From: Sphingomicrobium flavum
GTDB taxonomy: Bacteria > Pseudomonadota > Alphaproteobacteria > Sphingomonadales > Sphingomonadaceae
Direction of reading: 5' to 3'
Length of the DNA stretch: 64,000 nucleotides
Assembly (NCBI RefSeq): GCF_024721605.1
Contig: NZ_CP102630.1
Span: 2,259,501 to 2,323,500 of the forward strand
Below the pieces are notes generated by a model. That model saw only the letters and a program-made list of their open reading frames with translations, ran no database searches and had not been told where the DNA came from. Position 1 is the stretch's first letter. Each line of letters begins with the position of its first letter. A program made the position numbers and the translations under genes. This document shows positions 1 to 64,000 of this stretch, one piece after another.

Positions 1-1
1 C

Positions 2-628
2 GTGATCGTCGAGGAATTCATTCGCTTCGACAGCGAGATCACGCTGCTGACGGTCGCGACCAAGGACGGCGTCCTCTTCTGCCCGCCCATCGGCCATGAA
101 CAGGAAGGCGGCGATTATCGCACCAGCTGGCAGCCCGCCCTCTTGTCCGAAGCGACATTGCAATCCGCGCAGGAGCAAGCCGAAAAGGTGGTGGGCGAAC
201 TGGGCGGCCACGGCCTGTTCGGGGTGGAATTCTTCATCGCGGGCGAGCGCGCCATCTTCTCCGAACTGTCACCGCGCCCGCACGATACCGGCATGGTCAC
301 GCTGATCGGGCAGAAGCCTAATGAATTCGAACTGCATCTGCGCGCCATCCTCGGCCTGCCCATCCCCGCCATCGAACTTCCCGAAGGCGGCGCGGCGAGC
401 GCGGTGATCCTGGCGGACCGGGAGAGCACCGATTTCGGCTTTGACGGCGTGGCGGAAGCGCTGGCCCAAGGCGATGCCGACGCCCCGGTCGATATTCGCA
501 TCTTCGGCAAGCCCGATACCCGCCCCAACCGGCGCATGGGCGTGGCGCTGGCCCGCGACGTCAGCCCCGAAGCCGCGCGCGAACGAGCGCTGAAAGCGGC
601 GGCCTGTGTGTCGATCCGCTACTCGTGA
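2..628 (+). CDS. purT: Formate-dependent GAR transformylase PurT, C-terminal part (5' truncated by window)
   Basis: This is the C-terminal 208 residues of the ATP-grasp enzyme that formylates GAR with formate and ATP in purine synthesis. The stretch [15 protein letters not shown], the Glu-rich metal-site segment [30 protein letters not shown], and the family tail ([22 protein letters not shown]) are recognisable. The true start lies upstream of base 1. purE and purK occur about 10 kb away, so several de novo purine genes sit in this neighbourhood without forming one operon. It is followed 51 bases later by a lipoprotein gene on the same strand. The call is confident from residue pattern; only its length is unknown. 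Confidence 0.93.
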
Positions 629-679
629 AGGCAACCAAAATCCCTTACCCGCATTGAAAAGGCATAAGGAGAATATGCC

Positions 680-1102
680 ATGCTTCGCGCCATCACCCTC
701 ATATCCGCCCCCTTGCTGCTGATTGCCTGCGGCGACGTGTCCGCGCCGACCAATGAGGATCGCACCCAGGTGCGCGGCGAAATGCAGGACGGGCTGTTCG
801 AACTGAGTGACATGAACCGCGACATCGCGCTGCGCCGCGCGATCACCGGCACCGGCATCCGCTGCCAGCGGGTCGACGGTTCGGGCTATGTCGGGCGCTA
901 CGACAATCTCGACCAATGGGCGGCCACCTGTGAAGACGGGCGCCAATGGGCAGTCTTCATCGCGGCCAGCGACGATGCGCAAGTGCGACTATGCGACGAT
1001 GTGGAGGGTGCAGGTCTTCCCGCCTGTACGGTGACCGACAAGGCTACCGGCATCTATTCAGAAGTGCAGGCCGCCGACCCCTCGGTCAACGAAGCGGGCT
1101 GA
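680..1102 (+). CDS. Small hypothetical lipoprotein
   Basis: A 140-residue protein opens with a lipoprotein signal peptide (MLRAITLISAPLLLIAC, lipobox LLIAC, predicted lipidated Cys17). The mature part is acidic, with four further Cys residues (RCQR, ATCED, RLCDD, PACTV) that could form disulfides in the periplasm. An AAGGAGA-type ribosome binding site precedes the ATG. It converges with the small gene at 1103, the two stop codons being adjacent. I do not recognise a family; a membrane-anchored periplasmic role is inferred only from the signal. Confidence 0.75.
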   Translation: MLRAITLISAPLLLIACGDVSAPTNEDRTQVRGEMQDGLFELSDMNRDIALRRAITGTGIRCQRVDGSGYVGRYDNLDQWAATCEDGRQWAVFIAASDDAQVRLCDDVEGAGLPACTVTDKATGIYSEVQAADPSVNEAG

Positions 1103-1363
1103 TCAGTCGTCGCACTTGCGGGTGATCTTGAGCTCACCTGCCGCCGACATTTCCTTGATCTCGACGCACTTGCCGTCGCGCCGTTCTTCACGCCAGCTGC
1201 CATCGGCATTGGTCACGCGCTTGGCCTTGGGCACGCGCTGGCCATCGACGATTTCATAATCCCAGCTCTTGGGTGTCTTGGGCTGTGCCTGCAGGGCAGC
1301 AGCCGGAAGGGCCAGCGCAGTGACGCCAAGGGCGAGCATGGTGAAGGCGAATGTCCTATTCAT
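1103..1363 (-). CDS. Small basic secreted protein next to the lasso-peptide genes
   Basis: An 86-residue product from the ATG at 1363 (MNRTFAFTMLALGVTALALP) starts with a clear Sec signal peptide ending near AAALQAQ. The mature part of about 60 residues is charged and has one Cys pair (GKCVEI and RKCDD), which could form a disulfide. It lies 46 bases downstream of the lasso B gene on the same strand, so it may be co-transcribed. Nothing in the sequence ties it to lasso maturation. An earlier in-frame start would give an arginine-rich N-terminus before the signal peptide and is less likely. Family not recognised. Confidence 0.7.
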   Translation of the reverse strand: MNRTFAFTMLALGVTALALPAAALQAQPKTPKSWDYEIVDGQRVPKAKRVTNADGSWREERRDGKCVEIKEMSAAGELKITRKCDD

Positions 1364-1409
1364 AACGAGTCGGAATATAAACCGTTGCCGATGAACGGCC
1401 AATGAAGAA

Positions 1410-1793
1410 CTAATCGGTTGAAATCAAAGGCGAATGCGAGGCTGCACCCTCTTCGCCGACGACAAATTGCGCTCCCGCCGTCAACCAGACATGCGCGGTG
1501 AGCTCACCCACCTGCTTGCCCCCGCCAAAATGCAGGCGCGTCTTGACCCCGCGCCTGGCCAGCATCGAGCGTGCCGCCAGCGCCTGCTCGTAGCATTGCG
1601 CCCTGATCGGCAGGCGCGAGGAGGCGGAGACGATGACGCGGCGAATTTCGGCGAGCATCTGTGGGCTGGCCTGTCGATCCCCGCGCGTGCGGCTGGCGAA
1701 ATGACGGCGCGCCGGGCGCAGCAGCACATCGGCGCGCGCGATAAGCAGCGCACTGGCCGCTTCGGCATAGAGCCAGAGCGGCGGCCGCCTCAT
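1410..1793 (-). CDS. Lasso peptide leader peptidase, B2-type transglutaminase-like protein
   Basis: This 127-residue protein matches the B2 (transglutaminase-like) half of split lasso B proteins. It removes the precursor leader when guided by the separate RRE protein. The catalytic Cys is at about residue 67 (RAQCYEQALAARSMLARRG) and the His at 101 (TAHVWL). Where the family usually carries an Asp about 12 residues after the His, this protein has Gly-Glu-Glu (VVGEEG), so Glu may substitute. I chose the ATG at 1793, which overlaps the stop of the cyclase gene (ATGA) and indicates translational coupling; an ATG nine bases upstream is possible. Confidence 0.85.
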   Translation of the reverse strand: MRRPPLWLYAEAASALLIARADVLLRPARRHFASRTRGDRQASPQMLAEIRRVIVSASSRLPIRAQCYEQALAARSMLARRGVKTRLHFGGGKQVGELTAHVWLTAGAQFVVGEEGAASHSPLISTD

Positions 1794-3484
1794 TCGCCCC
1801 ACCGCGCAAATTCCAGCGCCGCGACCGTACGGAGCAGGTCGAAGCGGTTGATCGTTTCGTCCTTGCCGGCCGTGTCGGGATCGAACGCCTCGACCGCAGC
1901 GATCAGCTTGCCCCGATTGATCGGGCCCGCATCGAAAGGCTGTTCGGCAATGACGAGCAGCTGATCGCGCTCGGCGGCGATGCGCATGCCCCAGTCGGCC
2001 CCTTGCACCCCGCGCGCCGGTTCGTCGACGAGTGCATCCGGCAGCCGTCCGCGCAGCAATGCCCGGCCCAACGCGCGCGGTTGACCATCATGGGCGCAGT
2101 CCGTTTCCTGAAGTGTCAAACAAAATTCCACCAGTCGGCGGTCGGCAAACAGATCGATTTCCTCGATCCCGAACCGCCGGCGGACTGCCTCGTTCCAGGG
2201 GCCGGGATCGTAGCGCAGGACCAGTTCACGCCGATCCGCGCGGGGATCGAGGGCGATGGGCCAATCGCCATCGGGCCCCTCAACAAAAGGATTTCCTCCG
2301 GCTTGCGAGGGCCGACGCCATCGCCGCCATGCGCGATGCGCGGCGGGAAAGCTCATCAACATCATTCCGCTCCAGCTGGCGCCAGTGCGGGCACGGCGGC
2401 GGCGCATCTCCGTCCACCAGCGAAATAGGCCCGAGCGTCGCGCTTCCGCCAGCGCGCCCGACCCCGGCCAGCTGGTCGTGAAATTGCCCGATCCACCGCT
2501 CAACAACCGCCGTGCACCAAGTGTTCGGGCCTTAGCATAAAGCGGGTCCAGCCAGCTCAGATTGTCGCCATTGGCGACCGGTTCGCCCAAGGCCCTGTTC
2601 CATGCCGAAATCCGATCGATCAGCGGCCCGTCATCGGCGATCACCACATGGTGATCCACCCCCAGTTGCCTTGCCGTCTGCTCAGCGCGCGCGGCGTCGT
2701 CAAAGAAATCATTGCCGGGAAGTTTGGTCGGCGGTCCCGAATGGCGCCCGGTCAAGGCGACCAGCTGCGCCTGGCAATCGCCGTCTGAGGCCGACAGCAA
2801 GACGAGTGAACTGTCGAGGCCGCCGGTCAATTGGACCGCGGCCGGTCCATCGGCGTCTTCAAGCGCTCTTGCCACTGCGTGGCGCACCAAAGTGCGCGCG
2901 TTGGTCACCAGCGTCTCGAAGTCGCGTTCGACTGGGTCACAATCGGGCATCCAATATTGCTGCGACACGGCCGCGCCGGTGGATCGGTCAATGCTGACGA
3001 CATGTCCGGGCATTACGCGCTTGATGTCACTCCAAGCGGTGCTGCGATCGCTGCGATGCCGCATCGCCGCGCGCCGGGCGAGCCAATTCCAGTCGAGGCG
3101 ATCGCCCGCGCGCCGCAGGTCCTGCGGCATTGTGGCGATGGCGATGCCGTCCACTGCGATTCGATAATGAAGTGGCCGCGTACCAAGCGGGTCGCGGGCC
3201 AATACAATCCTGCCTGGAGAGATCAACAACGCCGCAAAGCGGTGGTCGCTCGTCGCCAGATCATCGAGCCTGTCCTCCAGAAGCGCTTGGAAAATCCGCT
3301 CGGCCTCGACCACGCCCCCTGCCTGTGGCGCCATGTCGAGAATGATGCAGTGAGCGCCGCGACGAAGCGTCAGTCGCCATTCGTCATCGACATGAAGAGG
3401 CTGATGGCCAGCATCACTGACCCTCTCGAAGATCGGCCCGAAGCGACCGGCCTCAGCTTTTGCGACGCGGACCGCCTTCGCCAT
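1790..3484 (-). CDS. Lasso peptide cyclase, asparagine synthetase-like C protein
   Basis: A 564-residue protein related to class B asparagine synthetase. In lasso pathways this enzyme adenylates the ring Asp/Glu side chain and forms the macrolactam with the new N-terminus. The N-terminal domain resembles the glutaminase fold (ARDPLGTRPLHY, about residues 96-107) but lacks the nucleophilic Cys2, as usual for lasso C proteins. The PP-loop is TGGLDSS at about 220-226, followed by a Gly-rich LLSGGSGNF segment. The ATG at 3484 lies inside the precursor gene, overlapping its last 32 bases in another frame. No in-frame ATG, GTG or TTG lies between it and the conserved AGRFGPIF region, so this start is preferred over a TTG at 3511. 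Confidence 0.88.
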   Translation of the reverse strand: MAKAVRVAKAEAGRFGPIFERVSDAGHQPLHVDDEWRLTLRRGAHCIILDMAPQAGGVVEAERIFQALLEDRLDDLATSDHRFAALLISPGRIVLARDPLGTRPLHYRIAVDGIAIATMPQDLRRAGDRLDWNWLARRAAMRHRSDRSTAWSDIKRVMPGHVVSIDRSTGAAVSQQYWMPDCDPVERDFETLVTNARTLVRHAVARALEDADGPAAVQLTGGLDSSLVLLSASDGDCQAQLVALTGRHSGPPTKLPGNDFFDDAARAEQTARQLGVDHHVVIADDGPLIDRISAWNRALGEPVANGDNLSWLDPLYAKARTLGARRLLSGGSGNFTTSWPGSGALAEARRSGLFRWWTEMRRRRARTGASWSGMMLMSFPAAHRAWRRWRRPSQAGGNPFVEGPDGDWPIALDPRADRRELVLRYDPGPWNEAVRRRFGIEEIDLFADRRLVEFCLTLQETDCAHDGQPRALGRALLRGRLPDALVDEPARGVQGADWGMRIAAERDQLLVIAEQPFDAGPINRGKLIAAVEAFDPDTAGKDETINRFDLLRTVAALEFARWGE

Positions 3485-3578
3485 TACGCGTCGAGCCGCC
3501 CATGGTCGCAAGCCTGGTGTCGAGCCGGGTCAGCCGCGGCTTTTGCCATTGCAGGCGCTCTGTCTTTTTCTCGCACAT
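3453..3578 (-). CDS. Lasso peptide precursor (A), predicted core GGSTRNGEGGPRRKS
   Basis: A 41-codon ORF between the exporter and cyclase genes, where a precursor is expected. The leader (about 26 residues, beginning MCEKKTERLQ) contains WQKPRLTRLD, a match to the YxxPxLxxLG/D motif read by RRE proteins. It ends LATM, giving Thr at position -2, the usual lasso recognition residue. The predicted core is 15 residues: Gly1, an acceptor Glu at position 8, a Gly-Gly-Pro turn, two Arg, one Lys and a C-terminal Ser. The expected product has an 8-residue ring closed between Gly1 and Glu8 and a 7-residue basic tail. A GAGG ribosome-binding element lies four bases before the ATG. The leader pattern and terminal Ser resemble paeninodin precursors as I remember them. 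Confidence 0.86.
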   Translation of the reverse strand: MCEKKTERLQWQKPRLTRLDTRLATMGGSTRNGEGGPRRKS

Positions 3579-3607
3579 AAATCCTCGGCACTGGATAGGC
3601 CGACCTT

Positions 3608-5227
3608 CTACCCGCTTGGTGACCCAGTGCCAAGTGTCACCCGATAGTCGCAGCTTTGCGCAAGCGCGTCGTGATGGGTGATGAGGATCGCCGCCATCTC
3701 GGGTAGCGCTGCGCGCAGCCGCGCGATCATTGCGGCGGCGGCAGCCGGGTCCAGCGCCGACAGGCTTTCATCGAGCAGCAGCAGATGCGGCTGGCGGCAC
3801 AGGGCGCGCGCGATCAGCAGCCGCTGGCGCTCGCCGCCCGACAATGCACCGCCCAGTTCGGACAGGCGCATGTCGAGCGGGCGATCGAGCTCCACCAGCG
3901 CCAGCATCGCCCGCATCTCGGCCTCATCGGGGCTGCTGCCGATCGACAGGTTCGCGGCAATGCTGTCATGCAAGATGAGGTCGGCCTGCGGCACATAGGC
4001 CAGCCCCGCCGCCCAGTGCGGCCCCGGCGCTTCGCCGTCCACGCGGATGCTACCGGCGTTCGGCTCCTGCAACCCCGCGATCATGTCGATCAGCCCCGTC
4101 TTGCCCGCACCCGAGGCGCCGCAAATGGCCAGCCACTCGCCGGGTGCCAGCGCGAAGTGAACATGTTCGAACAGCGTATCTCCATCATGCGCCAGCGCCA
4201 GCCCCTCGGCTTCAAGCCGGGCAAATGGCTGCGCGGGGGCCGGCGAAGTTTGGGCCAGCGCCTCAAGCAGCGGCAGCGCGCGCGCAAAGGCCGGGAGCAG
4301 TCCGAACAGTTGATCCGCCATGCGCTGCATCGCCTGCACCGGCGCGATCAGCCGCGCGAACAGCAATAGCAAGGTGCCGAGCGTCGCCAGCTCCAGATCC
4401 AGCCCGCGCGCGCCGAGCAGGATCATCGCGGCAATGGTGATCGCCGACAGGGCGAAGATGATCGCGCGGTTGGTCGCCTGGCGCATCTCGAGCCCCGCCT
4501 GCGCCTTCGTGACGGCGGCCAGTCTGGCGCCGTAGGATCGGGCCAGCGCATCGCCGCTGCCCTGCGCCTTGGCGGCTTTGAGCGCCCCGAACATGCCCTG
4601 CGCCATCGCATCCTGTTCGCTGTGGAGCGCGGTGATGCGTTCGCCTGCGCGCTGCGACCCGATCCAGCGCGGCGCAGCAATGGCCAGGATCAGCAGCCCG
4701 GCACCAAAGCCTACCAGCGTCAGCAGCGGGGACAGCAGCATCGCCGCCGCTGTCGCCACCAGCAGGAGGGCAAGCTGGCTCGCCAGCCCCACCAGCAGGC
4801 TGGCCGCCGCGCCTGCGCGCGGAATGTCGAAGCTGAGCAGCGACTGCATGTCGCCGCGCCCGCGGATCGCCACTTCGGCAAAGGGCAAGGCGGCCAGACC
4901 CCAGGCGGCGCGTTCTCCGATGCTCGCCTCGACCTGCGCTTCGAGCTGCGCCGCGAGCCGGTCACGCGCCAGCCCGAGCGCGATCCGCAGTGCAAAGGCT
5001 GCCAGGAAGATGGCAAGCACGACCTCCAGCGTGGGCCGCAGCCCTGATGCCGACAGCCATTGCGCCCATTGCCCGTCGTCCGCCCCGCCCAGTGCGAGGA
5101 AAAGCAAGGGGAGCAGCGAAAGCAGACCGATCGTCTCGGCCAGCGCGCCCGCCAGCATGAGCGCGAAAAGCAGCCACAGCCGCGCACCGCTCACGTCATG
5201 GAGGAGCCGGGCCAGCCTGCCGATCAC
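3608..5227 (-). CDS. ABC exporter of the lasso peptide locus (D protein)
   Basis: A 539-residue half-transporter with fused membrane and ATPase domains, expected to export the mature lasso peptide and give self-immunity. Residues 1-325 are hydrophobic with about five or six membrane segments. The ATPase has Walker A GASGAGKT (370-377), signature LSGGERQ (462-468), Walker B LLLLDE (482-487) and an H-loop His at 518. The start is the GTG at 5227, which overlaps the stop of the RRE gene as GTGA, so the two are translationally coupled. Longer in-frame readings give arginine-rich nonsense upstream. It ends 29 bases before the precursor ATG. Confidence 0.9.
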   Translation of the reverse strand: MIGRLARLLHDVSGARLWLLFALMLAGALAETIGLLSLLPLLFLALGGADDGQWAQWLSASGLRPTLEVVLAIFLAAFALRIALGLARDRLAAQLEAQVEASIGERAAWGLAALPFAEVAIRGRGDMQSLLSFDIPRAGAAASLLVGLASQLALLLVATAAAMLLSPLLTLVGFGAGLLILAIAAPRWIGSQRAGERITALHSEQDAMAQGMFGALKAAKAQGSGDALARSYGARLAAVTKAQAGLEMRQATNRAIIFALSAITIAAMILLGARGLDLELATLGTLLLLFARLIAPVQAMQRMADQLFGLLPAFARALPLLEALAQTSPAPAQPFARLEAEGLALAHDGDTLFEHVHFALAPGEWLAICGASGAGKTGLIDMIAGLQEPNAGSIRVDGEAPGPHWAAGLAYVPQADLILHDSIAANLSIGSSPDEAEMRAMLALVELDRPLDMRLSELGGALSGGERQRLLIARALCRQPHLLLLDESLSALDPAAAAAMIARLRAALPEMAAILITHHDALAQSCDYRVTLGTGSPSG

Positions 5228-5505
5228 GGGCAGCGCTGCATCATGCCGGCGTCGATCACCTCGACGAGGAATTCGGCAAGGTCGGCGCGGCAGGTTGGCT
5301 CCTCCACCTCGAAGCGCTCGGTCATGGCGGCGACCAGTGCATCGAAGCGCACCGGCTGCTCGGCCGCGCGCCACACGAGTGTGCCGATCTTGTCGAGCCC
5401 GAAACATTCGCCCCGCTCCAGGCTCAGCGCTACCAGCTCGTCATCCACCTCGCCAAAGCTGATGTCGGGATTGCGGCAGATGCGGTCATGATCGGCGAAG
5501 GGCAT
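5224..5505 (-). CDS. PqqD-like RRE protein (lasso B1, leader-peptide binder)
   Basis: A 93-residue PqqD-family protein (from ATG 5505, MPFADHDRICRNPDISFGEV). In split lasso systems this protein binds the precursor leader and presents it to the B2 protease and cyclase. The family pattern is visible: a beta-rich N-terminal half (DDELVALSLERGECFGLDKIGTLVW) followed by a helical half with an FEVEEPTCRADLAEFL segment. It is the first gene of the minus-strand lasso operon, and its stop overlaps the start of the exporter. Only 45 bases separate it from the divergent kinase gene, so both promoters must lie in or overlap this gap. Confidence 0.88.
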   Translation of the reverse strand: MPFADHDRICRNPDISFGEVDDELVALSLERGECFGLDKIGTLVWRAAEQPVRFDALVAAMTERFEVEEPTCRADLAEFLVEVIDAGMMQRCP

Positions 5506-5550
5506 GGCATAGGGGCTAGCTTCGGCGGCGCTGATCGGCAAGGTGGGATC

Positions 5551-6399
5551 ATGCCGCTCTATCGCGCCTTCGGCCTGACCATCGCTTCCGACCTGCCCCT
5601 GACCGAACTGGCGGCGGGCGAGGGCGCGGCCGATGTGCGGATCGATCTGAAGCAAGGCGACGCGCCTGAAGATCTCGACGCGCTGGGCGGCTATGCCTTT
5701 CGCACCCCCGATGCCGCCTTTTCAGTGCGCGGCGGCGATACCATCCAGATCTGGCCCACCCCGGGCGTGCCGCGTGAGGATATCAGCATCTGGCTGCTTG
5801 GCACCGTCATGGCGGCGTTGCTGCACCAGCGCGGGATGCTGACCCTCCATGCCAATTGCTTCGAATATGGCGACGGGCTGGCGGTGGCCGTGGGGGGGGA
5901 AAGCGGTGCAGGCAAATCCTCAATGGCCGCGATGGCCGCCGATGCCGGCTTTCCCGTGCTGGGCGATGATGTGCTGGCGCTCATGCCCGGCAGCGTCGAG
6001 GTGCGCCCCGGCGTCTTGCGCCTGAAGCTGTGGCAACGGGATCTTCACCTCGTTGGCCACACCAGCAAGGGGCTGGAGCGGGCCGCCTCCGATCTCGACA
6101 AATATCATGTCCCGCTACCGCCGGTCGGGACGGGGCCGCGCAAGCTTGAGCGGCTCTATGTGCTTGAAGATGGCGATCTGGGGTTCGAACGGCTGCGCGG
6201 GGCGGCAGCGGGCGAGGCGCTGGTGGCGCAGCTCTACCGATTCGAGGTCGGGCAAGATGTGCGCGGGGACAAGGGCGAACAGTTTCGCCAGGCGCTGATG
6301 CTGGCGCACCAGATCCAGGTCTGGCGCTTCACCCGCCCGCGCGGCGATGACGGGCTCGCCATCGCTTTCGAAGCACTGACCGATCATCTCGGCACATAG
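5551..6399 (+). CDS. HPr kinase-like protein, candidate lasso peptide C-terminal serine kinase
   Basis: A 282-residue protein with an HPrK-type P-loop, GGESGAGKS at about 115-123, a preceding conserved His (LTLHAN, residue 100) and an Asp pair (GDD, 138-140) expected in catalysis. In paeninodin-type lasso clusters such kinases phosphorylate the precursor's C-terminal Ser. Here the predicted core ends in Ser, so the same role is inferred. The start at 5551 (MPLYRAFGLTIASDLPLTEL) follows an AGGTGGGA ribosome binding site; the longer reading upstream overlaps the RRE gene and is less likely. No HPr or PTS gene is nearby, which argues against the classical carbon-control role. A strong hairpin follows. 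Confidence 0.85.
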   Translation: MPLYRAFGLTIASDLPLTELAAGEGAADVRIDLKQGDAPEDLDALGGYAFRTPDAAFSVRGGDTIQIWPTPGVPREDISIWLLGTVMAALLHQRGMLTLHANCFEYGDGLAVAVGGESGAGKSSMAAMAADAGFPVLGDDVLALMPGSVEVRPGVLRLKLWQRDLHLVGHTSKGLERAASDLDKYHVPLPPVGTGPRKLERLYVLEDGDLGFERLRGAAAGEALVAQLYRFEVGQDVRGDKGEQFRQALMLAHQIQVWRFTRPRGDDGLAIAFEALTDHLGT

Positions 6400-6400
6400 A

Positions 6401-6430
6401 AAAATAGCCGCCCCGAAGGACGGCTATTTT
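6401..6430. terminator. Bidirectional rho-independent terminator
   Basis: The arms AAAATAGCCG and CGGCTATTTT form a perfect 10-bp stem around a 10-base loop, with A-runs and T-runs on each side. It sits between the convergent kinase gene and rpmJ, so it can stop transcription from both. Confidence 0.85.
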
Positions 6431-6460
6431 CTGGCCAAACGGCACTGAAAGGCGTGGGGC

Positions 6461-6586
6461 TTAGCCCTGGCGCGCCTTGAAGCGACGGTTGGTCTTGTTG
6501 ATCACATAAGTGCGACCACGACGACGGATGACCCGGCAATCGCGATGACGCGACTTGAGCGACTTCAGAGAATTACGAACTTTCAT
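6461..6586 (-). CDS. rpmJ: 50S ribosomal protein L36
   Basis: A 41-residue, very basic protein starting [20 protein letters not shown] and ending RRFKARQG. This is the longer L36 variant common in alphaproteobacteria, with a single Cys in the position of the zinc-ribbon region. It binds the large ribosomal subunit. It is monocistronic, ends next to the shared hairpin at 6401-6430 and is followed upstream by about 100 bases of non-coding sequence before the M28 peptidase gene end. It is short enough to be missed by length-filtered gene calling. Confidence 0.95.
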
Positions 6587-6684
6587 GGCCGGAACACCTG
6601 CCTAGAGTTAATCCAAAAATTTTCGGGGGTTTGATCCCAAATCCGGGCGCTCACCTAGGGTGGAGGCCCGGCAGAGTCAAGGCT

Positions 6685-8265
6685 TTACGGTGTTGCCCGC
6701 TCCTTTCCCGGGGCGAACAGATCACCGAAGAAATTGCCCTCATACCATTTGGGGCGCTCGGCATCCGATGCCAGCTGGCGCGCGATGCGGTAGTTGAGCT
6801 CGGCATAGCGGGCCAGCGCTGTCCAGTTGATGTCCTGCGACAAATCGTCGCCGGCGCGGTGATAGCGCTGCGCGAAGAAGGCCGTCCACTCATCCTCGCC
6901 GCCATTGCCATAGCCGGTGAACAGGAGGACCGAAGGAATGCCGCGCTGGGCGAACTTATAGTGGTCGCTGCGGGTGAAGATGGCCTGTTCAGGCATCGGG
7001 TCGGGCGACAGGCTGATGCCGATTTCGGCACCCGCGCGCGCCACCGCTTCACCCACCGTATTGTGGCTCGCGCCAAAGGCGGTGACATCGTTGAAGTCAT
7101 AAAGCGGCACCGGCATGTCGAGATTGACGTTGGCGACGATGGCATCGAGCGGCACGGTCGGGTTGATGGCATAATAGTCGGCGCCCTGCAGGCCGAGCTC
7201 TTCGGCGGCCAGCGCCATGAACAGCACCGAGCGGCCCGCTTCATGCTTGTTGTTGGCGAACAGGCGTCCGGCTTCCAGCATGGTGGCGATACCCGAAGCA
7301 TTGTCGAGCGCCCCGTTGAAGATATTGTCGCCTTCCATGCCTTCGCGAATGCCCAGATGGTCGAGATGGGCGCTCAGCACGACATATTCATCGTCCAGCG
7401 CTTCATCGCTGCCGGGCAGCTTGCCGACCACATTGGCGGCGGTGAATTCTTCCCATTCAGACGTGGCGGTGATGCTGATCGTTCCCGGCAGGTCGAAGCT
7501 TTGCAGCGCCTTGCCCTCACGCGCGGCGTCGCGCAGTTCATCAAAATCGCGGCCGCTTCCGGCGAACAGGGCGTCGGCAGCCTTGCCGTTGGCGACCATC
7601 TTGACCTTCATGTCACCGGGCAGGGCGTTGCTGCGGCCTTCCTGATCGACCCAGCCCGTCACCTCGCGCTGACCGAAGAAGCTGGCATAACGATCGTTGC
7701 CGATGGTGATGAGGCCGACCGCGCCATGCTTTGCGGCGCTCGCCTCGCGGCTGGCACCCAGATGCGCGGGGATATCGCTGTTCAGGCCTTTGGGCAGGTC
7801 GGGCATGGCATTGATCGCCACTGCAATCTTGCCCTTCACATCGATGCCCGCATAGCTGTCATGGCCGTAGGGCCCGGCTTCCAACCCGTAGCCGACGAAG
7901 ACCAGGGGCGCGTCCATCTTCATTCGGTCGGCCAGCACATTGCCGCGCACATAGACGCCGTCCATTTCCTCACCGTTCAGTTCGATCGTCTGGCCCGTGG
8001 TCTTGGCGCGGCGGAAAGTGATGTCCTGGAACCAGCCGCCATTATCGCCCGCCGGCTCGAGCCCGAGCGAGCGGTAATGGGCCGCCACATAAAGCGCGGC
8101 GAGGTCATAGCCGCGCTGGCCATTGCCGCGTCCTTCGAGCAAGTCGTCGGCCAGGAATTCGACATGTGCGCGCACTTCATCGGCGCTGGCGGACATTTCG
8201 GCATCATTGGCAAAAGCGGGGGTCGCGGTCAGGGCCAGGGCCGCCGCGGCGAGAATGAGACGCAT
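6685..8265 (-). CDS. Secreted M28-family metallopeptidase
   Basis: A 526-residue enzyme whose ATG at 8265 opens a Sec signal peptide (MRLILAAAALALTATPAFA). It resembles M28 aminopeptidases with an inserted PA domain (middle region near GYGLEAGPYGHDSYAG). The M28 zinc and catalytic residues are visible as SAHLDHLG, GALDNASG, AAEELGLQG, NLDMP and, near the C-terminus, RSDHYKFAQRGIPSVLLF. It probably trims peptides in the periplasm or outside the cell. The long antisense reading over the same bases is a GC-driven shadow. The intergenic region to the divergent carboxypeptidase gene is about 170 bases. Confidence 0.9.
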   Translation of the reverse strand: MRLILAAAALALTATPAFANDAEMSASADEVRAHVEFLADDLLEGRGNGQRGYDLAALYVAAHYRSLGLEPAGDNGGWFQDITFRRAKTTGQTIELNGEEMDGVYVRGNVLADRMKMDAPLVFVGYGLEAGPYGHDSYAGIDVKGKIAVAINAMPDLPKGLNSDIPAHLGASREASAAKHGAVGLITIGNDRYASFFGQREVTGWVDQEGRSNALPGDMKVKMVANGKAADALFAGSGRDFDELRDAAREGKALQSFDLPGTISITATSEWEEFTAANVVGKLPGSDEALDDEYVVLSAHLDHLGIREGMEGDNIFNGALDNASGIATMLEAGRLFANNKHEAGRSVLFMALAAEELGLQGADYYAINPTVPLDAIVANVNLDMPVPLYDFNDVTAFGASHNTVGEAVARAGAEIGISLSPDPMPEQAIFTRSDHYKFAQRGIPSVLLFTGYGNGGEDEWTAFFAQRYHRAGDDLSQDINWTALARYAELNYRIARQLASDAERPKWYEGNFFGDLFAPGKERATP

Positions 8266-8434
8266 GTGAGAGAATTCCTTCGGCACCAAATCAGGTCGCT
8301 GCTCTAGACCCATGGGTGCACCTACGGCAAATTTTTCGACGAATGGCGGGGCTTTTCTAAGCAGCATTTGCACCTTTGCCACAGTGTCACTATCAGGCTC
8401 ACCCGAACAGGACTTCTTCCGGCAAAGGGCAATC

Positions 8435-9577
8435 ATGGGCATCAATGTTTCGAGCGCGTTCGACAGCGGCAATATTCGGCTGGTCAGCATCCAGGGCAGC
8501 GAGATCGAGCTGGAGATCGTCGCAGACAAGGACAGCGATTTCTACCAATGGTTCCATTTCCGCCTGACCGGTGGGCGCGGGCAGGAATTGACGCTGCGCA
8601 TCACCAATGCCGGCGGTGCGGCCTATCCCGATGGCTGGCCCGGCTACAAGGCGGTGATGTCGATCGACCGCGAAGATTGGACCCGCATCGATGCCACCAG
8701 CTATGATGATGGCGTGCTGACGATCAAGCTGGTGCCTGAAAGCGACAGCATCTTCCTTGCTTATTTCGCGCCTTATTCGATGGAACGCCATCTCGACCTC
8801 GTCACCACCGTCGCGGCGCTGCCAGGGGTCGATTATGAAGTGCTGGGCAAGACCATCGACGGACAGGATATGGATCTGCTCGTCATGGGTGAAGGCGATC
8901 TCAACGTCTGGCTCTATGCCCGCCAGCATCCCGGCGAATGCATGGCCGAATGGTGGATGGAAGGCGCGCTGGAAAAGCTGACCGATCCCGATGATCCGGT
9001 CGCGCGCAAGCTGCTTGCCGAATGCCGCTTTCACATCGTTCCCAACATGAACCCCGACGGCTCCAAGCGCGGCCATCTGCGCACTAATGCCGTCGGCACC
9101 AACCTCAACCGCGAATGGAATAATCCGAGCGCGGACAAGAGCCCCGAAGTGCTGATGGTGCGGGGTCGCATGGACGAAACCGGCGTCGATTTCGCCATGG
9201 ACGTGCATGGCGATGAGGCCATTCCCGCCAACTTCCTGGCCGGCTTTGAAGGCATCCCCTCGCTGACCGAAGAGCAGCAGGGCCTGTTCGACAAGTTCGG
9301 CGATACGCTCCAGCGCATCACCCCCGATTTCCAGACCAGCAAGGGCTATGAAATCGCAGCGCCGGGCGAGGCCAACATGTCCATGTCCACCACCCAGCTG
9401 GCCGAGCGTTACGGCGCCATTTCGATGACGCTGGAAATGCCCTTCAAGGATAATGAGGACCTGCCCGACCCGGTCTATGGCTGGTCGACCGAACGGTCCA
9501 AATATCTGGCCCATCACTGCCTCGACGCGCTCCACGCGCTGCTCCCAGACCTCAAGGCCCGCAAGGCTGGAAAGTAA
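8435..9577 (+). CDS. M14-family carboxypeptidase resembling cytosolic carboxypeptidases (CCP/AGBL type)
   Basis: A 380-residue protein with no signal peptide (ATG at 8435, [18 protein letters not shown]). It has the N-terminal beta-rich domain seen in CCP-type M14 enzymes followed by the catalytic domain. The zinc ligands are ARQHPGE (His165, Glu168) and DVHGDE (His258); the catalytic Glu is in [10 protein letters not shown]. The substrate-binding segment [23 protein letters not shown] also fits. In eukaryotes the family removes C-terminal or side-chain glutamates; the bacterial substrate is unknown. It lies four bases upstream of gpmA and is probably co-transcribed. Confidence 0.88.
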
Positions 9578-9581
9578 CGCC

Positions 9582-10270
<689 letters not shown>

Positions 10271-10274
<4 letters not shown>

Positions 10275-10879
10275 CCTTTCTTCCCGTACATGTCCTGGTC
10301 GGCGCGCTTAAGAATCGTCTGCGCATCGTCATCGCTGCCGATCGGCGCCACGCCGATGGTGACCGATAGCGGCACCGCCTGGCCCTCATAGGTAAAGCCC
10401 GAAGCTTCCACCGCCGCCGCCAGCCGCGCCGCCGTATCGCGCGCGCTCCCTTCGTCGACATGGGCGAGAAGCACGCAAAATTCATCGCCGCCATAACGGG
10501 CCAGCACGTCGCTCGCGCGCAATTGCTGGGTCAACAGGCGCGCGACATGCGACAGCGCTGCATCCCCGGCCACATGTCCATGGCGATCATTGATGGCCTT
10601 GAGACCGTCGCAATCGAGGAAGAGCAGGGCGCTCTCCTCGCCATAGCGGACATGGCGCGAGATCAGCCGCCCCAGCTCACGCATCAGGCCGCGGCGGTTG
10701 GGGATGCACAGCAATTGATCCTCATGCGCCATGGCATCGAGGTCGGCGATTTTCTGGCGAAGCTCGAGATTCTCGTCCTGCAGCCGCTGCAACTGGGCGG
10801 CAGGATCGGAAGCATTGCGAGGCGCGTCGGCACTGGCCATCAGGTCGGCGAGAATAGCCAAACGCACCGCCCGTGCCAC
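10271..10879 (-). CDS. Diguanylate cyclase (GGDEF domain)
   Basis: A 202-residue cytosolic protein makes cyclic di-GMP from two GTP. A short coiled-coil ([24 protein letters not shown], about residues 27-50) may drive dimerisation and precedes the GGDEF domain. The active-site motif GGDEF is at about 130-134. An inhibitory I-site RASD lies at 121-124, five residues before the motif, so product inhibition is likely. There is no sensory or membrane domain. The GTG at 10879 gives the longest reading; an ATG at 10840 is an equally plausible start because neither has a strong ribosome binding site. Confidence 0.88.
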
Positions 10880-10958
10880 GCAAATTCGACAGAGCGTTGC
10901 CCAAAGGGGTGATAATGGCCTATTGGGCGCGCTCTGAAATCAAAGGGGACGTTCAGGC

Positions 10959-11438
10959 ATGACCGCAAAGGTCGGGATCATCATGGGCAGTCAGTCCGAC
11001 TGGGAAACGATGCGCTGCGCCGCCGAGGTGCTGGAGGCATTGGGGGTCGAACATGAGACGAAAATCGTCTCCGCGCACCGCACGCCGAAGCGGCTGGTCG
11101 ACTATGCCGAGAACGCAAGGGGCCGCGGCCTCAAAGTCATCATCGCGGGTGCGGGCGGGGCAGCACACCTGCCCGGCATGGCCGCTTCGATGACGCGGCT
11201 GCCGGTGCTCGGCGTGCCCGTCCAGTCCAAGGCGCTGTCGGGCGTCGACAGCCTCTATTCGATTGTCCAGATGCCCGCCGGCATCCCGGTCGGCACGCTG
11301 GCCATCGGCCAGGCGGGTGCCACCAATGCCGGACTGCTCGCCGCCGCGATGCTGGCCACCAGCGATGACGCGCTTGCCGCACGGCTGGACGAATATCGCG
11401 CCAAGCAGACCGCCTCGATCGCGGACGAACCTCGATGA
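10959..11438 (+). CDS. purE: N5-carboxyaminoimidazole ribonucleotide mutase
   Basis: A 159-residue class I PurE converts N5-CAIR to CAIR in purine biosynthesis. The signatures [23 protein letters not shown] (active-site His) and [15 protein letters not shown] are intact. Its stop overlaps the start of purK as ATGA, so the two subsequent steps are translationally coupled. Confidence 0.97.
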
Positions 11439-12490
11439 TCGCACCGGGCGGGACCATCGGCATCGTCGGCGGCGGCCAGCTGGGCCGCATGCTGTGCCAG
11501 GCCGCATCGCAGCTGGGCTACAAGACCCATGTCTATGCGCCCGATCCCGCACCGCCCGCATCGGCGGTCGCCTCGCTCTACATCTGCGCCGATTATGACA
11601 ATGGCGACGCGCTGGCCGATTTTGCCGCGGGGTGCGATGTCGTCACCTATGAATTTGAAAATGTGCCTGCAGCCCCGCTCGATGCGATGGGCGACAAGCT
11701 GCGCCCAGGCACTCGCTCGCTCGCCGTCGCGCAGGACCGCGCGCATGAAAAGGCCTTCATCGAGGAACAGGGTGGCCGCGTCGCCACCTGGCACCGCATC
11801 GACGCGGTGGAGGATCTGGCGGCCGCGGCCGAAGTGTGCGGCCTGCCGCTGGTGATCAAGAGCCGGCGGCTCGGCTATGACGGCAAGGGCCAGGCCTGGG
11901 TCCGCGACATGGACCATCTTGAAGAAGCCTGGGATGCGATCGGGCGCGAACCCGCCATCGCCGAGGCCGCGGTCGATTTCAAGGCCGAATTCTCGGTCCT
12001 CGTCGCGCGCCGCGCCGATGACGAAATGCGGGTGTGGAATGCTCCCCGCAACATCCATGACGGCGGCATCCTGCGCCGCAGCGAAGTGCCCGCCGGGGCG
12101 CCGGTCGACGGCATGGTCGACGATGCCGTCATGATTGCCTGCCGGCTTGCCAGTGCGATGGGTCATATCGGGGTGATGGCGGTGGAATTTTTCGCCACCA
12201 GCGACGGCCCGCTGGTCAATGAAATCGCGCCGCGCGTCCACAATAGCGGCCATTGGACCATCGAAGGCGCGCTCACCAGCCAGTTCGAACAACATCTGCG
12301 CTGCATCTGCGATCTGCCGCTGGGCGATAGCGGGCTGGTCGCGCCGCGCGTGACGATGGACAATCTGATCGGCGCCGATGTCGAGCAGTGGGAAAAGCTG
12401 CTCGGCGAAGCCGGCGCCCACCTTCACCTTTATGGCAAGCGCGAAGCACGCCCCGGACGTAAAATGGGGCACGTTACCCGGTTGGGATAA
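11435..12490 (+). CDS. purK: N5-carboxyaminoimidazole ribonucleotide synthase
   Basis: A 351-residue ATP-grasp enzyme carboxylates AIR with bicarbonate and ATP, feeding PurE. The dinucleotide-like N-terminus [17 protein letters not shown], the ATP-grasp segment [19 protein letters not shown] and the C-terminal [18 protein letters not shown] are characteristic. It overlaps purE by four bases. The stop codon lies inside a strong hairpin that probably terminates the purEK transcript. Confidence 0.97.
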
Positions 12491-12502
12491 CGCGCCCCAT
12501 TT
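12461..12502. terminator. Hairpin overlapping the purK stop codon
   Basis: Arms beginning AAAATGGGGCACGTTACCC and ending GGGATAACGCGCCCCATTT pair with one mismatch and a bulge. The purK TAA is within the hairpin, so the coding end and terminator are merged. It faces the convergent M16 peptidase gene and may serve both. Confidence 0.6.
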
Positions 12503-12527
12503 CTAAGGCTCGTCGGATGCGCTGCCG

Positions 12528-15338
12528 TTAGGGCTGCATCACCTCATATTCGATCCCGGCTTCATCGAGCTGGGCGCTGACCGTCTTGGCATCGCCGACG
12601 ATCACCCACACCCAGCTGTCGGGGTCGATGATGCCACGCACCGACTTGTCGAGGCTTTCGCGGGTCTGCCCACGATATTTTTCCGACAGCGTTTCGTAAT
12701 AATCGTCAGGACGGCCCAGCTCGGCATTGTTGCGCATGCCGCCCAGCACCGCGCCTGCGGTTTCGAACTGGCCCGGCAGCGCGGCAATGTTGCCCGCCAC
12801 GATGCGGTCGAGCTCTTCCTGCGTAACCCCGTTGGAGGACAGGAAGTCACGATAGTTGAAGTCGAGCGCCTTGAGGCTGTCCGCCGTGCGGTCGGCCTGG
12901 ACCGGCGCGGTGATGACATAGCTCACGTCATTCTTGCGGCGCGACACCGACCCACGCACGCCATAGGACCAACCCTTGGTTTCGCGAAGGTCCATGTTGA
13001 TGCGCGACAGGAAGCCGCCGCCCAGCGCTTCGTTGGCCGAATTGATGTCGACCAGGTCCATGTTCGGATCGATCGGCAGGATCTGTGCCGCAGCCACGAT
13101 CGACTGCGGGCTGTCCGGACGGTCGACCAGGATCACGCGCTGTTCGCTCGGGCGGGTCGGACGGGCCGGGAAGCTCTTCACGCCCTTGGCGACGGCGGGA
13201 GCCTGCCAGCTGCCGAACTCGGCTTCGATGGCGGCCTGCACGTCGGCCAGCGGCATATCGGAAACCACGAAGATTTCCATATTGTCCGGGCGCAGGAAGC
13301 GATCCTTGAAGCTGACCAGATCGGCGCGGGTGAAGCCCTTGATCGCCTCTTCGTCACCGAACGGATTAACGCCATAGGGATCGTTCTCACCGTAGATGAT
13401 CTTGGGCAAGGTCATCGCCAGCAGACCCTGCGGGCTGGACTTGGCGCGGGCGATGTTGGCCAGGCTCTGGCTGCGGACCCGGTTGATTTCGCTTTCCGCG
13501 AAGGTCGGTTCCTTCAGCATGGTCCCCATCAGGTCGAGCGAAGCGGCAAGGTTGGTCGACAGCGTCGACATGCTGGCGAAGCTTTCATCCTGGCCATTGC
13601 CAAAGCCGATATTGGTGCCGAGCGATTCCTGTGCCTCGGCGATGGCCTGGGCGTCCATGCCGCCAGCGCCTTCATCGAGCAGGCCGAGCGCCATCGCGGC
13701 AAGACCGTTCTGGCCCTTCGCGTCCGATGCGTTGCCGGCATCGAACTCGATGACCATCTGGGTCACCGGCACGGTATCGCGCATCGCATAATGCAGCTTG
13801 GCACCGTTTGAGAGCGTGACATGCTGGACATCGGGGAAGTCTAGCGCGGCAGTCTGGCCGATCGCCGGCAGCGGGCGCACCGTCGGGGTGATCTCGCGGG
13901 TCGCGGCACCGGCTGTCGCATCGCCGCCCTGCGCTTCTTCATAGGGCGGACGCTCGCCCGGCATCAGGTTGACGGTCACCGACGGACGCGCCAGCCAGCG
14001 CGTGGCTGCGGCCTGCACCTCGGCAGCGGTCAGCCCGGCATATTCCTCCAGTGCATCGCGATAATAATTGCTGTCCTGCGAATAGAGCAGGCCTTCGGCC
14101 AGCGTGTTGGCCTTGCCGCCAAAGCCGCCAACCTGTTCCAGGCCGCGAATGCGATCGGCAACGAGGTCGGTGACCGCGCGGTCGACTTCCTCCTGCGTCG
14201 GGCCTTCGACGACCAGCTTGGTCAGCGCGCTGTTGAGCGCATTTTCCAGCACCTGCACATCGGTGCCCTGCTTGGCTTCGGCGCCCATCGAGAAGCGGCC
14301 GAGGCGATGGAAGGCCTGGTAGTTGGCATAGGCATTGTTCGCGATTTCGCTGCCGCGCACGATGGTGGCGTCAAGCCGCGAAGAGGCCAGGCCGCCAAGG
14401 ATGCGGGCCGCCACTTCAAGCGCTTCGGTGTCTTCGGCGTTCAGGCCGCCGACGGCCCAATGCTTCTGCACGCGCGGCGTCGGGATGCGGTCATACATGA
14501 CGAGGCGCTTGGATTCGCTCAGCGTCGGCACGTCGGCCTGCGCCGGCTCGTTCACCGGGCCGCGCTCGATCTGGCCGAAATATTTCTCGACCAGCGGCGT
14601 GGCGGTGGCGGCATCGATATCGCCGGCCAGCACCAGAATGGCATTGTTGGGACCGTAATTGTCGGTAAACCAGTTCTGCACGTCGCCCAGCGTCGCGCTG
14701 TCGAGGTCGGCCATCGAACCGATGGTGCTGTGCTGGTAGGGATGGCCGTCGGGCAGCAGCGCTTCGGATACGGCATAGCCGACGAGGCCGCCGGGATTAT
14801 TATCACCCTGGCGCTTTTCGTTCTGCACGACGCCGCGCTGGTTATCCAGCTTCTCCTGCGTCACCGCGCCGAGCAGATAGCCCATGCGGTCGCTTTCCAT
14901 GAACAAAGCGCGTTCGAGCGCGCCGGTCGGCACGTTCTGGAAATAGTTGGTGCGGTCATACCAGGTGGTGCCGTTGAGGCTGGTGGCGCCGATCTTCTCG
15001 GTCCATTCGAAATAGTCGCCGGGCAGGTTTTCCGAACCGTTGAACATCAGATGCTCGAACAGGTGGGCGAAACCGGTCTTGCCCTTGGGTTCGTCCTTGG
15101 ATCCCACATTGTACCACATGCTGACCGCTACGATCGGGGCCTTGCGATCTTCATGGACGATGACCGTCAGGCCATTGTCGAGCGTGAAGATTTCGTGGTC
15201 GATCTTTACCTGGTCGACCAGGCTGGAAAGATCGCCAGCGCTGGCTTCCATATGATCGTCGGCGGCAAAGGCCGTCGAAGCGGGGACTGCCGTCAGGGCA
15301 GTCGCTGCGAGCAGCAGCGGGATGCGGGAAAATTTCAT
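12528..15338 (-). CDS. Secreted M16-family zinc protease, fused two-domain form
   Basis: A 936-residue protein with a Sec signal peptide (ATG 15338, MKFSRIPLLLAATALTAVPA). It contains two M16 repeats in one chain. The first half holds the inverted zinc motif HLFEH at about 92-96 (H-x-x-E-H), with the downstream Glu region near QNEKRQGDN. The second half (from about residue 510, HVTLSNGAKLHYAM) keeps the fold but lacks HxxEH and is presumably the structural partner half, as in paired PqqL/YmxG-type proteases. Likely cleaves peptides in the periplasm. Monocistronic and converges with purK. Confidence 0.92.
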   Translation of the reverse strand: MKFSRIPLLLAATALTAVPASTAFAADDHMEASAGDLSSLVDQVKIDHEIFTLDNGLTVIVHEDRKAPIVAVSMWYNVGSKDEPKGKTGFAHLFEHLMFNGSENLPGDYFEWTEKIGATSLNGTTWYDRTNYFQNVPTGALERALFMESDRMGYLLGAVTQEKLDNQRGVVQNEKRQGDNNPGGLVGYAVSEALLPDGHPYQHSTIGSMADLDSATLGDVQNWFTDNYGPNNAILVLAGDIDAATATPLVEKYFGQIERGPVNEPAQADVPTLSESKRLVMYDRIPTPRVQKHWAVGGLNAEDTEALEVAARILGGLASSRLDATIVRGSEIANNAYANYQAFHRLGRFSMGAEAKQGTDVQVLENALNSALTKLVVEGPTQEEVDRAVTDLVADRIRGLEQVGGFGGKANTLAEGLLYSQDSNYYRDALEEYAGLTAAEVQAAATRWLARPSVTVNLMPGERPPYEEAQGGDATAGAATREITPTVRPLPAIGQTAALDFPDVQHVTLSNGAKLHYAMRDTVPVTQMVIEFDAGNASDAKGQNGLAAMALGLLDEGAGGMDAQAIAEAQESLGTNIGFGNGQDESFASMSTLSTNLAASLDLMGTMLKEPTFAESEINRVRSQSLANIARAKSSPQGLLAMTLPKIIYGENDPYGVNPFGDEEAIKGFTRADLVSFKDRFLRPDNMEIFVVSDMPLADVQAAIEAEFGSWQAPAVAKGVKSFPARPTRPSEQRVILVDRPDSPQSIVAAAQILPIDPNMDLVDINSANEALGGGFLSRINMDLRETKGWSYGVRGSVSRRKNDVSYVITAPVQADRTADSLKALDFNYRDFLSSNGVTQEELDRIVAGNIAALPGQFETAGAVLGGMRNNAELGRPDDYYETLSEKYRGQTRESLDKSVRGIIDPDSWVWVIVGDAKTVSAQLDEAGIEYEVMQP

Positions 15339-15461
15339 CAAAACCTCTCCAGTAACACGAATATGCATATGCGCGCGGACAGTGACGGCCGCAGGCCGGA
15401 TGGGCAACCCCCATCGACCAACGGCCGGTCAGTGTCGATCAACGACGCGATTCTGTGCGCC

Positions 15462-16214
15462 TCAATGGTTGGGGCGCAGGTCCTCGTTGGGAATCGTGCG
15501 GTAGCGCGCCTGAACCACGCTGAAGAGCCCGAACAGGATGAGGCCCACGCACAGCACCGTGAACAGCGTGCCCGTATCGCGCAGGCTGTTGAGCGCTCCG
15601 GCAAGCCCGGTCGCCTGCTCGCTATCGCCGCCTGCGGCCTGGATCACGAACCAGCCGCAGGTGATGAACACCACGCCGCGCGCCAGATGGCCCAGCAGCC
15701 CGAACCATTCGATGAAGGGCGGGGTGTTGTCGACCAGCCGTTCCATATATTCCTTGGTCACCGCTTTCTTGATCTGCCACGCGCCTGCCACTGCGATGCC
15801 CGCACCTGTCGCAAGGACCAGCCAAGACGGCGCCATCGCCGCGGCTTCCTGCGTCCCGTCACCCGATCCGCCGGAGCCGAACAGCGTGCGTGCGGCAAGA
15901 TAGGCCAGCACGAAATAGCCGACCCCGCCGACCACATAGAAAAAGCGCTTGGCCTTGCCCTTGGCATCATCGTCATGCCCTTCGAGATTCTTGACCGCAT
16001 CGAAGATCTTCCAAATGCCGTAGCCGATTGCGCCAAGCAGGATGATGCCCAGTAGCAAATTGCCCGCCGGCATCTGCTCGACATTGCCGAACAGCTCCGA
16101 CGTGCTTTCCAGGCTGGCGCTGCTGAGCGCGACATAACCGAGCAAAATGTAGATCAGGCCGCGAGCGAAAAAACCGACCCGCGTCCAGGTTTCGAGCTGT
16201 GTGGCCTTCGACAT
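15462..16214 (-). CDS. DUF1206-family membrane protein
   Basis: About 250 residues with six hydrophobic segments arranged as three similar two-helix repeats. The repeats open with WTRVGFFARGLIYILLGYVAL, the middle segment and FGLLGHLARGVVFITCGWFVI, the Gly-Ala-Arg-Gly signature typical of DUF1206 proteins. Function is not established for the family. The ATG at 16214 (MSKATQLE) is chosen over one three codons earlier. It is divergent from lepA with about 145 bases between. Confidence 0.85.
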   Translation of the reverse strand: MSKATQLETWTRVGFFARGLIYILLGYVALSSASLESTSELFGNVEQMPAGNLLLGIILLGAIGYGIWKIFDAVKNLEGHDDDAKGKAKRFFYVVGGVGYFVLAYLAARTLFGSGGSGDGTQEAAAMAPSWLVLATGAGIAVAGAWQIKKAVTKEYMERLVDNTPPFIEWFGLLGHLARGVVFITCGWFVIQAAGGDSEQATGLAGALNSLRDTGTLFTVLCVGLILFGLFSVVQARYRTIPNEDLRPNH

Positions 16215-16359
16215 GTGACGCATCCTTTTCCCTGTTTTGCCAAAAGACGGATAGCCGCGCCGACTTGTTCCGTAAGTTGCTGACAGCGCCCGATTTCAAT
16301 GCTAGCGCGCGCCCAAACTTCCTCCCCCTTTTATGCGCCATGTGCGCGATATGGCCTTT

Positions 16360-18186
<1,827 letters not shown>

Positions 18187-18245
18187 GCCACCGAGCATAG
18201 GCTGATTTGCGCCAGCAAATCCGCTTATGTCGAAGAGTTGGCGAA

Positions 18246-18302
18246 GTCCGGACGGCGGGGCGCGTCAGCGAACCCGACCGACGGCGCAGGCCGCCCTGCG
18301 CC
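18246..18302 (+). repeat. REP-like palindromic element, left flank of the restriction-modification gene
   Basis: The element combines a GC-rich unit with the core AGCGAACCCGACCGACG and a hairpin GGCGCAG-GCCGCC-CTGCGCC (18283-18302). A similar copy lies in opposite orientation at 21241-21306 on the other side of the restriction-modification gene. The unit looks like a dispersed sphingomonad REP element. Confidence 0.65.
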
Positions 18303-18437
18303 GATTAGGCTGATTGAGAAGTGGATTAATGGCCTAAGTGCATACGAGGGCTGCGCGACGCGATCAAGGAAAGGCCAAATTGCAGAAGTATGGGACTGTG
18401 TCCATTTTGCATACGGCTTTGATTGCTGCCCAAGCTG

Positions 18438-21152
18438 TCAGGTACCCAGTCTTCCAATTATCGATCGCTCTTCTGACGTCAGTTTAAACGACCTTGCAAT
18501 GAGGCCTTCGGTTCGCTCCAAGAGAAACGCCTTTTCAGCGTCGTTACTTGCATGTTCAACAGCTTCAACAGTGCGAATGATCTCCGTTCTGAATGCGTGC
18601 TCTGGCAACGGAATATCCAGGATGTGGCGTTGGATGATTTGCGGGAACAGCTTCTTGTATGCGGTATACATTGAGCGAATGTACCAACCAGCGACCCTGG
18701 AGTTCAGTAGTGCACAGACGAATTTAATGTCGGCATCATCGTTCGGAACAAGATTGTAGACCGATTGAAGCGTTACTAATCCGTCAGTGTCTACTGCAGC
18801 GATTGGGCGGACGCCCGTTTTTACAATTACGACCTTTTCTCGCGAGTAGTTGTCCATCGACTTTTTGACAGAATGCGACGGGATAAAATGATTGGGCTTT
18901 GATAGCTGAAATGGTTTTATATTCTCGCCTACCAGAACAGGAATTAGACCATTGCCAGGTTCTTTGGAAATGTTTCGCTTTCCCAGTTCTTCTCCACGAG
19001 AAAAATGGGCCACCAAAGAACCCATTCTATCTTCATTTTCGTCCAGCTTTTTCAGCAAACTTAGGTCGGCCTCAGTCAACGATAAACGCAGCCCATAATC
19101 TGAGAACTGTTTCAGGGCACTGTACGAAATGCTTCGGGCGAGGCCCGCAGAACCATTTTCGTCCGGCTCGTCGAATACCGAAATGTTGTCATTCTTGCTC
19201 GGTTCCTGCGCTAACACCACGCATGACACTCCTACACCCTCGAATACTGTGCCGACGTGCGACGCTCGCATATCCCCATTTTCAAAAAGCTTTTTTCGTA
19301 GAGAAACAGTTTCATCGCGAGCCATCAACGGATCAGGAACAATCAAGCCCCAGCGTCCTTGATCTCCCCTCTTGCCGATAACCAAGTCGATAAACGCGTG
19401 ATACAGATCAGTCTGCCCAATCTTCGGTAGCCTTTTCTTCAAAATCCGTAGCTGAACTGGATGGTGCCACTCCCCGAAAACGTACGGGGGATTTCCAATA
19501 AAGACATCAAATCCTTGGCTGGTGGTAGGATGCGAATTCCAGTCTAAAGGTTTTAGTTCTTCGATGTGAGCTAGGTCGTCTAAATCGAGGTCTGATGGTT
19601 CGAGCAAACTGTTTGCGCAGGCGATATTACTGGTGAGGTTGGGAAGCACTCGCTCATGGAAAAGTGCCAATTGACGGTCAATGTCCTTGCCATCTTCGTC
19701 TTCCAGGACGGCGAGTAATAGCGAAAGCTTGGTTAGCTCGACCGCTGTCGCATCGATGTCGATACCAAAAATGCAATCCTTCAATATCTTCTTTTTCTCG
19801 TCCAGCTTGAGTTTGAAGACGCGATTAGATTTTTCGAGCAGAAATCTAGCTTTCAGCTTTTCATTCTTTAGATATCGTTCCGTAATCCTGCGGCACAGAT
19901 GCCGGTAAGCCTCGACGAGAAATGCCCCCGATCCGCAAGCGGGATCGCAAACCCGGATTTTCCGGACGGCGTCGGCATCATGTTCGTCGATCCAAGGATC
20001 GATAGTGTTCTCGATTATGAACTGGACAATATTTGTGGGCGTGTAAAACACGCCACCCTGCTTCCGATATTCGGGCTTAAGTTCGATTGACAGTTTTCCT
20101 TTAGGCGAAACTTCAATGCGTTTTCCCAAAAACCTTTCGTACACACTACCTAGAATATCGGCCGGCACCGCAGAGAACGCATACGGGCTCTTAGGAGGAT
20201 AGAGTTCCCCCAAGATTTGCTTGAGCGTTGCGCGCGGCACCTTAAGGCTTGGTGTCAAGGTGTCCGGTGACCCCTCTCGCCCCTTCTCATCGCGAAGATG
20301 GAAGAGCCCCGAGTTATAGCGTTCTTCCGCTTCCCGGAAAGCGTTCAACATAACGCTGTAGTCGTACTTCGACTCCTTTAATCGGTGGAGGAGTGGTTCG
20401 GTGCCTTCGGGCTGAACGCCTTTTTCTTCTGCCACTCTTAGGAAGATTAAACGGTCTAGCAGCAACTGAGTGGCTTGGTTGAGTTCCGGAACACTGAGCT
20501 TGTTATTTGCTTTGAGCGCCTTCGCGAGCACAAACCTCCAGTTCTCTAGGTCTCTCAGGAACGCTTTATCGAATGGGTCCTGTTTTTTGGGTGGAGTGAC
20601 ATTCTTCTGAAGCACTCCAGAGACAACCGCTTCTTTTGAGAGCAAGCCGTAGATTTCTTCCCATTCATCGAGGTACTGGTCGTACTTCTTATAGAAAAGT
20701 CTCGCAGTTCGAGCGTCGTCGGACTGTTTCGGCGGTATGGTGCAATCATAGACGGAAAATTCTTCAAAATCTGTCAGCACTCCCACGGGCAATTGCGCTG
20801 ACCAAGAATACCGTCTTATTTGTAAAGCCGGAGATACTCCGACCATAATGTTGGTTGTGGGTTTCTTAGCCTCGAGAAAGAATCGACGAACCCCTTCCGT
20901 TTTAAAGGTATAATCGGGATGACGCTTAGTGGCAGTGTCATCGGTATCAATGGGCTCTTCCACCAGAACTTCGCGATAAAACTGATCGAGATTCTGAGAG
21001 TTATCGATATCCCACCCAAGAGCGCGTAGCATTGGGTCAATGAACTCAATTCTAGTTTGAGCTTCCGAAAGTTGATTGAGCGCATTGCGTCGCTCGTAGT
21101 CACGAAACGAGTCGATCTTTGCGGCGAAAGCCTCGAAATAGATACCCTTCAC
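18438..21152 (-). CDS. Type IIG restriction-modification enzyme (fused nuclease and N6-adenine methyltransferase)
   Basis: A 904-residue single-chain enzyme expected to both cut and methylate one DNA target. Near the N-terminus a PD-(D/E)xK nuclease pattern is visible (Pro79-Asp80, then Glu94-Ala-Lys96 in FFLEAKK). The methyltransferase has motif I DPACGSGAF (403-411) and catalytic motif IV NPPY (554-557). The C-terminal 250 residues resemble a TaqI-like target recognition domain (GENIKPFQLSKPNHF, ALLNSRVAGWYIRSMY). Base composition is clearly lower in GC, with many AT-ending codons, unlike all neighbours. Together with the flanking repeats this points to horizontal acquisition. No separate specificity or control gene is present. 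Confidence 0.88.
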   Translation of the reverse strand: MKGIYFEAFAAKIDSFRDYERRNALNQLSEAQTRIEFIDPMLRALGWDIDNSQNLDQFYREVLVEEPIDTDDTATKRHPDYTFKTEGVRRFFLEAKKPTTNIMVGVSPALQIRRYSWSAQLPVGVLTDFEEFSVYDCTIPPKQSDDARTARLFYKKYDQYLDEWEEIYGLLSKEAVVSGVLQKNVTPPKKQDPFDKAFLRDLENWRFVLAKALKANNKLSVPELNQATQLLLDRLIFLRVAEEKGVQPEGTEPLLHRLKESKYDYSVMLNAFREAEERYNSGLFHLRDEKGREGSPDTLTPSLKVPRATLKQILGELYPPKSPYAFSAVPADILGSVYERFLGKRIEVSPKGKLSIELKPEYRKQGGVFYTPTNIVQFIIENTIDPWIDEHDADAVRKIRVCDPACGSGAFLVEAYRHLCRRITERYLKNEKLKARFLLEKSNRVFKLKLDEKKKILKDCIFGIDIDATAVELTKLSLLLAVLEDEDGKDIDRQLALFHERVLPNLTSNIACANSLLEPSDLDLDDLAHIEELKPLDWNSHPTTSQGFDVFIGNPPYVFGEWHHPVQLRILKKRLPKIGQTDLYHAFIDLVIGKRGDQGRWGLIVPDPLMARDETVSLRKKLFENGDMRASHVGTVFEGVGVSCVVLAQEPSKNDNISVFDEPDENGSAGLARSISYSALKQFSDYGLRLSLTEADLSLLKKLDENEDRMGSLVAHFSRGEELGKRNISKEPGNGLIPVLVGENIKPFQLSKPNHFIPSHSVKKSMDNYSREKVVIVKTGVRPIAAVDTDGLVTLQSVYNLVPNDDADIKFVCALLNSRVAGWYIRSMYTAYKKLFPQIIQRHILDIPLPEHAFRTEIIRTVEAVEHASNDAEKAFLLERTEGLIARSFKLTSEERSIIGRLGT

Positions 21153-21240
21153 TGACGATCCTTCCCCCGAGCCTCAAGAGGTTAAGCAACTCAAGGATCA
21201 CCGGTCAATCGTCTCTGTCGTGCGCGCTCCTCTCTACATG

Positions 21241-21306
21241 GTCGGCAAGGCGGCTTGCCGACTCGTCAGTCGGGTTCGCTATCGCGACCCGCTGGCCGGG
21301 CGTCGG
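21241..21306 (-). repeat. REP-like palindromic element, right flank of the restriction-modification gene
   Basis: The perfect hairpin GTCGGCAAG-GCGG-CTTGCCGAC (21241-21262) is followed by a GC-rich tail. Read on the minus strand, the tail contains AGCGAACCCGACTGACG, matching the left-flank element at 18246-18302 (AGCGAACCCGACCGACG). The two copies are therefore in inverted orientation around the restriction-modification gene. Confidence 0.65.
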
Positions 21307-21871
21307 CGTCTGTCAGCTAAAGACGCTCCGTTTCACTCGCCGTCCTTAGCTTCCGCGCCTCCGCCATCAAACCCTGGCCCAAAGAAGAGCATGGGAAGTA
21401 GGGTGCTAGCCGTCTTCGCGCCCGGCGGCCTGATGGGGCTGTGCTGCTTGGCCTCGATCTCGTCATCCTGGGGTTTGAGGTCGTAGGCGCGGTCCCAGTC
21501 GACTTCGCTTTCGCTCAGCAACGCCGCATTCGCTGTTCGGTCGATCATGCCCCCGGCATGGTCGAACAACGGCTGGGGGCCGTTGTGTGCCGAACATCGA
21601 CTGCGGCGCAGGCCTTGCGCGTCTCTTCATTGCCGGCGACGCCGGCGAGGTAGATGCGGCGGGCGGACCATAAGCGCTCCGCGATGCGGTTGCGGCTGTC
21701 GATATAGTCTTCGGGGTCCGCTTCGCCGCCGGGATCGTCGACCACGCGGTGATAGTCCATCTCGGCGGCGATGTGGCGGCTGGTCTCGGCGGCGTTCTTA
21801 TGCTCCTCCTCCAGCTCGCCCAGGCTCTCGCGCAGCAGCGCCAGCTCCCGCTCCTTGTAGAGATCCAATGC

Positions 21872-21955
21872 TTGAATGGTCGCTTCCGGCACTCGATTGC
21901 CCCCGGCAATCAATGCGACCTGTTGGGGCAGGGCGCACCGGAAGCGACCATTCAA
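21872..21955. mobile_element. 84-base MITE-like inverted-repeat element
   Basis: Perfect 18-base terminal inverted repeats, TTGAATGGTCGCTTCCGG and its reverse complement, enclose 48 bases. The interior itself holds a small hairpin GATTGCC-CCC-GGCAATC. It interrupts the pseudogene between AEAW and ALDLYKER. Deleting about 83 bases restores one continuous reading frame, so it is best read as an insertion. It codes for nothing. Confidence 0.65.
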
Positions 21956-21999
21956 TCCCACGCCTCCGCAAAGTTCTTGCCGCGGGGGTGCTTGCGCTG

Positions 22000-22021
22000 A
22001 GCGAGGTGCATGCACCTCGCT
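22000..22021. repeat. 22-base perfect palindrome inside the pseudogene
   Basis: The sequence AGCGAGGTGCA followed directly by its reverse complement TGCACCTCGCT forms a perfect palindrome with no loop. It lies in frame in the pseudogene, where a contiguous HTH segment would be expected. Confidence 0.6.
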
Positions 22022-22100
22022 GGGGCCCCGTTGGCATAGCGACCGACGGCTCTGGCGGCGGGCTTCACATTGCCGGTGGTGGCGAGCGCGGCGATAGGGT

Positions 22101-22125
22101 CCCATGAAAGTAGTACTTTCATGGG
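22101..22125. repeat. 25-base palindrome inserted in the pseudogene
   Basis: Arms CCCATGAAAGTA and TACTTTCATGGG surround a single central G. On the minus strand the tetranucleotide ACCC occurs on both sides. Removing one copy plus the palindrome (26 bases) restores the frame ...QRAF-NGHP-IAALATTG, so a short insertion with a 4-base target duplication is plausible. Confidence 0.6.
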
Positions 22126-22380
22126 TGCCCGTTGAAGGCGCGCTGATGCTCCGCCGTCCAGTTATTGGCGTGGGCGCGCACGGGGACGGGGGTGAAATCG
22201 AGCAGCTCGGCGATTTCGGTGAAGGGGTCCTCGCCGGCGGCGCCTTTCTGGCGGCAGAGGTCGCAGAGGACGGAGATGGGGGATGGTGGTTTCATTCTAT
22301 TCGCGATAACCGATATGGTTCTCTGTAAAACAGCGAAAAGTTCCAAGATGATTGTGGCTTTCGCCACCCCCTCTCCCTAG

Positions 22381-22403
22381 CCCTCTCCCGCAGGGGGAGA
22401 GGG
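22381..22403. repeat. Short hairpin repeat CCCTCTCCC/GGGAGAGGG
   Basis: Nine-base arms CCCTCTCCC and GGGAGAGGG flank a five-base loop, preceded by another CCCTCTCCC-like tract. This looks like a common dispersed intergenic hairpin. It lies just upstream of the hybrid kinase gene and could act as a terminator-like or attenuating structure. Confidence 0.5.
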
Positions 22404-22457
22404 ATTCTGGTGTCGGTCTCCCGCCTTATCCACAGGGGTCGTGACTCCGTCACAAAA

Positions 22458-24542
22458 ATGGGCCTTAATGGCGTCATGAACCGGTTGGGGGACCGCGAGT
22501 CGCCGGGTTCCGGCGGACAGGGTGCGCGTGGGGGTAGTGATACGCGCGGCGGTTCCGCTCAACCTACTTCCGAGCCCGCACATCCCGGCCTGATGGAGGC
22601 ATTGTCCGGCCTGGGGGAGGGGTTTGACTTTGGCGCGCTGCTCGCGATTGCCGACGCGCTGCCGGTGATGATCGCTTATGTCGATCCTAAGCTTCGCTAC
22701 ACCTTCGTGAACAAGCCGCTGGCGGACTGGTTCGAAATGCCGCGCAAGGCGATCCTTGGCAAATGTGTGTCCGACATGATGGGCGAGGAGAGCTATGCCG
22801 CGCGCGCGCCGATGCTGAAAAAAGCGCTGGCGGGGGAACGGCAATTCACCGTCGCGGACTATGAGCATCCGACGCGGGGGTTGCTGTGCACGCAGGCCGA
22901 ATATGTGCCGCACCTGTCGCCTTCGGGCACGGTGAAGGGGCTGGTGCTGGTGGTGCAGGATGTCACCGAGGCGCGGGCGGCCGAAGTGGCGCTGAAGGAA
23001 AGCGAGCAGCGCTTCCGCCGGATCGCGGACAGTGCGCCGGTGCCGATCTGGGTGGCGCGCAAGGATGGCAGCCGCGAATTCATCAACCGGGCCTATGCGA
23101 ACTTTTTCGAAATGTCGGCCGAGGATGCGGCGAAGATCGACTGGACCGAGCGCGTCCATCCTGACGATGAAGAGCAGATGCGCATCGATATGGTGAGCGG
23201 ATTGAAGACTGGCGAGCCGTTCGGCTTTACCGCGCGGGCCAGCAATGGTGCGGGGGTGTGGCGCTGGATGCAGGCCTTCGTCCAGCCGCGGCGCAATGAG
23301 GAAGGCGAGATTGTCGGCTATATCGGGGTGGCGAGCGATATCACCTTGGCCAAGGATGCCGAGCACAAGCTGCGCGGGGAAAAGGATGATGCGGTGCGCG
23401 ATCTTGCGGCAGCGCAGGACCAGCTTCGCCAGGCGCAGAAGATGGAGGCGCTGGGCCAGCTGACGGGCGGGATCGCGCATGATTTCAATAATCTGCTAAC
23501 CGTGGTGGTGGGCGGGCTCGACCTCATTTCCAAGAAGGTGGAGGACGAGCGGCTCAAGAAATATGCCGACAATGCGCTGAGCGCGGCGGAACGCGGGGCG
23601 CGGCTGACGGGGCAGCTGCTCGCCTTCAGCCGGGTGCAGCGGCTGGACGTGCGGCCGGTGACGGTGGGCGCGCTGATGGACGAGATGCGGCCGCTGCTCA
23701 AGAATGTGCTCGGGCCGGGGATCGAGAAGGCCTATGACCTGCAGGATCAGGACATGAAGGTCGCGGCCGATCCGACGCAGCTGGAAGTGGCGATGCTCAA
23801 CCTGGCGATCAACGCGCGCGACGCCATGCCCGATGGCGGGACGCTAACCTTTTCATCGCGCCGGGTGACGGTGTCGGAAGATCCCGAAATGGCGGACGGC
23901 GATTATATCGAGCTCAGCATTTCCGATACCGGCCATGGCATGCCCAAGGAAGTGGCCGAGCGCGCCTTCGATCCCTTTTTCACTACCAAGGATGTGGGCA
24001 AGGGCACGGGATTGGGCCTGTCGATGGTCTATGGCATGGCGCGCCAATCAGGTGGCACCGCGCGGATCGCCAGCATGGAAGGCGAAGGCACCAGCGTGAC
24101 GCTATTCCTCAAGAAGGCCGAGAGCGAGGAAGACGGGCATGGCGTGCCGGTGCGGCACCATGAAGTGACGCCCTGCGGATCGATGGGGCGCAAGGTGCTG
24201 GTGGTTGACGATGACGCGCAGGTGCGGACTTATATCTGCGCGGCGCTGGAAGAGGCCGGCTATGTGGTGGCCGAGGCGGCCAATGGCGAAGAGGCGATGG
24301 GGCAGTTCAACAGTTTCGAACCCGATGTGGTGGTGCTGGACTATATCATGCCGGGCCAGTCGGGCGCGGAGATTGCGGCGGCGATGCGCGCAGCCAGGGC
24401 GGATCAGCCGATCCTGTTCGTTTCCGGCTATAACGAGACCGACGCCATCCGCGATGCGGCGCCCGACGCCGCGCTGCTGGCCAAGCCCTTCCGCCCCGAC
24501 GCGCTAGACCGCGCCATTTGCGATCTGTTGGGCCAGGAATGA
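22458..24542 (+). CDS. Hybrid sensor histidine kinase with two PAS domains and a receiver
   Basis: A soluble hybrid kinase of about 694 residues. Two PAS domains come first (LLAIADALPVMIAYVDP and RIADSAPVPIWVARKDG...). The dimerisation segment has the phospho-accepting His in LTGGIAHDFNNLL. The ATPase domain has the N-box NLAINARDAM, the G1 box DTGHGM and the G2 region GKGTGLGLSMVYG. The C-terminal receiver starts KVLVVDDDAQVR, with the acceptor Asp in VVLDYIMP. No membrane segment is seen, so the signal is cytoplasmic. The start is uncertain: a GTG at 22410 or a later ATG is possible, because the N-terminal 50 residues are low-complexity. It overlaps the next gene by ATGA. Confidence 0.88.
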   Translation: MGLNGVMNRLGDRESPGSGGQGARGGSDTRGGSAQPTSEPAHPGLMEALSGLGEGFDFGALLAIADALPVMIAYVDPKLRYTFVNKPLADWFEMPRKAILGKCVSDMMGEESYAARAPMLKKALAGERQFTVADYEHPTRGLLCTQAEYVPHLSPSGTVKGLVLVVQDVTEARAAEVALKESEQRFRRIADSAPVPIWVARKDGSREFINRAYANFFEMSAEDAAKIDWTERVHPDDEEQMRIDMVSGLKTGEPFGFTARASNGAGVWRWMQAFVQPRRNEEGEIVGYIGVASDITLAKDAEHKLRGEKDDAVRDLAAAQDQLRQAQKMEALGQLTGGIAHDFNNLLTVVVGGLDLISKKVEDERLKKYADNALSAAERGARLTGQLLAFSRVQRLDVRPVTVGALMDEMRPLLKNVLGPGIEKAYDLQDQDMKVAADPTQLEVAMLNLAINARDAMPDGGTLTFSSRRVTVSEDPEMADGDYIELSISDTGHGMPKEVAERAFDPFFTTKDVGKGTGLGLSMVYGMARQSGGTARIASMEGEGTSVTLFLKKAESEEDGHGVPVRHHEVTPCGSMGRKVLVVDDDAQVRTYICAALEEAGYVVAEAANGEEAMGQFNSFEPDVVVLDYIMPGQSGAEIAAAMRAARADQPILFVSGYNETDAIRDAAPDAALLAKPFRPDALDRAICDLLGQE

Positions 24543-26017
24543 TCCGACCCCTTCTGACCATGCTGCTGGCCGCGCTGCTGGCGGGCTGCGGCACCACCAT
24601 CGATGTCGAGCCGCCGCCCGAGGTGGATAGCCAGCCAGCCGATACGGGACAGTTGTCGCGCCTGCAGGTGCCGGTGACGCTGCCGCTGGGGCCGGTGCAG
24701 GCGGCGGTGGAGCGCGAGGTGCCCAAGAAGCTGTGGGCGATCAATCGCAAGCTCGATGCCTGCGTGCCGGGCGAGCGGGTGAAGGCGCTGGGGCGCGAGG
24801 TGAAGGTGACCCCCGATATCAGCTGCCGGCTGGAAGGGCAGGTGACGCGCGGTGCCATCACGCTGGGCGGGCGCGGGGAGCGGATCACGCTGTCGATGCC
24901 GATCAGCGCGGTGATCGCGGCCAAGGATGTGGGCGGCATCATCAAACAGGAAACCGCGACCGCGCGCGCCACGGTGCGGATGACGGCGCGGCTTTCGATG
25001 AGCGAGGATTGGACGCTCAAGCCCAAGGTGGACATCGACTATGGCTGGCGCGAGGCGCCGGGCATCGACATTCTCGGCCAGCGGGTGGAATTCACCTCGC
25101 GCGCCGACCGCGAATTGCAGGGCGTGGTGCGCCAGATCGAACGACAGGTCGAGCGCGAGCTGGCCAAGATCGACGTCAAAAGCGCGGTCGAGACGGCCTG
25201 GCGACAGGGCTTTGCGGTGCTCAGCCTCAACAAGGAAAACCCGCCCGTCTGGATGACGATCGCGCCCGAGGCGGTGGGCGTGGATGGCTATGCGATCAAC
25301 GGGCGCGAAGCGGTGGTCCGGCTGTCGCTGGCGGCGCGCACGGCAAGCTTTGTGGGGGACAAGCCCGCCGCGCCCGAGGCCGTGCCCTTGCCGCCGCGCA
25401 GCGCGGGGCTGGCCAATCCGGGGATTGAATTATTGCTGCCGGTGCTGGCCGATTATGACGAACTGGAGCCGGTGGTGCTGCGCGAGCTCAAGGAGCTGGC
25501 GGCCAAGGGCATCAGGCTGCCCGGTGCTGGCGCGGTCGATGTGGAGTTCCGATCGGTCAGCATCCATGCGACCGAAAATGGCCGGCTGGCGGTGGGCGTC
25601 GATGCCAAGATCGTGCCCGAAGGCAGCTGGTGGGCGCGCGCTTATGGCACGGTCGATGGCATGATGTGGCTGACCGGTCTGCCGGTGAATGAGGAAAATT
25701 CAACCCGCATCGCGATCCGCGATTTCGCGCTCTACGGCGAAAGCGACCGGCGCACGGTTAACCTCATCGGCCGCATGCTGCTCAGCCCCCAGGTCCAGCA
25801 ACGCATCGGCACGGTGCTGACCGAAGATTTCCATTCGGACTATGACGCGCTGCTGGCCGATGTGCGCGAAGCGGTGGCGGACCTGCGCGAAGGGCCGTGG
25901 CGCATCGCCATCACCGTCGATGACGTGCGGCACGGCAAGATCGCGGCGACGGGCGCGGGGTTGTACTTGCCGGTGATGGCGCGGGGTGAGGGGACGATCG
26001 ACTTTGGCGGAAGGTGA
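24539..26017 (+). CDS. DUF4403-family lipoprotein
   Basis: A 492-residue protein with a lipoprotein signal (MIRPLLTMLLAALLAGC). The mature part follows the DUF4403 pattern as I recall it: repeated beta-rich halves, including PVTLPLGPVQAAVEREVP and, later, IELLLPVLADYDELEPVVLRELKEL. A surface or periplasmic lipid- or ligand-binding role is possible but not established. The ATG at 24539 overlaps the kinase stop, so the two genes are coupled, yet nothing else shows a functional link. Confidence 0.75.
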   Translation: MIRPLLTMLLAALLAGCGTTIDVEPPPEVDSQPADTGQLSRLQVPVTLPLGPVQAAVEREVPKKLWAINRKLDACVPGERVKALGREVKVTPDISCRLEGQVTRGAITLGGRGERITLSMPISAVIAAKDVGGIIKQETATARATVRMTARLSMSEDWTLKPKVDIDYGWREAPGIDILGQRVEFTSRADRELQGVVRQIERQVERELAKIDVKSAVETAWRQGFAVLSLNKENPPVWMTIAPEAVGVDGYAINGREAVVRLSLAARTASFVGDKPAAPEAVPLPPRSAGLANPGIELLLPVLADYDELEPVVLRELKELAAKGIRLPGAGAVDVEFRSVSIHATENGRLAVGVDAKIVPEGSWWARAYGTVDGMMWLTGLPVNEENSTRIAIRDFALYGESDRRTVNLIGRMLLSPQVQQRIGTVLTEDFHSDYDALLADVREAVADLREGPWRIAITVDDVRHGKIAATGAGLYLPVMARGEGTIDFGGR

Positions 26018-26041
26018 TGCCATCCGGGGCGGACTGCCCTG

Positions 26042-28261
26042 CTAGCGGGCTTCGCGGCGTTCCTTCTCGATCCTCTTTTCGATCTCATCCAGTTCGGGGA
26101 CGAGCGGGCGCACCTTGGCGAACAGCGGATCATCGGTCAGCGGGCCGGCGATCGCGGGCAAGGTGGTGGGGTAGCTGAAGGGCCAGCCGTGCTTCATCAG
26201 GCGCTGCACCAAGGCGGCTGCAGCCGGGGCGTCGCCCGCCGCTGCATATAGGCTGGCAGCGGCAAACAGGTCCGACTGCCGGACATATTCGCGCTTGTCA
26301 TCGACGAGGGGCTGGATGGCAGCGCGGGCCAGCGTAAAGATTTGGCGGGCCTCCTGCTGGCGTCCTTCCTGTGCGAGCGACCAGCCGACATAGGCCCCCA
26401 TGGTCGCGGCCCAATAGGGTCCGTTTTCCCGCGCCTCCATTGCCGATACGAACGCACCGGGTTTAGCGTAGGCCTCGTCATAGGCGGCGATCAGCGTCTG
26501 GTGTCGGTCATTGCGCACCAGCAGCGCGGCATATGGCGCGAGCGCCGGACCCAATTGCCAAAGATTGTGTGTTCCCATGCCCGCGGCACGCAAGTCGTCA
26601 TCGGCAGGCAGGATGCCGGTGATGATCTGCGATACGGGACTGGAGGCGTGCGCGCGCGCATCATGGAGCGGCGGCCGATTGGTCAGCAGTGCCGAAAGCT
26701 TCAACTGGTGGGTCAGCAGGGCTTTGGAGCCAGGATCGGCCGACAGCATGGCGAGCCTGCCAAGGCGCAGGGCCTGAGAAAGATCACCGCGCCGCTGGGC
26801 AATGCGCGCGCGGGCATAATCGGCCTGCCAGTGCTGATCGGCCACCGCGATGACGCGCTCGTCCATGGTGTCGGCAAGATCGAGGCGGCCATAATTGGCG
26901 GCGTTGCTGGCGGCCTGCCAGGCGCGATTCCAGAGCGGTTCAAGGGCCAAGGATCGGCGCATAGCATCGAGATCGCTGCCTTCGGTGCCCCGTCCCATCC
27001 GCGCATTCGCCAGCCAGATCCATGCTTCGGCATCATAGGGGTCAAGCGCGACCATCCGTTCGAGCGACTGGAGGCGCTGGGCGGTGTCGCTAGCCAGCAG
27101 GCCATGGACCTTTAGCGTCGAGGGAGAGTCAGGGTCCATCGCGAGCGCCTTTTCGGCAAGGCCGGTCGCCTCCTCACTCATGGCGATGCGCTGGTCCTGG
27201 CTTGCTGCGGGGGCGAGCCGCAAGGCCTTGGCGAGCATTGCCCAGCCGGGAGCATAATCGGGATTGCGCGCGGTGAATTGGCGCAGCAGCGTGACGGCGC
27301 GGGCGACCTGCTGGCCATCGCGGGTGTCGATCAGTGACGAGGCCAGCATGTAGAGCTGCGCATCGGCCTGTTCGGCCAGCCCTGACGCGGCGGCGGTGCC
27401 GCCGTCGATGTCGAGGCGCTGGACAATATCGCGCGCTGCCAGCGCAGGCACGAGGGCGAGTTCGGAGGCTGTGACCGGGCGGGCGCGCTGGAAGATGCTG
27501 CTGCCGGCTTCCACCTTGAAGAGCTCGACGCTGAAACGGCGCGTTCCCGCCGCGCGATCGAGGCGGGTGACGACGATATAGTCGACGCCGAGGCGGCGTC
27601 CGATCTCGACGGGCGAAATGCCCTGATCCTGCAGGGTTGCAGCGCTGATCCTGCCCGTGACCTCGATCTGGTTTGCTTGTTGGATGCTGTCCGCAAGGGC
27701 TGCAGCGAGACCGCTGCCGACCATCCGGTCTTCCTCATCGCCTTGCGTTGCGGAGAGGATCACGAGTGAGACGGGACTGGCAGGCGCGGAAGGGACAAGT
27801 TGCCAGATGGCCAGTGCCGCCAGCAGCAGGCCGACGATGCCGGCGACGAGCGGCCAGCGGGCCGTTGCCGCCGTGGTGGCGGGGTCATGGGCCCCGCCCG
27901 CCAGTTCGAGGCGATAGCCGACCTTGCGGACATTGGCGATGCGGACCCGGTTGCCGGCCACGTCGGCCAGCGCATTGCGCAGCAGCGACACGACGCGGGT
28001 GATGGCGCTGTCGCCTACGATGCGACCGTCCCAGCACAGGTCGATCAGGTCGTCGGGCGAAAAGACATGGCCGCAATCCTGCCCCAGGATGACCAGCAGC
28101 TTCATCACCTTGGGTTCGAGTTCGGCGCGATGATCGCCGCGGCGGATGACGCGTTCGGCCGGGAAGACCTGGAGCTCACCCAGACAGAAAGGCGCGACAT
28201 GCGCCAGGTCCAGGGCCGCCCTGTCCTCAAGTGGCTCGAAATTGTCCTTTGGTGCGTCCAT
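26042..28261 (-). CDS. CadC-like membrane-anchored transcriptional regulator with TPR-rich periplasmic domain
   Basis: A 739-residue protein with three parts. Residues about 20-120 form an OmpR/PhoB-type winged helix (LELEPKVMKLLVILGQDCGHVFSPDDLIDLCWDGRIVGDSAITRVVSLLRNALAD). A single membrane helix follows near 135-155 (WPLVAGIVGLLLAALAIWQL). The rest is periplasmic and helical, with TPR-like repeats (VARAVTLLRQFTARNPDYAPGWAMLAKAL). The layout suggests one-component signalling across the membrane, as in CadC/ToxR proteins. The ligand and targets are unknown. It is monocistronic and converges with the DUF4403 gene. Confidence 0.86.
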   Translation of the reverse strand: MDAPKDNFEPLEDRAALDLAHVAPFCLGELQVFPAERVIRRGDHRAELEPKVMKLLVILGQDCGHVFSPDDLIDLCWDGRIVGDSAITRVVSLLRNALADVAGNRVRIANVRKVGYRLELAGGAHDPATTAATARWPLVAGIVGLLLAALAIWQLVPSAPASPVSLVILSATQGDEEDRMVGSGLAAALADSIQQANQIEVTGRISAATLQDQGISPVEIGRRLGVDYIVVTRLDRAAGTRRFSVELFKVEAGSSIFQRARPVTASELALVPALAARDIVQRLDIDGGTAAASGLAEQADAQLYMLASSLIDTRDGQQVARAVTLLRQFTARNPDYAPGWAMLAKALRLAPAASQDQRIAMSEEATGLAEKALAMDPDSPSTLKVHGLLASDTAQRLQSLERMVALDPYDAEAWIWLANARMGRGTEGSDLDAMRRSLALEPLWNRAWQAASNAANYGRLDLADTMDERVIAVADQHWQADYARARIAQRRGDLSQALRLGRLAMLSADPGSKALLTHQLKLSALLTNRPPLHDARAHASSPVSQIITGILPADDDLRAAGMGTHNLWQLGPALAPYAALLVRNDRHQTLIAAYDEAYAKPGAFVSAMEARENGPYWAATMGAYVGWSLAQEGRQQEARQIFTLARAAIQPLVDDKREYVRQSDLFAAASLYAAAGDAPAAAALVQRLMKHGWPFSYPTTLPAIAGPLTDDPLFAKVRPLVPELDEIEKRIEKERREAR

Positions 28262-28472
28262 CGCTACGCCGCCTTCCGCTCACGGGAAAATGCACGGGCT
28301 GGCGCCCCTTCTCTATCAAAATCGTCCCAAGCGCCGGAACATCACGGCAACATAGGCTAAAAATAGGGAAAATAGCAGCCGTTCATGAGCGCTAATCCCG
28401 GCGTTTGCACCGATTGTCCAATGTCTGTCCGGGGGATGAGCCGGACGCGTACGACTAACAGGAGAAGCGAAC

Positions 28473-28775
28473 ATGAAGACATTTCTTACGCTATGTGCCG
28501 CCGCCGCGCTGGCAATGCCCGGCGCCGCCACCGCCCAGGATACGCGCGATCCTTACGGAAATAATCCGGGTGCCGACGAGCTGGTCCACGAATGCCGCAT
28601 CTTCGCGGACGAAGTGATTGGCCTCAAGCGCGTGCGCGGGCTTTGCAACGTCTATTATCGGGCCGAAGACCCGGTCGGCTTCTGCATCTCGGTCCGCGAC
28701 ATGGGCGTGCTGGAAGAGTTTGGCTGGAGAAACCAGTATGAGTGCATGGAGGCGCTGGGCGGTCCGAGCAGCTAA
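28473..28775 (+). CDS. Small secreted cysteine-containing protein
   Basis: A 100-residue protein with a clear Sec signal peptide (MKTFLTLCAAAALAMPGAATAQ). The mature 78 residues contain four Cys (HECRIF, GLCNVY, GFCISV, YECMEA), enough for two disulfides in the periplasm. An AGGAGAAGCGAAC ribosome binding site precedes the ATG. A strong hairpin follows the stop. The 210 bases upstream hold no recognisable feature. Function unknown. Confidence 0.8.
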   Translation: MKTFLTLCAAAALAMPGAATAQDTRDPYGNNPGADELVHECRIFADEVIGLKRVRGLCNVYYRAEDPVGFCISVRDMGVLEEFGWRNQYECMEALGGPSS

Positions 28776-28794
28776 GGCGGATCGATAGGGGGCG

Positions 28795-28823
28795 ACGATC
28801 GCTGGCATCATGCCAGCGATCGT
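28795..28823. terminator. 13-bp stem terminator-like hairpin
   Basis: ACGATCGCTGGCA and its reverse complement flank the loop TCA. The hairpin lies between the small secreted protein gene and the convergent yghU, with only a short T run, so it may serve both directions. Confidence 0.65.
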
Positions 28824-28833
28824 TTGCGTGCCG

Positions 28834-29691
28834 CTAGGCGGTACGGGCCAAGGCTGCGTTCACATCAGCTGCGCTGTGCCGTTCGGCCAGCTGCACATCA
28901 CCCCAGCTCTTGTTGACGATGCGGCCGCGCTGGACGGCCTGGCGGGCATCAATCTCTTCGGTCCAGCGCATGACATTTTTGTAGCTGGCGATATCGAGGA
29001 AGATGTTGGCGTCGCCATAGGCGCGGCCTAGCGCCAGGTTTCCGTACCAGGGCCAGATGGCCATGTCGGCGATGGTGTAGCTGTCGCCGGCGATGAACGG
29101 GCGGTCGGCCAGTTGCTGGTCGAGCAGGTCGTAGTGGCGCTTCACCTCCATCGAAAAGCGGTCGATGGCATATTCGATCTTGTCCGGCGCATAATTGTAG
29201 AAATGGCCAAAGCCCCCGCCGAGATAGGGGCCGGCGCCCATCTGCCAGAAGAGCCAGTTCAGTGTTTCCGTGCGACCCGCCAGGTCGGTCGGCAGGAAGG
29301 CACCATATTTTTCGGCCAGATAGAGCAGGATATTGCCGCTTTCGAAGATGCGGATCGGGTCGCCGCCTCCTGATGGCGAGCGGTCGAGGAGCGCCGGAAT
29401 CTTGCTGTTGGGGTTGATGTCGACAAAGCCCGAGCCGAACTGGTCGCCATCGCTGATAGAGATTTTCCAGGCGTTATATTCGGCATCATGGCCGGCGGCG
29501 AGCAGCTCTTCCAGCATGATGGTGACCTTCTGCCCATTGGGGGTCGCGAGGCTGTAAAGTTGCAGCGGGTGATCGCCGCTGGGCAGCGGCTTCTCCTCGC
29601 GCGCGCCGGCGGTGGGGCGGTTGATGGAGGCGAACTGGCCGCCATTTTCCTTGTCCCAGGTCCAGACCTTCGGGGGGGTATAATCGGCCAT
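28834..29691 (-). CDS. yghU: YghU-type glutathione S-transferase family protein
   Basis: A 285-residue member of the Nu-class/YghU branch of glutathione transferases, which bind two glutathiones and act as disulfide-bond reductases. Recognisable segments are the long N-terminal extension (YTPPKVWTWDKENGGQFASINRPTAG), the thioredoxin-like Thr region ATPNGQKVTIMLEEL, NSKIPALLDR with the cis-Pro, and the glutathione-binding IFESGNILLYLAEKYG. The C-terminal helical domain holds the AIWPWYGNLALG stretch. An inverted-repeat operator candidate lies 20 bases upstream of the start. Monocistronic. Confidence 0.92.
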   Translation of the reverse strand: MADYTPPKVWTWDKENGGQFASINRPTAGAREEKPLPSGDHPLQLYSLATPNGQKVTIMLEELLAAGHDAEYNAWKISISDGDQFGSGFVDINPNSKIPALLDRSPSGGGDPIRIFESGNILLYLAEKYGAFLPTDLAGRTETLNWLFWQMGAGPYLGGGFGHFYNYAPDKIEYAIDRFSMEVKRHYDLLDQQLADRPFIAGDSYTIADMAIWPWYGNLALGRAYGDANIFLDIASYKNVMRWTEEIDARQAVQRGRIVNKSWGDVQLAERHSAADVNAALARTA

Positions 29692-29710
29692 GATCGGGCA
29701 TCCCTTAATT

Positions 29711-29727
29711 GTTCAAGAATATTGAAC
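29711..29727. promoter_or_regulatory. Operator-like inverted repeat upstream of yghU
   Basis: GTTCAA-GAATA-TTGAAC is a perfect 6-bp dyad with a 5-base spacer, located 20-36 bases upstream of the yghU ATG in an AT-rich stretch. Size and position suit a dimeric repressor or activator such as a MarR/HxlR-type regulator. The regulator is not in the window's vicinity. Confidence 0.5.
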
Positions 29728-29863
29728 TAAGGATGATTGGTGGAGATTCAAGGGGCGGGCGTGGGAAAGGAAAATGTCGGCCAAGATGTCTCGCAGGACA
29801 GGGGGTGACCCTTCCATGTCCAACGCGGGACTGGGACCTCTAGGTATGGTCGGGCGTTAGGTC

Positions 29864-32203
29864 CTAGCTGGCCGCTTGCCGGCGTTCGGACATGCCGCGG
29901 ACCATCTTGTCGGCGCGCTCGTAAGCGAGCGGGCGGCCGAAGAGATAGCCCTGGATGGTATCGACGCCCAGATCGCGCATGCGCTCGAAGTCTTCCGCCG
30001 TCTCCACGCCCTCGGCGGTCACGTTCATGCGGAAGCTCTTGGCGAGCTGCACGATCGACTGGATGATGGCGACATTTTCCTCGCGCGTGCCCGCTTCGCG
30101 AACGAAGCTGCCGTCGATCTTCAGCTTGTGGAAGACGGCCTTGTTCAGATAGCCGATCGAGCTGTAGCCGGTGCCGAAATCGTCAAGCGCGATGCCCACG
30201 CCCAGCTGGCGCAGCCGCTTCATATTTTCCAGCGTGGTGGTGTTGTTGCCAAGGAAGACGCCCTCGGTCACTTCCAGCTCGAGCCGGTTGCCGGGGACGC
30301 GGTGGCGCGACAGGCACTGGCTGACGATATTGGGCAGCGCGGGCATGCAGATCTGCTTGGGCGAGATGTTGACCGCGACCGTGATCGGTTCGGGCCAGCT
30401 GGCCAGCGTCTTGCAGGCCTCGTCGATGACCCATTCGCCAATCTGCATCATCAGGCCGCATTCCTCGGCGATGGGGATGAAGACGGGCGGGGGCACCAGG
30501 CCGCGGGTCGGGTGCTGCCAGCGGATGAGCGCTTCGAAGCCGACCAGTTTCTGGTCCTTGGCCGACACGAGCGGCTGGTAGAGCAGGTGGAATTGCTTGG
30601 ACGCCGATGCAGCGCGCAGGTCGCTTTCGAGGCGGACGCGGTCGTCCTGTTCGTTCTGCAGCTCGCTCGAGAAATATTTGACCACGCCGCGGCCGGCACC
30701 CTTGGCTTCGTAGAGCGCCAGGTCGGCCTTCAGGATGAGATCGTCGACGGTCGCCCCGTCGATCGGGCCGAAGGCGCAGCCGATGGAGACGCCGATGCGG
30801 ATCTCCGTCTCGTCGATCATGTAAGGTTCCTTGATCGACGTGATGATGGCGGCGGCGAGCGTTTCGATATTCTTGCGGCTCTGCGCGTCGTTGATGACGA
30901 TGGCGAATTCATCGCCGCCCATGCGCCCGACATGGCCCTGCTGGCCCACTTCGTTGCAAAGGCGCTTGGCCACCGCCTGCAGCACCGCATCGCCCTTGGG
31001 ATGGCCAAAGGTGTCGTTGACGGGCTTGAAGCCGTCCAGGTCGAGGAACATGATGGCGCAGGGCACATTGGAGGTGGTTGCATTGCGCAGCGCTTCGCCC
31101 AAGAGCTGGCGCACGCGGCCGCGATTGGGGAGCCCGGACAGCACGTCCATATTGGCAAGGTTGGTCAGCCGCTCCTGCGTCTGGCGCACTTCGGTGATGT
31201 CGCTGCCCACGCCGCGAAAGCCTTCGAAGCGCCCTGCGGTATCGATGATGGGGTCACCCGATACCGAAATCCAGCGCGAGCCTGCCGCCGACTTCACTTC
31301 CATCTCCAGGTTGGTGAAGGGCTTTTTCTTGAGGAGGATCTCGCCCAGCTGCGCATTGGAGCCGAGCAGCGTGGGGAGCGAGTGACCCAGGATCTGGGTC
31401 GAGGGCTTGCCGATCATGGCGACCAGGCGGCTCGACAGATAGGTCACGCAATTTTCGGTATCGACCTGCCACAGCCAACCCACGCCGCGCTTTTCATATT
31501 CCTGCAGCAGCAGGTTGGCGCTTTCCGATTGGGTGCCGAAATCGGCGGTGGTCTTGAGCTGGCCAAAGGCCCAGCGCGCGACATGGAGGACGCCCACCAC
31601 GGCCATGCCGAGGACGAACAGGATCGCCACCATATGTTCAAACGGAATCGCGTCGCGCGCGATCACCAGGCCGTAGCCGACGGCGGCGGTGAACATGGCC
31701 ATCCAGGTCTTCACGCAATGCGGGACGACGACCAGGCCGAGCGCGGCTACGCCCAGACCCGCCATGATCGATGCCAGGATGATCTGGTCGGAAGTGCCAA
31801 GCCCGGCAAAGGAAAGAATGGGAAGGCTGAGCCAGACGAGGCCGCGACCCGCGACATCGGCCGCCATCATCCAGACCGGGACCTTGCGCCCCGACCGGCC
31901 GATATGGGTGATCGCCTGCTTGCGCGCCCACATGATCGCCAGCACGTTGGCGGCCCCGACCAGGAGGATCCAGCCAAGCAGCTGTGGCGCGCCGATCGAG
32001 CCATGCAGGGCGGCGGCGACCAGCAGGGCGGCCACGATGTTGGCGATCCCGAACAGGGGAGCGAACTGGGCGCGGGCGATCAGCTGGACATCGCGTAGCG
32101 GCGATGACGAACGGTCTTCCGCGCCATGCGACACGCCCAGCGATTCCCCGTCGGGGAGCCGCGCCGAAATCATCCTTTTGTATCGGTCAGGTGCCTGATA
32201 CAT
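29864..32203 (-). CDS. Membrane GGDEF-EAL cyclic di-GMP enzyme with PAS domain
   Basis: About 779 residues. The first 230 contain roughly six membrane segments (FAPLFGIANIVAALLVAAAL to VAILFVLGMAVVGVLHVAR). A PAS domain follows (GVGWLWQVDTENCVTYLSS), then GGDEF (motif GGDEF intact) and EAL (FEALIRWQHP intact; DDFGTGYSS present). The I-site Arg-x-x-Asp before GGDEF is absent (EVGQQGHVGRM), so product inhibition of any cyclase activity is unlikely. Both catalytic motifs look functional. The start at 32203 (MYQAPDRYKR) has GGAG five bases upstream and is preferred to an ATG at 32236 that falls inside an inverted repeat. Confidence 0.9.
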   Translation of the reverse strand: MYQAPDRYKRMISARLPDGESLGVSHGAEDRSSSPLRDVQLIARAQFAPLFGIANIVAALLVAAALHGSIGAPQLLGWILLVGAANVLAIMWARKQAITHIGRSGRKVPVWMMAADVAGRGLVWLSLPILSFAGLGTSDQIILASIMAGLGVAALGLVVVPHCVKTWMAMFTAAVGYGLVIARDAIPFEHMVAILFVLGMAVVGVLHVARWAFGQLKTTADFGTQSESANLLLQEYEKRGVGWLWQVDTENCVTYLSSRLVAMIGKPSTQILGHSLPTLLGSNAQLGEILLKKKPFTNLEMEVKSAAGSRWISVSGDPIIDTAGRFEGFRGVGSDITEVRQTQERLTNLANMDVLSGLPNRGRVRQLLGEALRNATTSNVPCAIMFLDLDGFKPVNDTFGHPKGDAVLQAVAKRLCNEVGQQGHVGRMGGDEFAIVINDAQSRKNIETLAAAIITSIKEPYMIDETEIRIGVSIGCAFGPIDGATVDDLILKADLALYEAKGAGRGVVKYFSSELQNEQDDRVRLESDLRAASASKQFHLLYQPLVSAKDQKLVGFEALIRWQHPTRGLVPPPVFIPIAEECGLMMQIGEWVIDEACKTLASWPEPITVAVNISPKQICMPALPNIVSQCLSRHRVPGNRLELEVTEGVFLGNNTTTLENMKRLRQLGVGIALDDFGTGYSSIGYLNKAVFHKLKIDGSFVREAGTREENVAIIQSIVQLAKSFRMNVTAEGVETAEDFERMRDLGVDTIQGYLFGRPLAYERADKMVRGMSERRQAAS

Positions 32204-32218
32204 AGCCACTCCGCTATT

Positions 32219-32249
32219 CCCTCTTGCACGCTTCATACGCGCAAGAGGG
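32219..32249. promoter_or_regulatory. Inverted repeat in the 5' leader of the GGDEF-EAL gene
   Basis: CCCTCTTGC and GCAAGAGGG form 9-bp arms 13 bases apart, 16 bases upstream of the proposed start codon. It could be an operator dyad or a leader RNA hairpin; the ribosome binding site lies between it and the ATG. Confidence 0.45.
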
Positions 32250-32277
32250 TTACGGCGGAGTTAAGAAAACTTGGGTG

Positions 32278-34218
32278 TCAGCTTTCGTCGCTATCGTCTT
32301 CGACCCCGGTCGGGAGGCCCAATTCATCGAGACCGCGCTGGGTGATCGGATGATAGCCCGGGCGCACCTTGGGGTAGAATTCGGCGGCCTTGGCGCGGCC
32401 CCAGCTGCGGTCCTCGGCCAGCGCGGTGATCAGCGGTGCCACGAATTTGCGGCGGCCCTGCCGGGTCAGGAACTGCTCGAGCGTGGGCAGCGCGGCATCA
32501 TAGCGATTGGCGACCGCCAGCTTGAGCCAGAGGAAGAGGATTTCATTGTTGCCGGTGCGCGACAGGCCGAGCGCGCGGTCGAGCGCGGCCATGCGTGCGG
32601 GCGGAAGATCGCCCTCGATCCCGCCCAGGAAGCGCAGGCGCTCGGCGGTGTTCCAGCCACCCCAGGCCTCGCGATTGGGGGTCTCGCCGCCATCGAAGGC
32701 TGTTATGGCGGCATCGACCTCGGCAAAGGCCTTGGGATCGGGCTCGACCATATTGTCGGGCAGACCCTCTCCATAGACCCAATTGTCGAGGCGCAACTTC
32801 TCTTCCAGCGCTTCGTCGCCCTTGACCAGTTCCTCGCGCAGTTCGTCGAGGAACATTGAACTGGTGACCGGCTGGAACGCGTGGCGGGAGAACCAGCCGC
32901 GCATGAATTCATCGAACTTCTCGCGGCCCACGGCTACCTCGATGGTGCGCAGGAAAGCCGCGCCCTTGTCATAGGGGACGCCGTTGAAGCCATCGTCGGG
33001 ATGCTTGCCTTCGAGGTCGATCGCGAGCGCCTGCTGCCAGGGCTCGAGACCCGGCAGTTCGCCGCGCAGATCTTCAACGCTCAGGGCCACGGCCTGCTTG
33101 TAGGCCTTTTCGCCATAGACCGCTTCGAGGATGCGCTGCTCGGCATAGACGGTCATGCCCTCGTTGAGCCAGAAATCGGCCCAGGTGGCATTGGTCGCCA
33201 GATTGCCCGACCAGCTATGCGCCAATTCGTGCGCGATCAGCGCGGTCAGCGACTTGTCGCCTGCGATGAAGGTGGGGGTGAGGAAGGTCAGGCGCGGATT
33301 CTCCATGCCGCCGAAGGGAAAGCTGGGGGGCAGGACGATCATGTCGTAGCGCCCCCAATCATAGGGGCCGAACAGCTTTTCCGCCTCGGTGATCATCTTT
33401 TCTGTATCGGCCAGTTCCGCCTTGGCGGCCTCGATCGTCTCGGGCTCGGCCCAGACGCCCGACCGCAGCCCGAGCGGTTCGAAGGTGATGTCCCCCACCG
33501 CGATCGCGATAAGGTAGGGCGGGACCGACTTTTCCATCTCGAAGCGGAAGATGTGGTGGGTGTCGCCATCGGGCACGGCATCGCCGATGGTGGCCGCGCT
33601 CATCACCGCAGTGAGCGGATTGGGGACGCGGATCTTGGCTTCCCAGGTCTGGCGAATGCCGGGGCTATCCTGCGTCGGGATCCAGCTGCGATTTTCGATC
33701 GCCTGCCCCTGGCTGAGCAGGAAGGGATGGCGCTTGCCGGCGGTCTGCTCGGGGTTGAGAAATTGCAGCGCGGTCGATTCTTCGGCCGAAACATAATCAA
33801 TGACGATCTTGCGATAATTGCCCATCTTAACCGTAAGCGGCGCGCCCAGCGTCGCATCCTCCTTGCCGGTGTGGAACTGGAGATGGGTGCCATCGACGGC
33901 AGTGATCGCATTGATCGTCAGACCGCGCGTGTCCAGAATGACTTCGTCGACATCGTCTTTGGCATCGAGGTCGAGCGTCGCGGTGCCTGCCACACGCTGG
34001 GCGTCGAAATCGACGTCAAGATCGAGCGCGACATGGTGAACGCGCGCGTCCAGGGGCTTGGCGAAGCTGTGGACATCCACCGCATCCTCGCGATCGAGGA
34101 TCGGGGCGATGCCGGTATCGGGCGCGTCGACTACATTGTTGACCGGAACGTCATCACCGCCGCGGCACGACGCGAGGAAGAGGACCCCAAGGGCAAGACC
34201 GGCAAGACGAAGCGACAT
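32278..34218 (-). CDS. M1-family aminopeptidase lipoprotein
   Basis: A 646-residue protein with a lipoprotein signal (MSLRLAGLALGVLFLASC), so it is anchored in the cell envelope. It resembles the leukotriene-A4-hydrolase branch of M1 peptidases. The exopeptidase motif GGMEN occurs in FPFGGMENPRLTFLTPT. The zinc site is HELAHSW followed by NEGMTVYAEQ. A C-terminal helical ARM-like domain (ALDRALGLSRTGNNEILFLWLKLAV) is present. It removes N-terminal residues from peptides. The ATG at 34218 is preferred to a TTG seven codons upstream. It is divergent from the LytS-type kinase gene. Confidence 0.92.
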   Translation of the reverse strand: MSLRLAGLALGVLFLASCRGGDDVPVNNVVDAPDTGIAPILDREDAVDVHSFAKPLDARVHHVALDLDVDFDAQRVAGTATLDLDAKDDVDEVILDTRGLTINAITAVDGTHLQFHTGKEDATLGAPLTVKMGNYRKIVIDYVSAEESTALQFLNPEQTAGKRHPFLLSQGQAIENRSWIPTQDSPGIRQTWEAKIRVPNPLTAVMSAATIGDAVPDGDTHHIFRFEMEKSVPPYLIAIAVGDITFEPLGLRSGVWAEPETIEAAKAELADTEKMITEAEKLFGPYDWGRYDMIVLPPSFPFGGMENPRLTFLTPTFIAGDKSLTALIAHELAHSWSGNLATNATWADFWLNEGMTVYAEQRILEAVYGEKAYKQAVALSVEDLRGELPGLEPWQQALAIDLEGKHPDDGFNGVPYDKGAAFLRTIEVAVGREKFDEFMRGWFSRHAFQPVTSSMFLDELREELVKGDEALEEKLRLDNWVYGEGLPDNMVEPDPKAFAEVDAAITAFDGGETPNREAWGGWNTAERLRFLGGIEGDLPPARMAALDRALGLSRTGNNEILFLWLKLAVANRYDAALPTLEQFLTRQGRRKFVAPLITALAEDRSWGRAKAAEFYPKVRPGYHPITQRGLDELGLPTGVEDDSDES

Positions 34219-34355
34219 AGGATTAAAGCTCCAGGGCAAGAAACGGACGCGAAAAGCGCTCTATTCGTCCCCTAGACCCCCAAGGGGGTTTTCGCCAAGC
34301 CTAGTCGCGGGGAAATTGCGCGCTTATGTATGACCAGTGAAAGGGCGTATTATTG

Positions 34356-35561
34356 GTGAGTGATCCTGTCTCCACGATGAAGGACGACAAGCCGGCAGGC
34401 ACGGTGCGGCGGTTGCAGCGCGAATCCGTGGCGACGCTGGCGCGCTCGGCCGGGCAGCAGGTGCCGATCAAGCCGTCGCAGACCCTGCGCGGCGGCGGGC
34501 TCGACAGGCCTTTCTTCGCCGACAAGAACCGCGCCTTCTGGATTTTGCAGGCGCTGGGGTGGAGCGGCTATTTCATCCTGCGCTTCCTGACCGGGCTGGC
34601 CAACAATTTCGGCGCCATCTTCGCGGTGCATGTGCTGATCCTGACCGCGACGGGCTATTCGCTGACCCTGTTGCTGGCCAGCATCTACAAGCGGCTGATC
34701 ACCATGCAGGCGACGATCACCGCGCTGGTTTCGCTGATCCTGGTCGTGCTGGCATCGGCGGTTTTTTCCTTTGTGGAAACCTGGAGCTTTTCCACCTTCG
34801 TCAATTCCGACTTCCGCCCCGAAGGCGTGCAGTTCCTTGGCGGGGTCATCCTTGGCTTTTCGCTGCTGGCGGCATGGTCGGCGCTCTATTACGGCATCAA
34901 CTATTATCTGCTGCTGGAAGACCAGATCGATCAGCGCATGCTGCTGGAAAGCCAGGCAAGCAGCGCACATCTGGCGATGCTGCGCTACCAGCTCAATCCG
35001 CATTTCCTGTTCAACACGCTCAATTCGATTTCCACGCTGGTCTTGTTGAAACAGACCAACCGCGCCAACGCGATGCTGTCGCGGCTGTCCAACTTCCTGC
35101 GCTACACGCTGGTCAACGAGCCGACCGCCAAGGTGCCGCTGGCCAAGGAAGTGGAGACGCTAAAGCTCTATCTTGAGATCGAGAAGATGCGGTTTGAGGA
35201 ACGGTTGCGGCCGCATTTCCGGATCGATGCCGATACGGTCAATGCGCATCTGCCCTCGCTGCTGCTTCAGCCGTTGGTGGAAAATGCCATCAAATATGCC
35301 GTGACACCGGCCGAGGAAGGCGCCGATATCTGGATCAGCGCCAATCGCGAGGGCGAGGCGGTCAGGATCGAGGTTTCCGATAGCGGACCCGGCGCGTCGG
35401 GCAGCCGCGAACAGATCAAATCCACAGGGGTGGGGCTGCAGAATATCCGCGAGCGCCTTGCCAACGCCTATGGGGCGGCTCACGGATTTCGCACCAGAGA
35501 GAACGAAAAGGGGGGCTTTAGCGTTATCCTCCAAATCCCTTATCGAACGGAAGACATATGA
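34356..35561 (+). CDS. LytS/AlgZ-type membrane sensor histidine kinase
   Basis: About 401 residues. Four membrane segments lie between about residues 55 and 190 (FWILQALGWSGYFILRFL to VILGFSLLAAWSALYYGINYYLL). The His_kinase domain follows, with the phosphorylated His in QLNPHFLFNTLNS, then an HATPase domain with LVENAIKYAV and SDSGPG and a G-box GVGLQNIRERL. Start codons are a GTG at 34356 or an ATG at 34377. Its stop overlaps the response regulator start as ATGA, so the pair forms a coupled two-component system. The signal is not evident. Confidence 0.9.
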   Translation: MSDPVSTMKDDKPAGTVRRLQRESVATLARSAGQQVPIKPSQTLRGGGLDRPFFADKNRAFWILQALGWSGYFILRFLTGLANNFGAIFAVHVLILTATGYSLTLLLASIYKRLITMQATITALVSLILVVLASAVFSFVETWSFSTFVNSDFRPEGVQFLGGVILGFSLLAAWSALYYGINYYLLLEDQIDQRMLLESQASSAHLAMLRYQLNPHFLFNTLNSISTLVLLKQTNRANAMLSRLSNFLRYTLVNEPTAKVPLAKEVETLKLYLEIEKMRFEERLRPHFRIDADTVNAHLPSLLLQPLVENAIKYAVTPAEEGADIWISANREGEAVRIEVSDSGPGASGSREQIKSTGVGLQNIRERLANAYGAAHGFRTRENEKGGFSVILQIPYRTEDI

Positions 35562-36358
35562 CCATTCGTACAATCCTAGTTGATGATGAATCGCTCGCCA
35601 TCCAGGGGCTGCAGTTGCGGCTTGAGGCGCATGACGATGTCGAGATCGTCGCCACCGCCAATAATGGCCGCGAAGGCATCCGCCAGATCAAGACCCACAA
35701 GCCCGATCTGGTCTTCCTCGATATCCAGATGCCGGGCTTTGACGGCTTTTCGGTGATTTCGGGCATGATGGACGTCGAGCCGCCGCTGTTCGTGTTCGTG
35801 ACGGCTTATTCGGAACATGCCGTCAAGGCGTTCGAGGCTGAAGCGGTCGACTATCTGGTCAAGCCGGTGGACGAGGATCGCCTTGCCGCGACGCTCGAGC
35901 GTGTGCGCGAACGGATGAGCGAGAAGGGCGCGGCCGAAATGGCGGGCAAGCTTCAGGAAGCGCTAGCCGAAGTGGCGCCCGAGGCCGCCGAGCAGATTGG
36001 CGAGGGCAGCGATGCCCCCTCGTCGAGCCGCTACGAGCAGGTGATCAATATCCGCGACCAGGGCCAGATCTTCCGCGTCGAGGTGAAGGATATCGAGATG
36101 ATCGAGGCCGCGGGCGACTATATGGTCATCAAGACGGGCGAGAACAGCCTTGTATTGCGCGAAACGATGAAGGATCTGGAAAAACGTCTCGACCCCAGGC
36201 ACTTTCAGCGCGTGCACCGCTCGACCATCGTCAATCTGGACCAGGTCCGGCAGGTCAAGCCGCACACCAATGGCGAATGTTTCCTGATTCTGGGATCGGG
36301 CGGCGAAGTGAAGGTCAGCCGTTCCTATCGCGACGTGGTCGCACGGTTCGTGCACTAG
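35558..36358 (+). CDS. LytTR-family response regulator
   Basis: A 266-residue regulator with a receiver domain (acceptor Asp55 in LVFLDIQMP; Asp9-Asp10 acidic pocket; conserved Lys in YLVKPVD). A LytTR DNA-binding domain follows from about residue 155 (QVINIRDQGQIFRVEVKDIEMIEAAGDYMVIKTG ... FQRVHRSTIVNLDQV). It is the partner of the overlapping LytS-type kinase. The next gene begins one base after its stop and may be in the same operon. Confidence 0.93.
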   Translation: MTIRTILVDDESLAIQGLQLRLEAHDDVEIVATANNGREGIRQIKTHKPDLVFLDIQMPGFDGFSVISGMMDVEPPLFVFVTAYSEHAVKAFEAEAVDYLVKPVDEDRLAATLERVRERMSEKGAAEMAGKLQEALAEVAPEAAEQIGEGSDAPSSSRYEQVINIRDQGQIFRVEVKDIEMIEAAGDYMVIKTGENSLVLRETMKDLEKRLDPRHFQRVHRSTIVNLDQVRQVKPHTNGECFLILGSGGEVKVSRSYRDVVARFVH

Positions 36359-36359
36359 G

Positions 36360-37100
36360 ATGGGCGCGTTCGCACAATTTGCCGCGCTCCATGTGCCCGG
36401 CAACCCCGTCATCCTCTACAATATCTGGGACGCCGGCAGTGCGCGTGCGGTCGAAGCCGCGGGCGCCAAGGCGATCGCGACCGGCAGCCACCCCGTCGCC
36501 GACGCGATGGGGCTGGAAGATGGCGAGAATGTCCCGCTCGACCTTGCGATGGACAATGTCGCGCGCATCGTCGAGGCGGTCGACCTTCCGGTCAGCGTGG
36601 ATTTCGAAGGCGCCTATTCCTCGGTCCCCGAAGAATGCGCCGATAATATCCTGTGCCTTGAAGGCGCCGGCGCGATCGGCTGCAATTTCGAGGACCAGCA
36701 TGTCGGCGGCCACGGGCTGCACGATCTCGACCTCCAGGTCCGCCGCATTGCCGCGATGCGCAAGGCGGTGGGGGACCATTTCTTCATCAATGCGCGCACC
36801 GACCTGATGCTCAAGAAGGACAAGGATGCGCCGACCCCGCTCGAGGAGATTATCGAGCGGGGCAAGGCCTTTGCCGATGCGGGCGCCAGCGGTTTCTTCG
36901 TACCGCGCCTGTCTGACCCGTCTGAAGTGGAGAAAGTCGTGGCCGCAGTGCCGCTGCCCCTGAACCTCATCGCTTTCCCCGGCGCGCCGGACAAGAAAGT
37001 GTGGGCCGATGCAGGCGTCGCGCGCATCAGCCACGGGCCGTTCCCGCTCAAGGCGCTGATGGAAAAATTCGGCGACATGGCGAAAGAGGCGCTGGCCTAG
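36360..37100 (+). CDS. Isocitrate lyase/PEP mutase superfamily enzyme
   Basis: A 246-residue single-domain TIM-barrel protein. The family features are LYNIWDAGSARAVEAAG, ATGSHPVADAMG, VDFEGAYS (metal-binding acidic residues) and GCNFEDQH. The exact reaction, such as C-C lyase on a 2-methylisocitrate-like acid, oxaloacetate decarboxylation or phosphonomutase, cannot be told from sequence alone. It follows the response regulator stop by one base, suggesting co-transcription with the LytS/LytTR genes, although no functional link is obvious. Confidence 0.85.
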   Translation: MGAFAQFAALHVPGNPVILYNIWDAGSARAVEAAGAKAIATGSHPVADAMGLEDGENVPLDLAMDNVARIVEAVDLPVSVDFEGAYSSVPEECADNILCLEGAGAIGCNFEDQHVGGHGLHDLDLQVRRIAAMRKAVGDHFFINARTDLMLKKDKDAPTPLEEIIERGKAFADAGASGFFVPRLSDPSEVEKVVAAVPLPLNLIAFPGAPDKKVWADAGVARISHGPFPLKALMEKFGDMAKEALA

Positions 37101-37199
37101 CGACTGCCTTGGCCATCCGGGCTTTGCGCGATGGTGGCGGGTTGAAGGGGCGGTGGATCCTTGCCGCGCCTTTTCATCCGCTTGCGCTGGGCGCCGCGA

Positions 37200-37745
37200 T
37201 CAAGGCTCGAATTTGGCCATGAGCGACTTGGCCGCTTCGCTATCGAGCGGCAGGATCACGGCGCTGGCGCAGGGGTTCTGGACCGGTGCATAATCTTCGG
37301 GCCGCTCGGCCACTTCGCCACCCAATATGATGTCGTCGGGGCCAACCGTCCCGCGCGGAGCGGTCAGCGCGAAGAGGAAGGGGCCAGGGCCCAGCTGTTC
37401 GGGCTCGGCATAGGTCGAATTGTTCCAGCTCACCCAGACGCGATCGGCGATCTCGCCCTTCAGGCGCCGATCGACCGTCAGTTGGAACCGGGCATAATCG
37501 GGCAGCAGCCGCGCCGTCGGATCGAGATAACGTTGGCGGTCTTCATCGGACAGGTAGGGGTTGGCCAGCATGCGCTGGCGCCACTGCCGGTCGGAGATGA
37601 TCCGATAGTCGCTGATACGCCCCGTCACGATGATCACGGCGTCGTTCGCGGGGTCGACTTCGGTCAGGCCCTTATAAAAACGGCATGCCGCAGCGGGCTG
37701 TGCCAGCGCGAGGGCACCTAGAATGAAAAGCGGCTTTGCCCACAT
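37200..37745 (-). CDS. Hypothetical secreted protein
   Basis: A 181-residue product from ATG 37745 with a Sec signal peptide (MWAKPLFILGALALAQPAAA). The mature part contains two Cys (ACRFYKG and NPCASAV) and a beta-rich centre (YARFQLTVDRRLKGEIADRVWVSWNNSTY). No family recognised. It is on the same strand as, and downstream of, the MATE exporter, with 59 bases between. Confidence 0.72.
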   Translation of the reverse strand: MWAKPLFILGALALAQPAAACRFYKGLTEVDPANDAVIIVTGRISDYRIISDRQWRQRMLANPYLSDEDRQRYLDPTARLLPDYARFQLTVDRRLKGEIADRVWVSWNNSTYAEPEQLGPGPFLFALTAPRGTVGPDDIILGGEVAERPEDYAPVQNPCASAVILPLDSEAAKSLMAKFEP

Positions 37746-37804
37746 GAAGCAGTGACTCCTCGGCAGTCTGCGCATTCTATCAGACTCACGCCGCAACCTG
37801 CAAA

Positions 37805-39112
37805 TCAGATGCGGCGCAGCAGTCCAGGCAGGAGCGCCCATTGCAGCAATGCACGCACGACTAGGAAGAGGACGAAGCTTAACCACAGGCCGTGATTGCC
37901 CATGGGCCAGGTCAGCCATAGGGCGGCAGCGTAGGCCACGGCGCCTCCCGCCATGGTGAAGAGCAGCTGCCGGGTCCAGCTGGCGCCGACATAGACGCCA
38001 TCGAAGATGAAACCGGCGACCCCCGCGAAGGGGATGATGACCAGCCACGGGGCCATGGCCTGCGCGGCGGCGGCGACTTGGCTCGTGGCGGCGAAGCTGG
38101 CGAGGATGGGGTCGGCGAACAGCGCGAACATGGCGGCGAGCGCCGCGGCGGCGAGGAAACCTCTGGCCTGGATGGCTTTGACATTAGCGATAAAGCCAGC
38201 GCGGTCGCTGGCGCCCTTGCGCTCGCCGTTCAGCACCTGCGCGGCATTTTCAAAGCCGTCGAGCAGCAGGGCCGAGAAGATGAAGAGCTGGTAGAGGATG
38301 CCGTTGGCCGCAAGGATCACCGCGCCGCGTTCCGCGCTCAGGCGGGTCAGCGCGGCAAGGCTGACCATCAGGATGACGGTGCGCAAAAACAGATCGCGAT
38401 TGACGCTGAGGAAGGGTTTGAGGTTGGCCCAGCAGCGGGTGGCGCGGTCGCCCAGCGCGGGCATCAGGTCGGGGTGGCCTCTAAGGATGATGGCGCTGAC
38501 GATGGCGAGCTTCACATATTCAGCCGCGACGCTCGACCAGGCAACGCCGGCAATGCCGAAGTCGAGCCCGAGCACCAGCCAAAGCCCGAGGCCGACGTTG
38601 AGGAGGTTGTAGCCAATCTCGATCCACATCGCCGTTTTCACCTGGCGGCGGCCGACGAGGAAACCGATGAGCGCGAGGTTGAGCATGACGCCGGGCGCGG
38701 TCCAGTAGCGGATCGAGGCATAAGTGCGCGCCGCCGCGAGCACCTCGCCTTCCGCGCCCAGGGCAGTTAGCAGGAGCGGCAACAGGACGGGCTTGGCGAC
38801 CAGCAGCAAGGCCGCGATGACGGCGCCGACGATCAGGCCGCGCGCCAAAAGCTGTGCCTGCGCATGGGCGCCCTCACGGGTGCCGGCCTGCGCGACCATG
38901 CCGGTGGTGCCGGTCTTGAGGAAGTTCATGACGGTGAAGAGCAAGGCAAAGAGGCGCGCGCCGACATCGACTGCCCCCTGCGTGGCCGCATCTTCCAGCC
39001 TGCCCACGATCCACATGTCGCCAATTCCGATCAGCGCGGTGGCGACATTGGTGAGCATGGCGGGGATGGCCAGCGCCCAGATGGCGCGGCTGTCGATCCG
39101 TGCGCTTTTCAT
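37805..39112 (-). CDS. MATE-family efflux transporter (DinF-like)
   Basis: A 435-residue integral membrane protein with about twelve helices arranged as two six-helix halves. The N-terminus IPAMLTNVATALIGIGDMWIVGRLEDAA and the FLKTGTTGMVAQAGTREG segment fit the DinF branch of MATE exporters, which expel drugs or metabolites in exchange for Na+ or H+. It starts 42 bases from the divergent VOC gene. Substrate unknown. Confidence 0.88.
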   Translation of the reverse strand: MKSARIDSRAIWALAIPAMLTNVATALIGIGDMWIVGRLEDAATQGAVDVGARLFALLFTVMNFLKTGTTGMVAQAGTREGAHAQAQLLARGLIVGAVIAALLLVAKPVLLPLLLTALGAEGEVLAAARTYASIRYWTAPGVMLNLALIGFLVGRRQVKTAMWIEIGYNLLNVGLGLWLVLGLDFGIAGVAWSSVAAEYVKLAIVSAIILRGHPDLMPALGDRATRCWANLKPFLSVNRDLFLRTVILMVSLAALTRLSAERGAVILAANGILYQLFIFSALLLDGFENAAQVLNGERKGASDRAGFIANVKAIQARGFLAAAALAAMFALFADPILASFAATSQVAAAAQAMAPWLVIIPFAGVAGFIFDGVYVGASWTRQLLFTMAGGAVAYAAALWLTWPMGNHGLWLSFVLFLVVRALLQWALLPGLLRRI

Positions 39113-39154
39113 TGGGGGCTGCTATGACAGCCGTAACAATCAAGGGGAAGCGAT

Positions 39155-39535
39155 ATGGGACGGATCACCGGTGTAGGGGGCGTGTTCATCAAGCGCGCCG
39201 ATGTCGAGGCGACGAGCGCCTGGTATAAGGACATGCTGGGCATTCACGGCGAATATGGCCCCACCTTCCGCTTTGCCGACGATCCCAAGGAGGATCCATT
39301 CAGCCTGCTGTCGAGCTTCAAGGAGGATACCGACTATCTCGATCCCTCACCGCACCCCTTCATGCTCAACCTGCGTGTCGACGATCTCGACAGCTTCCAG
39401 AAAGAGCTGGAAGGCAAGGGCGTGGAGATATTGGGCCGGGCCGACGAGCCCTATGGCAAGTTCGCCTGGATCATGGACCCAGACGGCGTGAAGATCGAAC
39501 TTTGGGAACAGATTGGGCCGGCGCCAGCGGGCTAA
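39155..39535 (+). CDS. Glyoxalase/VOC-family protein
   Basis: A 126-residue single-domain vicinal-oxygen-chelate protein. The pattern VFIKRADVEATSAWYKDMLGI near the N-terminus and FAWIMDPDGVKIELWEQ at the C-terminus is typical, with the C-terminal Glu a likely metal ligand. The specific reaction (lyase, dioxygenase or resistance protein) is not determinable. The stop overlaps the convergent secreted-protein gene by four bases. Confidence 0.88.
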   Translation: MGRITGVGGVFIKRADVEATSAWYKDMLGIHGEYGPTFRFADDPKEDPFSLLSSFKEDTDYLDPSPHPFMLNLRVDDLDSFQKELEGKGVEILGRADEPYGKFAWIMDPDGVKIELWEQIGPAPAG

Positions 39536-40026
39536 GCCTTCATATCCCCGGCGGCGCAGCTTTCCAGAGCCTCGACAGCCTTGGCCATCGGGCCGGTGGC
39601 GAAGCGCACGTCGATCAGGCGGCCGGCCTTCATGGTGAGGCTGGTGTCGACGCTGGCCAGACGGTGGCTGGCCGGATCGAGCGGGGTGCCGAAGCGCACG
39701 AAGCCGCCATACACCGAAATGCGATGGATTTCGGGATTGTAGGACAGTTCGCCATCGTCGATCACAAGGTCGCCATTGACGCGGAAGATCTCATTGTCGG
39801 GCTTGTCTTCGTGCAGCACGACCAGCTCCATCGCGGGATCGCCGGCATAGCGGTTGAGATGGACGAAATAGCGCTCCTTGCCTGCGGCAAATTCGCGATA
39901 GACCGTGCAGCCGGAATCGGACTGGTCGAGCGTCCATTGACCGGCGGGCGAGGCGAGATTGGTGTCGGCGGCTGCAGGCGCAGCGGCAAGGCCGGCAAGG
40001 GCAATGGCAGTGATCATCTTACGCAT
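39532..40026 (-). CDS. Secreted protein sharing a domain with the neighbouring TonB-C-like protein
   Basis: A 164-residue protein with a Sec signal (MRKMITAIALAGLAAAPAAA). The mature part begins AGQWTLDQSDSGCTVYREF and parallels the N-terminal domain of the protein encoded at 40092-40922 (AGRWALDYAEMSCSLQRTF). The endings also match (RLIDVRFATGPMAKAVEALESC versus SIVALRFETGTLETPVAALDQC). The two are tandem paralogues on the same strand, 65 bases apart. Two Cys in each shared domain could pair. Function unknown. Confidence 0.78.
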   Translation of the reverse strand: MRKMITAIALAGLAAAPAAADTNLASPAGQWTLDQSDSGCTVYREFAAGKERYFVHLNRYAGDPAMELVVLHEDKPDNEIFRVNGDLVIDDGELSYNPEIHRISVYGGFVRFGTPLDPASHRLASVDTSLTMKAGRLIDVRFATGPMAKAVEALESCAAGDMKA

Positions 40027-40091
40027 GGCTCTTCTCCTGCTCGATTGCGATCATCCTAAACCCTTTGCCGACCTTCGCCAAGTGGCCCCCG

Positions 40092-40922
40092 CTAGCGCTG
40101 GAACAGACGGCCCCGCCGCACGGCCGACACTTCGAAGAAGAGCGGCGCGGCGATCGCCTGGCCGTCCTGGCCCTTGGCGGGCTCGACGCGGGCTTTGTCG
40201 CGGATGATGGCGCATAGCTCCGCATGCTGCTTTGCGTCCTGCGGCTTGGTCAGCGTGCAATTGGTGATCTGGCCCTGGGCATCGACCTGCAACATGCCTT
40301 CGATCCCGCCGCCCTTGTCGGCGTCATAGCTCTCATCGGGCAGGTAACGCAGCAGGCGGCCGGTATCGAGGCGCGGATAGCTGGCGATATTGGCCAGCGC
40401 AGCGGCATCGATGCCAAGCTCCGAATAAAGGTCGGTGATGCACTGGTCGAGCGCGGCGACCGGGGTTTCCAGCGTCCCGGTCTCGAACCGCAGCGCCACG
40501 ATCGACCCGGCGTCGATGGCGATGCCATTCTTCACCGTGCCAAGATTGGCCTGGCGCGCAGGGATGACGAAGCTGTAGCGGGGGCGGCGTTCGGCCAGCG
40601 GGACACGGCTGACGCGGACCGGAATGACGGCGCCGCTATCGAGCACCAACTGCCCCTCGCCGGTCTGGTCGCTCGCGGGTCCTTTCTCATCCGACAGGAT
40701 GGACAGGATCAGCAATTCGGAGCCCGGCTTTCGTTCGAAGCGGAGCAGGTGATCGGTGCCGCCAGCATTGAAGGTGCGCTGCAGGCTGCAGGACATTTCG
40801 GCATAGTCCAGCGCCCAGCGACCGGCAGGCTCGGCCGTGGCAGGCTGGGCCTGCGCGGGCGATGCGACCAGCGACGATACGATGGCAAGAGCGGCAAATT
40901 TTTTAATCGATTGCAAAGACAT
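40092..40922 (-). CDS. Secreted two-domain protein with TonB C-terminal-like domain
   Basis: A 276-residue protein with a Sec signal (MSLQSIKKFAALAIVSSLVA, ending AQAQ). Residues about 30-165 form the domain shared with the 39532-40026 product. The last 75 residues (GGGIEGMLQVDAQGQITNCTLTKP ... RVEPAKGQDGQAIAAPLFFEVSAV) resemble the TonB C-terminal/energy-transducer fold. There is no N-terminal membrane anchor or proline-rich linker, so it is not a classical TonB. Role unknown. Confidence 0.78.
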   Translation of the reverse strand: MSLQSIKKFAALAIVSSLVASPAQAQPATAEPAGRWALDYAEMSCSLQRTFNAGGTDHLLRFERKPGSELLILSILSDEKGPASDQTGEGQLVLDSGAVIPVRVSRVPLAERRPRYSFVIPARQANLGTVKNGIAIDAGSIVALRFETGTLETPVAALDQCITDLYSELGIDAAALANIASYPRLDTGRLLRYLPDESYDADKGGGIEGMLQVDAQGQITNCTLTKPQDAKQHAELCAIIRDKARVEPAKGQDGQAIAAPLFFEVSAVRRGRLFQR

Positions 40923-41019
40923 AGACGCGATTCCCCGTGATTCCCGGGGTCGGACTGTAAGCGCTTTTCGTCCGAGCGCAAGACGCAGCTTTGATGTTGG
41001 CTTGACGTTGCTTTGACGG

Positions 41020-42261
41020 CTAGGGCGCGGTCTGCCGCCGTCGCCACCAGCGCCATGGCTTGCCCGACTTGAGCACCGACTTCTTGAACCAGGCGCTGGC
41101 GAACTTGAGGATCAGCATCACCCACAGTGCCTGCCAGGCAAGCGCCACCAGGTGGGGCCAGATGGCGGCATCCTCGGCGGCGCGCCCGATCATCGCGAAG
41201 GGCGAGGACAAAGGGAAAGCGGCAGCGAAAAAGGCCTGCCAGCTATCGGGCTTGCCGACGCCCGAAAAGGCAATCAGCAGCAGGACGACCTGCACCATTG
41301 TGGCCGGCATGGACAGGATCTGCACCTCGCGCGGGGTCGAGGCCTGTGCGCCGATCGTCAGGAAGAAGGAGCCGACGAGCAGATAGCTCATCGCGAAATA
41401 GACGATCACGAGCAGGAGATAGAGCGGCCAGCCGACAGCCGGACCCGCCGCGATCAGGTTGATGCCCTGCGAGGGTTCGTACACCGCCGCCATGATCCCG
41501 AGCCCGACCATGAACCAGACCATGATGCCGGTGATCGAGATGGCCAGCATGGCAAACAGCTTGCCCACGAAAATGCTGTCGATCGGGACGGCGGCGGCCA
41601 GCACTTCGATGACCTTGTTGCCCTTCTCCTCGAGCATCTGGCTGAGCAGCATGGTGGAAAGCAACAGGGTCAGAACGAAAATCAGCATCTGGCCCGCGCG
41701 GGCGAGCAATTTTCGCAGCGAGTCGATCGAGGCCGCGACGCGGACCTGCTGTTCGAGCTCGAGCTGGGCGGTTGGCGGCGTGGCGAGATCGGCCCAGCGC
41801 GCCTGTGCGATAAACAGGGTCAATTGCTTGACGACGGTGTCGTCGCCGGCGGTCCCGCCGGTAAATTTGGGCCGATCGGCGCGCAGGTTTTCAAGGACGC
41901 CGATAACGTCTCCCGCGCTGCCGCCGAGCAGCGCCTCGCGCTGGGCATCGGGGTCGCCTTGGGGCGGCGCGTGGACCAGCGCGACGCGTGCCAGCACCGG
42001 GGTGACCTCGCGGATCCTGGCTTGGGCGTCGGCCAATGCCTGATAATCCTCAAGCGGTGCGACCACTGCAACTGCCGGCGGTTTCACATCGCCGCGCGCG
42101 ATCTGACCCCCGATATTGCCGAACAGGCCGCCAAGCAGCAGCGGGAAGAGCGGACCCAGCAGAAACAAGAAGAAGGTCTTGGAAAAAACCGTCGCGGCAT
42201 AATCGCGCCGGGCGATGACCAGCGCCGCACGGAGCCATTCGGGAAGGCGCTGCCTGCTCAT
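41020..42261 (-). CDS. ABC-2 type transporter permease (NatB-like)
   Basis: A 413-residue membrane protein. It has one N-terminal helix (TFFLFLLGPLFPLLLGGLFG), a large extracytoplasmic loop, and five or six C-terminal helices from about residue 190 (QMLIFVLTLLLSTMLLSQMLEEKGNKVIEVLAA). This is the topology of ABC-2 permeases of the NatB group. It forms an exporter with the ATPase encoded just upstream, whose stop overlaps this start (ATGA). The substrate is unknown. Confidence 0.9.
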   Translation of the reverse strand: MSRQRLPEWLRAALVIARRDYAATVFSKTFFLFLLGPLFPLLLGGLFGNIGGQIARGDVKPPAVAVVAPLEDYQALADAQARIREVTPVLARVALVHAPPQGDPDAQREALLGGSAGDVIGVLENLRADRPKFTGGTAGDDTVVKQLTLFIAQARWADLATPPTAQLELEQQVRVAASIDSLRKLLARAGQMLIFVLTLLLSTMLLSQMLEEKGNKVIEVLAAAVPIDSIFVGKLFAMLAISITGIMVWFMVGLGIMAAVYEPSQGINLIAAGPAVGWPLYLLLVIVYFAMSYLLVGSFFLTIGAQASTPREVQILSMPATMVQVVLLLIAFSGVGKPDSWQAFFAAAFPLSSPFAMIGRAAEDAAIWPHLVALAWQALWVMLILKFASAWFKKSVLKSGKPWRWWRRRQTAP

Positions 42262-43190
42262 CGGCCCTGCTCCATTTCATCGGCGGCGGCCTTGCCCGCA
42301 ATGGCGACGAAGGCATCGTGCAGCCCGGGGCGTTCGATCGACAATGTCTCGATCCCCGCGCCGCCTTCGACCAGCGCCTTCAGCAAGGGTTCGGGGCCGC
42401 TGGCGGGCAGTTCGAAGGTGAAATTGTTGGCGCTGTCGGGGGTCGCCCCGGCGGGCAAGGCGGCGCGCCACGGGCCATCGGGGGCGCGGGTGCGCAGCCG
42501 CACCACCTGGTTCAAACGACCGCGCGCTTCATCGACCGCGCCGGCAAAGGCGACCTTGCCCTTGGCGATGATAGCGACCTGTTCGCACAGGCGTTCGGCA
42601 TGGGCGATGACATGGGTGGAAAAGATGATGGTGGCGCCCCGTGCGGCCTGTGCGCGGATCAATTCTTCAAGCTTGCCCTGGTTGATGGCGTCGAGCCCGG
42701 AAAAAGGTTCATCGAGGACGATGAGCTTGGGTTCATGGACGATGGTGCCGAGCAATTGGACGATCTGTGCCATGCCCTTGGACAAGGACTTGATCGGCTT
42801 GTCGACCCATTCTTCCAGCCCGTGACGGGCGAGCAGTTCGGGTGCGCGGCGGCGGCCCTCGGCGATTGGCAGGTTGCGCAGCGCGCCCATGAAGGCGATC
42901 GCCTCCTTGGCAGACATGGCGCGGTAGAGCCCGCGCTCTTCGGGCAGGTAACCGACGTCATGCGCAACCTCGAGCGGGGAGGCATGGCCGAGCAGGGTGC
43001 GATGCCCCATGTCGGGATCGATGATGCCCAGCATGGTGCGGATGGTGGTGGTCTTGCCCGCGCCGTTGGGCCCCAGGATACCGAAGATCGCGCCTTCGGG
43101 AACCGCCAGGCTGACGCCGTCGACGGCGCGTTTGCCATCGAAGATCTTCACAAGGTCGGTGGCCTCGGCGGCGAAACGGCTGTTACTCAT
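42258..43190 (-). CDS. ABC transporter ATP-binding protein (NatA-like)
   Basis: A 310-residue ATPase with Walker A GPNGAGKT, a signature region LSKGMAQIVQLL, Walker B LIVLDEPFSGLD and the H-loop ATIIFSTHVIAHAE. The C-terminal 90 residues are an extension typical of ABC-2 exporters of the NatA or DrrA group. It is coupled to the permease gene downstream. It starts 29 bases from the divergent queG. Confidence 0.93.
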   Translation of the reverse strand: MSNSRFAAEATDLVKIFDGKRAVDGVSLAVPEGAIFGILGPNGAGKTTTIRTMLGIIDPDMGHRTLLGHASPLEVAHDVGYLPEERGLYRAMSAKEAIAFMGALRNLPIAEGRRRAPELLARHGLEEWVDKPIKSLSKGMAQIVQLLGTIVHEPKLIVLDEPFSGLDAINQGKLEELIRAQAARGATIIFSTHVIAHAERLCEQVAIIAKGKVAFAGAVDEARGRLNQVVRLRTRAPDGPWRAALPAGATPDSANNFTFELPASGPEPLLKALVEGGAGIETLSIERPGLHDAFVAIAGKAAADEMEQGR

Positions 43191-43219
43191 CGTGCCAACT
43201 GGTAAGGGCTGGGGCTGTC

Positions 43220-44251
43220 ATGGCAAGCCTTGAAGACCAAATCCGTGAAGAAGCGATGAAGCTGGGCTTTGCCGCCTGCGGCTTTTGCGCCGCCGATGCG
43301 ACCGAGGAAGCGGGCGAACGGCTGCTCGACTGGATCGATGCCGGGCATCATGGCGAGATGGGCTGGATGGAAGAGCGCAAGCACCAGCGCGCCACGCCAA
43401 AAGGCCTGTGGCCCGAGGCGAAATCGGTGATCGCGCTGGCGATGAGCTATGCGCCCGCCGAAGATCCGATGCGGCTGGAAGACCATGGCGATGTCGGGCG
43501 GATCAGCGTCTATGCGCAGGGCGCCGACTATCACAAGGTGGTCAAGCAGAAGCTGAAGGCACTGGCGCGCTGGCTGGTCGGTGAGACGGGGTGCGAGCTC
43601 AAGGTCTTCGTCGATACCGCGCCGGTGATGGAGAAGCCCTTATCGGCGGCGGCGGGAATTGGCTGGCAGGGCAAGCATTCGAACCTCTTGAACCGCAGCC
43701 ATGGCAATTGGCTGTTCCTGGGGGTCATCTACACCACGCTGAATCTGCAGCCCGATGCGCCGGCCAGGGAACATTGCGGCAGCTGCACCGCCTGTATCGA
43801 CGCCTGCCCGACGGGCGCGATCATTGCGCCGGGGCAGGTCGATGCGCGGGCATGCATTTCCTACCTCACCATCGAATTGCACGGGCCGATCCCGCATCAA
43901 TATCGCGAAGCGATGGGCAACCGCATCTATGGCTGCGACGATTGCCTGGCGATCTGCCCGTGGAACAGCTTTGCCGAGGCGGCGCAGGCCAATGCGAAAT
44001 TTCTGCCGCGCGAGGAGCTGGTGGCGCCCCGGCTGGCCGAGCTGCTGGCGCTCGACGATGCCGCGTTCAGGGCGATGTTTTCCGGTTCGCCGATCAAGCG
44101 GATCGCGCGCAATAGAATGGTCCGCAACTGCCTGATCGCGGCAGGCAACAGCAAGGATGGGGCGATGGTGGAGCATGTCGCGCCGCATCTCGACGATCCC
44201 GATCCGGTGGTCGCCGAGGCGGCGCGCTGGGCTATGGAGCGGTTGGGCTAG
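43220..44251 (+). CDS. queG: Epoxyqueuosine reductase
   Basis: A 343-residue cobalamin- and iron-sulfur-dependent enzyme catalysing the last step of queuosine synthesis in tRNA. The first [4Fe-4S] motif is CGSCTACIDACPTGAI, the second CDDCLAICPWNSF. The N-terminal half holds the VKQKLKALARWL and DTAPVMEKPLSAAAGIGWQGKHSNL segments typical of the family. A C-terminal HEAT-like tail (PHLDDPDPVVAEAARWAMERL) completes it. Its end overlaps the convergent lipoprotein gene by 20 bases. Confidence 0.96.
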   Translation: MASLEDQIREEAMKLGFAACGFCAADATEEAGERLLDWIDAGHHGEMGWMEERKHQRATPKGLWPEAKSVIALAMSYAPAEDPMRLEDHGDVGRISVYAQGADYHKVVKQKLKALARWLVGETGCELKVFVDTAPVMEKPLSAAAGIGWQGKHSNLLNRSHGNWLFLGVIYTTLNLQPDAPAREHCGSCTACIDACPTGAIIAPGQVDARACISYLTIELHGPIPHQYREAMGNRIYGCDDCLAICPWNSFAEAAQANAKFLPREELVAPRLAELLALDDAAFRAMFSGSPIKRIARNRMVRNCLIAAGNSKDGAMVEHVAPHLDDPDPVVAEAARWAMERLG

Positions 44252-44609
44252 GCGTGCGGTCGAGCGCGGCGATGCAGGCGGCCAGATCGACATCGCGGCC
44301 ATAGACGTCGCGGGCATCGGCATGGAGCGCGACCGGTTGGGGGGCGCCGCGCTGCGGATAGAAATAGGCATCGAGAATGCAGGCCGCGCCGCGCCATTGA
44401 AGTTTGTAACTCTGCCCTTCCGGGATGCGGAGGATCGGGCCGCCGAAGCGGGCGACCAACGCCGCTTCACTCAAGCCGATCAGCGGACCGCCGGCCTGCA
44501 CCTGCGGCGGCGCGGGCGGGGGGCGCGAAATGGCGGGGTCGACGCCCTGGCGCGGCTGTCCACCGCAGGCCGCAAGCACCAAAAAGGGAAGAATGGCGAG
44601 GAACCGCAT
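44232..44609 (-). CDS. Small hypothetical lipoprotein
   Basis: A 125-residue protein with a lipobox (MRFLAILPFLVLAAC, lipidated Cys15) and a proline-rich linker. A compact domain follows (LIGLSEAALVARFGGPILRIPEGQSYKLQWRGAACILDAYFY) that recalls the small SmpA/OmlA-type outer-membrane lipoprotein fold without being a clear match. It overlaps the 3' end of queG in antisense. Confidence 0.75.
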   Translation of the reverse strand: MRFLAILPFLVLAACGGQPRQGVDPAISRPPPAPPQVQAGGPLIGLSEAALVARFGGPILRIPEGQSYKLQWRGAACILDAYFYPQRGAPQPVALHADARDVYGRDVDLAACIAALDRTPSPTAP

Positions 44610-44664
44610 GCGCTAGCGATGCCCGCTTGCCGCGCCGCGCGCAATATCGGCGCGGCGCATCAAT

Positions 44665-45756
44665 TCATCGGCCTGTCGAGGATGCGGCGAGAAAATCCTG
44701 CGCGTCCACGATTTCGATGTCGTGCATCATGTCCAGATAATCGCGATAATAAGGGGCATGGCTGGCGCCCACGATGGCGAGCACGCGATCGGCCTTCTCC
44801 ATCGCGACTGCGGTCACGATATTCGCTGTCATCCGCAGGTTGCGCGCCTGCCACCAGGCGGCATAGGTGCGCCCGACGCCCTCGGGCCGGTCATCGGCCA
44901 GCGCCAGCGCGAAATCGTTGGTCATGGTAAGGTCCCAGGCCTCCGGCGAATTCATCCAGCGATAATAGGCCATGACGTCGCCCGACGCACGCAGCGCATC
45001 CTCGGCGGCTTTGCGCTTTTCATCGGCATTGTTGATGTTCATCGCCCAGATCTCGCGCATGTGGGCGCCATAATGTTCGGCATTGGCGAGCTGGATATGG
45101 TCGGCGCTATGATCGTCGACCGGATAAACGCGTTCATGGCCGAGCCGCACCGCCAGCGCGACACCCAGCGAGATATTCTCGTTCATCGAAAGCGAGCGGC
45201 GGTCGAGCCGCTCCGCCATGTCCTGCGTGAGGAAGCCGCCCGCCACGCGCTCTGCCGGATCGAGGCGCTGCCATTGCACGACGGCGCTGTAATGATCGCC
45301 CGCCGCCATGAAGAGCGCGGCCAGCTGGCGCCGGTCGGCAGCGGTCCTGGGCCCGCCTTCCTCCAGCAGAATTTCAAGGACGCGGGTTTGGGCGGCCACT
45401 GCATCCATGCCGGTCGCCGCAATCGCATCTTCGTCTACGCGGCAATAGTTGCGCCCATAACTATAGACATCGCCGTAGCGGATCAGGTGATCGCAATCGG
45501 GGCCCGAGACGGCCTCGATCGCCACCACGTCGGGCGCAAATTGCTCGAGCCGGTCGAGCAGCGGGGCGAGCAGCTGGTCGAGCCCGGCGCGATCGACCTG
45601 TTCGCTCCACGCCGACAGGTGGGCAGTGCCGAGGATCAGCGCCTGCGTCGGCTCCCCGGCAAGGTGATGGTCATATTGATCGAGCGAGAAGGAGGCGGGC
45701 GGCTCCGCCGGGTGCGCACCGGCAAGCAGTGTGGCTGAAAGCACGGTGATCGACAT
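44665..45756 (-). CDS. DUF5694-family protein
   Basis: A 363-residue protein with a short signal-like N-terminus (MSITVLSATLLAGAHPAEPP). Its body resembles DUF5694 proteins, distantly like the TraB/PrgY-type fold: LILGTAHLSAW near the start, FAPDVVAIEAVSGPDCDHL, and IVGASHAPYYRDYLDMMHDIEIVDAQDFL at the end. The Gly-Thr-Ala-His and the late Gly-Ala-Ser-His are conserved-looking and may be catalytic or metal-binding. Function is not known. The ATG at 45756 is chosen because of the signal-like sequence. Confidence 0.75.
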   Translation of the reverse strand: MSITVLSATLLAGAHPAEPPASFSLDQYDHHLAGEPTQALILGTAHLSAWSEQVDRAGLDQLLAPLLDRLEQFAPDVVAIEAVSGPDCDHLIRYGDVYSYGRNYCRVDEDAIAATGMDAVAAQTRVLEILLEEGGPRTAADRRQLAALFMAAGDHYSAVVQWQRLDPAERVAGGFLTQDMAERLDRRSLSMNENISLGVALAVRLGHERVYPVDDHSADHIQLANAEHYGAHMREIWAMNINNADEKRKAAEDALRASGDVMAYYRWMNSPEAWDLTMTNDFALALADDRPEGVGRTYAAWWQARNLRMTANIVTAVAMEKADRVLAIVGASHAPYYRDYLDMMHDIEIVDAQDFLAASSTGR

Positions 45757-45872
45757 GGCATACCCCTTTTGGCTGGACGCGATCATGCCATCCTAGGGAT
45801 ATTGGCGCGACTTGCCAGCTTCATGCCGGAAGGCTAGGCGGCGCGCTTCATCGCATTTTTGAAAGTAACCGC

Positions 45873-46865
45873 ATGACCCAGCCCCGATTTGACGTCCTTT
45901 GCATCGGCAATGCCATCGTCGATGTGATCGCCGACGCCACTGACGAATTTCTTGAGGAGCAGGGTCTCGACAAGGGCTCGATGCGCCTGATCGATGCCGA
46001 GGAAGCCGAGCGGCTGTACGGCCTGATGAACCCGGGCCGCGAAGTGTCGGGCGGGTCGGCCGGCAATACGGCGGCGGGCATCGCGGCGCTGGGCTGCAAG
46101 ACCGGCTATATTGGCCAGGTCTCGACCGACCAGCTGGGCGACATCTATCGCCACGACATCGAAGCGGCGGGCGTGGAATTCCTCGCCGAACCGCGCGACG
46201 ATGTGGGCGCGACCGCGCGCTGCCTCATCCTGGTGACGCCCGATGCCCAGCGTACGATGAACACCTTTCTGGGCGCGGCCAACCAGCTCAAGCTCGGCGC
46301 GATCGACGAGAGCGTGATTGCCGATGCGGGCATCGTCTACCTCGAAGGCTATCTGTGGGACCTGCCCGAAGCCAAGGAAGCGATGGAAAAGGCGATGGAC
46401 GCGGCCAGGGCGGCCGGGCGCCAGACCAGCTTCACCCTGTCCGACGCTTTCTGCATCGGTCGTCACCGCAATGATTTCCTGCGGCTGATCGATGAAGGCA
46501 AGATCGACATCCTGTTCGCCAACGAAGCCGAAATCCAGGCGCTGTCGGGCGAGGATGATTTCGACGATGCCGTGGCCGCAGTGTGCAGCAAGGTGCCGAC
46601 GCTGGTGGTGACGCGGTCGGAAAAGGGCGCGATTGCGGTCGAAGGCGGGGCGCGGGCGCGCGTTGCCGCGGTGAAGATCGACGCACTGGTCGACACCACA
46701 GGGGCGGGCGACCTGTTTGCCGCCGGGTTCCTGGCGGGCAAGGCCAAGGGGCTCGAGCTCGACCAGTGTCTCAAGCTAGGCGCCATCGCGGCCGCCGAAG
46801 TGATCCAGCATTATGGCGCGCGGCCCGAACAGGATTTGAAGGCGCTGAGCGCCCGAGTCTACTAA
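45873..46865 (+). CDS. Adenosine kinase-like PfkB-family kinase
   Basis: A 330-residue ribokinase-fold protein. The N-terminal CIGNAIVDVIADATDEFL, the GGSAGNTAAGIAALG substrate loop and the C-terminal DTTGAGDLFAAGFLAG with catalytic Asp are intact. The length and the segment NTFLGAANQLKLGAID fit the alphaproteobacterial adenosine kinase-like branch, which salvages adenosine to AMP, but a different sugar or nucleoside cannot be excluded. A strong terminator follows. Confidence 0.9.
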   Translation: MTQPRFDVLCIGNAIVDVIADATDEFLEEQGLDKGSMRLIDAEEAERLYGLMNPGREVSGGSAGNTAAGIAALGCKTGYIGQVSTDQLGDIYRHDIEAAGVEFLAEPRDDVGATARCLILVTPDAQRTMNTFLGAANQLKLGAIDESVIADAGIVYLEGYLWDLPEAKEAMEKAMDAARAAGRQTSFTLSDAFCIGRHRNDFLRLIDEGKIDILFANEAEIQALSGEDDFDDAVAAVCSKVPTLVVTRSEKGAIAVEGGARARVAAVKIDALVDTTGAGDLFAAGFLAGKAKGLELDQCLKLGAIAAAEVIQHYGARPEQDLKALSARVY

Positions 46866-46890
46866 AAGGTAGGCTGCACAGGCAAGAAAT

Positions 46891-46926
46891 GGGGGCGACC
46901 CGCGCGATGCGGGCCGCCCCCTTTTT
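46891..46926. terminator. Rho-independent terminator after the PfkB kinase gene
   Basis: A GC-rich hairpin built from GGGGGCG/CCCGC and GCGGG/CCGCCCCC arms is followed by TTTTT. It lies between the convergent kinase and APC transporter genes. Confidence 0.8.
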
Positions 46927-46944
46927 GCGCCGATGGCCAGCCGC

Positions 46945-48531
46945 TTAGTCGTGCGGCGTTTCGATGGGGATCATCTTTTCCTCCCCGCCAATATCATCGA
47001 CCACCTCGACGATGCCGCGGCCAAGATGGCTGCGCGGGCGGCTGTAGAGGAAATAGATGACCAGCCCGATGGCGGTCCAGACCGGCAGCACCATCATCGC
47101 CGCTGCCGGCAGGTTGAGGAACAGGAAGGCCGTTCCCAGTACCGTTGCCGGGCCGATCAACCATAGCGCCGGGGTGCGGAAGCTGCGCTTGAAGTCGGGC
47201 CGCTGCTTGCGCAGCAGCATGACCGCGACCGCCACCATCAGGAAGGCGTAGAGTGTGCCGGCATTGGCGATGTCGGCAAGCTGGCCGACCGGGAAGAAGG
47301 CCGCGCCGATGGCGACCAGAATGCCGGTCATCAGCGTGACCTTGTACGGGGTCTTCCACTTGGGATGCACGGCCGACAGACCTTCGGGCAGAAGGCCGTC
47401 ACGGCTCATCACGAAGAAGATGCGGGTCTGTGCGAACAGCAGCACCAGGATGACCGACGGCAATGCCAGGAAGGCGGCAATGCCGAGCATGTTGCCGATG
47501 CCCGAGAAACCGATCTGGCGCAGGACGTGCGCCAGCGCTTCGTTGGAGCAGACCAACGCTTCGGCATGTTCCGGCATGGCGCACTGGCGCGCCAATTCTT
47601 CCGATCCGGTCGGGAAAGGGATGCCGTTCGGCCCCATGATGGGCTGGCCACCGATGGTGCCGATCGCCCCGGCCGCGACCAGGATGTAGAAGACGGTGCA
47701 GAACAACAGCGAGCCGACCAAGCCGATCGGGACGTTGCGCTGCGGGTTCTTGGTTTCTTCCGCCGCGGTCGAGACCGCGTCAAAACCGACATAGGCGAAG
47801 AAGATGGTTGCCGCCGCGCCGACCGCGCCCACGCCCAGCCCGAATCCGCCGAACATGCCGGCAGGCAGGAAGGGGTTGAACTTGTCGGGATCGAAATAGG
47901 CGCTGGTCAGCGTCAGGCCGATAAAGGCGGTGAGCGCGGTAACCTTGATCGCCACCAGGACGGCGTTGACCTTGGCGCTTTCGCTGGTGCCGATCATCAG
48001 GAGCCAGGTGATCAGCAGCGCGATGACGAGCGCGGGCAGGTTGATGAACCCGCCTTCCGCGCCGCCCAGCGCCAGCGGACCGGCGGCCAGCCATGATGGC
48101 AATGTTATCCCCAGAAATTCATTCAAGATGGTGCCGGTAAAATAGCCCGACCAGCCGACCGAAACGGCGCTGGCGGCGATGGCATATTCGAGCACCAATG
48201 CCCAGCCCACCGTCCAGGCGAGGAATTCGCCCATCGTGGCATAGCTATAGGTGTAGGCCGACCCGGCGACCGGGATCATCGAGGCGATTTCAGCATAGCA
48301 GAGCGCGGCCACGATGCAGACCGCGCCGGCAATGACGAAAGCGAGCATGAGGCCGGGACCGGCCTTCTGCGCGCCTGCCGCGGTGAGGACGAAGATGCCC
48401 GTGCCGATGATGCAGCCGATGCCAAAAAGCATCAACTGGACGGCGCCGAGCGAACGGTGAAGCGATTTCTTTTCCGCCGTGGCCAGGATGGCTTCGAGCG
48501 GTTTGATACGGTCAAGGAACATGACGGACAT
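46945..48531 (-). CDS. APC-family amino acid permease
   Basis: A 528-residue transporter with about twelve to fourteen helices. The first helix motif FGIGCIIGTGIFVLTAAGA is the substrate-binding Gly-rich loop of APC permeases, and FFAYVGFDAVSTAAEETKNPQRNVPIGLVGS is the conserved helix-6 and following loop region. It resembles cationic amino acid transporter-type proteins. A further transporter gene of a different family (NSS) lies upstream on the same strand with 92 bases between, containing a weak hairpin. Confidence 0.93.
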   Translation of the reverse strand: MSVMFLDRIKPLEAILATAEKKSLHRSLGAVQLMLFGIGCIIGTGIFVLTAAGAQKAGPGLMLAFVIAGAVCIVAALCYAEIASMIPVAGSAYTYSYATMGEFLAWTVGWALVLEYAIAASAVSVGWSGYFTGTILNEFLGITLPSWLAAGPLALGGAEGGFINLPALVIALLITWLLMIGTSESAKVNAVLVAIKVTALTAFIGLTLTSAYFDPDKFNPFLPAGMFGGFGLGVGAVGAAATIFFAYVGFDAVSTAAEETKNPQRNVPIGLVGSLLFCTVFYILVAAGAIGTIGGQPIMGPNGIPFPTGSEELARQCAMPEHAEALVCSNEALAHVLRQIGFSGIGNMLGIAAFLALPSVILVLLFAQTRIFFVMSRDGLLPEGLSAVHPKWKTPYKVTLMTGILVAIGAAFFPVGQLADIANAGTLYAFLMVAVAVMLLRKQRPDFKRSFRTPALWLIGPATVLGTAFLFLNLPAAAMMVLPVWTAIGLVIYFLYSRPRSHLGRGIVEVVDDIGGEEKMIPIETPHD

Positions 48532-48623
48532 CCCCCCTTAGATGAGGCCGGGGAACGCAAGGAGCGCGCATCCCGGAATGCCGCAGCTTAATGCGGCACC
48601 GGGACGCGCGCTATCCCAAAATA

Positions 48624-50048
48624 TCAGCCCCCGATCAGGCCCGGGAAAATTCCGACCAGCAGGATCAGGACAAGCACGATCGGGCACAGCCATGCCACCA
48701 GGAAACGCCAGCTGTGATGCAGCCAACCCGAAATGCCGTTTTCCGCGTCGAGCAGGTTGCGATCGGCAATCCAGCCTACGAAGATCGCGGTGATCAGCGC
48801 GGCGATGGGGAGCATGATCTTGCCCGTCAGCGTATCAAGCGTGTCGAACATGCCCATGCCTTCGAACAGCGGGATGAAGCCCAGCGGCTGGAAATCGGCC
48901 AGGCTGTTGAAGCTGAGCGCTGCCAGCACGCCGATCAGGAAGGCCAGGACGCCGACGGTGGCGGCGGTCTTCTTGCGACCCACCCCGAACTTGGTGATGG
49001 CCCAACTGGTCGGCGCTTCGAGCAGGGCGACCGCACTGGTCAGTGCTGCGAAGAAAACCATGATGAAGAAAGCCAGCCCGATCAGCGTGCCTGCGGGCAT
49101 TGTCATGAAGGCCGTCGGCAGCGACTGGAACATGAGCGCGGGGCCCGCATTCACCGCCAGCCCGGCAGCAAAGACGATCGGGAAGATCGCAAAGCCCGCC
49201 AGCAGCGCCACCGAGGTATCGGCCGCCGCGATGATGCCCGAGGTCGAGCCCAGATTGATCGACTTGTCGGCATAGGCGCCATAGGTGATCATCATCGCCG
49301 AACCCAGCGACAGCGAGAAGAAGGCCTGCCCCACGGCCGCCAGCATGACCGAGCCGGTCAGCTTTTCGGGTTCGAACACGAACAGGAAATCGATCGTCTG
49401 GCCAAGATCGCCGGTGAACAGGCCGTAGACGGTGATGGCCAGGAACAGCATGAAGAATGCGGGCATCATCCAGGTCGCGACAAATTCGATCCCCTTGGAA
49501 ATGCCGCGCATCACGAAGAAGACGGTGATGCCGAGGAACAGCGCCAGCATGGCCACCTGCGTGCCGCCATTGGCGAACAGGTCGGGCATCAGCTGCTGGA
49601 CGGCTTCGGGCGTGCTGCCGGCAAAGGCGCCGGAGAGCGGCCCGCTGGCGAACAGGTCGCCTGCAAACTGGCCGATATAATAAAGCACCCAGCCGCCGAC
49701 GACGCAGTAGAAGCTCAGGATCAGGAAGGCTGCGACCATGCCGATATCGGCCAGCACGGCCCAGCGTTCAGAGGCGTTGCTGTCGCGCGCCACGCGGCGC
49801 ACGCTTTCGGGCGCAGCGTCCTGGCCGTGGCGGCCGATCAGGATTTCCGAAAGCAGGACCGGCAGGCCGATCAGCACGATGCACAGGATGTAGAAGATGA
49901 CGAAGGCGCCGCCGCCATTGGTGCCGGCTTCGGCAGGGAAGCGCCACAAATTGCCAAGCCCTACGGCCGAGCCGATGGCGGCCAGAATGAAGGCGGCCCT
50001 GCCTGACCAATGTTCGCGACCCTCGGCGGGCGCCGTCGTGGTAACCAT
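48624..50048 (-). CDS. Neurotransmitter:sodium symporter-family (LeuT-like) transporter
   Basis: A 474-residue protein with the LeuT signature in helix 1 (FILAAIGSAVGLGNLWRFPAEAGTNGGGAF). About twelve helices follow, including the unwound helix-6 region AFFSLSLGSAMMITYGAY and the helix-8 region AALTSAVALLEAPTSW. It likely imports an amino acid or related amine with Na+. The ATG at 50048 has GGGGAGG upstream and is better than the earlier in-frame start. Confidence 0.93.
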   Translation of the reverse strand: MVTTTAPAEGREHWSGRAAFILAAIGSAVGLGNLWRFPAEAGTNGGGAFVIFYILCIVLIGLPVLLSEILIGRHGQDAAPESVRRVARDSNASERWAVLADIGMVAAFLILSFYCVVGGWVLYYIGQFAGDLFASGPLSGAFAGSTPEAVQQLMPDLFANGGTQVAMLALFLGITVFFVMRGISKGIEFVATWMMPAFFMLFLAITVYGLFTGDLGQTIDFLFVFEPEKLTGSVMLAAVGQAFFSLSLGSAMMITYGAYADKSINLGSTSGIIAAADTSVALLAGFAIFPIVFAAGLAVNAGPALMFQSLPTAFMTMPAGTLIGLAFFIMVFFAALTSAVALLEAPTSWAITKFGVGRKKTAATVGVLAFLIGVLAALSFNSLADFQPLGFIPLFEGMGMFDTLDTLTGKIMLPIAALITAIFVGWIADRNLLDAENGISGWLHHSWRFLVAWLCPIVLVLILLVGIFPGLIGG

Positions 50049-50088
50049 GAAATCCTCCCCGGAAACAAAATCGGGCAAGGCTTAACGG

Positions 50089-50469
50089 CTATTGGCGTGC
50101 GAGCATAGGCCCCAATGGTTCGCCGCCGAACAGGTGGACGTGGAGGTGCGGCACTTCCTGCCCGCCGCGCTTGCCGACATTGGCCAGCAGGCGATAGCCC
50201 TGCTGCACCATCTGGCGGTCACGCGCGACCTTGCCGACCAGCCTCGTGAAATCGGCGATTTCCGCATCCGATGCCTTGGCCGAAAAATCGTCCCAGCTGA
50301 CATAGGCGCCCTTGGGGATCACCAGGATGTGTACGGGCGCGAGCGGGTTGATGTCGTGGAAGGCCAGGCTGTGCTCGCTTTCGTCCACCTTTTCGCAGGG
50401 CAGATCGCCGCGCAGGATCTTCGCAAAGATATTGTCGCTGTCATAAGGCGAAGTGGCGTCGATCGGCAT
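50089..50469 (-). CDS. HIT-family nucleotide hydrolase (HinT-like)
   Basis: A 126-residue histidine-triad protein. The catalytic motif HLHVHLFGG occurs near the C-terminus, preceded by the typical FAKILRGDLPCEKVDE and HDINPLAPVHILVIPK. Such enzymes cleave adenosine phosphoramidates. The start ATG at 50469 follows a strong GGAGGAATTG ribosome binding site. It lies 40 bases downstream of the NSS transporter start and is divergent from sspB. Confidence 0.95.
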   Translation of the reverse strand: MPIDATSPYDSDNIFAKILRGDLPCEKVDESEHSLAFHDINPLAPVHILVIPKGAYVSWDDFSAKASDAEIADFTRLVGKVARDRQMVQQGYRLLANVGKRGGQEVPHLHVHLFGGEPLGPMLARQ

Positions 50470-50525
50470 CAATTCCTCCAAGTCTGGCCTTGACCCATGC
50501 GACAGGCGGGTTCACGAGGCAAGCC

Positions 50526-51002
50526 ATGAGTGAAGAGACGCCCGAAAGCCTGATCCCCTATGACGAAATCGTGCAGGAAGCGCTGCGCGCCGTGGTCGGC
50601 CGCGTGCTGTCCGAAGTGGCCGCGACGGGGGCGCTGCCGGGCGGGCATCATTTCTACATCACCTTCCGCACGCAGGCGCCGGGCGTCGATATCCCCGGCC
50701 ACCTGACCGAGCGTTTTCCCGACGAGATGACCATCGTCATCCAGCATCGTTTCTGGGACCTCAAAGTCTCCAATGACGGCTTTTCGGTCGGGCTCAGCTT
50801 TGGCGGCGTGCCGTCGACCCTCATCATCCCCTTCAGCGCGGTCACCGACTTTGTCGATCCGGCGGTGGAGTTCAGCCTGAAATTCCAGGCCAATGAGGAT
50901 GAGGAAGACGAGTTCGCGCCCGCGCAGGACGATGCACCCGTCGCCGAACCGGTCGAGGATGGCTCCAACGTCGTCTCGGTCGATTTTACGAAGAAAAAAT
51001 AG
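50526..51002 (+). CDS. sspB: ClpXP adaptor SspB, alphaproteobacterial type
   Basis: A 158-residue protein that delivers ssrA-tagged proteins to ClpXP. The substrate-binding domain is seen in LIPYDEIVQEALRAVVGRVL, GGHHFYITFRT, PDEMTIVIQHRFWDLKV and FGGVPSTLIIPFSAVTDFVDPAVEF. An acidic linker follows (ANEDEEDEFAPAQDD), and the short C-terminal tail ends NVVSVDFTKKK, the ClpX-binding peptide region. ATG 50526 is chosen over an upstream in-frame start. An inverted repeat element lies just downstream. Confidence 0.92.
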   Translation: MSEETPESLIPYDEIVQEALRAVVGRVLSEVAATGALPGGHHFYITFRTQAPGVDIPGHLTERFPDEMTIVIQHRFWDLKVSNDGFSVGLSFGGVPSTLIIPFSAVTDFVDPAVEFSLKFQANEDEEDEFAPAQDDAPVAEPVEDGSNVVSVDFTKKK

Positions 51003-51031
51003 CCTGGACTTTCAAGCCGCGCTCAGCCCAC

Positions 51032-51120
51032 TCCCGCTCACCCTGAGCCTGTCAAAGGGTCAGCGCCGCGCTGACATTGTTGCAGCGCTTGAGGCTTCGA
51101 CAAGCTCAGCCTGAGCGGGA
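51032..51120. repeat. REP-type inverted repeat between sspB and fumC
   Basis: Arms of 26 bases (51032-51057 and 51095-51120) match at about 22 positions. Each carries the familiar CTTCGACAAGCTCAGC or CCCTGAGCCTGTCAAAG motif seen dispersed in many proteobacterial genomes. The 37-base interior holds a second hairpin, GTCAGCG-CCG-CGCTGAC. The element could terminate the sspB transcript. Confidence 0.75.
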
Positions 51121-51196
51121 TAGGGAAAGGCTCGACTCTATTATCTGGTAGCGGTAGGCGGGCCTCGACCTAGCCACTCAAGCGGAGCTATCTCTC

Positions 51197-52581
<1,385 letters not shown>

Positions 52582-52585
<4 letters not shown>

Positions 52586-53157
52586 AGCGTGCCGCCCGCC
52601 GCCTGCCATTCCTTCACGGCTTCGATCGGATAGGTCAGCATCAGCACCGACAAGGTGAGATTGTTGCGGATGAAATAGGCCGCGGCCAGTTCGAAGATGA
52701 TGGCAAGCGTGACCAGCGCCCAGACGGGTAGCTTGCGGGCGAGGAAGAAGCCAAGCGCCATCCAGCCGATATCGGCCATGCTGTTCAGCACGCTGTCGCC
52801 GAAATAGCCTGCCTCGATGGTCACCGCGCGGTAGCGCTCGAGCACGGGCGGCGAATTTTCGACCACTTCCCAGACGGCTTCCAGCACGACCGCGCCAAGG
52901 AAGCGATGTTCGATCGGGCGGCGGCGCCAGATGAGGTGGAACAGCCCGTAGAAGAGGAAGCCGTGGATGATGTGGCTGGGTACGTACCAGTCGGCGATCA
53001 TCTGGCTGGTCTTGGGGCTGGAGGCGCCGCCCGCCCAGAATTCCACGGTCCCGCAGGCGCAGATGGCGGGCTGCCCCATCACCAGCAGGATCGCGGCAGT
53101 GGTGGCCATGATGAAAAGGGTGAGCAGCCATGTCGGCGTTGCAATCTTGCGCATCAT
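52582..53157 (-). CDS. DUF2585 (UPF0314-type) membrane protein
   Basis: A 191-residue protein with four or five predicted membrane segments. The conserved-looking region [25 protein letters not shown], followed by [18 protein letters not shown] and [20 protein letters not shown], is what I recall of the alphaproteobacterial DUF2585 family. Its function is not known. The convergent neighbour is fumC. Confidence 0.85.
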
Positions 53158-53185
53158 CGCTGGCTAGGGCGATGCGATGGGCGCA

Positions 53186-53356
53186 TCAATCGGAAAGTTC
53201 GGCCTGCTCGCTCGCGGCCTTGCGCCGGGCGAGCGCGGCATAGGCCAGCGCCAAATGCCCGGCGATGCGCGACTGGCGACCGCCGCCCTTGTGGCTGCAG
53301 GCCGCGCGCGCTTCATCGGCGCGCCGTTGGAAATAAAGGGCATCATGCTTGTCCAT
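53186..53356 (-). CDS. Small conserved-looking cytosolic protein
   Basis: A 56-residue product starting MDKHDALYFQRRADEARAAC. It is helical and rich in Arg and Ala (SRIAGHLALAYAALARRKA), without a signal peptide. The pattern, with an early YFQRRADEAR and a later HLALAYAALA, resembles short hypothetical proteins in sphingomonads. It has no neighbour on the same strand. An ATG five codons earlier is possible. Existence is moderately supported by amino acid composition rather than a known family. Confidence 0.6.
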   Translation of the reverse strand: MDKHDALYFQRRADEARAACSHKGGGRQSRIAGHLALAYAALARRKAASEQAELSD

Positions 53357-53559
53357 GATGGCCAATGCCATAGCAGAAAAAACCGGGCCTTTTGAGGGGG
53401 CTGGCAGCCCATCGTCGCCAAATCGACGCCTTTTGCCGAAAATCGGAACGAAGCCGACGCTTCGGGCCTTTGTCTTTCGTGGCGACTCTTGCTAGTGGCG
53501 CGCCAACCGCGAGCCCCCTCGGGGCCGCCCCAGACATTCGATTCCAAGAAGGAACCATT

Positions 53560-56234
<2,675 letters not shown>

Positions 56235-56235
<1 letters not shown>

Positions 56236-56642
56236 TGCGGCTCGCGGCGCTCCTCCTTCCCCTGTCGCTGTGCGCCTGTGCGCCCATGGCAGGCGAACCC
56301 TCGCAGGCCGCGCCGCCCGCCGCAGCGCAGGCCGATGTCGTGACGATCACCGCGCAGGAGCTTGCCGCGCGGGTGGCTGCCGGCACCGTGACCTTGGTGG
56401 ACGTCCGCACCGACGCGGAATGGGCCGAAGGATATCTGGAAGGGGCGTTCCATATGCCGATCGCCACCTTTGATCCGGCGGCGCTCGATGGCGTCGACAA
56501 TGTCGTGCTCTACTGCAAATCCAGCGGCCGGTCGGCGCGCGCGGCGCGCATGCTGGCCGATCATCGCGGCAGCCGGGTCGAGCATCTGGAAGGCGGGATC
56601 ACCGCCTGGATCGACGCCGGCCTTCCGGTCGTCACGCCCTAG
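56235..56642 (+). CDS. Rhodanese-domain lipoprotein
   Basis: A 135-residue protein with a lipoprotein signal (MRLAALLLPLSLCAC) and a single rhodanese domain. The active-site loop is YCKSSGRSA with the catalytic Cys, and VTLVDVRTDAEWAEGYLEGAFHMP is the typical first half. It would handle sulfane sulfur or act as a binding domain in the periplasm. The ATG at 56235 overlaps the last base of acnA, so it is probably co-transcribed. Its end overlaps the convergent receptor gene by four bases. Confidence 0.9.
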
Positions 56643-58633
56643 TCGATCACCACGCCGATCCAGAAGGTGCGCCCGCGCGCCCGTTCGCGCGCACCATCGG
56701 ACTGGATGTCGCTCAAAATCTCGGCATCGGTCAGATTTTCGCCGCGCACTTCCAGCGCGAAACCCTTGGCCACCGGCCAGCGGGCAGTGGCATCGACGCT
56801 GATCGCGGCGTCCAGCTCTTCCAGATTGGCAAGATCGTTGTGGCGCTTGCCATCGAGGCGGGCCGTCAGGCCGACCCGCCGCTCGCCATCGCGCCAGCCC
56901 AGGCTGAGCGATCCGCTATGCACCGGGCTTTGCGCCGGGCGATTGCCGTCAAAGGCCGCCGCATCGCCTGACGTGACCAGGCGCGCATCGGCATAGCCGT
57001 AGAGCAGTCGCACATCGAACCGCTCGTCATACCATGCAGCATCGAACGTGATGCCACGGCTGGTGATGGCCTCAAGGTTGCGGCGCTGGGCATAGGTGCC
57101 GCCGCGCGCGACGAAACCGACGCCAGGAAATTGGCCGGGGCCCGCGCCAAGCGGGAGGTTGGCAATGGCCTGATCGAGCCGCTGGGCAAAGATGTTGGCC
57201 TTGATCCGAATGGGGCCGTTCCAGTGGATCCAGCCATCGACGCCATAGCTGGTCTCGGGACGCAGCGCTTCGTTGGCGGCGGTGGCATCGGCGCCGACGC
57301 GGAAGGGGCGATAGAGTTCGTTCAAGGTCGGCAGCCGCCAGCCGCGCGCGGCAGCCAGCGTCAGCGTGACGCGGTCGATGTCATGCTCGATCGCGGCGCG
57401 TGCGCTCCATTGCGTGCCGTCGCGCTCGTCGAATGTGCTGTCTTCAAGGCTGGCCCCATCGGCAAGCTGCTCGATCGTGCGAAAGCCGTCGGCCAGCCGC
57501 CAGAAATCGAGCCGCCCGTCGAGCGTGAAGCGCGTGACCGTGCTGCCAAGGTCGAGCCCGCTCATTAAGCTGGCGATCCGGCTATCGCCGCCGGCGCGGC
57601 GCTCGCGCGTGGGGGCGTCGTCCACAAAGAAGAAGCGTTCGGCAACACGCGCCTCGCTGCCGCGCCAGCCCGCGCCGACATGGCCGCCAACGCCCTCATC
57701 GCCCCAGCGCACCCGTCCTTCCGCGCCATAGCCTGTGGCGGGGACATCATATTGGTCAAGGACGATGCGGGTGGAGGCGCGCTCGTCATCCAATGCGGCG
57801 AAGCGGGTGTCGAACTGGCGATCCTGCCACCAGCCCACCAATTCGAAGGGCAGCGCGCCTTCGCGCTCGACGAGGCGCAATGCAAGGTCGAGGCCCTTGG
57901 CCCGATTGTCGCTGCGGTCATAGCCGCGGTCGCGCTGGTCGTCGAACCAGGCCAGGCTGGCCTGCGCCTCGATGCCCGCGACGGGCTGCACGATCCGCAC
58001 GCGGGCGGAGGCCTGGTCGGTGCGCGCGGCACGGTCGGCGGGCCCGCGATCTTCCGCCACGACCGGGATGAAGCCATCGCCGCGCAGATAGCCTGCGGAC
58101 AGTTGGACAAAACCCTTGCCCAGTGCGGTGCCCGCCACCAGCGATCCATCCACGCGCCCTTCGCCGCCAACAGCAGCGCGCGCGGTGAAATCCTCCTCGA
58201 AGATCGTGTCGATGCGAATGGCGCCGGCAACGGCCCCCGGTTCCACTACGGGCCCGTAGGAAATGTCAAACTGGTCGATCGAGGCGGGATCGAGCGCCGC
58301 GAGGTTGAGCCATCCGCCAAACGGGTCGGCCTGGGGCACGCCATCGACGCTCAGGGTCAGGCGGCTGGCAGCATTGCCGCCCAGCCCGCGCGCGGTGATG
58401 CCCTGCGATGTAGGATGGACCGAGCGGCTGTCGCTGCGGCGAAAAAGGCTGAGGTTGGGCATCAGCGTCAGCAATCCTTCGCTCCGTCCGCTGGCGACCG
58501 ATTGCGGATCGGTGCCGTCAAAAACGATGGCGGAAGGGGGGATGTCAGCGCTTTCATCGAGCCCCCGCCCGGTAATCACGATGGGTTCCTGCGCATCCTG
58601 TGCGGCAAGGGCGAGCGCGAATGCGGCGATCAT
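56639..58633 (-). CDS. TonB-dependent outer membrane receptor
   Basis: A 664-residue receptor: signal-like N-terminus (MIAAFALALAAQDAQ), TonB box-like PIVITGRG, a plug domain (TSQGITARGLGGNAASRLTLSVDGVPQADPFGGWLNLAALD) and a beta-barrel ending in aromatic RARGRTFWIGVVID. Within the barrel RGWRLPTLNELYRPFRVG is the usual receptor signature. The signal peptide looks short and poor, so a start further upstream inside ygfZ cannot be excluded. Its start overlaps the ygfZ stop as ATGA. The ligand is unknown. No substrate genes are beside it. Confidence 0.9.
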   Translation of the reverse strand: MIAAFALALAAQDAQEPIVITGRGLDESADIPPSAIVFDGTDPQSVASGRSEGLLTLMPNLSLFRRSDSRSVHPTSQGITARGLGGNAASRLTLSVDGVPQADPFGGWLNLAALDPASIDQFDISYGPVVEPGAVAGAIRIDTIFEEDFTARAAVGGEGRVDGSLVAGTALGKGFVQLSAGYLRGDGFIPVVAEDRGPADRAARTDQASARVRIVQPVAGIEAQASLAWFDDQRDRGYDRSDNRAKGLDLALRLVEREGALPFELVGWWQDRQFDTRFAALDDERASTRIVLDQYDVPATGYGAEGRVRWGDEGVGGHVGAGWRGSEARVAERFFFVDDAPTRERRAGGDSRIASLMSGLDLGSTVTRFTLDGRLDFWRLADGFRTIEQLADGASLEDSTFDERDGTQWSARAAIEHDIDRVTLTLAAARGWRLPTLNELYRPFRVGADATAANEALRPETSYGVDGWIHWNGPIRIKANIFAQRLDQAIANLPLGAGPGQFPGVGFVARGGTYAQRRNLEAITSRGITFDAAWYDERFDVRLLYGYADARLVTSGDAAAFDGNRPAQSPVHSGSLSLGWRDGERRVGLTARLDGKRHNDLANLEELDAAISVDATARWPVAKGFALEVRGENLTDAEILSDIQSDGARERARGRTFWIGVVID

Positions 58634-59322
58634 TTCTTTAGCGCAGCCTCGAGCCAGTTTGGCATGATCGCGCCTTCGGGCACGGCATCGATGCGGGCAT
58701 GCACGATTGAAAGATCGAGATCGGGATGATGGGTCCTGGCCTTGTCATGGTCGCCATGCACGACGAACAGGCGGCGGTTGACCTTGTTCCGCCAGTTCAT
58801 GCGGGCGGTGTTCTCCTGCCCGACATAGCAACCCTTGGCGAAGCTGACGCCGTTCAGCTCGGCAGCATTGGTTTCCAGCCAGAGGATATCCGCCAGTTCG
58901 GTGCGGCCCTCGCAGATGCCGAGCTTCAATCGGTGGGCGTCGTAGCCGGCTGCGGGTTCGCCCGGCTCGCCTAGCCAGCGGCGGCCCATGTCGGGATGGC
59001 GGGGGTCAGGGACGCCTTGATCGTCTTCAGGTGACCAATGGACGGCGAGGCTGTCGTCGCGCTCGATCGTGATAGGACGGCGCAGGCGATAGAGGGCGAG
59101 GCGCCGGGCAAGATCGTCGGCAGCGTCGCTTTCGACGTCGAGCAGCAGATCGTCGCCATCGCGCCAGACGAAGAAATCGAACAGGCATTTGCCCTGCGGG
59201 GTCAGCAGCCCGGCCCAGACCGGCAGCTCGCCCGCGACATCATGGGTGACGAGGCCCTGGAGGAATTCGGTGACGCCCTCGCCGGACAGGCGGACGAGGC
59301 TGCGGTTGGAAAGCATGGACAT
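58630..59322 (-). CDS. ygfZ: YgfZ/GcvT-domain folate-binding protein
   Basis: A 230-residue protein needed for iron-sulfur enzyme maturation in other bacteria. The diagnostic motif KGCYVGQE (with the functional Cys) is intact in GVSFAKGCYVGQENTAR. The N-terminal FLQGLVTHDV and LLTPQGKCLFDFFVW segments match the GcvT-like fold. It overlaps the receptor gene downstream by four bases and is divergent from pyrC. Confidence 0.94.
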   Translation of the reverse strand: MSMLSNRSLVRLSGEGVTEFLQGLVTHDVAGELPVWAGLLTPQGKCLFDFFVWRDGDDLLLDVESDAADDLARRLALYRLRRPITIERDDSLAVHWSPEDDQGVPDPRHPDMGRRWLGEPGEPAAGYDAHRLKLGICEGRTELADILWLETNAAELNGVSFAKGCYVGQENTARMNWRNKVNRRLFVVHGDHDKARTHHPDLDLSIVHARIDAVPEGAIMPNWLEAALKK

Positions 59323-59363
59323 GTCTGTTGAGCTAGGAAGCCCGTGGGCTTAAGGCAACCGCC

Positions 59364-60407
59364 ATGACCGCCGACACCATGCGCCTGACGATCCGCCGCC
59401 CCGATGACTGGCACCTGCATTTTCGCGATGGCGCGATGATGGAGGCGGTGGTGCCCTATACGGCGCGGCAGTTTGCGCGGGCCATCGTGATGCCCAATCT
59501 GAAGCCGCCGGTGACGACCGTGGAGGCGGCCCGGGCGTATCGTGAGCGCATCATCGCTGCGGTGCCGGCCGGCATGGACTTCACCCCGCTGATGACCTGC
59601 TACCTCACCGACAATATCGCTGCCGACGAAGTGGCGCGCGGCTTTGAAGAGGGCGTCTGGGTCGCGGCCAAGCTCTATCCTGCGGGCGCGACCACCAATA
59701 GCGATTCAGGTGTCACCGATGTCGCCAACCTCTATCCCGTGCTGCAGCGCATGGAAGCGATCGGTATGCCGCTGTGCGTTCATGGAGAGGTGACACACAG
59801 TGACGTCGATATCTTCGATCGCGAAGCGCGCTTTATCGACGAAGTGTTGATCCCGCTCTTGGCGCATTTCCCCGATCTCAAGATCATTTTCGAACATATC
59901 ACCACCAAGGATGCCGCCGATTTCGTGATGGCAGCGCCGGCCAATGTCGCCGCGACGATCACCCCGCAGCATCTGGTGCTGAACCGCAATGCCCTGTTCG
60001 AAGGCGGGCTTCGGCCGCATGCCTATTGCCTGCCGGTGGTGAAGCGTGAAGAGCACCGCCGCGCGGTGCGCCGGGCGGCGACCAGCGGCAGCCCCAAATT
60101 CTTTCTCGGCACCGACAGCGCGCCGCACGCCAGGGACGCCAAGGAATCCGATTGCGGCTGCGCGGGCATCTTCAACGCACCCTTCGCGCTGGAAGTTTAT
60201 GCGACGGTGTTCGAGGAAGATGGCGTGCTCGACCGGCTGGAAGGCTTTGCCAGCGTGCATGGGCCGGCCTTTTACGACATGCCGTTGAATGAAGGCACGG
60301 TGACCTTGGAAAAGGCGCCTGTCGATGTGCCGGCTGAACTATCCGCAGGTGGCGACGTGATCGTGCCCTTCAGGGCCGGCGAAATGCTGAGCTGGCGCTT
60401 CGTCTAG
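59364..60407 (+). CDS. pyrC: Dihydroorotase, class II
   Basis: A 347-residue zinc enzyme of pyrimidine biosynthesis. The first metal motif is [10 protein letters not shown], the carboxylated Lys lies in [17 protein letters not shown], further His ligands in [10 protein letters not shown] and [11 protein letters not shown], and the catalytic Asp in [10 protein letters not shown]. Length and motifs fit the short homodimeric class found in gamma- and alphaproteobacteria. It converges with the Crp/Fnr gene, with two bases between. Confidence 0.96.
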
Positions 60408-60409
60408 GC

Positions 60410-61165
60410 TCAGCAGGAGTCGATCCAGGGCGCTTCCTTGCTGCCCAGCACTTCCTTGAAGTGATTTTCGACGTTGGCGTAGCATTCGCAGGCGCGATGC
60501 TCGAGCTCTTCGCGATCGGTGATGCGGATGACCCCGCGACGATAATCGATCATGCCTTCCTGTTGGAGTTGTCGCGCGACCGCGTTGATCGTGGTGCGCT
60601 GGACGCCGAGCAGTGCGGCGAGCGCATCCTGCGTCAATTCCAGCCGATCGCCCGAACGATCCTGCGCGGTCAGCAACCAGCGTGCGGCGCGTGCTTCGAT
60701 CGGGTGGAAGGCGTTGCAGGCCACCGACTGCATGACCTGGGCGAGGAGATAGTCGGCATAGCGGCAATAGAGGTCGCGCACGAATCGGCTCTCGCGCTTC
60801 ACTTCCTCGACGATGTTCATCGGGATCTTCATCGCCGCGCCCGCCACCTGTACTTCGGCGCGGGTGTAAGCGGGCAGATTGCCGCAACTGACGATGCCGC
60901 CAATCGCGCCCTCGCCGCCGATCGAGCCGACCTCGACCCGGCGATTGCCGTCAAGGTCGACCAGCAGTGAGATCATGGTGGGGTTATAGGGGAAGAAGGT
61001 ATGATCGACCTGCTGCCCTTCGGAAAAGAGAATATCTCCGACATCGAGCCGCACAAGGCTGGCATGATCCTCCAGTCGCTTCTGCAGATTTTCAGGCATC
61101 ATTTCCAGCAAGCGGTTGCCGCTGAAACTCACGCCGTCATCCAGCGAAGGCGAATAGGGCATCAT
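60410..61165 (-). CDS. Crp/Fnr-family transcriptional regulator
   Basis: A 251-residue regulator with an N-terminal cNMP-binding-like beta-roll (HASLVRLDVGDILFSEGQQVDHTFFPYNPTMISLLVD) and a C-terminal winged helix (LELTQDALAALLGVQRTTINAVARQLQQEGMIDYRRGVIRITD). The FNR N-terminal Cys cluster is absent, so it is not a classical oxygen sensor. Near the C-terminus it has Cys residues in RACECYANVENHF. The double ATG at 61165 follows GGGAG. The effector is unknown. Confidence 0.9.
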   Translation of the reverse strand: MMPYSPSLDDGVSFSGNRLLEMMPENLQKRLEDHASLVRLDVGDILFSEGQQVDHTFFPYNPTMISLLVDLDGNRRVEVGSIGGEGAIGGIVSCGNLPAYTRAEVQVAGAAMKIPMNIVEEVKRESRFVRDLYCRYADYLLAQVMQSVACNAFHPIEARAARWLLTAQDRSGDRLELTQDALAALLGVQRTTINAVARQLQQEGMIDYRRGVIRITDREELEHRACECYANVENHFKEVLGSKEAPWIDSC

Positions 61166-61263
61166 CTGTCTCCCGGTTTTCAGGCTCAACGAGGCAGATT
61201 GGCAAAAGCTCCCCATTGAAGTGGGGGCAAAGCTTCGCTAAGTGCCGCGCCTAGCCAGGGCCT

Positions 61264-61355
61264 GGAGACGTGGGTGAGTGGCTGAAACCACCGGTTTGCT
61301 AAACCGGCGTGCGGGAAAACCCGTACCGAGGGTTCGAATCCCTCCGTCTCCGCCA
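61264..61355 (+). tRNA. tRNA-Ser (anticodon GCT)
   Basis: Acceptor arms GGAGACG and CGTCTCC pair fully, with discriminator G and an encoded CCA. The anticodon stem CCGGT/ACCGG encloses the loop TTGCTAA, giving anticodon GCT for AGC/AGU. A long variable arm (GCGGG/CCCGT region) marks the serine type. The T arm is GAGGG-TTCGAAT-CCCTC. A terminator follows. Confidence 0.96.
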
Positions 61356-61362
61356 GCCCGTG

Positions 61363-61391
61363 AAAAAGCCGTCCCTTGGGGCGGCTTTTTT
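61363..61391. terminator. Rho-independent terminator after tRNA-Ser
   Basis: AAAAAGCCGTCCC and GGGCGGCTTTTT arms pair with a single bulge around TTG and end in a T run. It lies between the tRNA and the convergent thiolase gene and can act in both directions. Confidence 0.85.
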
Positions 61392-61398
61392 GTTGGGA

Positions 61399-62577
61399 TT
61401 AGAGCGCTTCGATGATGGTGGCGTTGGCGATGCCGCCGCCTTCGCACATGGTCTGCAGGCCATAGCGCCCGCCGCGGGCGCGCAGCGCATGGAGCAGCGT
61501 GGCCATCAGCTTGGTGCCCGACGCGCCGAGCGGATGGCCGAGCGCGATGGCACCGCCATGGACGTTGAGCCTGGCGGGATCGGCGCCTGTCTCCCTCAGC
61601 CAGGCCAGTGGCACGGTCGCGAAGGCTTCATTGACTTCATAAAGGTCGATGTCGTCATGGCGACGCCCAGCGCGCTCGAGGACCCTGGCCGTCGCGGACA
61701 CGGGCTCCATCAGCATGATGACGGGATCGCCGGCGGTGACCGCAAGCGCATCGACGCGGGCAATGGGGGTGAGGTTGTGCGCCTTGAGCGCCCGCTCGCT
61801 CACCAGCAGGACGCCCGAGGCGCCGTCGCAAATCTGGCTGGCATTGCCGGCCGTGATGACCCCGCCAGCGGCAAGCGGTGCCAGGCTGGCGAGGCCTTCC
61901 ATGCTGGCATCGCGCCGCACCCCTTCGTCGGCGACATGGCGGATAGCGTGGCCTTCCTTGTCGATCCCATCAAGCGGCAGGATTTCGGCATCGAACGCGC
62001 CCGCATCGGCGGCGGCGGCGGCCTTGCGGTGGCTGTCGAGCGCGAAGGCGTCGAGTGCTTCGCGGGTCATGGCGTAGCGGTCGGCGATCATCTGCGCGCC
62101 GGTAAATTGCGAGAATTGGTCGACCCCGAAGCGATCCTTGATCGCCTGGCTCCACGGCCCGGTGCCGAGGCCCGCCTGCATGGGCAGGAGGAAGGGGGTA
62201 CCCATCGGCACGCGGGTCATGCTTTCAACGCCTGCGGCGATGACGATGTCCTGCGTCCCGCTCATGATCGCCTGCGCCGCGAAATGAAGCGATTGCTGGG
62301 AAGAGCCGCATTGGCGGTCGATGGTCACGGCCGGCACGCTTTGCGGCAGGCGCGAGGCGAGAACGCAGCTGCGCCCGACATGAAAACTTTGTTCGCCCAC
62401 CTGGCTGACGCAGCCCATGATGACATCGTCGATCGCAGCAGGATCCACCCCGCTTTCATCGACCAGCGCATCGAGGATGCGGGCGCCCAGATCGACCGGA
62501 TGCCAGTCGCGCAGCGCGCCGCCGCGTTTGGCGCCAGCGGTCCGTTTGGCGGCGACGATATAGGCCGGTGAGGTCAT
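61399..62577 (-). CDS. Acetyl-CoA C-acyltransferase (thiolase)
   Basis: A 392-residue thiolase. The nucleophile is Cys90 in IDRQCGSSQQSLHFAA. The His is in HGGAIALGHPLGASGTK and the second Cys in QTMCEGGGIANATI. The DRQCGSSQQ variant of the nucleophile loop is common in beta-oxidation-type or unspecified acetyl-CoA acyltransferases rather than strict biosynthetic acetoacetyl-CoA thiolase. Substrate chain length is not clear from sequence. It is monocistronic and converges with the tRNA. Confidence 0.93.
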   Translation of the reverse strand: MTSPAYIVAAKRTAGAKRGGALRDWHPVDLGARILDALVDESGVDPAAIDDVIMGCVSQVGEQSFHVGRSCVLASRLPQSVPAVTIDRQCGSSQQSLHFAAQAIMSGTQDIVIAAGVESMTRVPMGTPFLLPMQAGLGTGPWSQAIKDRFGVDQFSQFTGAQMIADRYAMTREALDAFALDSHRKAAAAADAGAFDAEILPLDGIDKEGHAIRHVADEGVRRDASMEGLASLAPLAAGGVITAGNASQICDGASGVLLVSERALKAHNLTPIARVDALAVTAGDPVIMLMEPVSATARVLERAGRRHDDIDLYEVNEAFATVPLAWLRETGADPARLNVHGGAIALGHPLGASGTKLMATLLHALRARGGRYGLQTMCEGGGIANATIIEAL

Positions 62578-62670
62578 GGCAGGGCGAGGTCCTTTCCAAA
62601 GGCATGGAACAGTGTCGGCCAGCCGACAGTTATTTTCCCGTCCAGCCCTTCATAGCAGAGGAAATCGGGC

Positions 62671-63231
62671 ATGCCACAGCCACCGCAGCCATTGCTCGAT
62701 TATATCGAAGGGTCGAGGCTCGCACTGACATTGGCCGACCCCTCGCTAGAGGATACGCCGCTCATTCGCTGCAACGAGGCCTTCCTGGATTTGACGCAGC
62801 GCCCGCGCGAAGAGTTGATCGGCCGGAATTGCCGAGTGTTGCAACACGGCCATCACAAACAGCCGGCGCTGGACAAGATCCGTGCCTATCTTGCCTCGGA
62901 CGACCAGCGTTCGCTGCGGGTGCAGCTGGTCAATTTCCGCGCTGACGGGACGCCGTTCATCAACATGCTGACCCTCTCACGGGTCTGTGACGAGCGAGAG
63001 CGGACCTGTTATTTCTTTGCCAGCCAGTTCGATGTGAGTGCCTCCTCGGCCCAGTCGCTAACCGATTATGAGCGGCAATTGATGGACATGCTCGATCGTC
63101 CGCTCAGCCCGCGCAGAGATCATAATCTCTACATCTTGAGCTCGATCCAGATGGTGGCCGACGCCGCCGCCACGGTCGCCAAGGCAAGGCTGACGATCGC
63201 CAATATCGAGGTCGATGACGGCCTGTTCTAA
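62671..63231 (+). CDS. Short LOV-domain photoreceptor protein
   Basis: A 186-residue protein consisting of a PAS/LOV core and a helical C-terminal extension. The LOV signature GRNCRVLQ has Cys54 in place to form the flavin adduct under blue light. Downstream VNFRADGTPFINMLTLSRV and RTCYFFASQFDVS match flavin-contact strands. No output domain is fused; the last 60 residues (LTDYERQLMDMLDRPLSPRRDHNLYILSSIQMVADAAA) may recruit partners. The CheB-type gene follows 42 bases downstream, possibly in the same operon. Confidence 0.85.
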   Translation: MPQPPQPLLDYIEGSRLALTLADPSLEDTPLIRCNEAFLDLTQRPREELIGRNCRVLQHGHHKQPALDKIRAYLASDDQRSLRVQLVNFRADGTPFINMLTLSRVCDERERTCYFFASQFDVSASSAQSLTDYERQLMDMLDRPLSPRRDHNLYILSSIQMVADAAATVAKARLTIANIEVDDGLF

Positions 63232-63273
63232 AGAGGACTGGAAAAAAGCATTTCGTGGCCGTATCAATGCGCC

Positions 63274-64000
63274 ATGGGCGATAGTCATGAAGAGTTGGCG
63301 CCCGCCAGTACGCGTGAAGAAGAGGGCAGGATTCCGATTGTCGGGATCGGTGCTTCGGCAGGGGGACTGGAAGCGCTGAGAGAAATGCTGGGGGCAGCGA
63401 ACGGCCCGACCGGCATGGCGTTTGTCATCATCCAGCATCTGGACCCCAATCATAACAGCCTGATGGACCAGTTGCTGGCGCGCGAAACTTCGCTCAACGT
63501 GGCGCAGGTGAAGGGCGGCGAACTGCCTTTGCCAGACCATGTCTATATCATTCCCCCGGGTCACAATCTGGCGCTGATCGACGGTCAGCTGCAATTGCGC
63601 GATTTCGAACGGCCACGCGGGATGCGCCGCCCGATCGACGATTTCTTTGAAACATTGGCGGAAGATCATGAAACGCAGGCAGCCTGTGTCATCATGTCGG
63701 GCACGGGCGCCGACGGGGCCGTCGGCCTGCGCGCCATCAAGGAGCATGGCGGTATCGCGATCGCGCAGGAGCCGACCAGCGCGCGCTATGACGGGATGCC
63801 GCTTGCGGCCGTGGCCACCGGCCAGATCGACTTTATCTGCGAACCTGCCGAAATCATCAGCACGTTGCACGACTATTTCTCGCGCCGGTTGGGCGCCGAT
63901 GGCATTGGCGAGGAAGCCGCCAAGGTCGCGCACAATATCGACCAGTTGTGCGAAGTGCTGCGCAACGCCGTGGGGCATGATTTTTCGGGCTATAAGCGCT
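63274..64000 (+). CDS. CheB-CheR type signalling protein (3' truncated by window)
   Basis: The first 242 residues of a longer protein. A CheB methylesterase domain is complete: Ser28 in GIGASAGGLEAL, His55 in FVIIQHLDPNH and Asp147 in MSGTGADGAVGLR form the triad. After a linker (VAHNIDQLCEVLRNAVGHDFSGYK) the start of a CheR methyltransferase domain is visible. CheB-CheR fusions often continue with PAS and HWE kinase or other output domains, which would lie beyond base 64000. The LOV gene upstream suggests a light-linked function, an inference from proximity only. Confidence 0.85.
   Translation, partial: MGDSHEELAPASTREEEGRIPIVGIGASAGGLEALREMLGAANGPTGMAFVIIQHLDPNHNSLMDQLLARETSLNVAQVKGGELPLPDHVYIIPPGHNLALIDGQLQLRDFERPRGMRRPIDDFFETLAEDHETQAACVIMSGTGADGAVGLRAIKEHGGIAIAQEPTSARYDGMPLAAVATGQIDFICEPAEIISTLHDYFSRRLGADGIGEEAAKVAHNIDQLCEVLRNAVGHDFSGYKR

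Follow-up and report, generated by a model that had tools for sequence, protein, structure and literature searches.

A conserved lasso peptide precursor of Sphingomonadaceae with a kinase-type gene set and a probable alanine at leader position −2

Prediction of lasso peptide precursors rests on the threonine at leader position −2, a residue that is usual in these peptides and near-universal, though not absolute. A locus in DNA of Sphingomicrobium flavum (the window, i.e., the whole stretch of 64,000 nucleotides that was analysed) raises the question of whether a 41-codon frame found there is a lasso precursor gene and, if so, where its leader ends and its core begins. It belongs to a conserved group in which that rule seems not to hold. 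The frame, here called gene A, is flanked by the frame of an ABC exporter on one side and that of a lasso cyclase on the other, at a locus that also encodes B1, B2, and a divergent HprK-like kinase:

1410 to 1802, minus strand: leader peptidase B2 (transglutaminase-like); PF13471 at 3e-18 and NF033537 (lasso_biosyn_B2) above its cut-off.
1790 to 3484, minus strand: lasso cyclase C (asparagine synthase fold); PF00733 at 1e-20 and NF033535 at 3e-14, below its cut-off.
3453 to 3578, minus strand: lasso precursor gene A, 41 amino acids, MCEKKTERLQWQKPRLTRLDTRLATMGGSTRNGEGGPRRKS; assigned from its frame and its conservation in relatives.
3608 to 5227, minus strand: ABC exporter D; PF00005 and PF00664.
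5224 to 5505, minus strand: B1, a PqqD-type RiPP recognition element (RRE); PF05402, with Cys in place of the S2-pocket Tyr.
5551 to 6399, plus strand: divergent HprK-like kinase K; weak TIGR04352 match and motif alignment.

The conserved Cys and His of B2 are both present in the alignment, and the protein is the single Transglut_core3 match in the one-contig, 2.34-Mb genome. Assignment of the cyclase rests partly on context, because its NF033535 score lies under the curated cut-off, and its start codon is uncertain (ATG at 3484 or TTG at 3511). The GTG start of the exporter gene overlaps the stop of B1 by 4 bp (GTGA), and the best solved relative of B1 is TbiB1 (5v1u; E 1.5e-10). No isopeptidase was found among the genes identified at the locus. 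What a lasso system requires was found: a (Y/W)xxPx(L) leader, B1 and B2 proteins, and an asparagine synthase-like cyclase adjoining the precursor.

Gene A starts 29 bp beyond the exporter stop (3608), with a plausible Shine-Dalgarno sequence, GAGG, 4 nt 5′ of its ATG. The earlier note on this DNA had described it as overlapping the cyclase gene and as too short for ordinary gene calling. It does overlap the open cyclase frame, but the extent depends on the unsure cyclase start, being 32 bp for the ATG at 3484; the statement on length is not generally true, as 126 bp exceeds the minimum gene length of Prodigal (90 bp). None of the NCBIfam or Pfam models recognizes the precursor, NF033524 included (E up to 1), and the leader/core pattern alone is weak evidence, because about a third (35%) of Markov-simulated windows contain an open reading frame that fits it. 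The motif is thus not rare enough by itself to dismiss a chance frame, yet this possibility is rejected by conservation: gene A is taken as real because it is conserved in genome G095 and in 14 further homologous precursors of the genus. We regard the 41-codon frame as confirmed to be a genuine lasso peptide precursor gene. The proposal of a precursor between exporter and cyclase is therefore borne out by the gene set and the conserved homologues, as is the recognition motif claimed for its leader, W11xxP14xL16.

The closest homologue, that of G095 in the same genus, is 61–65% identical, ends in GGSTRNGEGGPLKKS, with a core nearly identical to that of the window precursor, and lies in a locus of the same K-B1-D-A-C-B2 order. 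Between the two genes the codons from Leu19 to the stop show seven synonymous and three amino-acid changes (R22K, R38L, R39K), and the first 18 residues are mostly changed; judged from the aligned genes, the core region is under purifying selection. The G095 cyclase most likely starts just past the precursor stop, so it is the precursor, rather than an overlapping cyclase frame, that is conserved here. Fifteen homologous precursors besides that of the window occur in the genus, most of them adjoining lasso loci. By profile search, the class has strong scores in 10 of 71 genomes of the genus, the window's own counted, and is nearly absent outside it, with one weaker match in another genus (L089/L114).

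Two tandem, divergent precursors lie between exporter and cyclase in the related loci L057, L059, L065, and L115, where the window has one. In genome G166, two precursors of the class (L058, 8539–9030) are isolated: a search of 14 kb around them found neither B1, B2, C, or D nor a kinase. A full locus (L057) sits elsewhere in that genome, which suggests that they are processed in trans. A sister class of the same genus, which we call AE, follows the pattern W..PE[VI]..L.AG.AE..., with Ala at +13 from the Trp and acceptors at +22/+23. In G547, identical AE-type precursors, MTKTPTPNPAAKTPRMPWTPPRVARIDAGQAEIGTRATGDGAFTTS, are found 4 kb apart (L118, 5182 and 9411), and a third similar match lies at 3526527 on the same contig. 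The alphaproteobacterial loci L127 and L128 carry three to six tandem WxxPxL...(D/E)TA precursors, most with a terminal Ser; tblastn found no B1 or cyclase within 18 kb of them.

We aligned 16 precursors of the class: those of the window, L052, L053, L054, L064, and L070, and two each from L057, L058, L059, L065, and L115. From Trp11 to the acceptor the alignment is gap-free except for two precursors that are one residue shorter. The column of Ala24 (Trp+13) is Ala in all 16. That of Thr25 (Trp+14) is Arg in 11, Thr in only the window and G095, and Gly, Leu, or Gln in the others; that of Met26 (Trp+15) is Met in 15. The Gly27 column (Trp+16) holds Pro in 10, Gly in 3, Ser in 2, and Ala in 1, and the Gly28 column (Trp+17) Gly in 12 and Asn and Thr in 2 each. 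An acceptor Glu at Trp+23 (+22 in the two shorter precursors), followed by Gly, is invariant, corresponding in the window to Glu34 and Gly35; Glu34 is also the sole acidic residue past Asp20 in the window precursor. The Glu proposed earlier as ring acceptor (there numbered Glu8) thus stands. A C-terminal Ser is present in 14 of the 16.

Depending on the register, Glu34 would be position 7, 8, or 9 of the core. The division we prefer is:

3504 to 3578, minus strand: predicted leader, residues 1–25, with the W11xxP14xL16 RRE-binding motif and the invariant Ala24 at predicted −2.
3456 to 3503, minus strand: predicted core, MGGSTRNGEGGPRRKS, with a putative nine-residue Met26–Glu34 ring and the tail GGPRRKS.

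Calculated neutral monoisotopic masses are 1627.80 Da for a start at Met26, 1496.76 Da at Gly27, and 1439.73 Da at Gly28, plus 79.97 Da per phosphate. The tail is basic, as had been claimed. Other classes were compared by the distance from Trp to a recognizable Thr(−2). In the paeninodin-family precursors of L120 (...NKTM/LGGSGEYTD) and L121 (...SETM/AGAGTKYID), and in those of the alphaproteobacterial L122, L124, L125, and L127–L129 (e.g., WSRPELEVLSVDETA/LGAGAVDD), Thr(−2) lies at Trp+13 and the acceptor at +22/+23; the window has its invariant Ala24 in the +13 column and its acceptor at +23. The genes of L120 and L121 were read from plasmid records and were found through a paeninodin-like query string, used as a lead only, which matches the NF033524 model. 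The spacing is class-specific, 13, 14, or 15 residues, with +14/+15 in other sphingomonad classes, so the Trp offset alone does not fix the register, and the occurrence of all three offsets rules out a fixed Trp(−17) rule.

Independent information comes from B1. PMC10368454, with reference to Alfi (2022) and Kretsch (2023), describes an RRE tyrosine (FusE Tyr33, BsfB1 Tyr37) that is believed to touch Thr(−2). We read the corresponding column across 59 B1 proteins. Every one of the 22 loci to which we assigned a Thr-type precursor has Tyr there, whereas the 9 loci of the window class all have Cys or Val (Cys in the window itself) and the 6 AE loci all have Cys. The B1 of a further, unassigned locus (L188) has Cys, and its precursor, looked up afterwards, proved to be AE-type, WTRPRVTRMRAGEAELG. 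In the B1 tree the window class forms one clade (99/96), sister to AE (90/92); because the B1s of the two Ala classes are sisters, the Ala(−2) and the loss of the B1 Tyr probably represent one evolutionary event and not many cases. The column argues that this class would not read Thr(−2) and that the shared Ala at +13 would be its −2 residue. Separately, five loci (L164, L174, L177, L183, and L191) have Phe at the Tyr position, together with precursors in which a residue close to the −2 site appears to be Val, a hint of a general code linking B1 to the −2 residue.

The window precursor is thus probably a non-Thr(−2) system with Ala24 at −2. The earlier note had placed Thr25 there, giving the core GGSTRNGEGGPRRKS with an eight-residue Gly1–Glu8 ring, a reading that we consider unlikely, even though Thr-Met before Gly-Gly resembles a canonical Thr(−2) site, paeninodin-family leaders likewise end in Thr-Met, Thr25 is retained in G095, and Thr at Trp+14 is found in other sphingomonad classes. 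Against it stand the Thr25 column, mostly Arg in the homologues, the Gly27 column, in which the prevailing Pro would be a poor first ring residue and, to our knowledge, an unprecedented ring amine, and the window B1, which lacks the Tyr found in every Thr(−2) locus examined. Both the Thr(−2) and the Gly1 of that proposal are probably wrong; the register was probably off by one, and the relatives favour the core MGGSTRNGEGGPRRKS with a Met1–Glu9 ring. Gly is the usual first residue of a lasso ring and Met an unusual one.

The remaining member of the gene set is kinase K. It has no Pfam match, and a search of solved structures returned weak P-loop matches only, but its His, G-x-x-G-x-G-K-S, and Asp-Asp catalytic motif is intact when aligned with BsfK and with the paeninodin-cluster kinase of L120, and divergent orthologues are present in all eight class relatives with a complete locus. 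(The L120 kinase, at 6377–7312 of that locus on NZ_CP064100.1, is publicly annotated as "aldolase".) The activity of BsfK depends on most of these motif residues (PMC10368454). PadeK, ThcoK, and the Sphingobium enzyme SyanK are known to phosphorylate the C-terminal Ser (PMC9266682), whereas the related BsfK phosphorylates a Ser of the ring and not the C-terminus (PMC10368454). The locus combines an HprK-like kinase motif with a C-terminal Ser, the features of kinase-tailored lasso systems, and Ser41 is the likely target of kinase K. The divergent kinase and the terminal Ser, which form the closest link to paeninodin, had been left out of the earlier description.

The explanation that we find best, and hold to be probable, is a class II (Cys-free), kinase-type, split-B lasso system with Ala(−2), a Met26–Glu34 ring, a phosphorylated Ser41, and export of the product. 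B1 would bind the WxxPxL leader of precursor A, kinase K would phosphorylate its C-terminal Ser41, and B2 would cleave between Thr25 and Met26, the S2 pocket being occupied by Ala24 where other systems place Thr. Cyclase C would then join the amine of Met26 to the side chain of Glu34, closing the nine-residue ring ahead of the tail GGPRRKS, and transporter D would export the product. Threading is not assured, because the tail has no bulky plugs beyond Arg and Lys. A product that is phosphorylated but unthreaded (branched-cyclic), or otherwise not a lasso, seems to us quite unlikely: the tail is indeed short and devoid of a bulky hydrophobic plug, and linear polyphosphorylated RiPPs whose clusters encode an RRE, a kinase, and an exporter have been described (PMC13381572), but here a dedicated B2 and cyclase C are conserved, unlike in those linear peptides, and Arg/Lys or phosphate could hold a small ring. 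Very unlikely, finally, is a register with Met26 at −2 and the core GSTRNGEGGPRRKS, whose Gly1–Glu7 ring of seven residues would resemble those of xanthomonins, for although it follows from the Trp(−17) spacing of BsfA (YxxPxL being said to span −17 to −12; PMC10368454) and agrees with the prevalence of Gly in the Gly28 column and Met in the Met26 column, it would require six-residue rings, below the known minimum of seven, in L059 (MSGTSICEG) and several AE precursors, Gly28 varies (L115/L057), and paeninodin-type Trp leaders carry Thr at +13.

If the preferred Ala(−2) reading holds, the Thr rule can misplace the core start by one residue in clusters of this kind, and the matching change in B1 makes it possible to test cleanly how the cut site is selected by the RRE and the peptidase. 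The locus would also extend the lasso peptides of Sphingomonadaceae by a family whose members are small, basic, and probably phosphorylated. A bolder reading, which we put forward as decidedly improbable, is that a sphingomonad clade has exchanged Thr(−2) for Ala and, to match, the Tyr in the RRE half of the S2 pocket for Cys or Val, and makes tiny, Gly/Ser-rich, Met-first lassos with a (poly)phosphoserine tail lock and no plug; these would be lassos almost without bulky side chains, in which a C-terminal (poly)phosphoserine replaces the plug residue.

Among known systems, paeninodin (PadeA/B1/B2/C/D/K of Paenibacillus dendritiformis) and its family model NF033524 share with the window the WxxPxL leader, split B, ABC exporter, HprK-like kinase, C-terminal Ser, and gap-free Trp-to-acceptor distance (23). 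The window differs in having Ala, not Thr, at the predicted −2 position and Cys, not Tyr, in B1, in a basic rather than acidic tail, in gene order, in its divergent kinase, and in a precursor that does not match NF033524. SyanA/SyanK of Sphingobium yanoikuyae, a kinase-type lasso system for which polyphosphorylation has been shown in the literature, is by description from the same bacterial order, kinase-associated, and provided with a C-terminal Ser; kinase-type lassos in Sphingomonadales are therefore already known. The BsfA/B1/B2/K system of Bradymonas sediminis resembles the window in having a non-Thr −2 residue in a kinase-type cluster and shares all the kinase catalytic residues, but it has Ile(−2), a retained B1 Tyr, a 17-residue spacing, a kinase that acts on ring Ser3, and an eight-residue Gly1–Asp8 ring. 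As its Ile(−2) is experimentally known (PMC10368454), a missing Thr(−2) does not exclude membership of the lasso peptides, and systems without Thr(−2), including predicted Ala(−2), have already been reported (Kretsch et al. 2023, as cited in PMC10368454). Astexins, sphingopyxins, and caulosegnins are alphaproteobacterial too, but in these isopeptidase/TonB-type lassos B is fused, an isopeptidase is used, and an ABC exporter is usually absent (PMC9266682, PMC5067487), whereas in the window B is split and both an exporter and a kinase are encoded. We found no publication on the window precursor class in the open-licence literature. By its genes and aligned residues, the system belongs to the known kinase-associated, split-B lasso type, probably within an unusual Ala(−2) subgroup.
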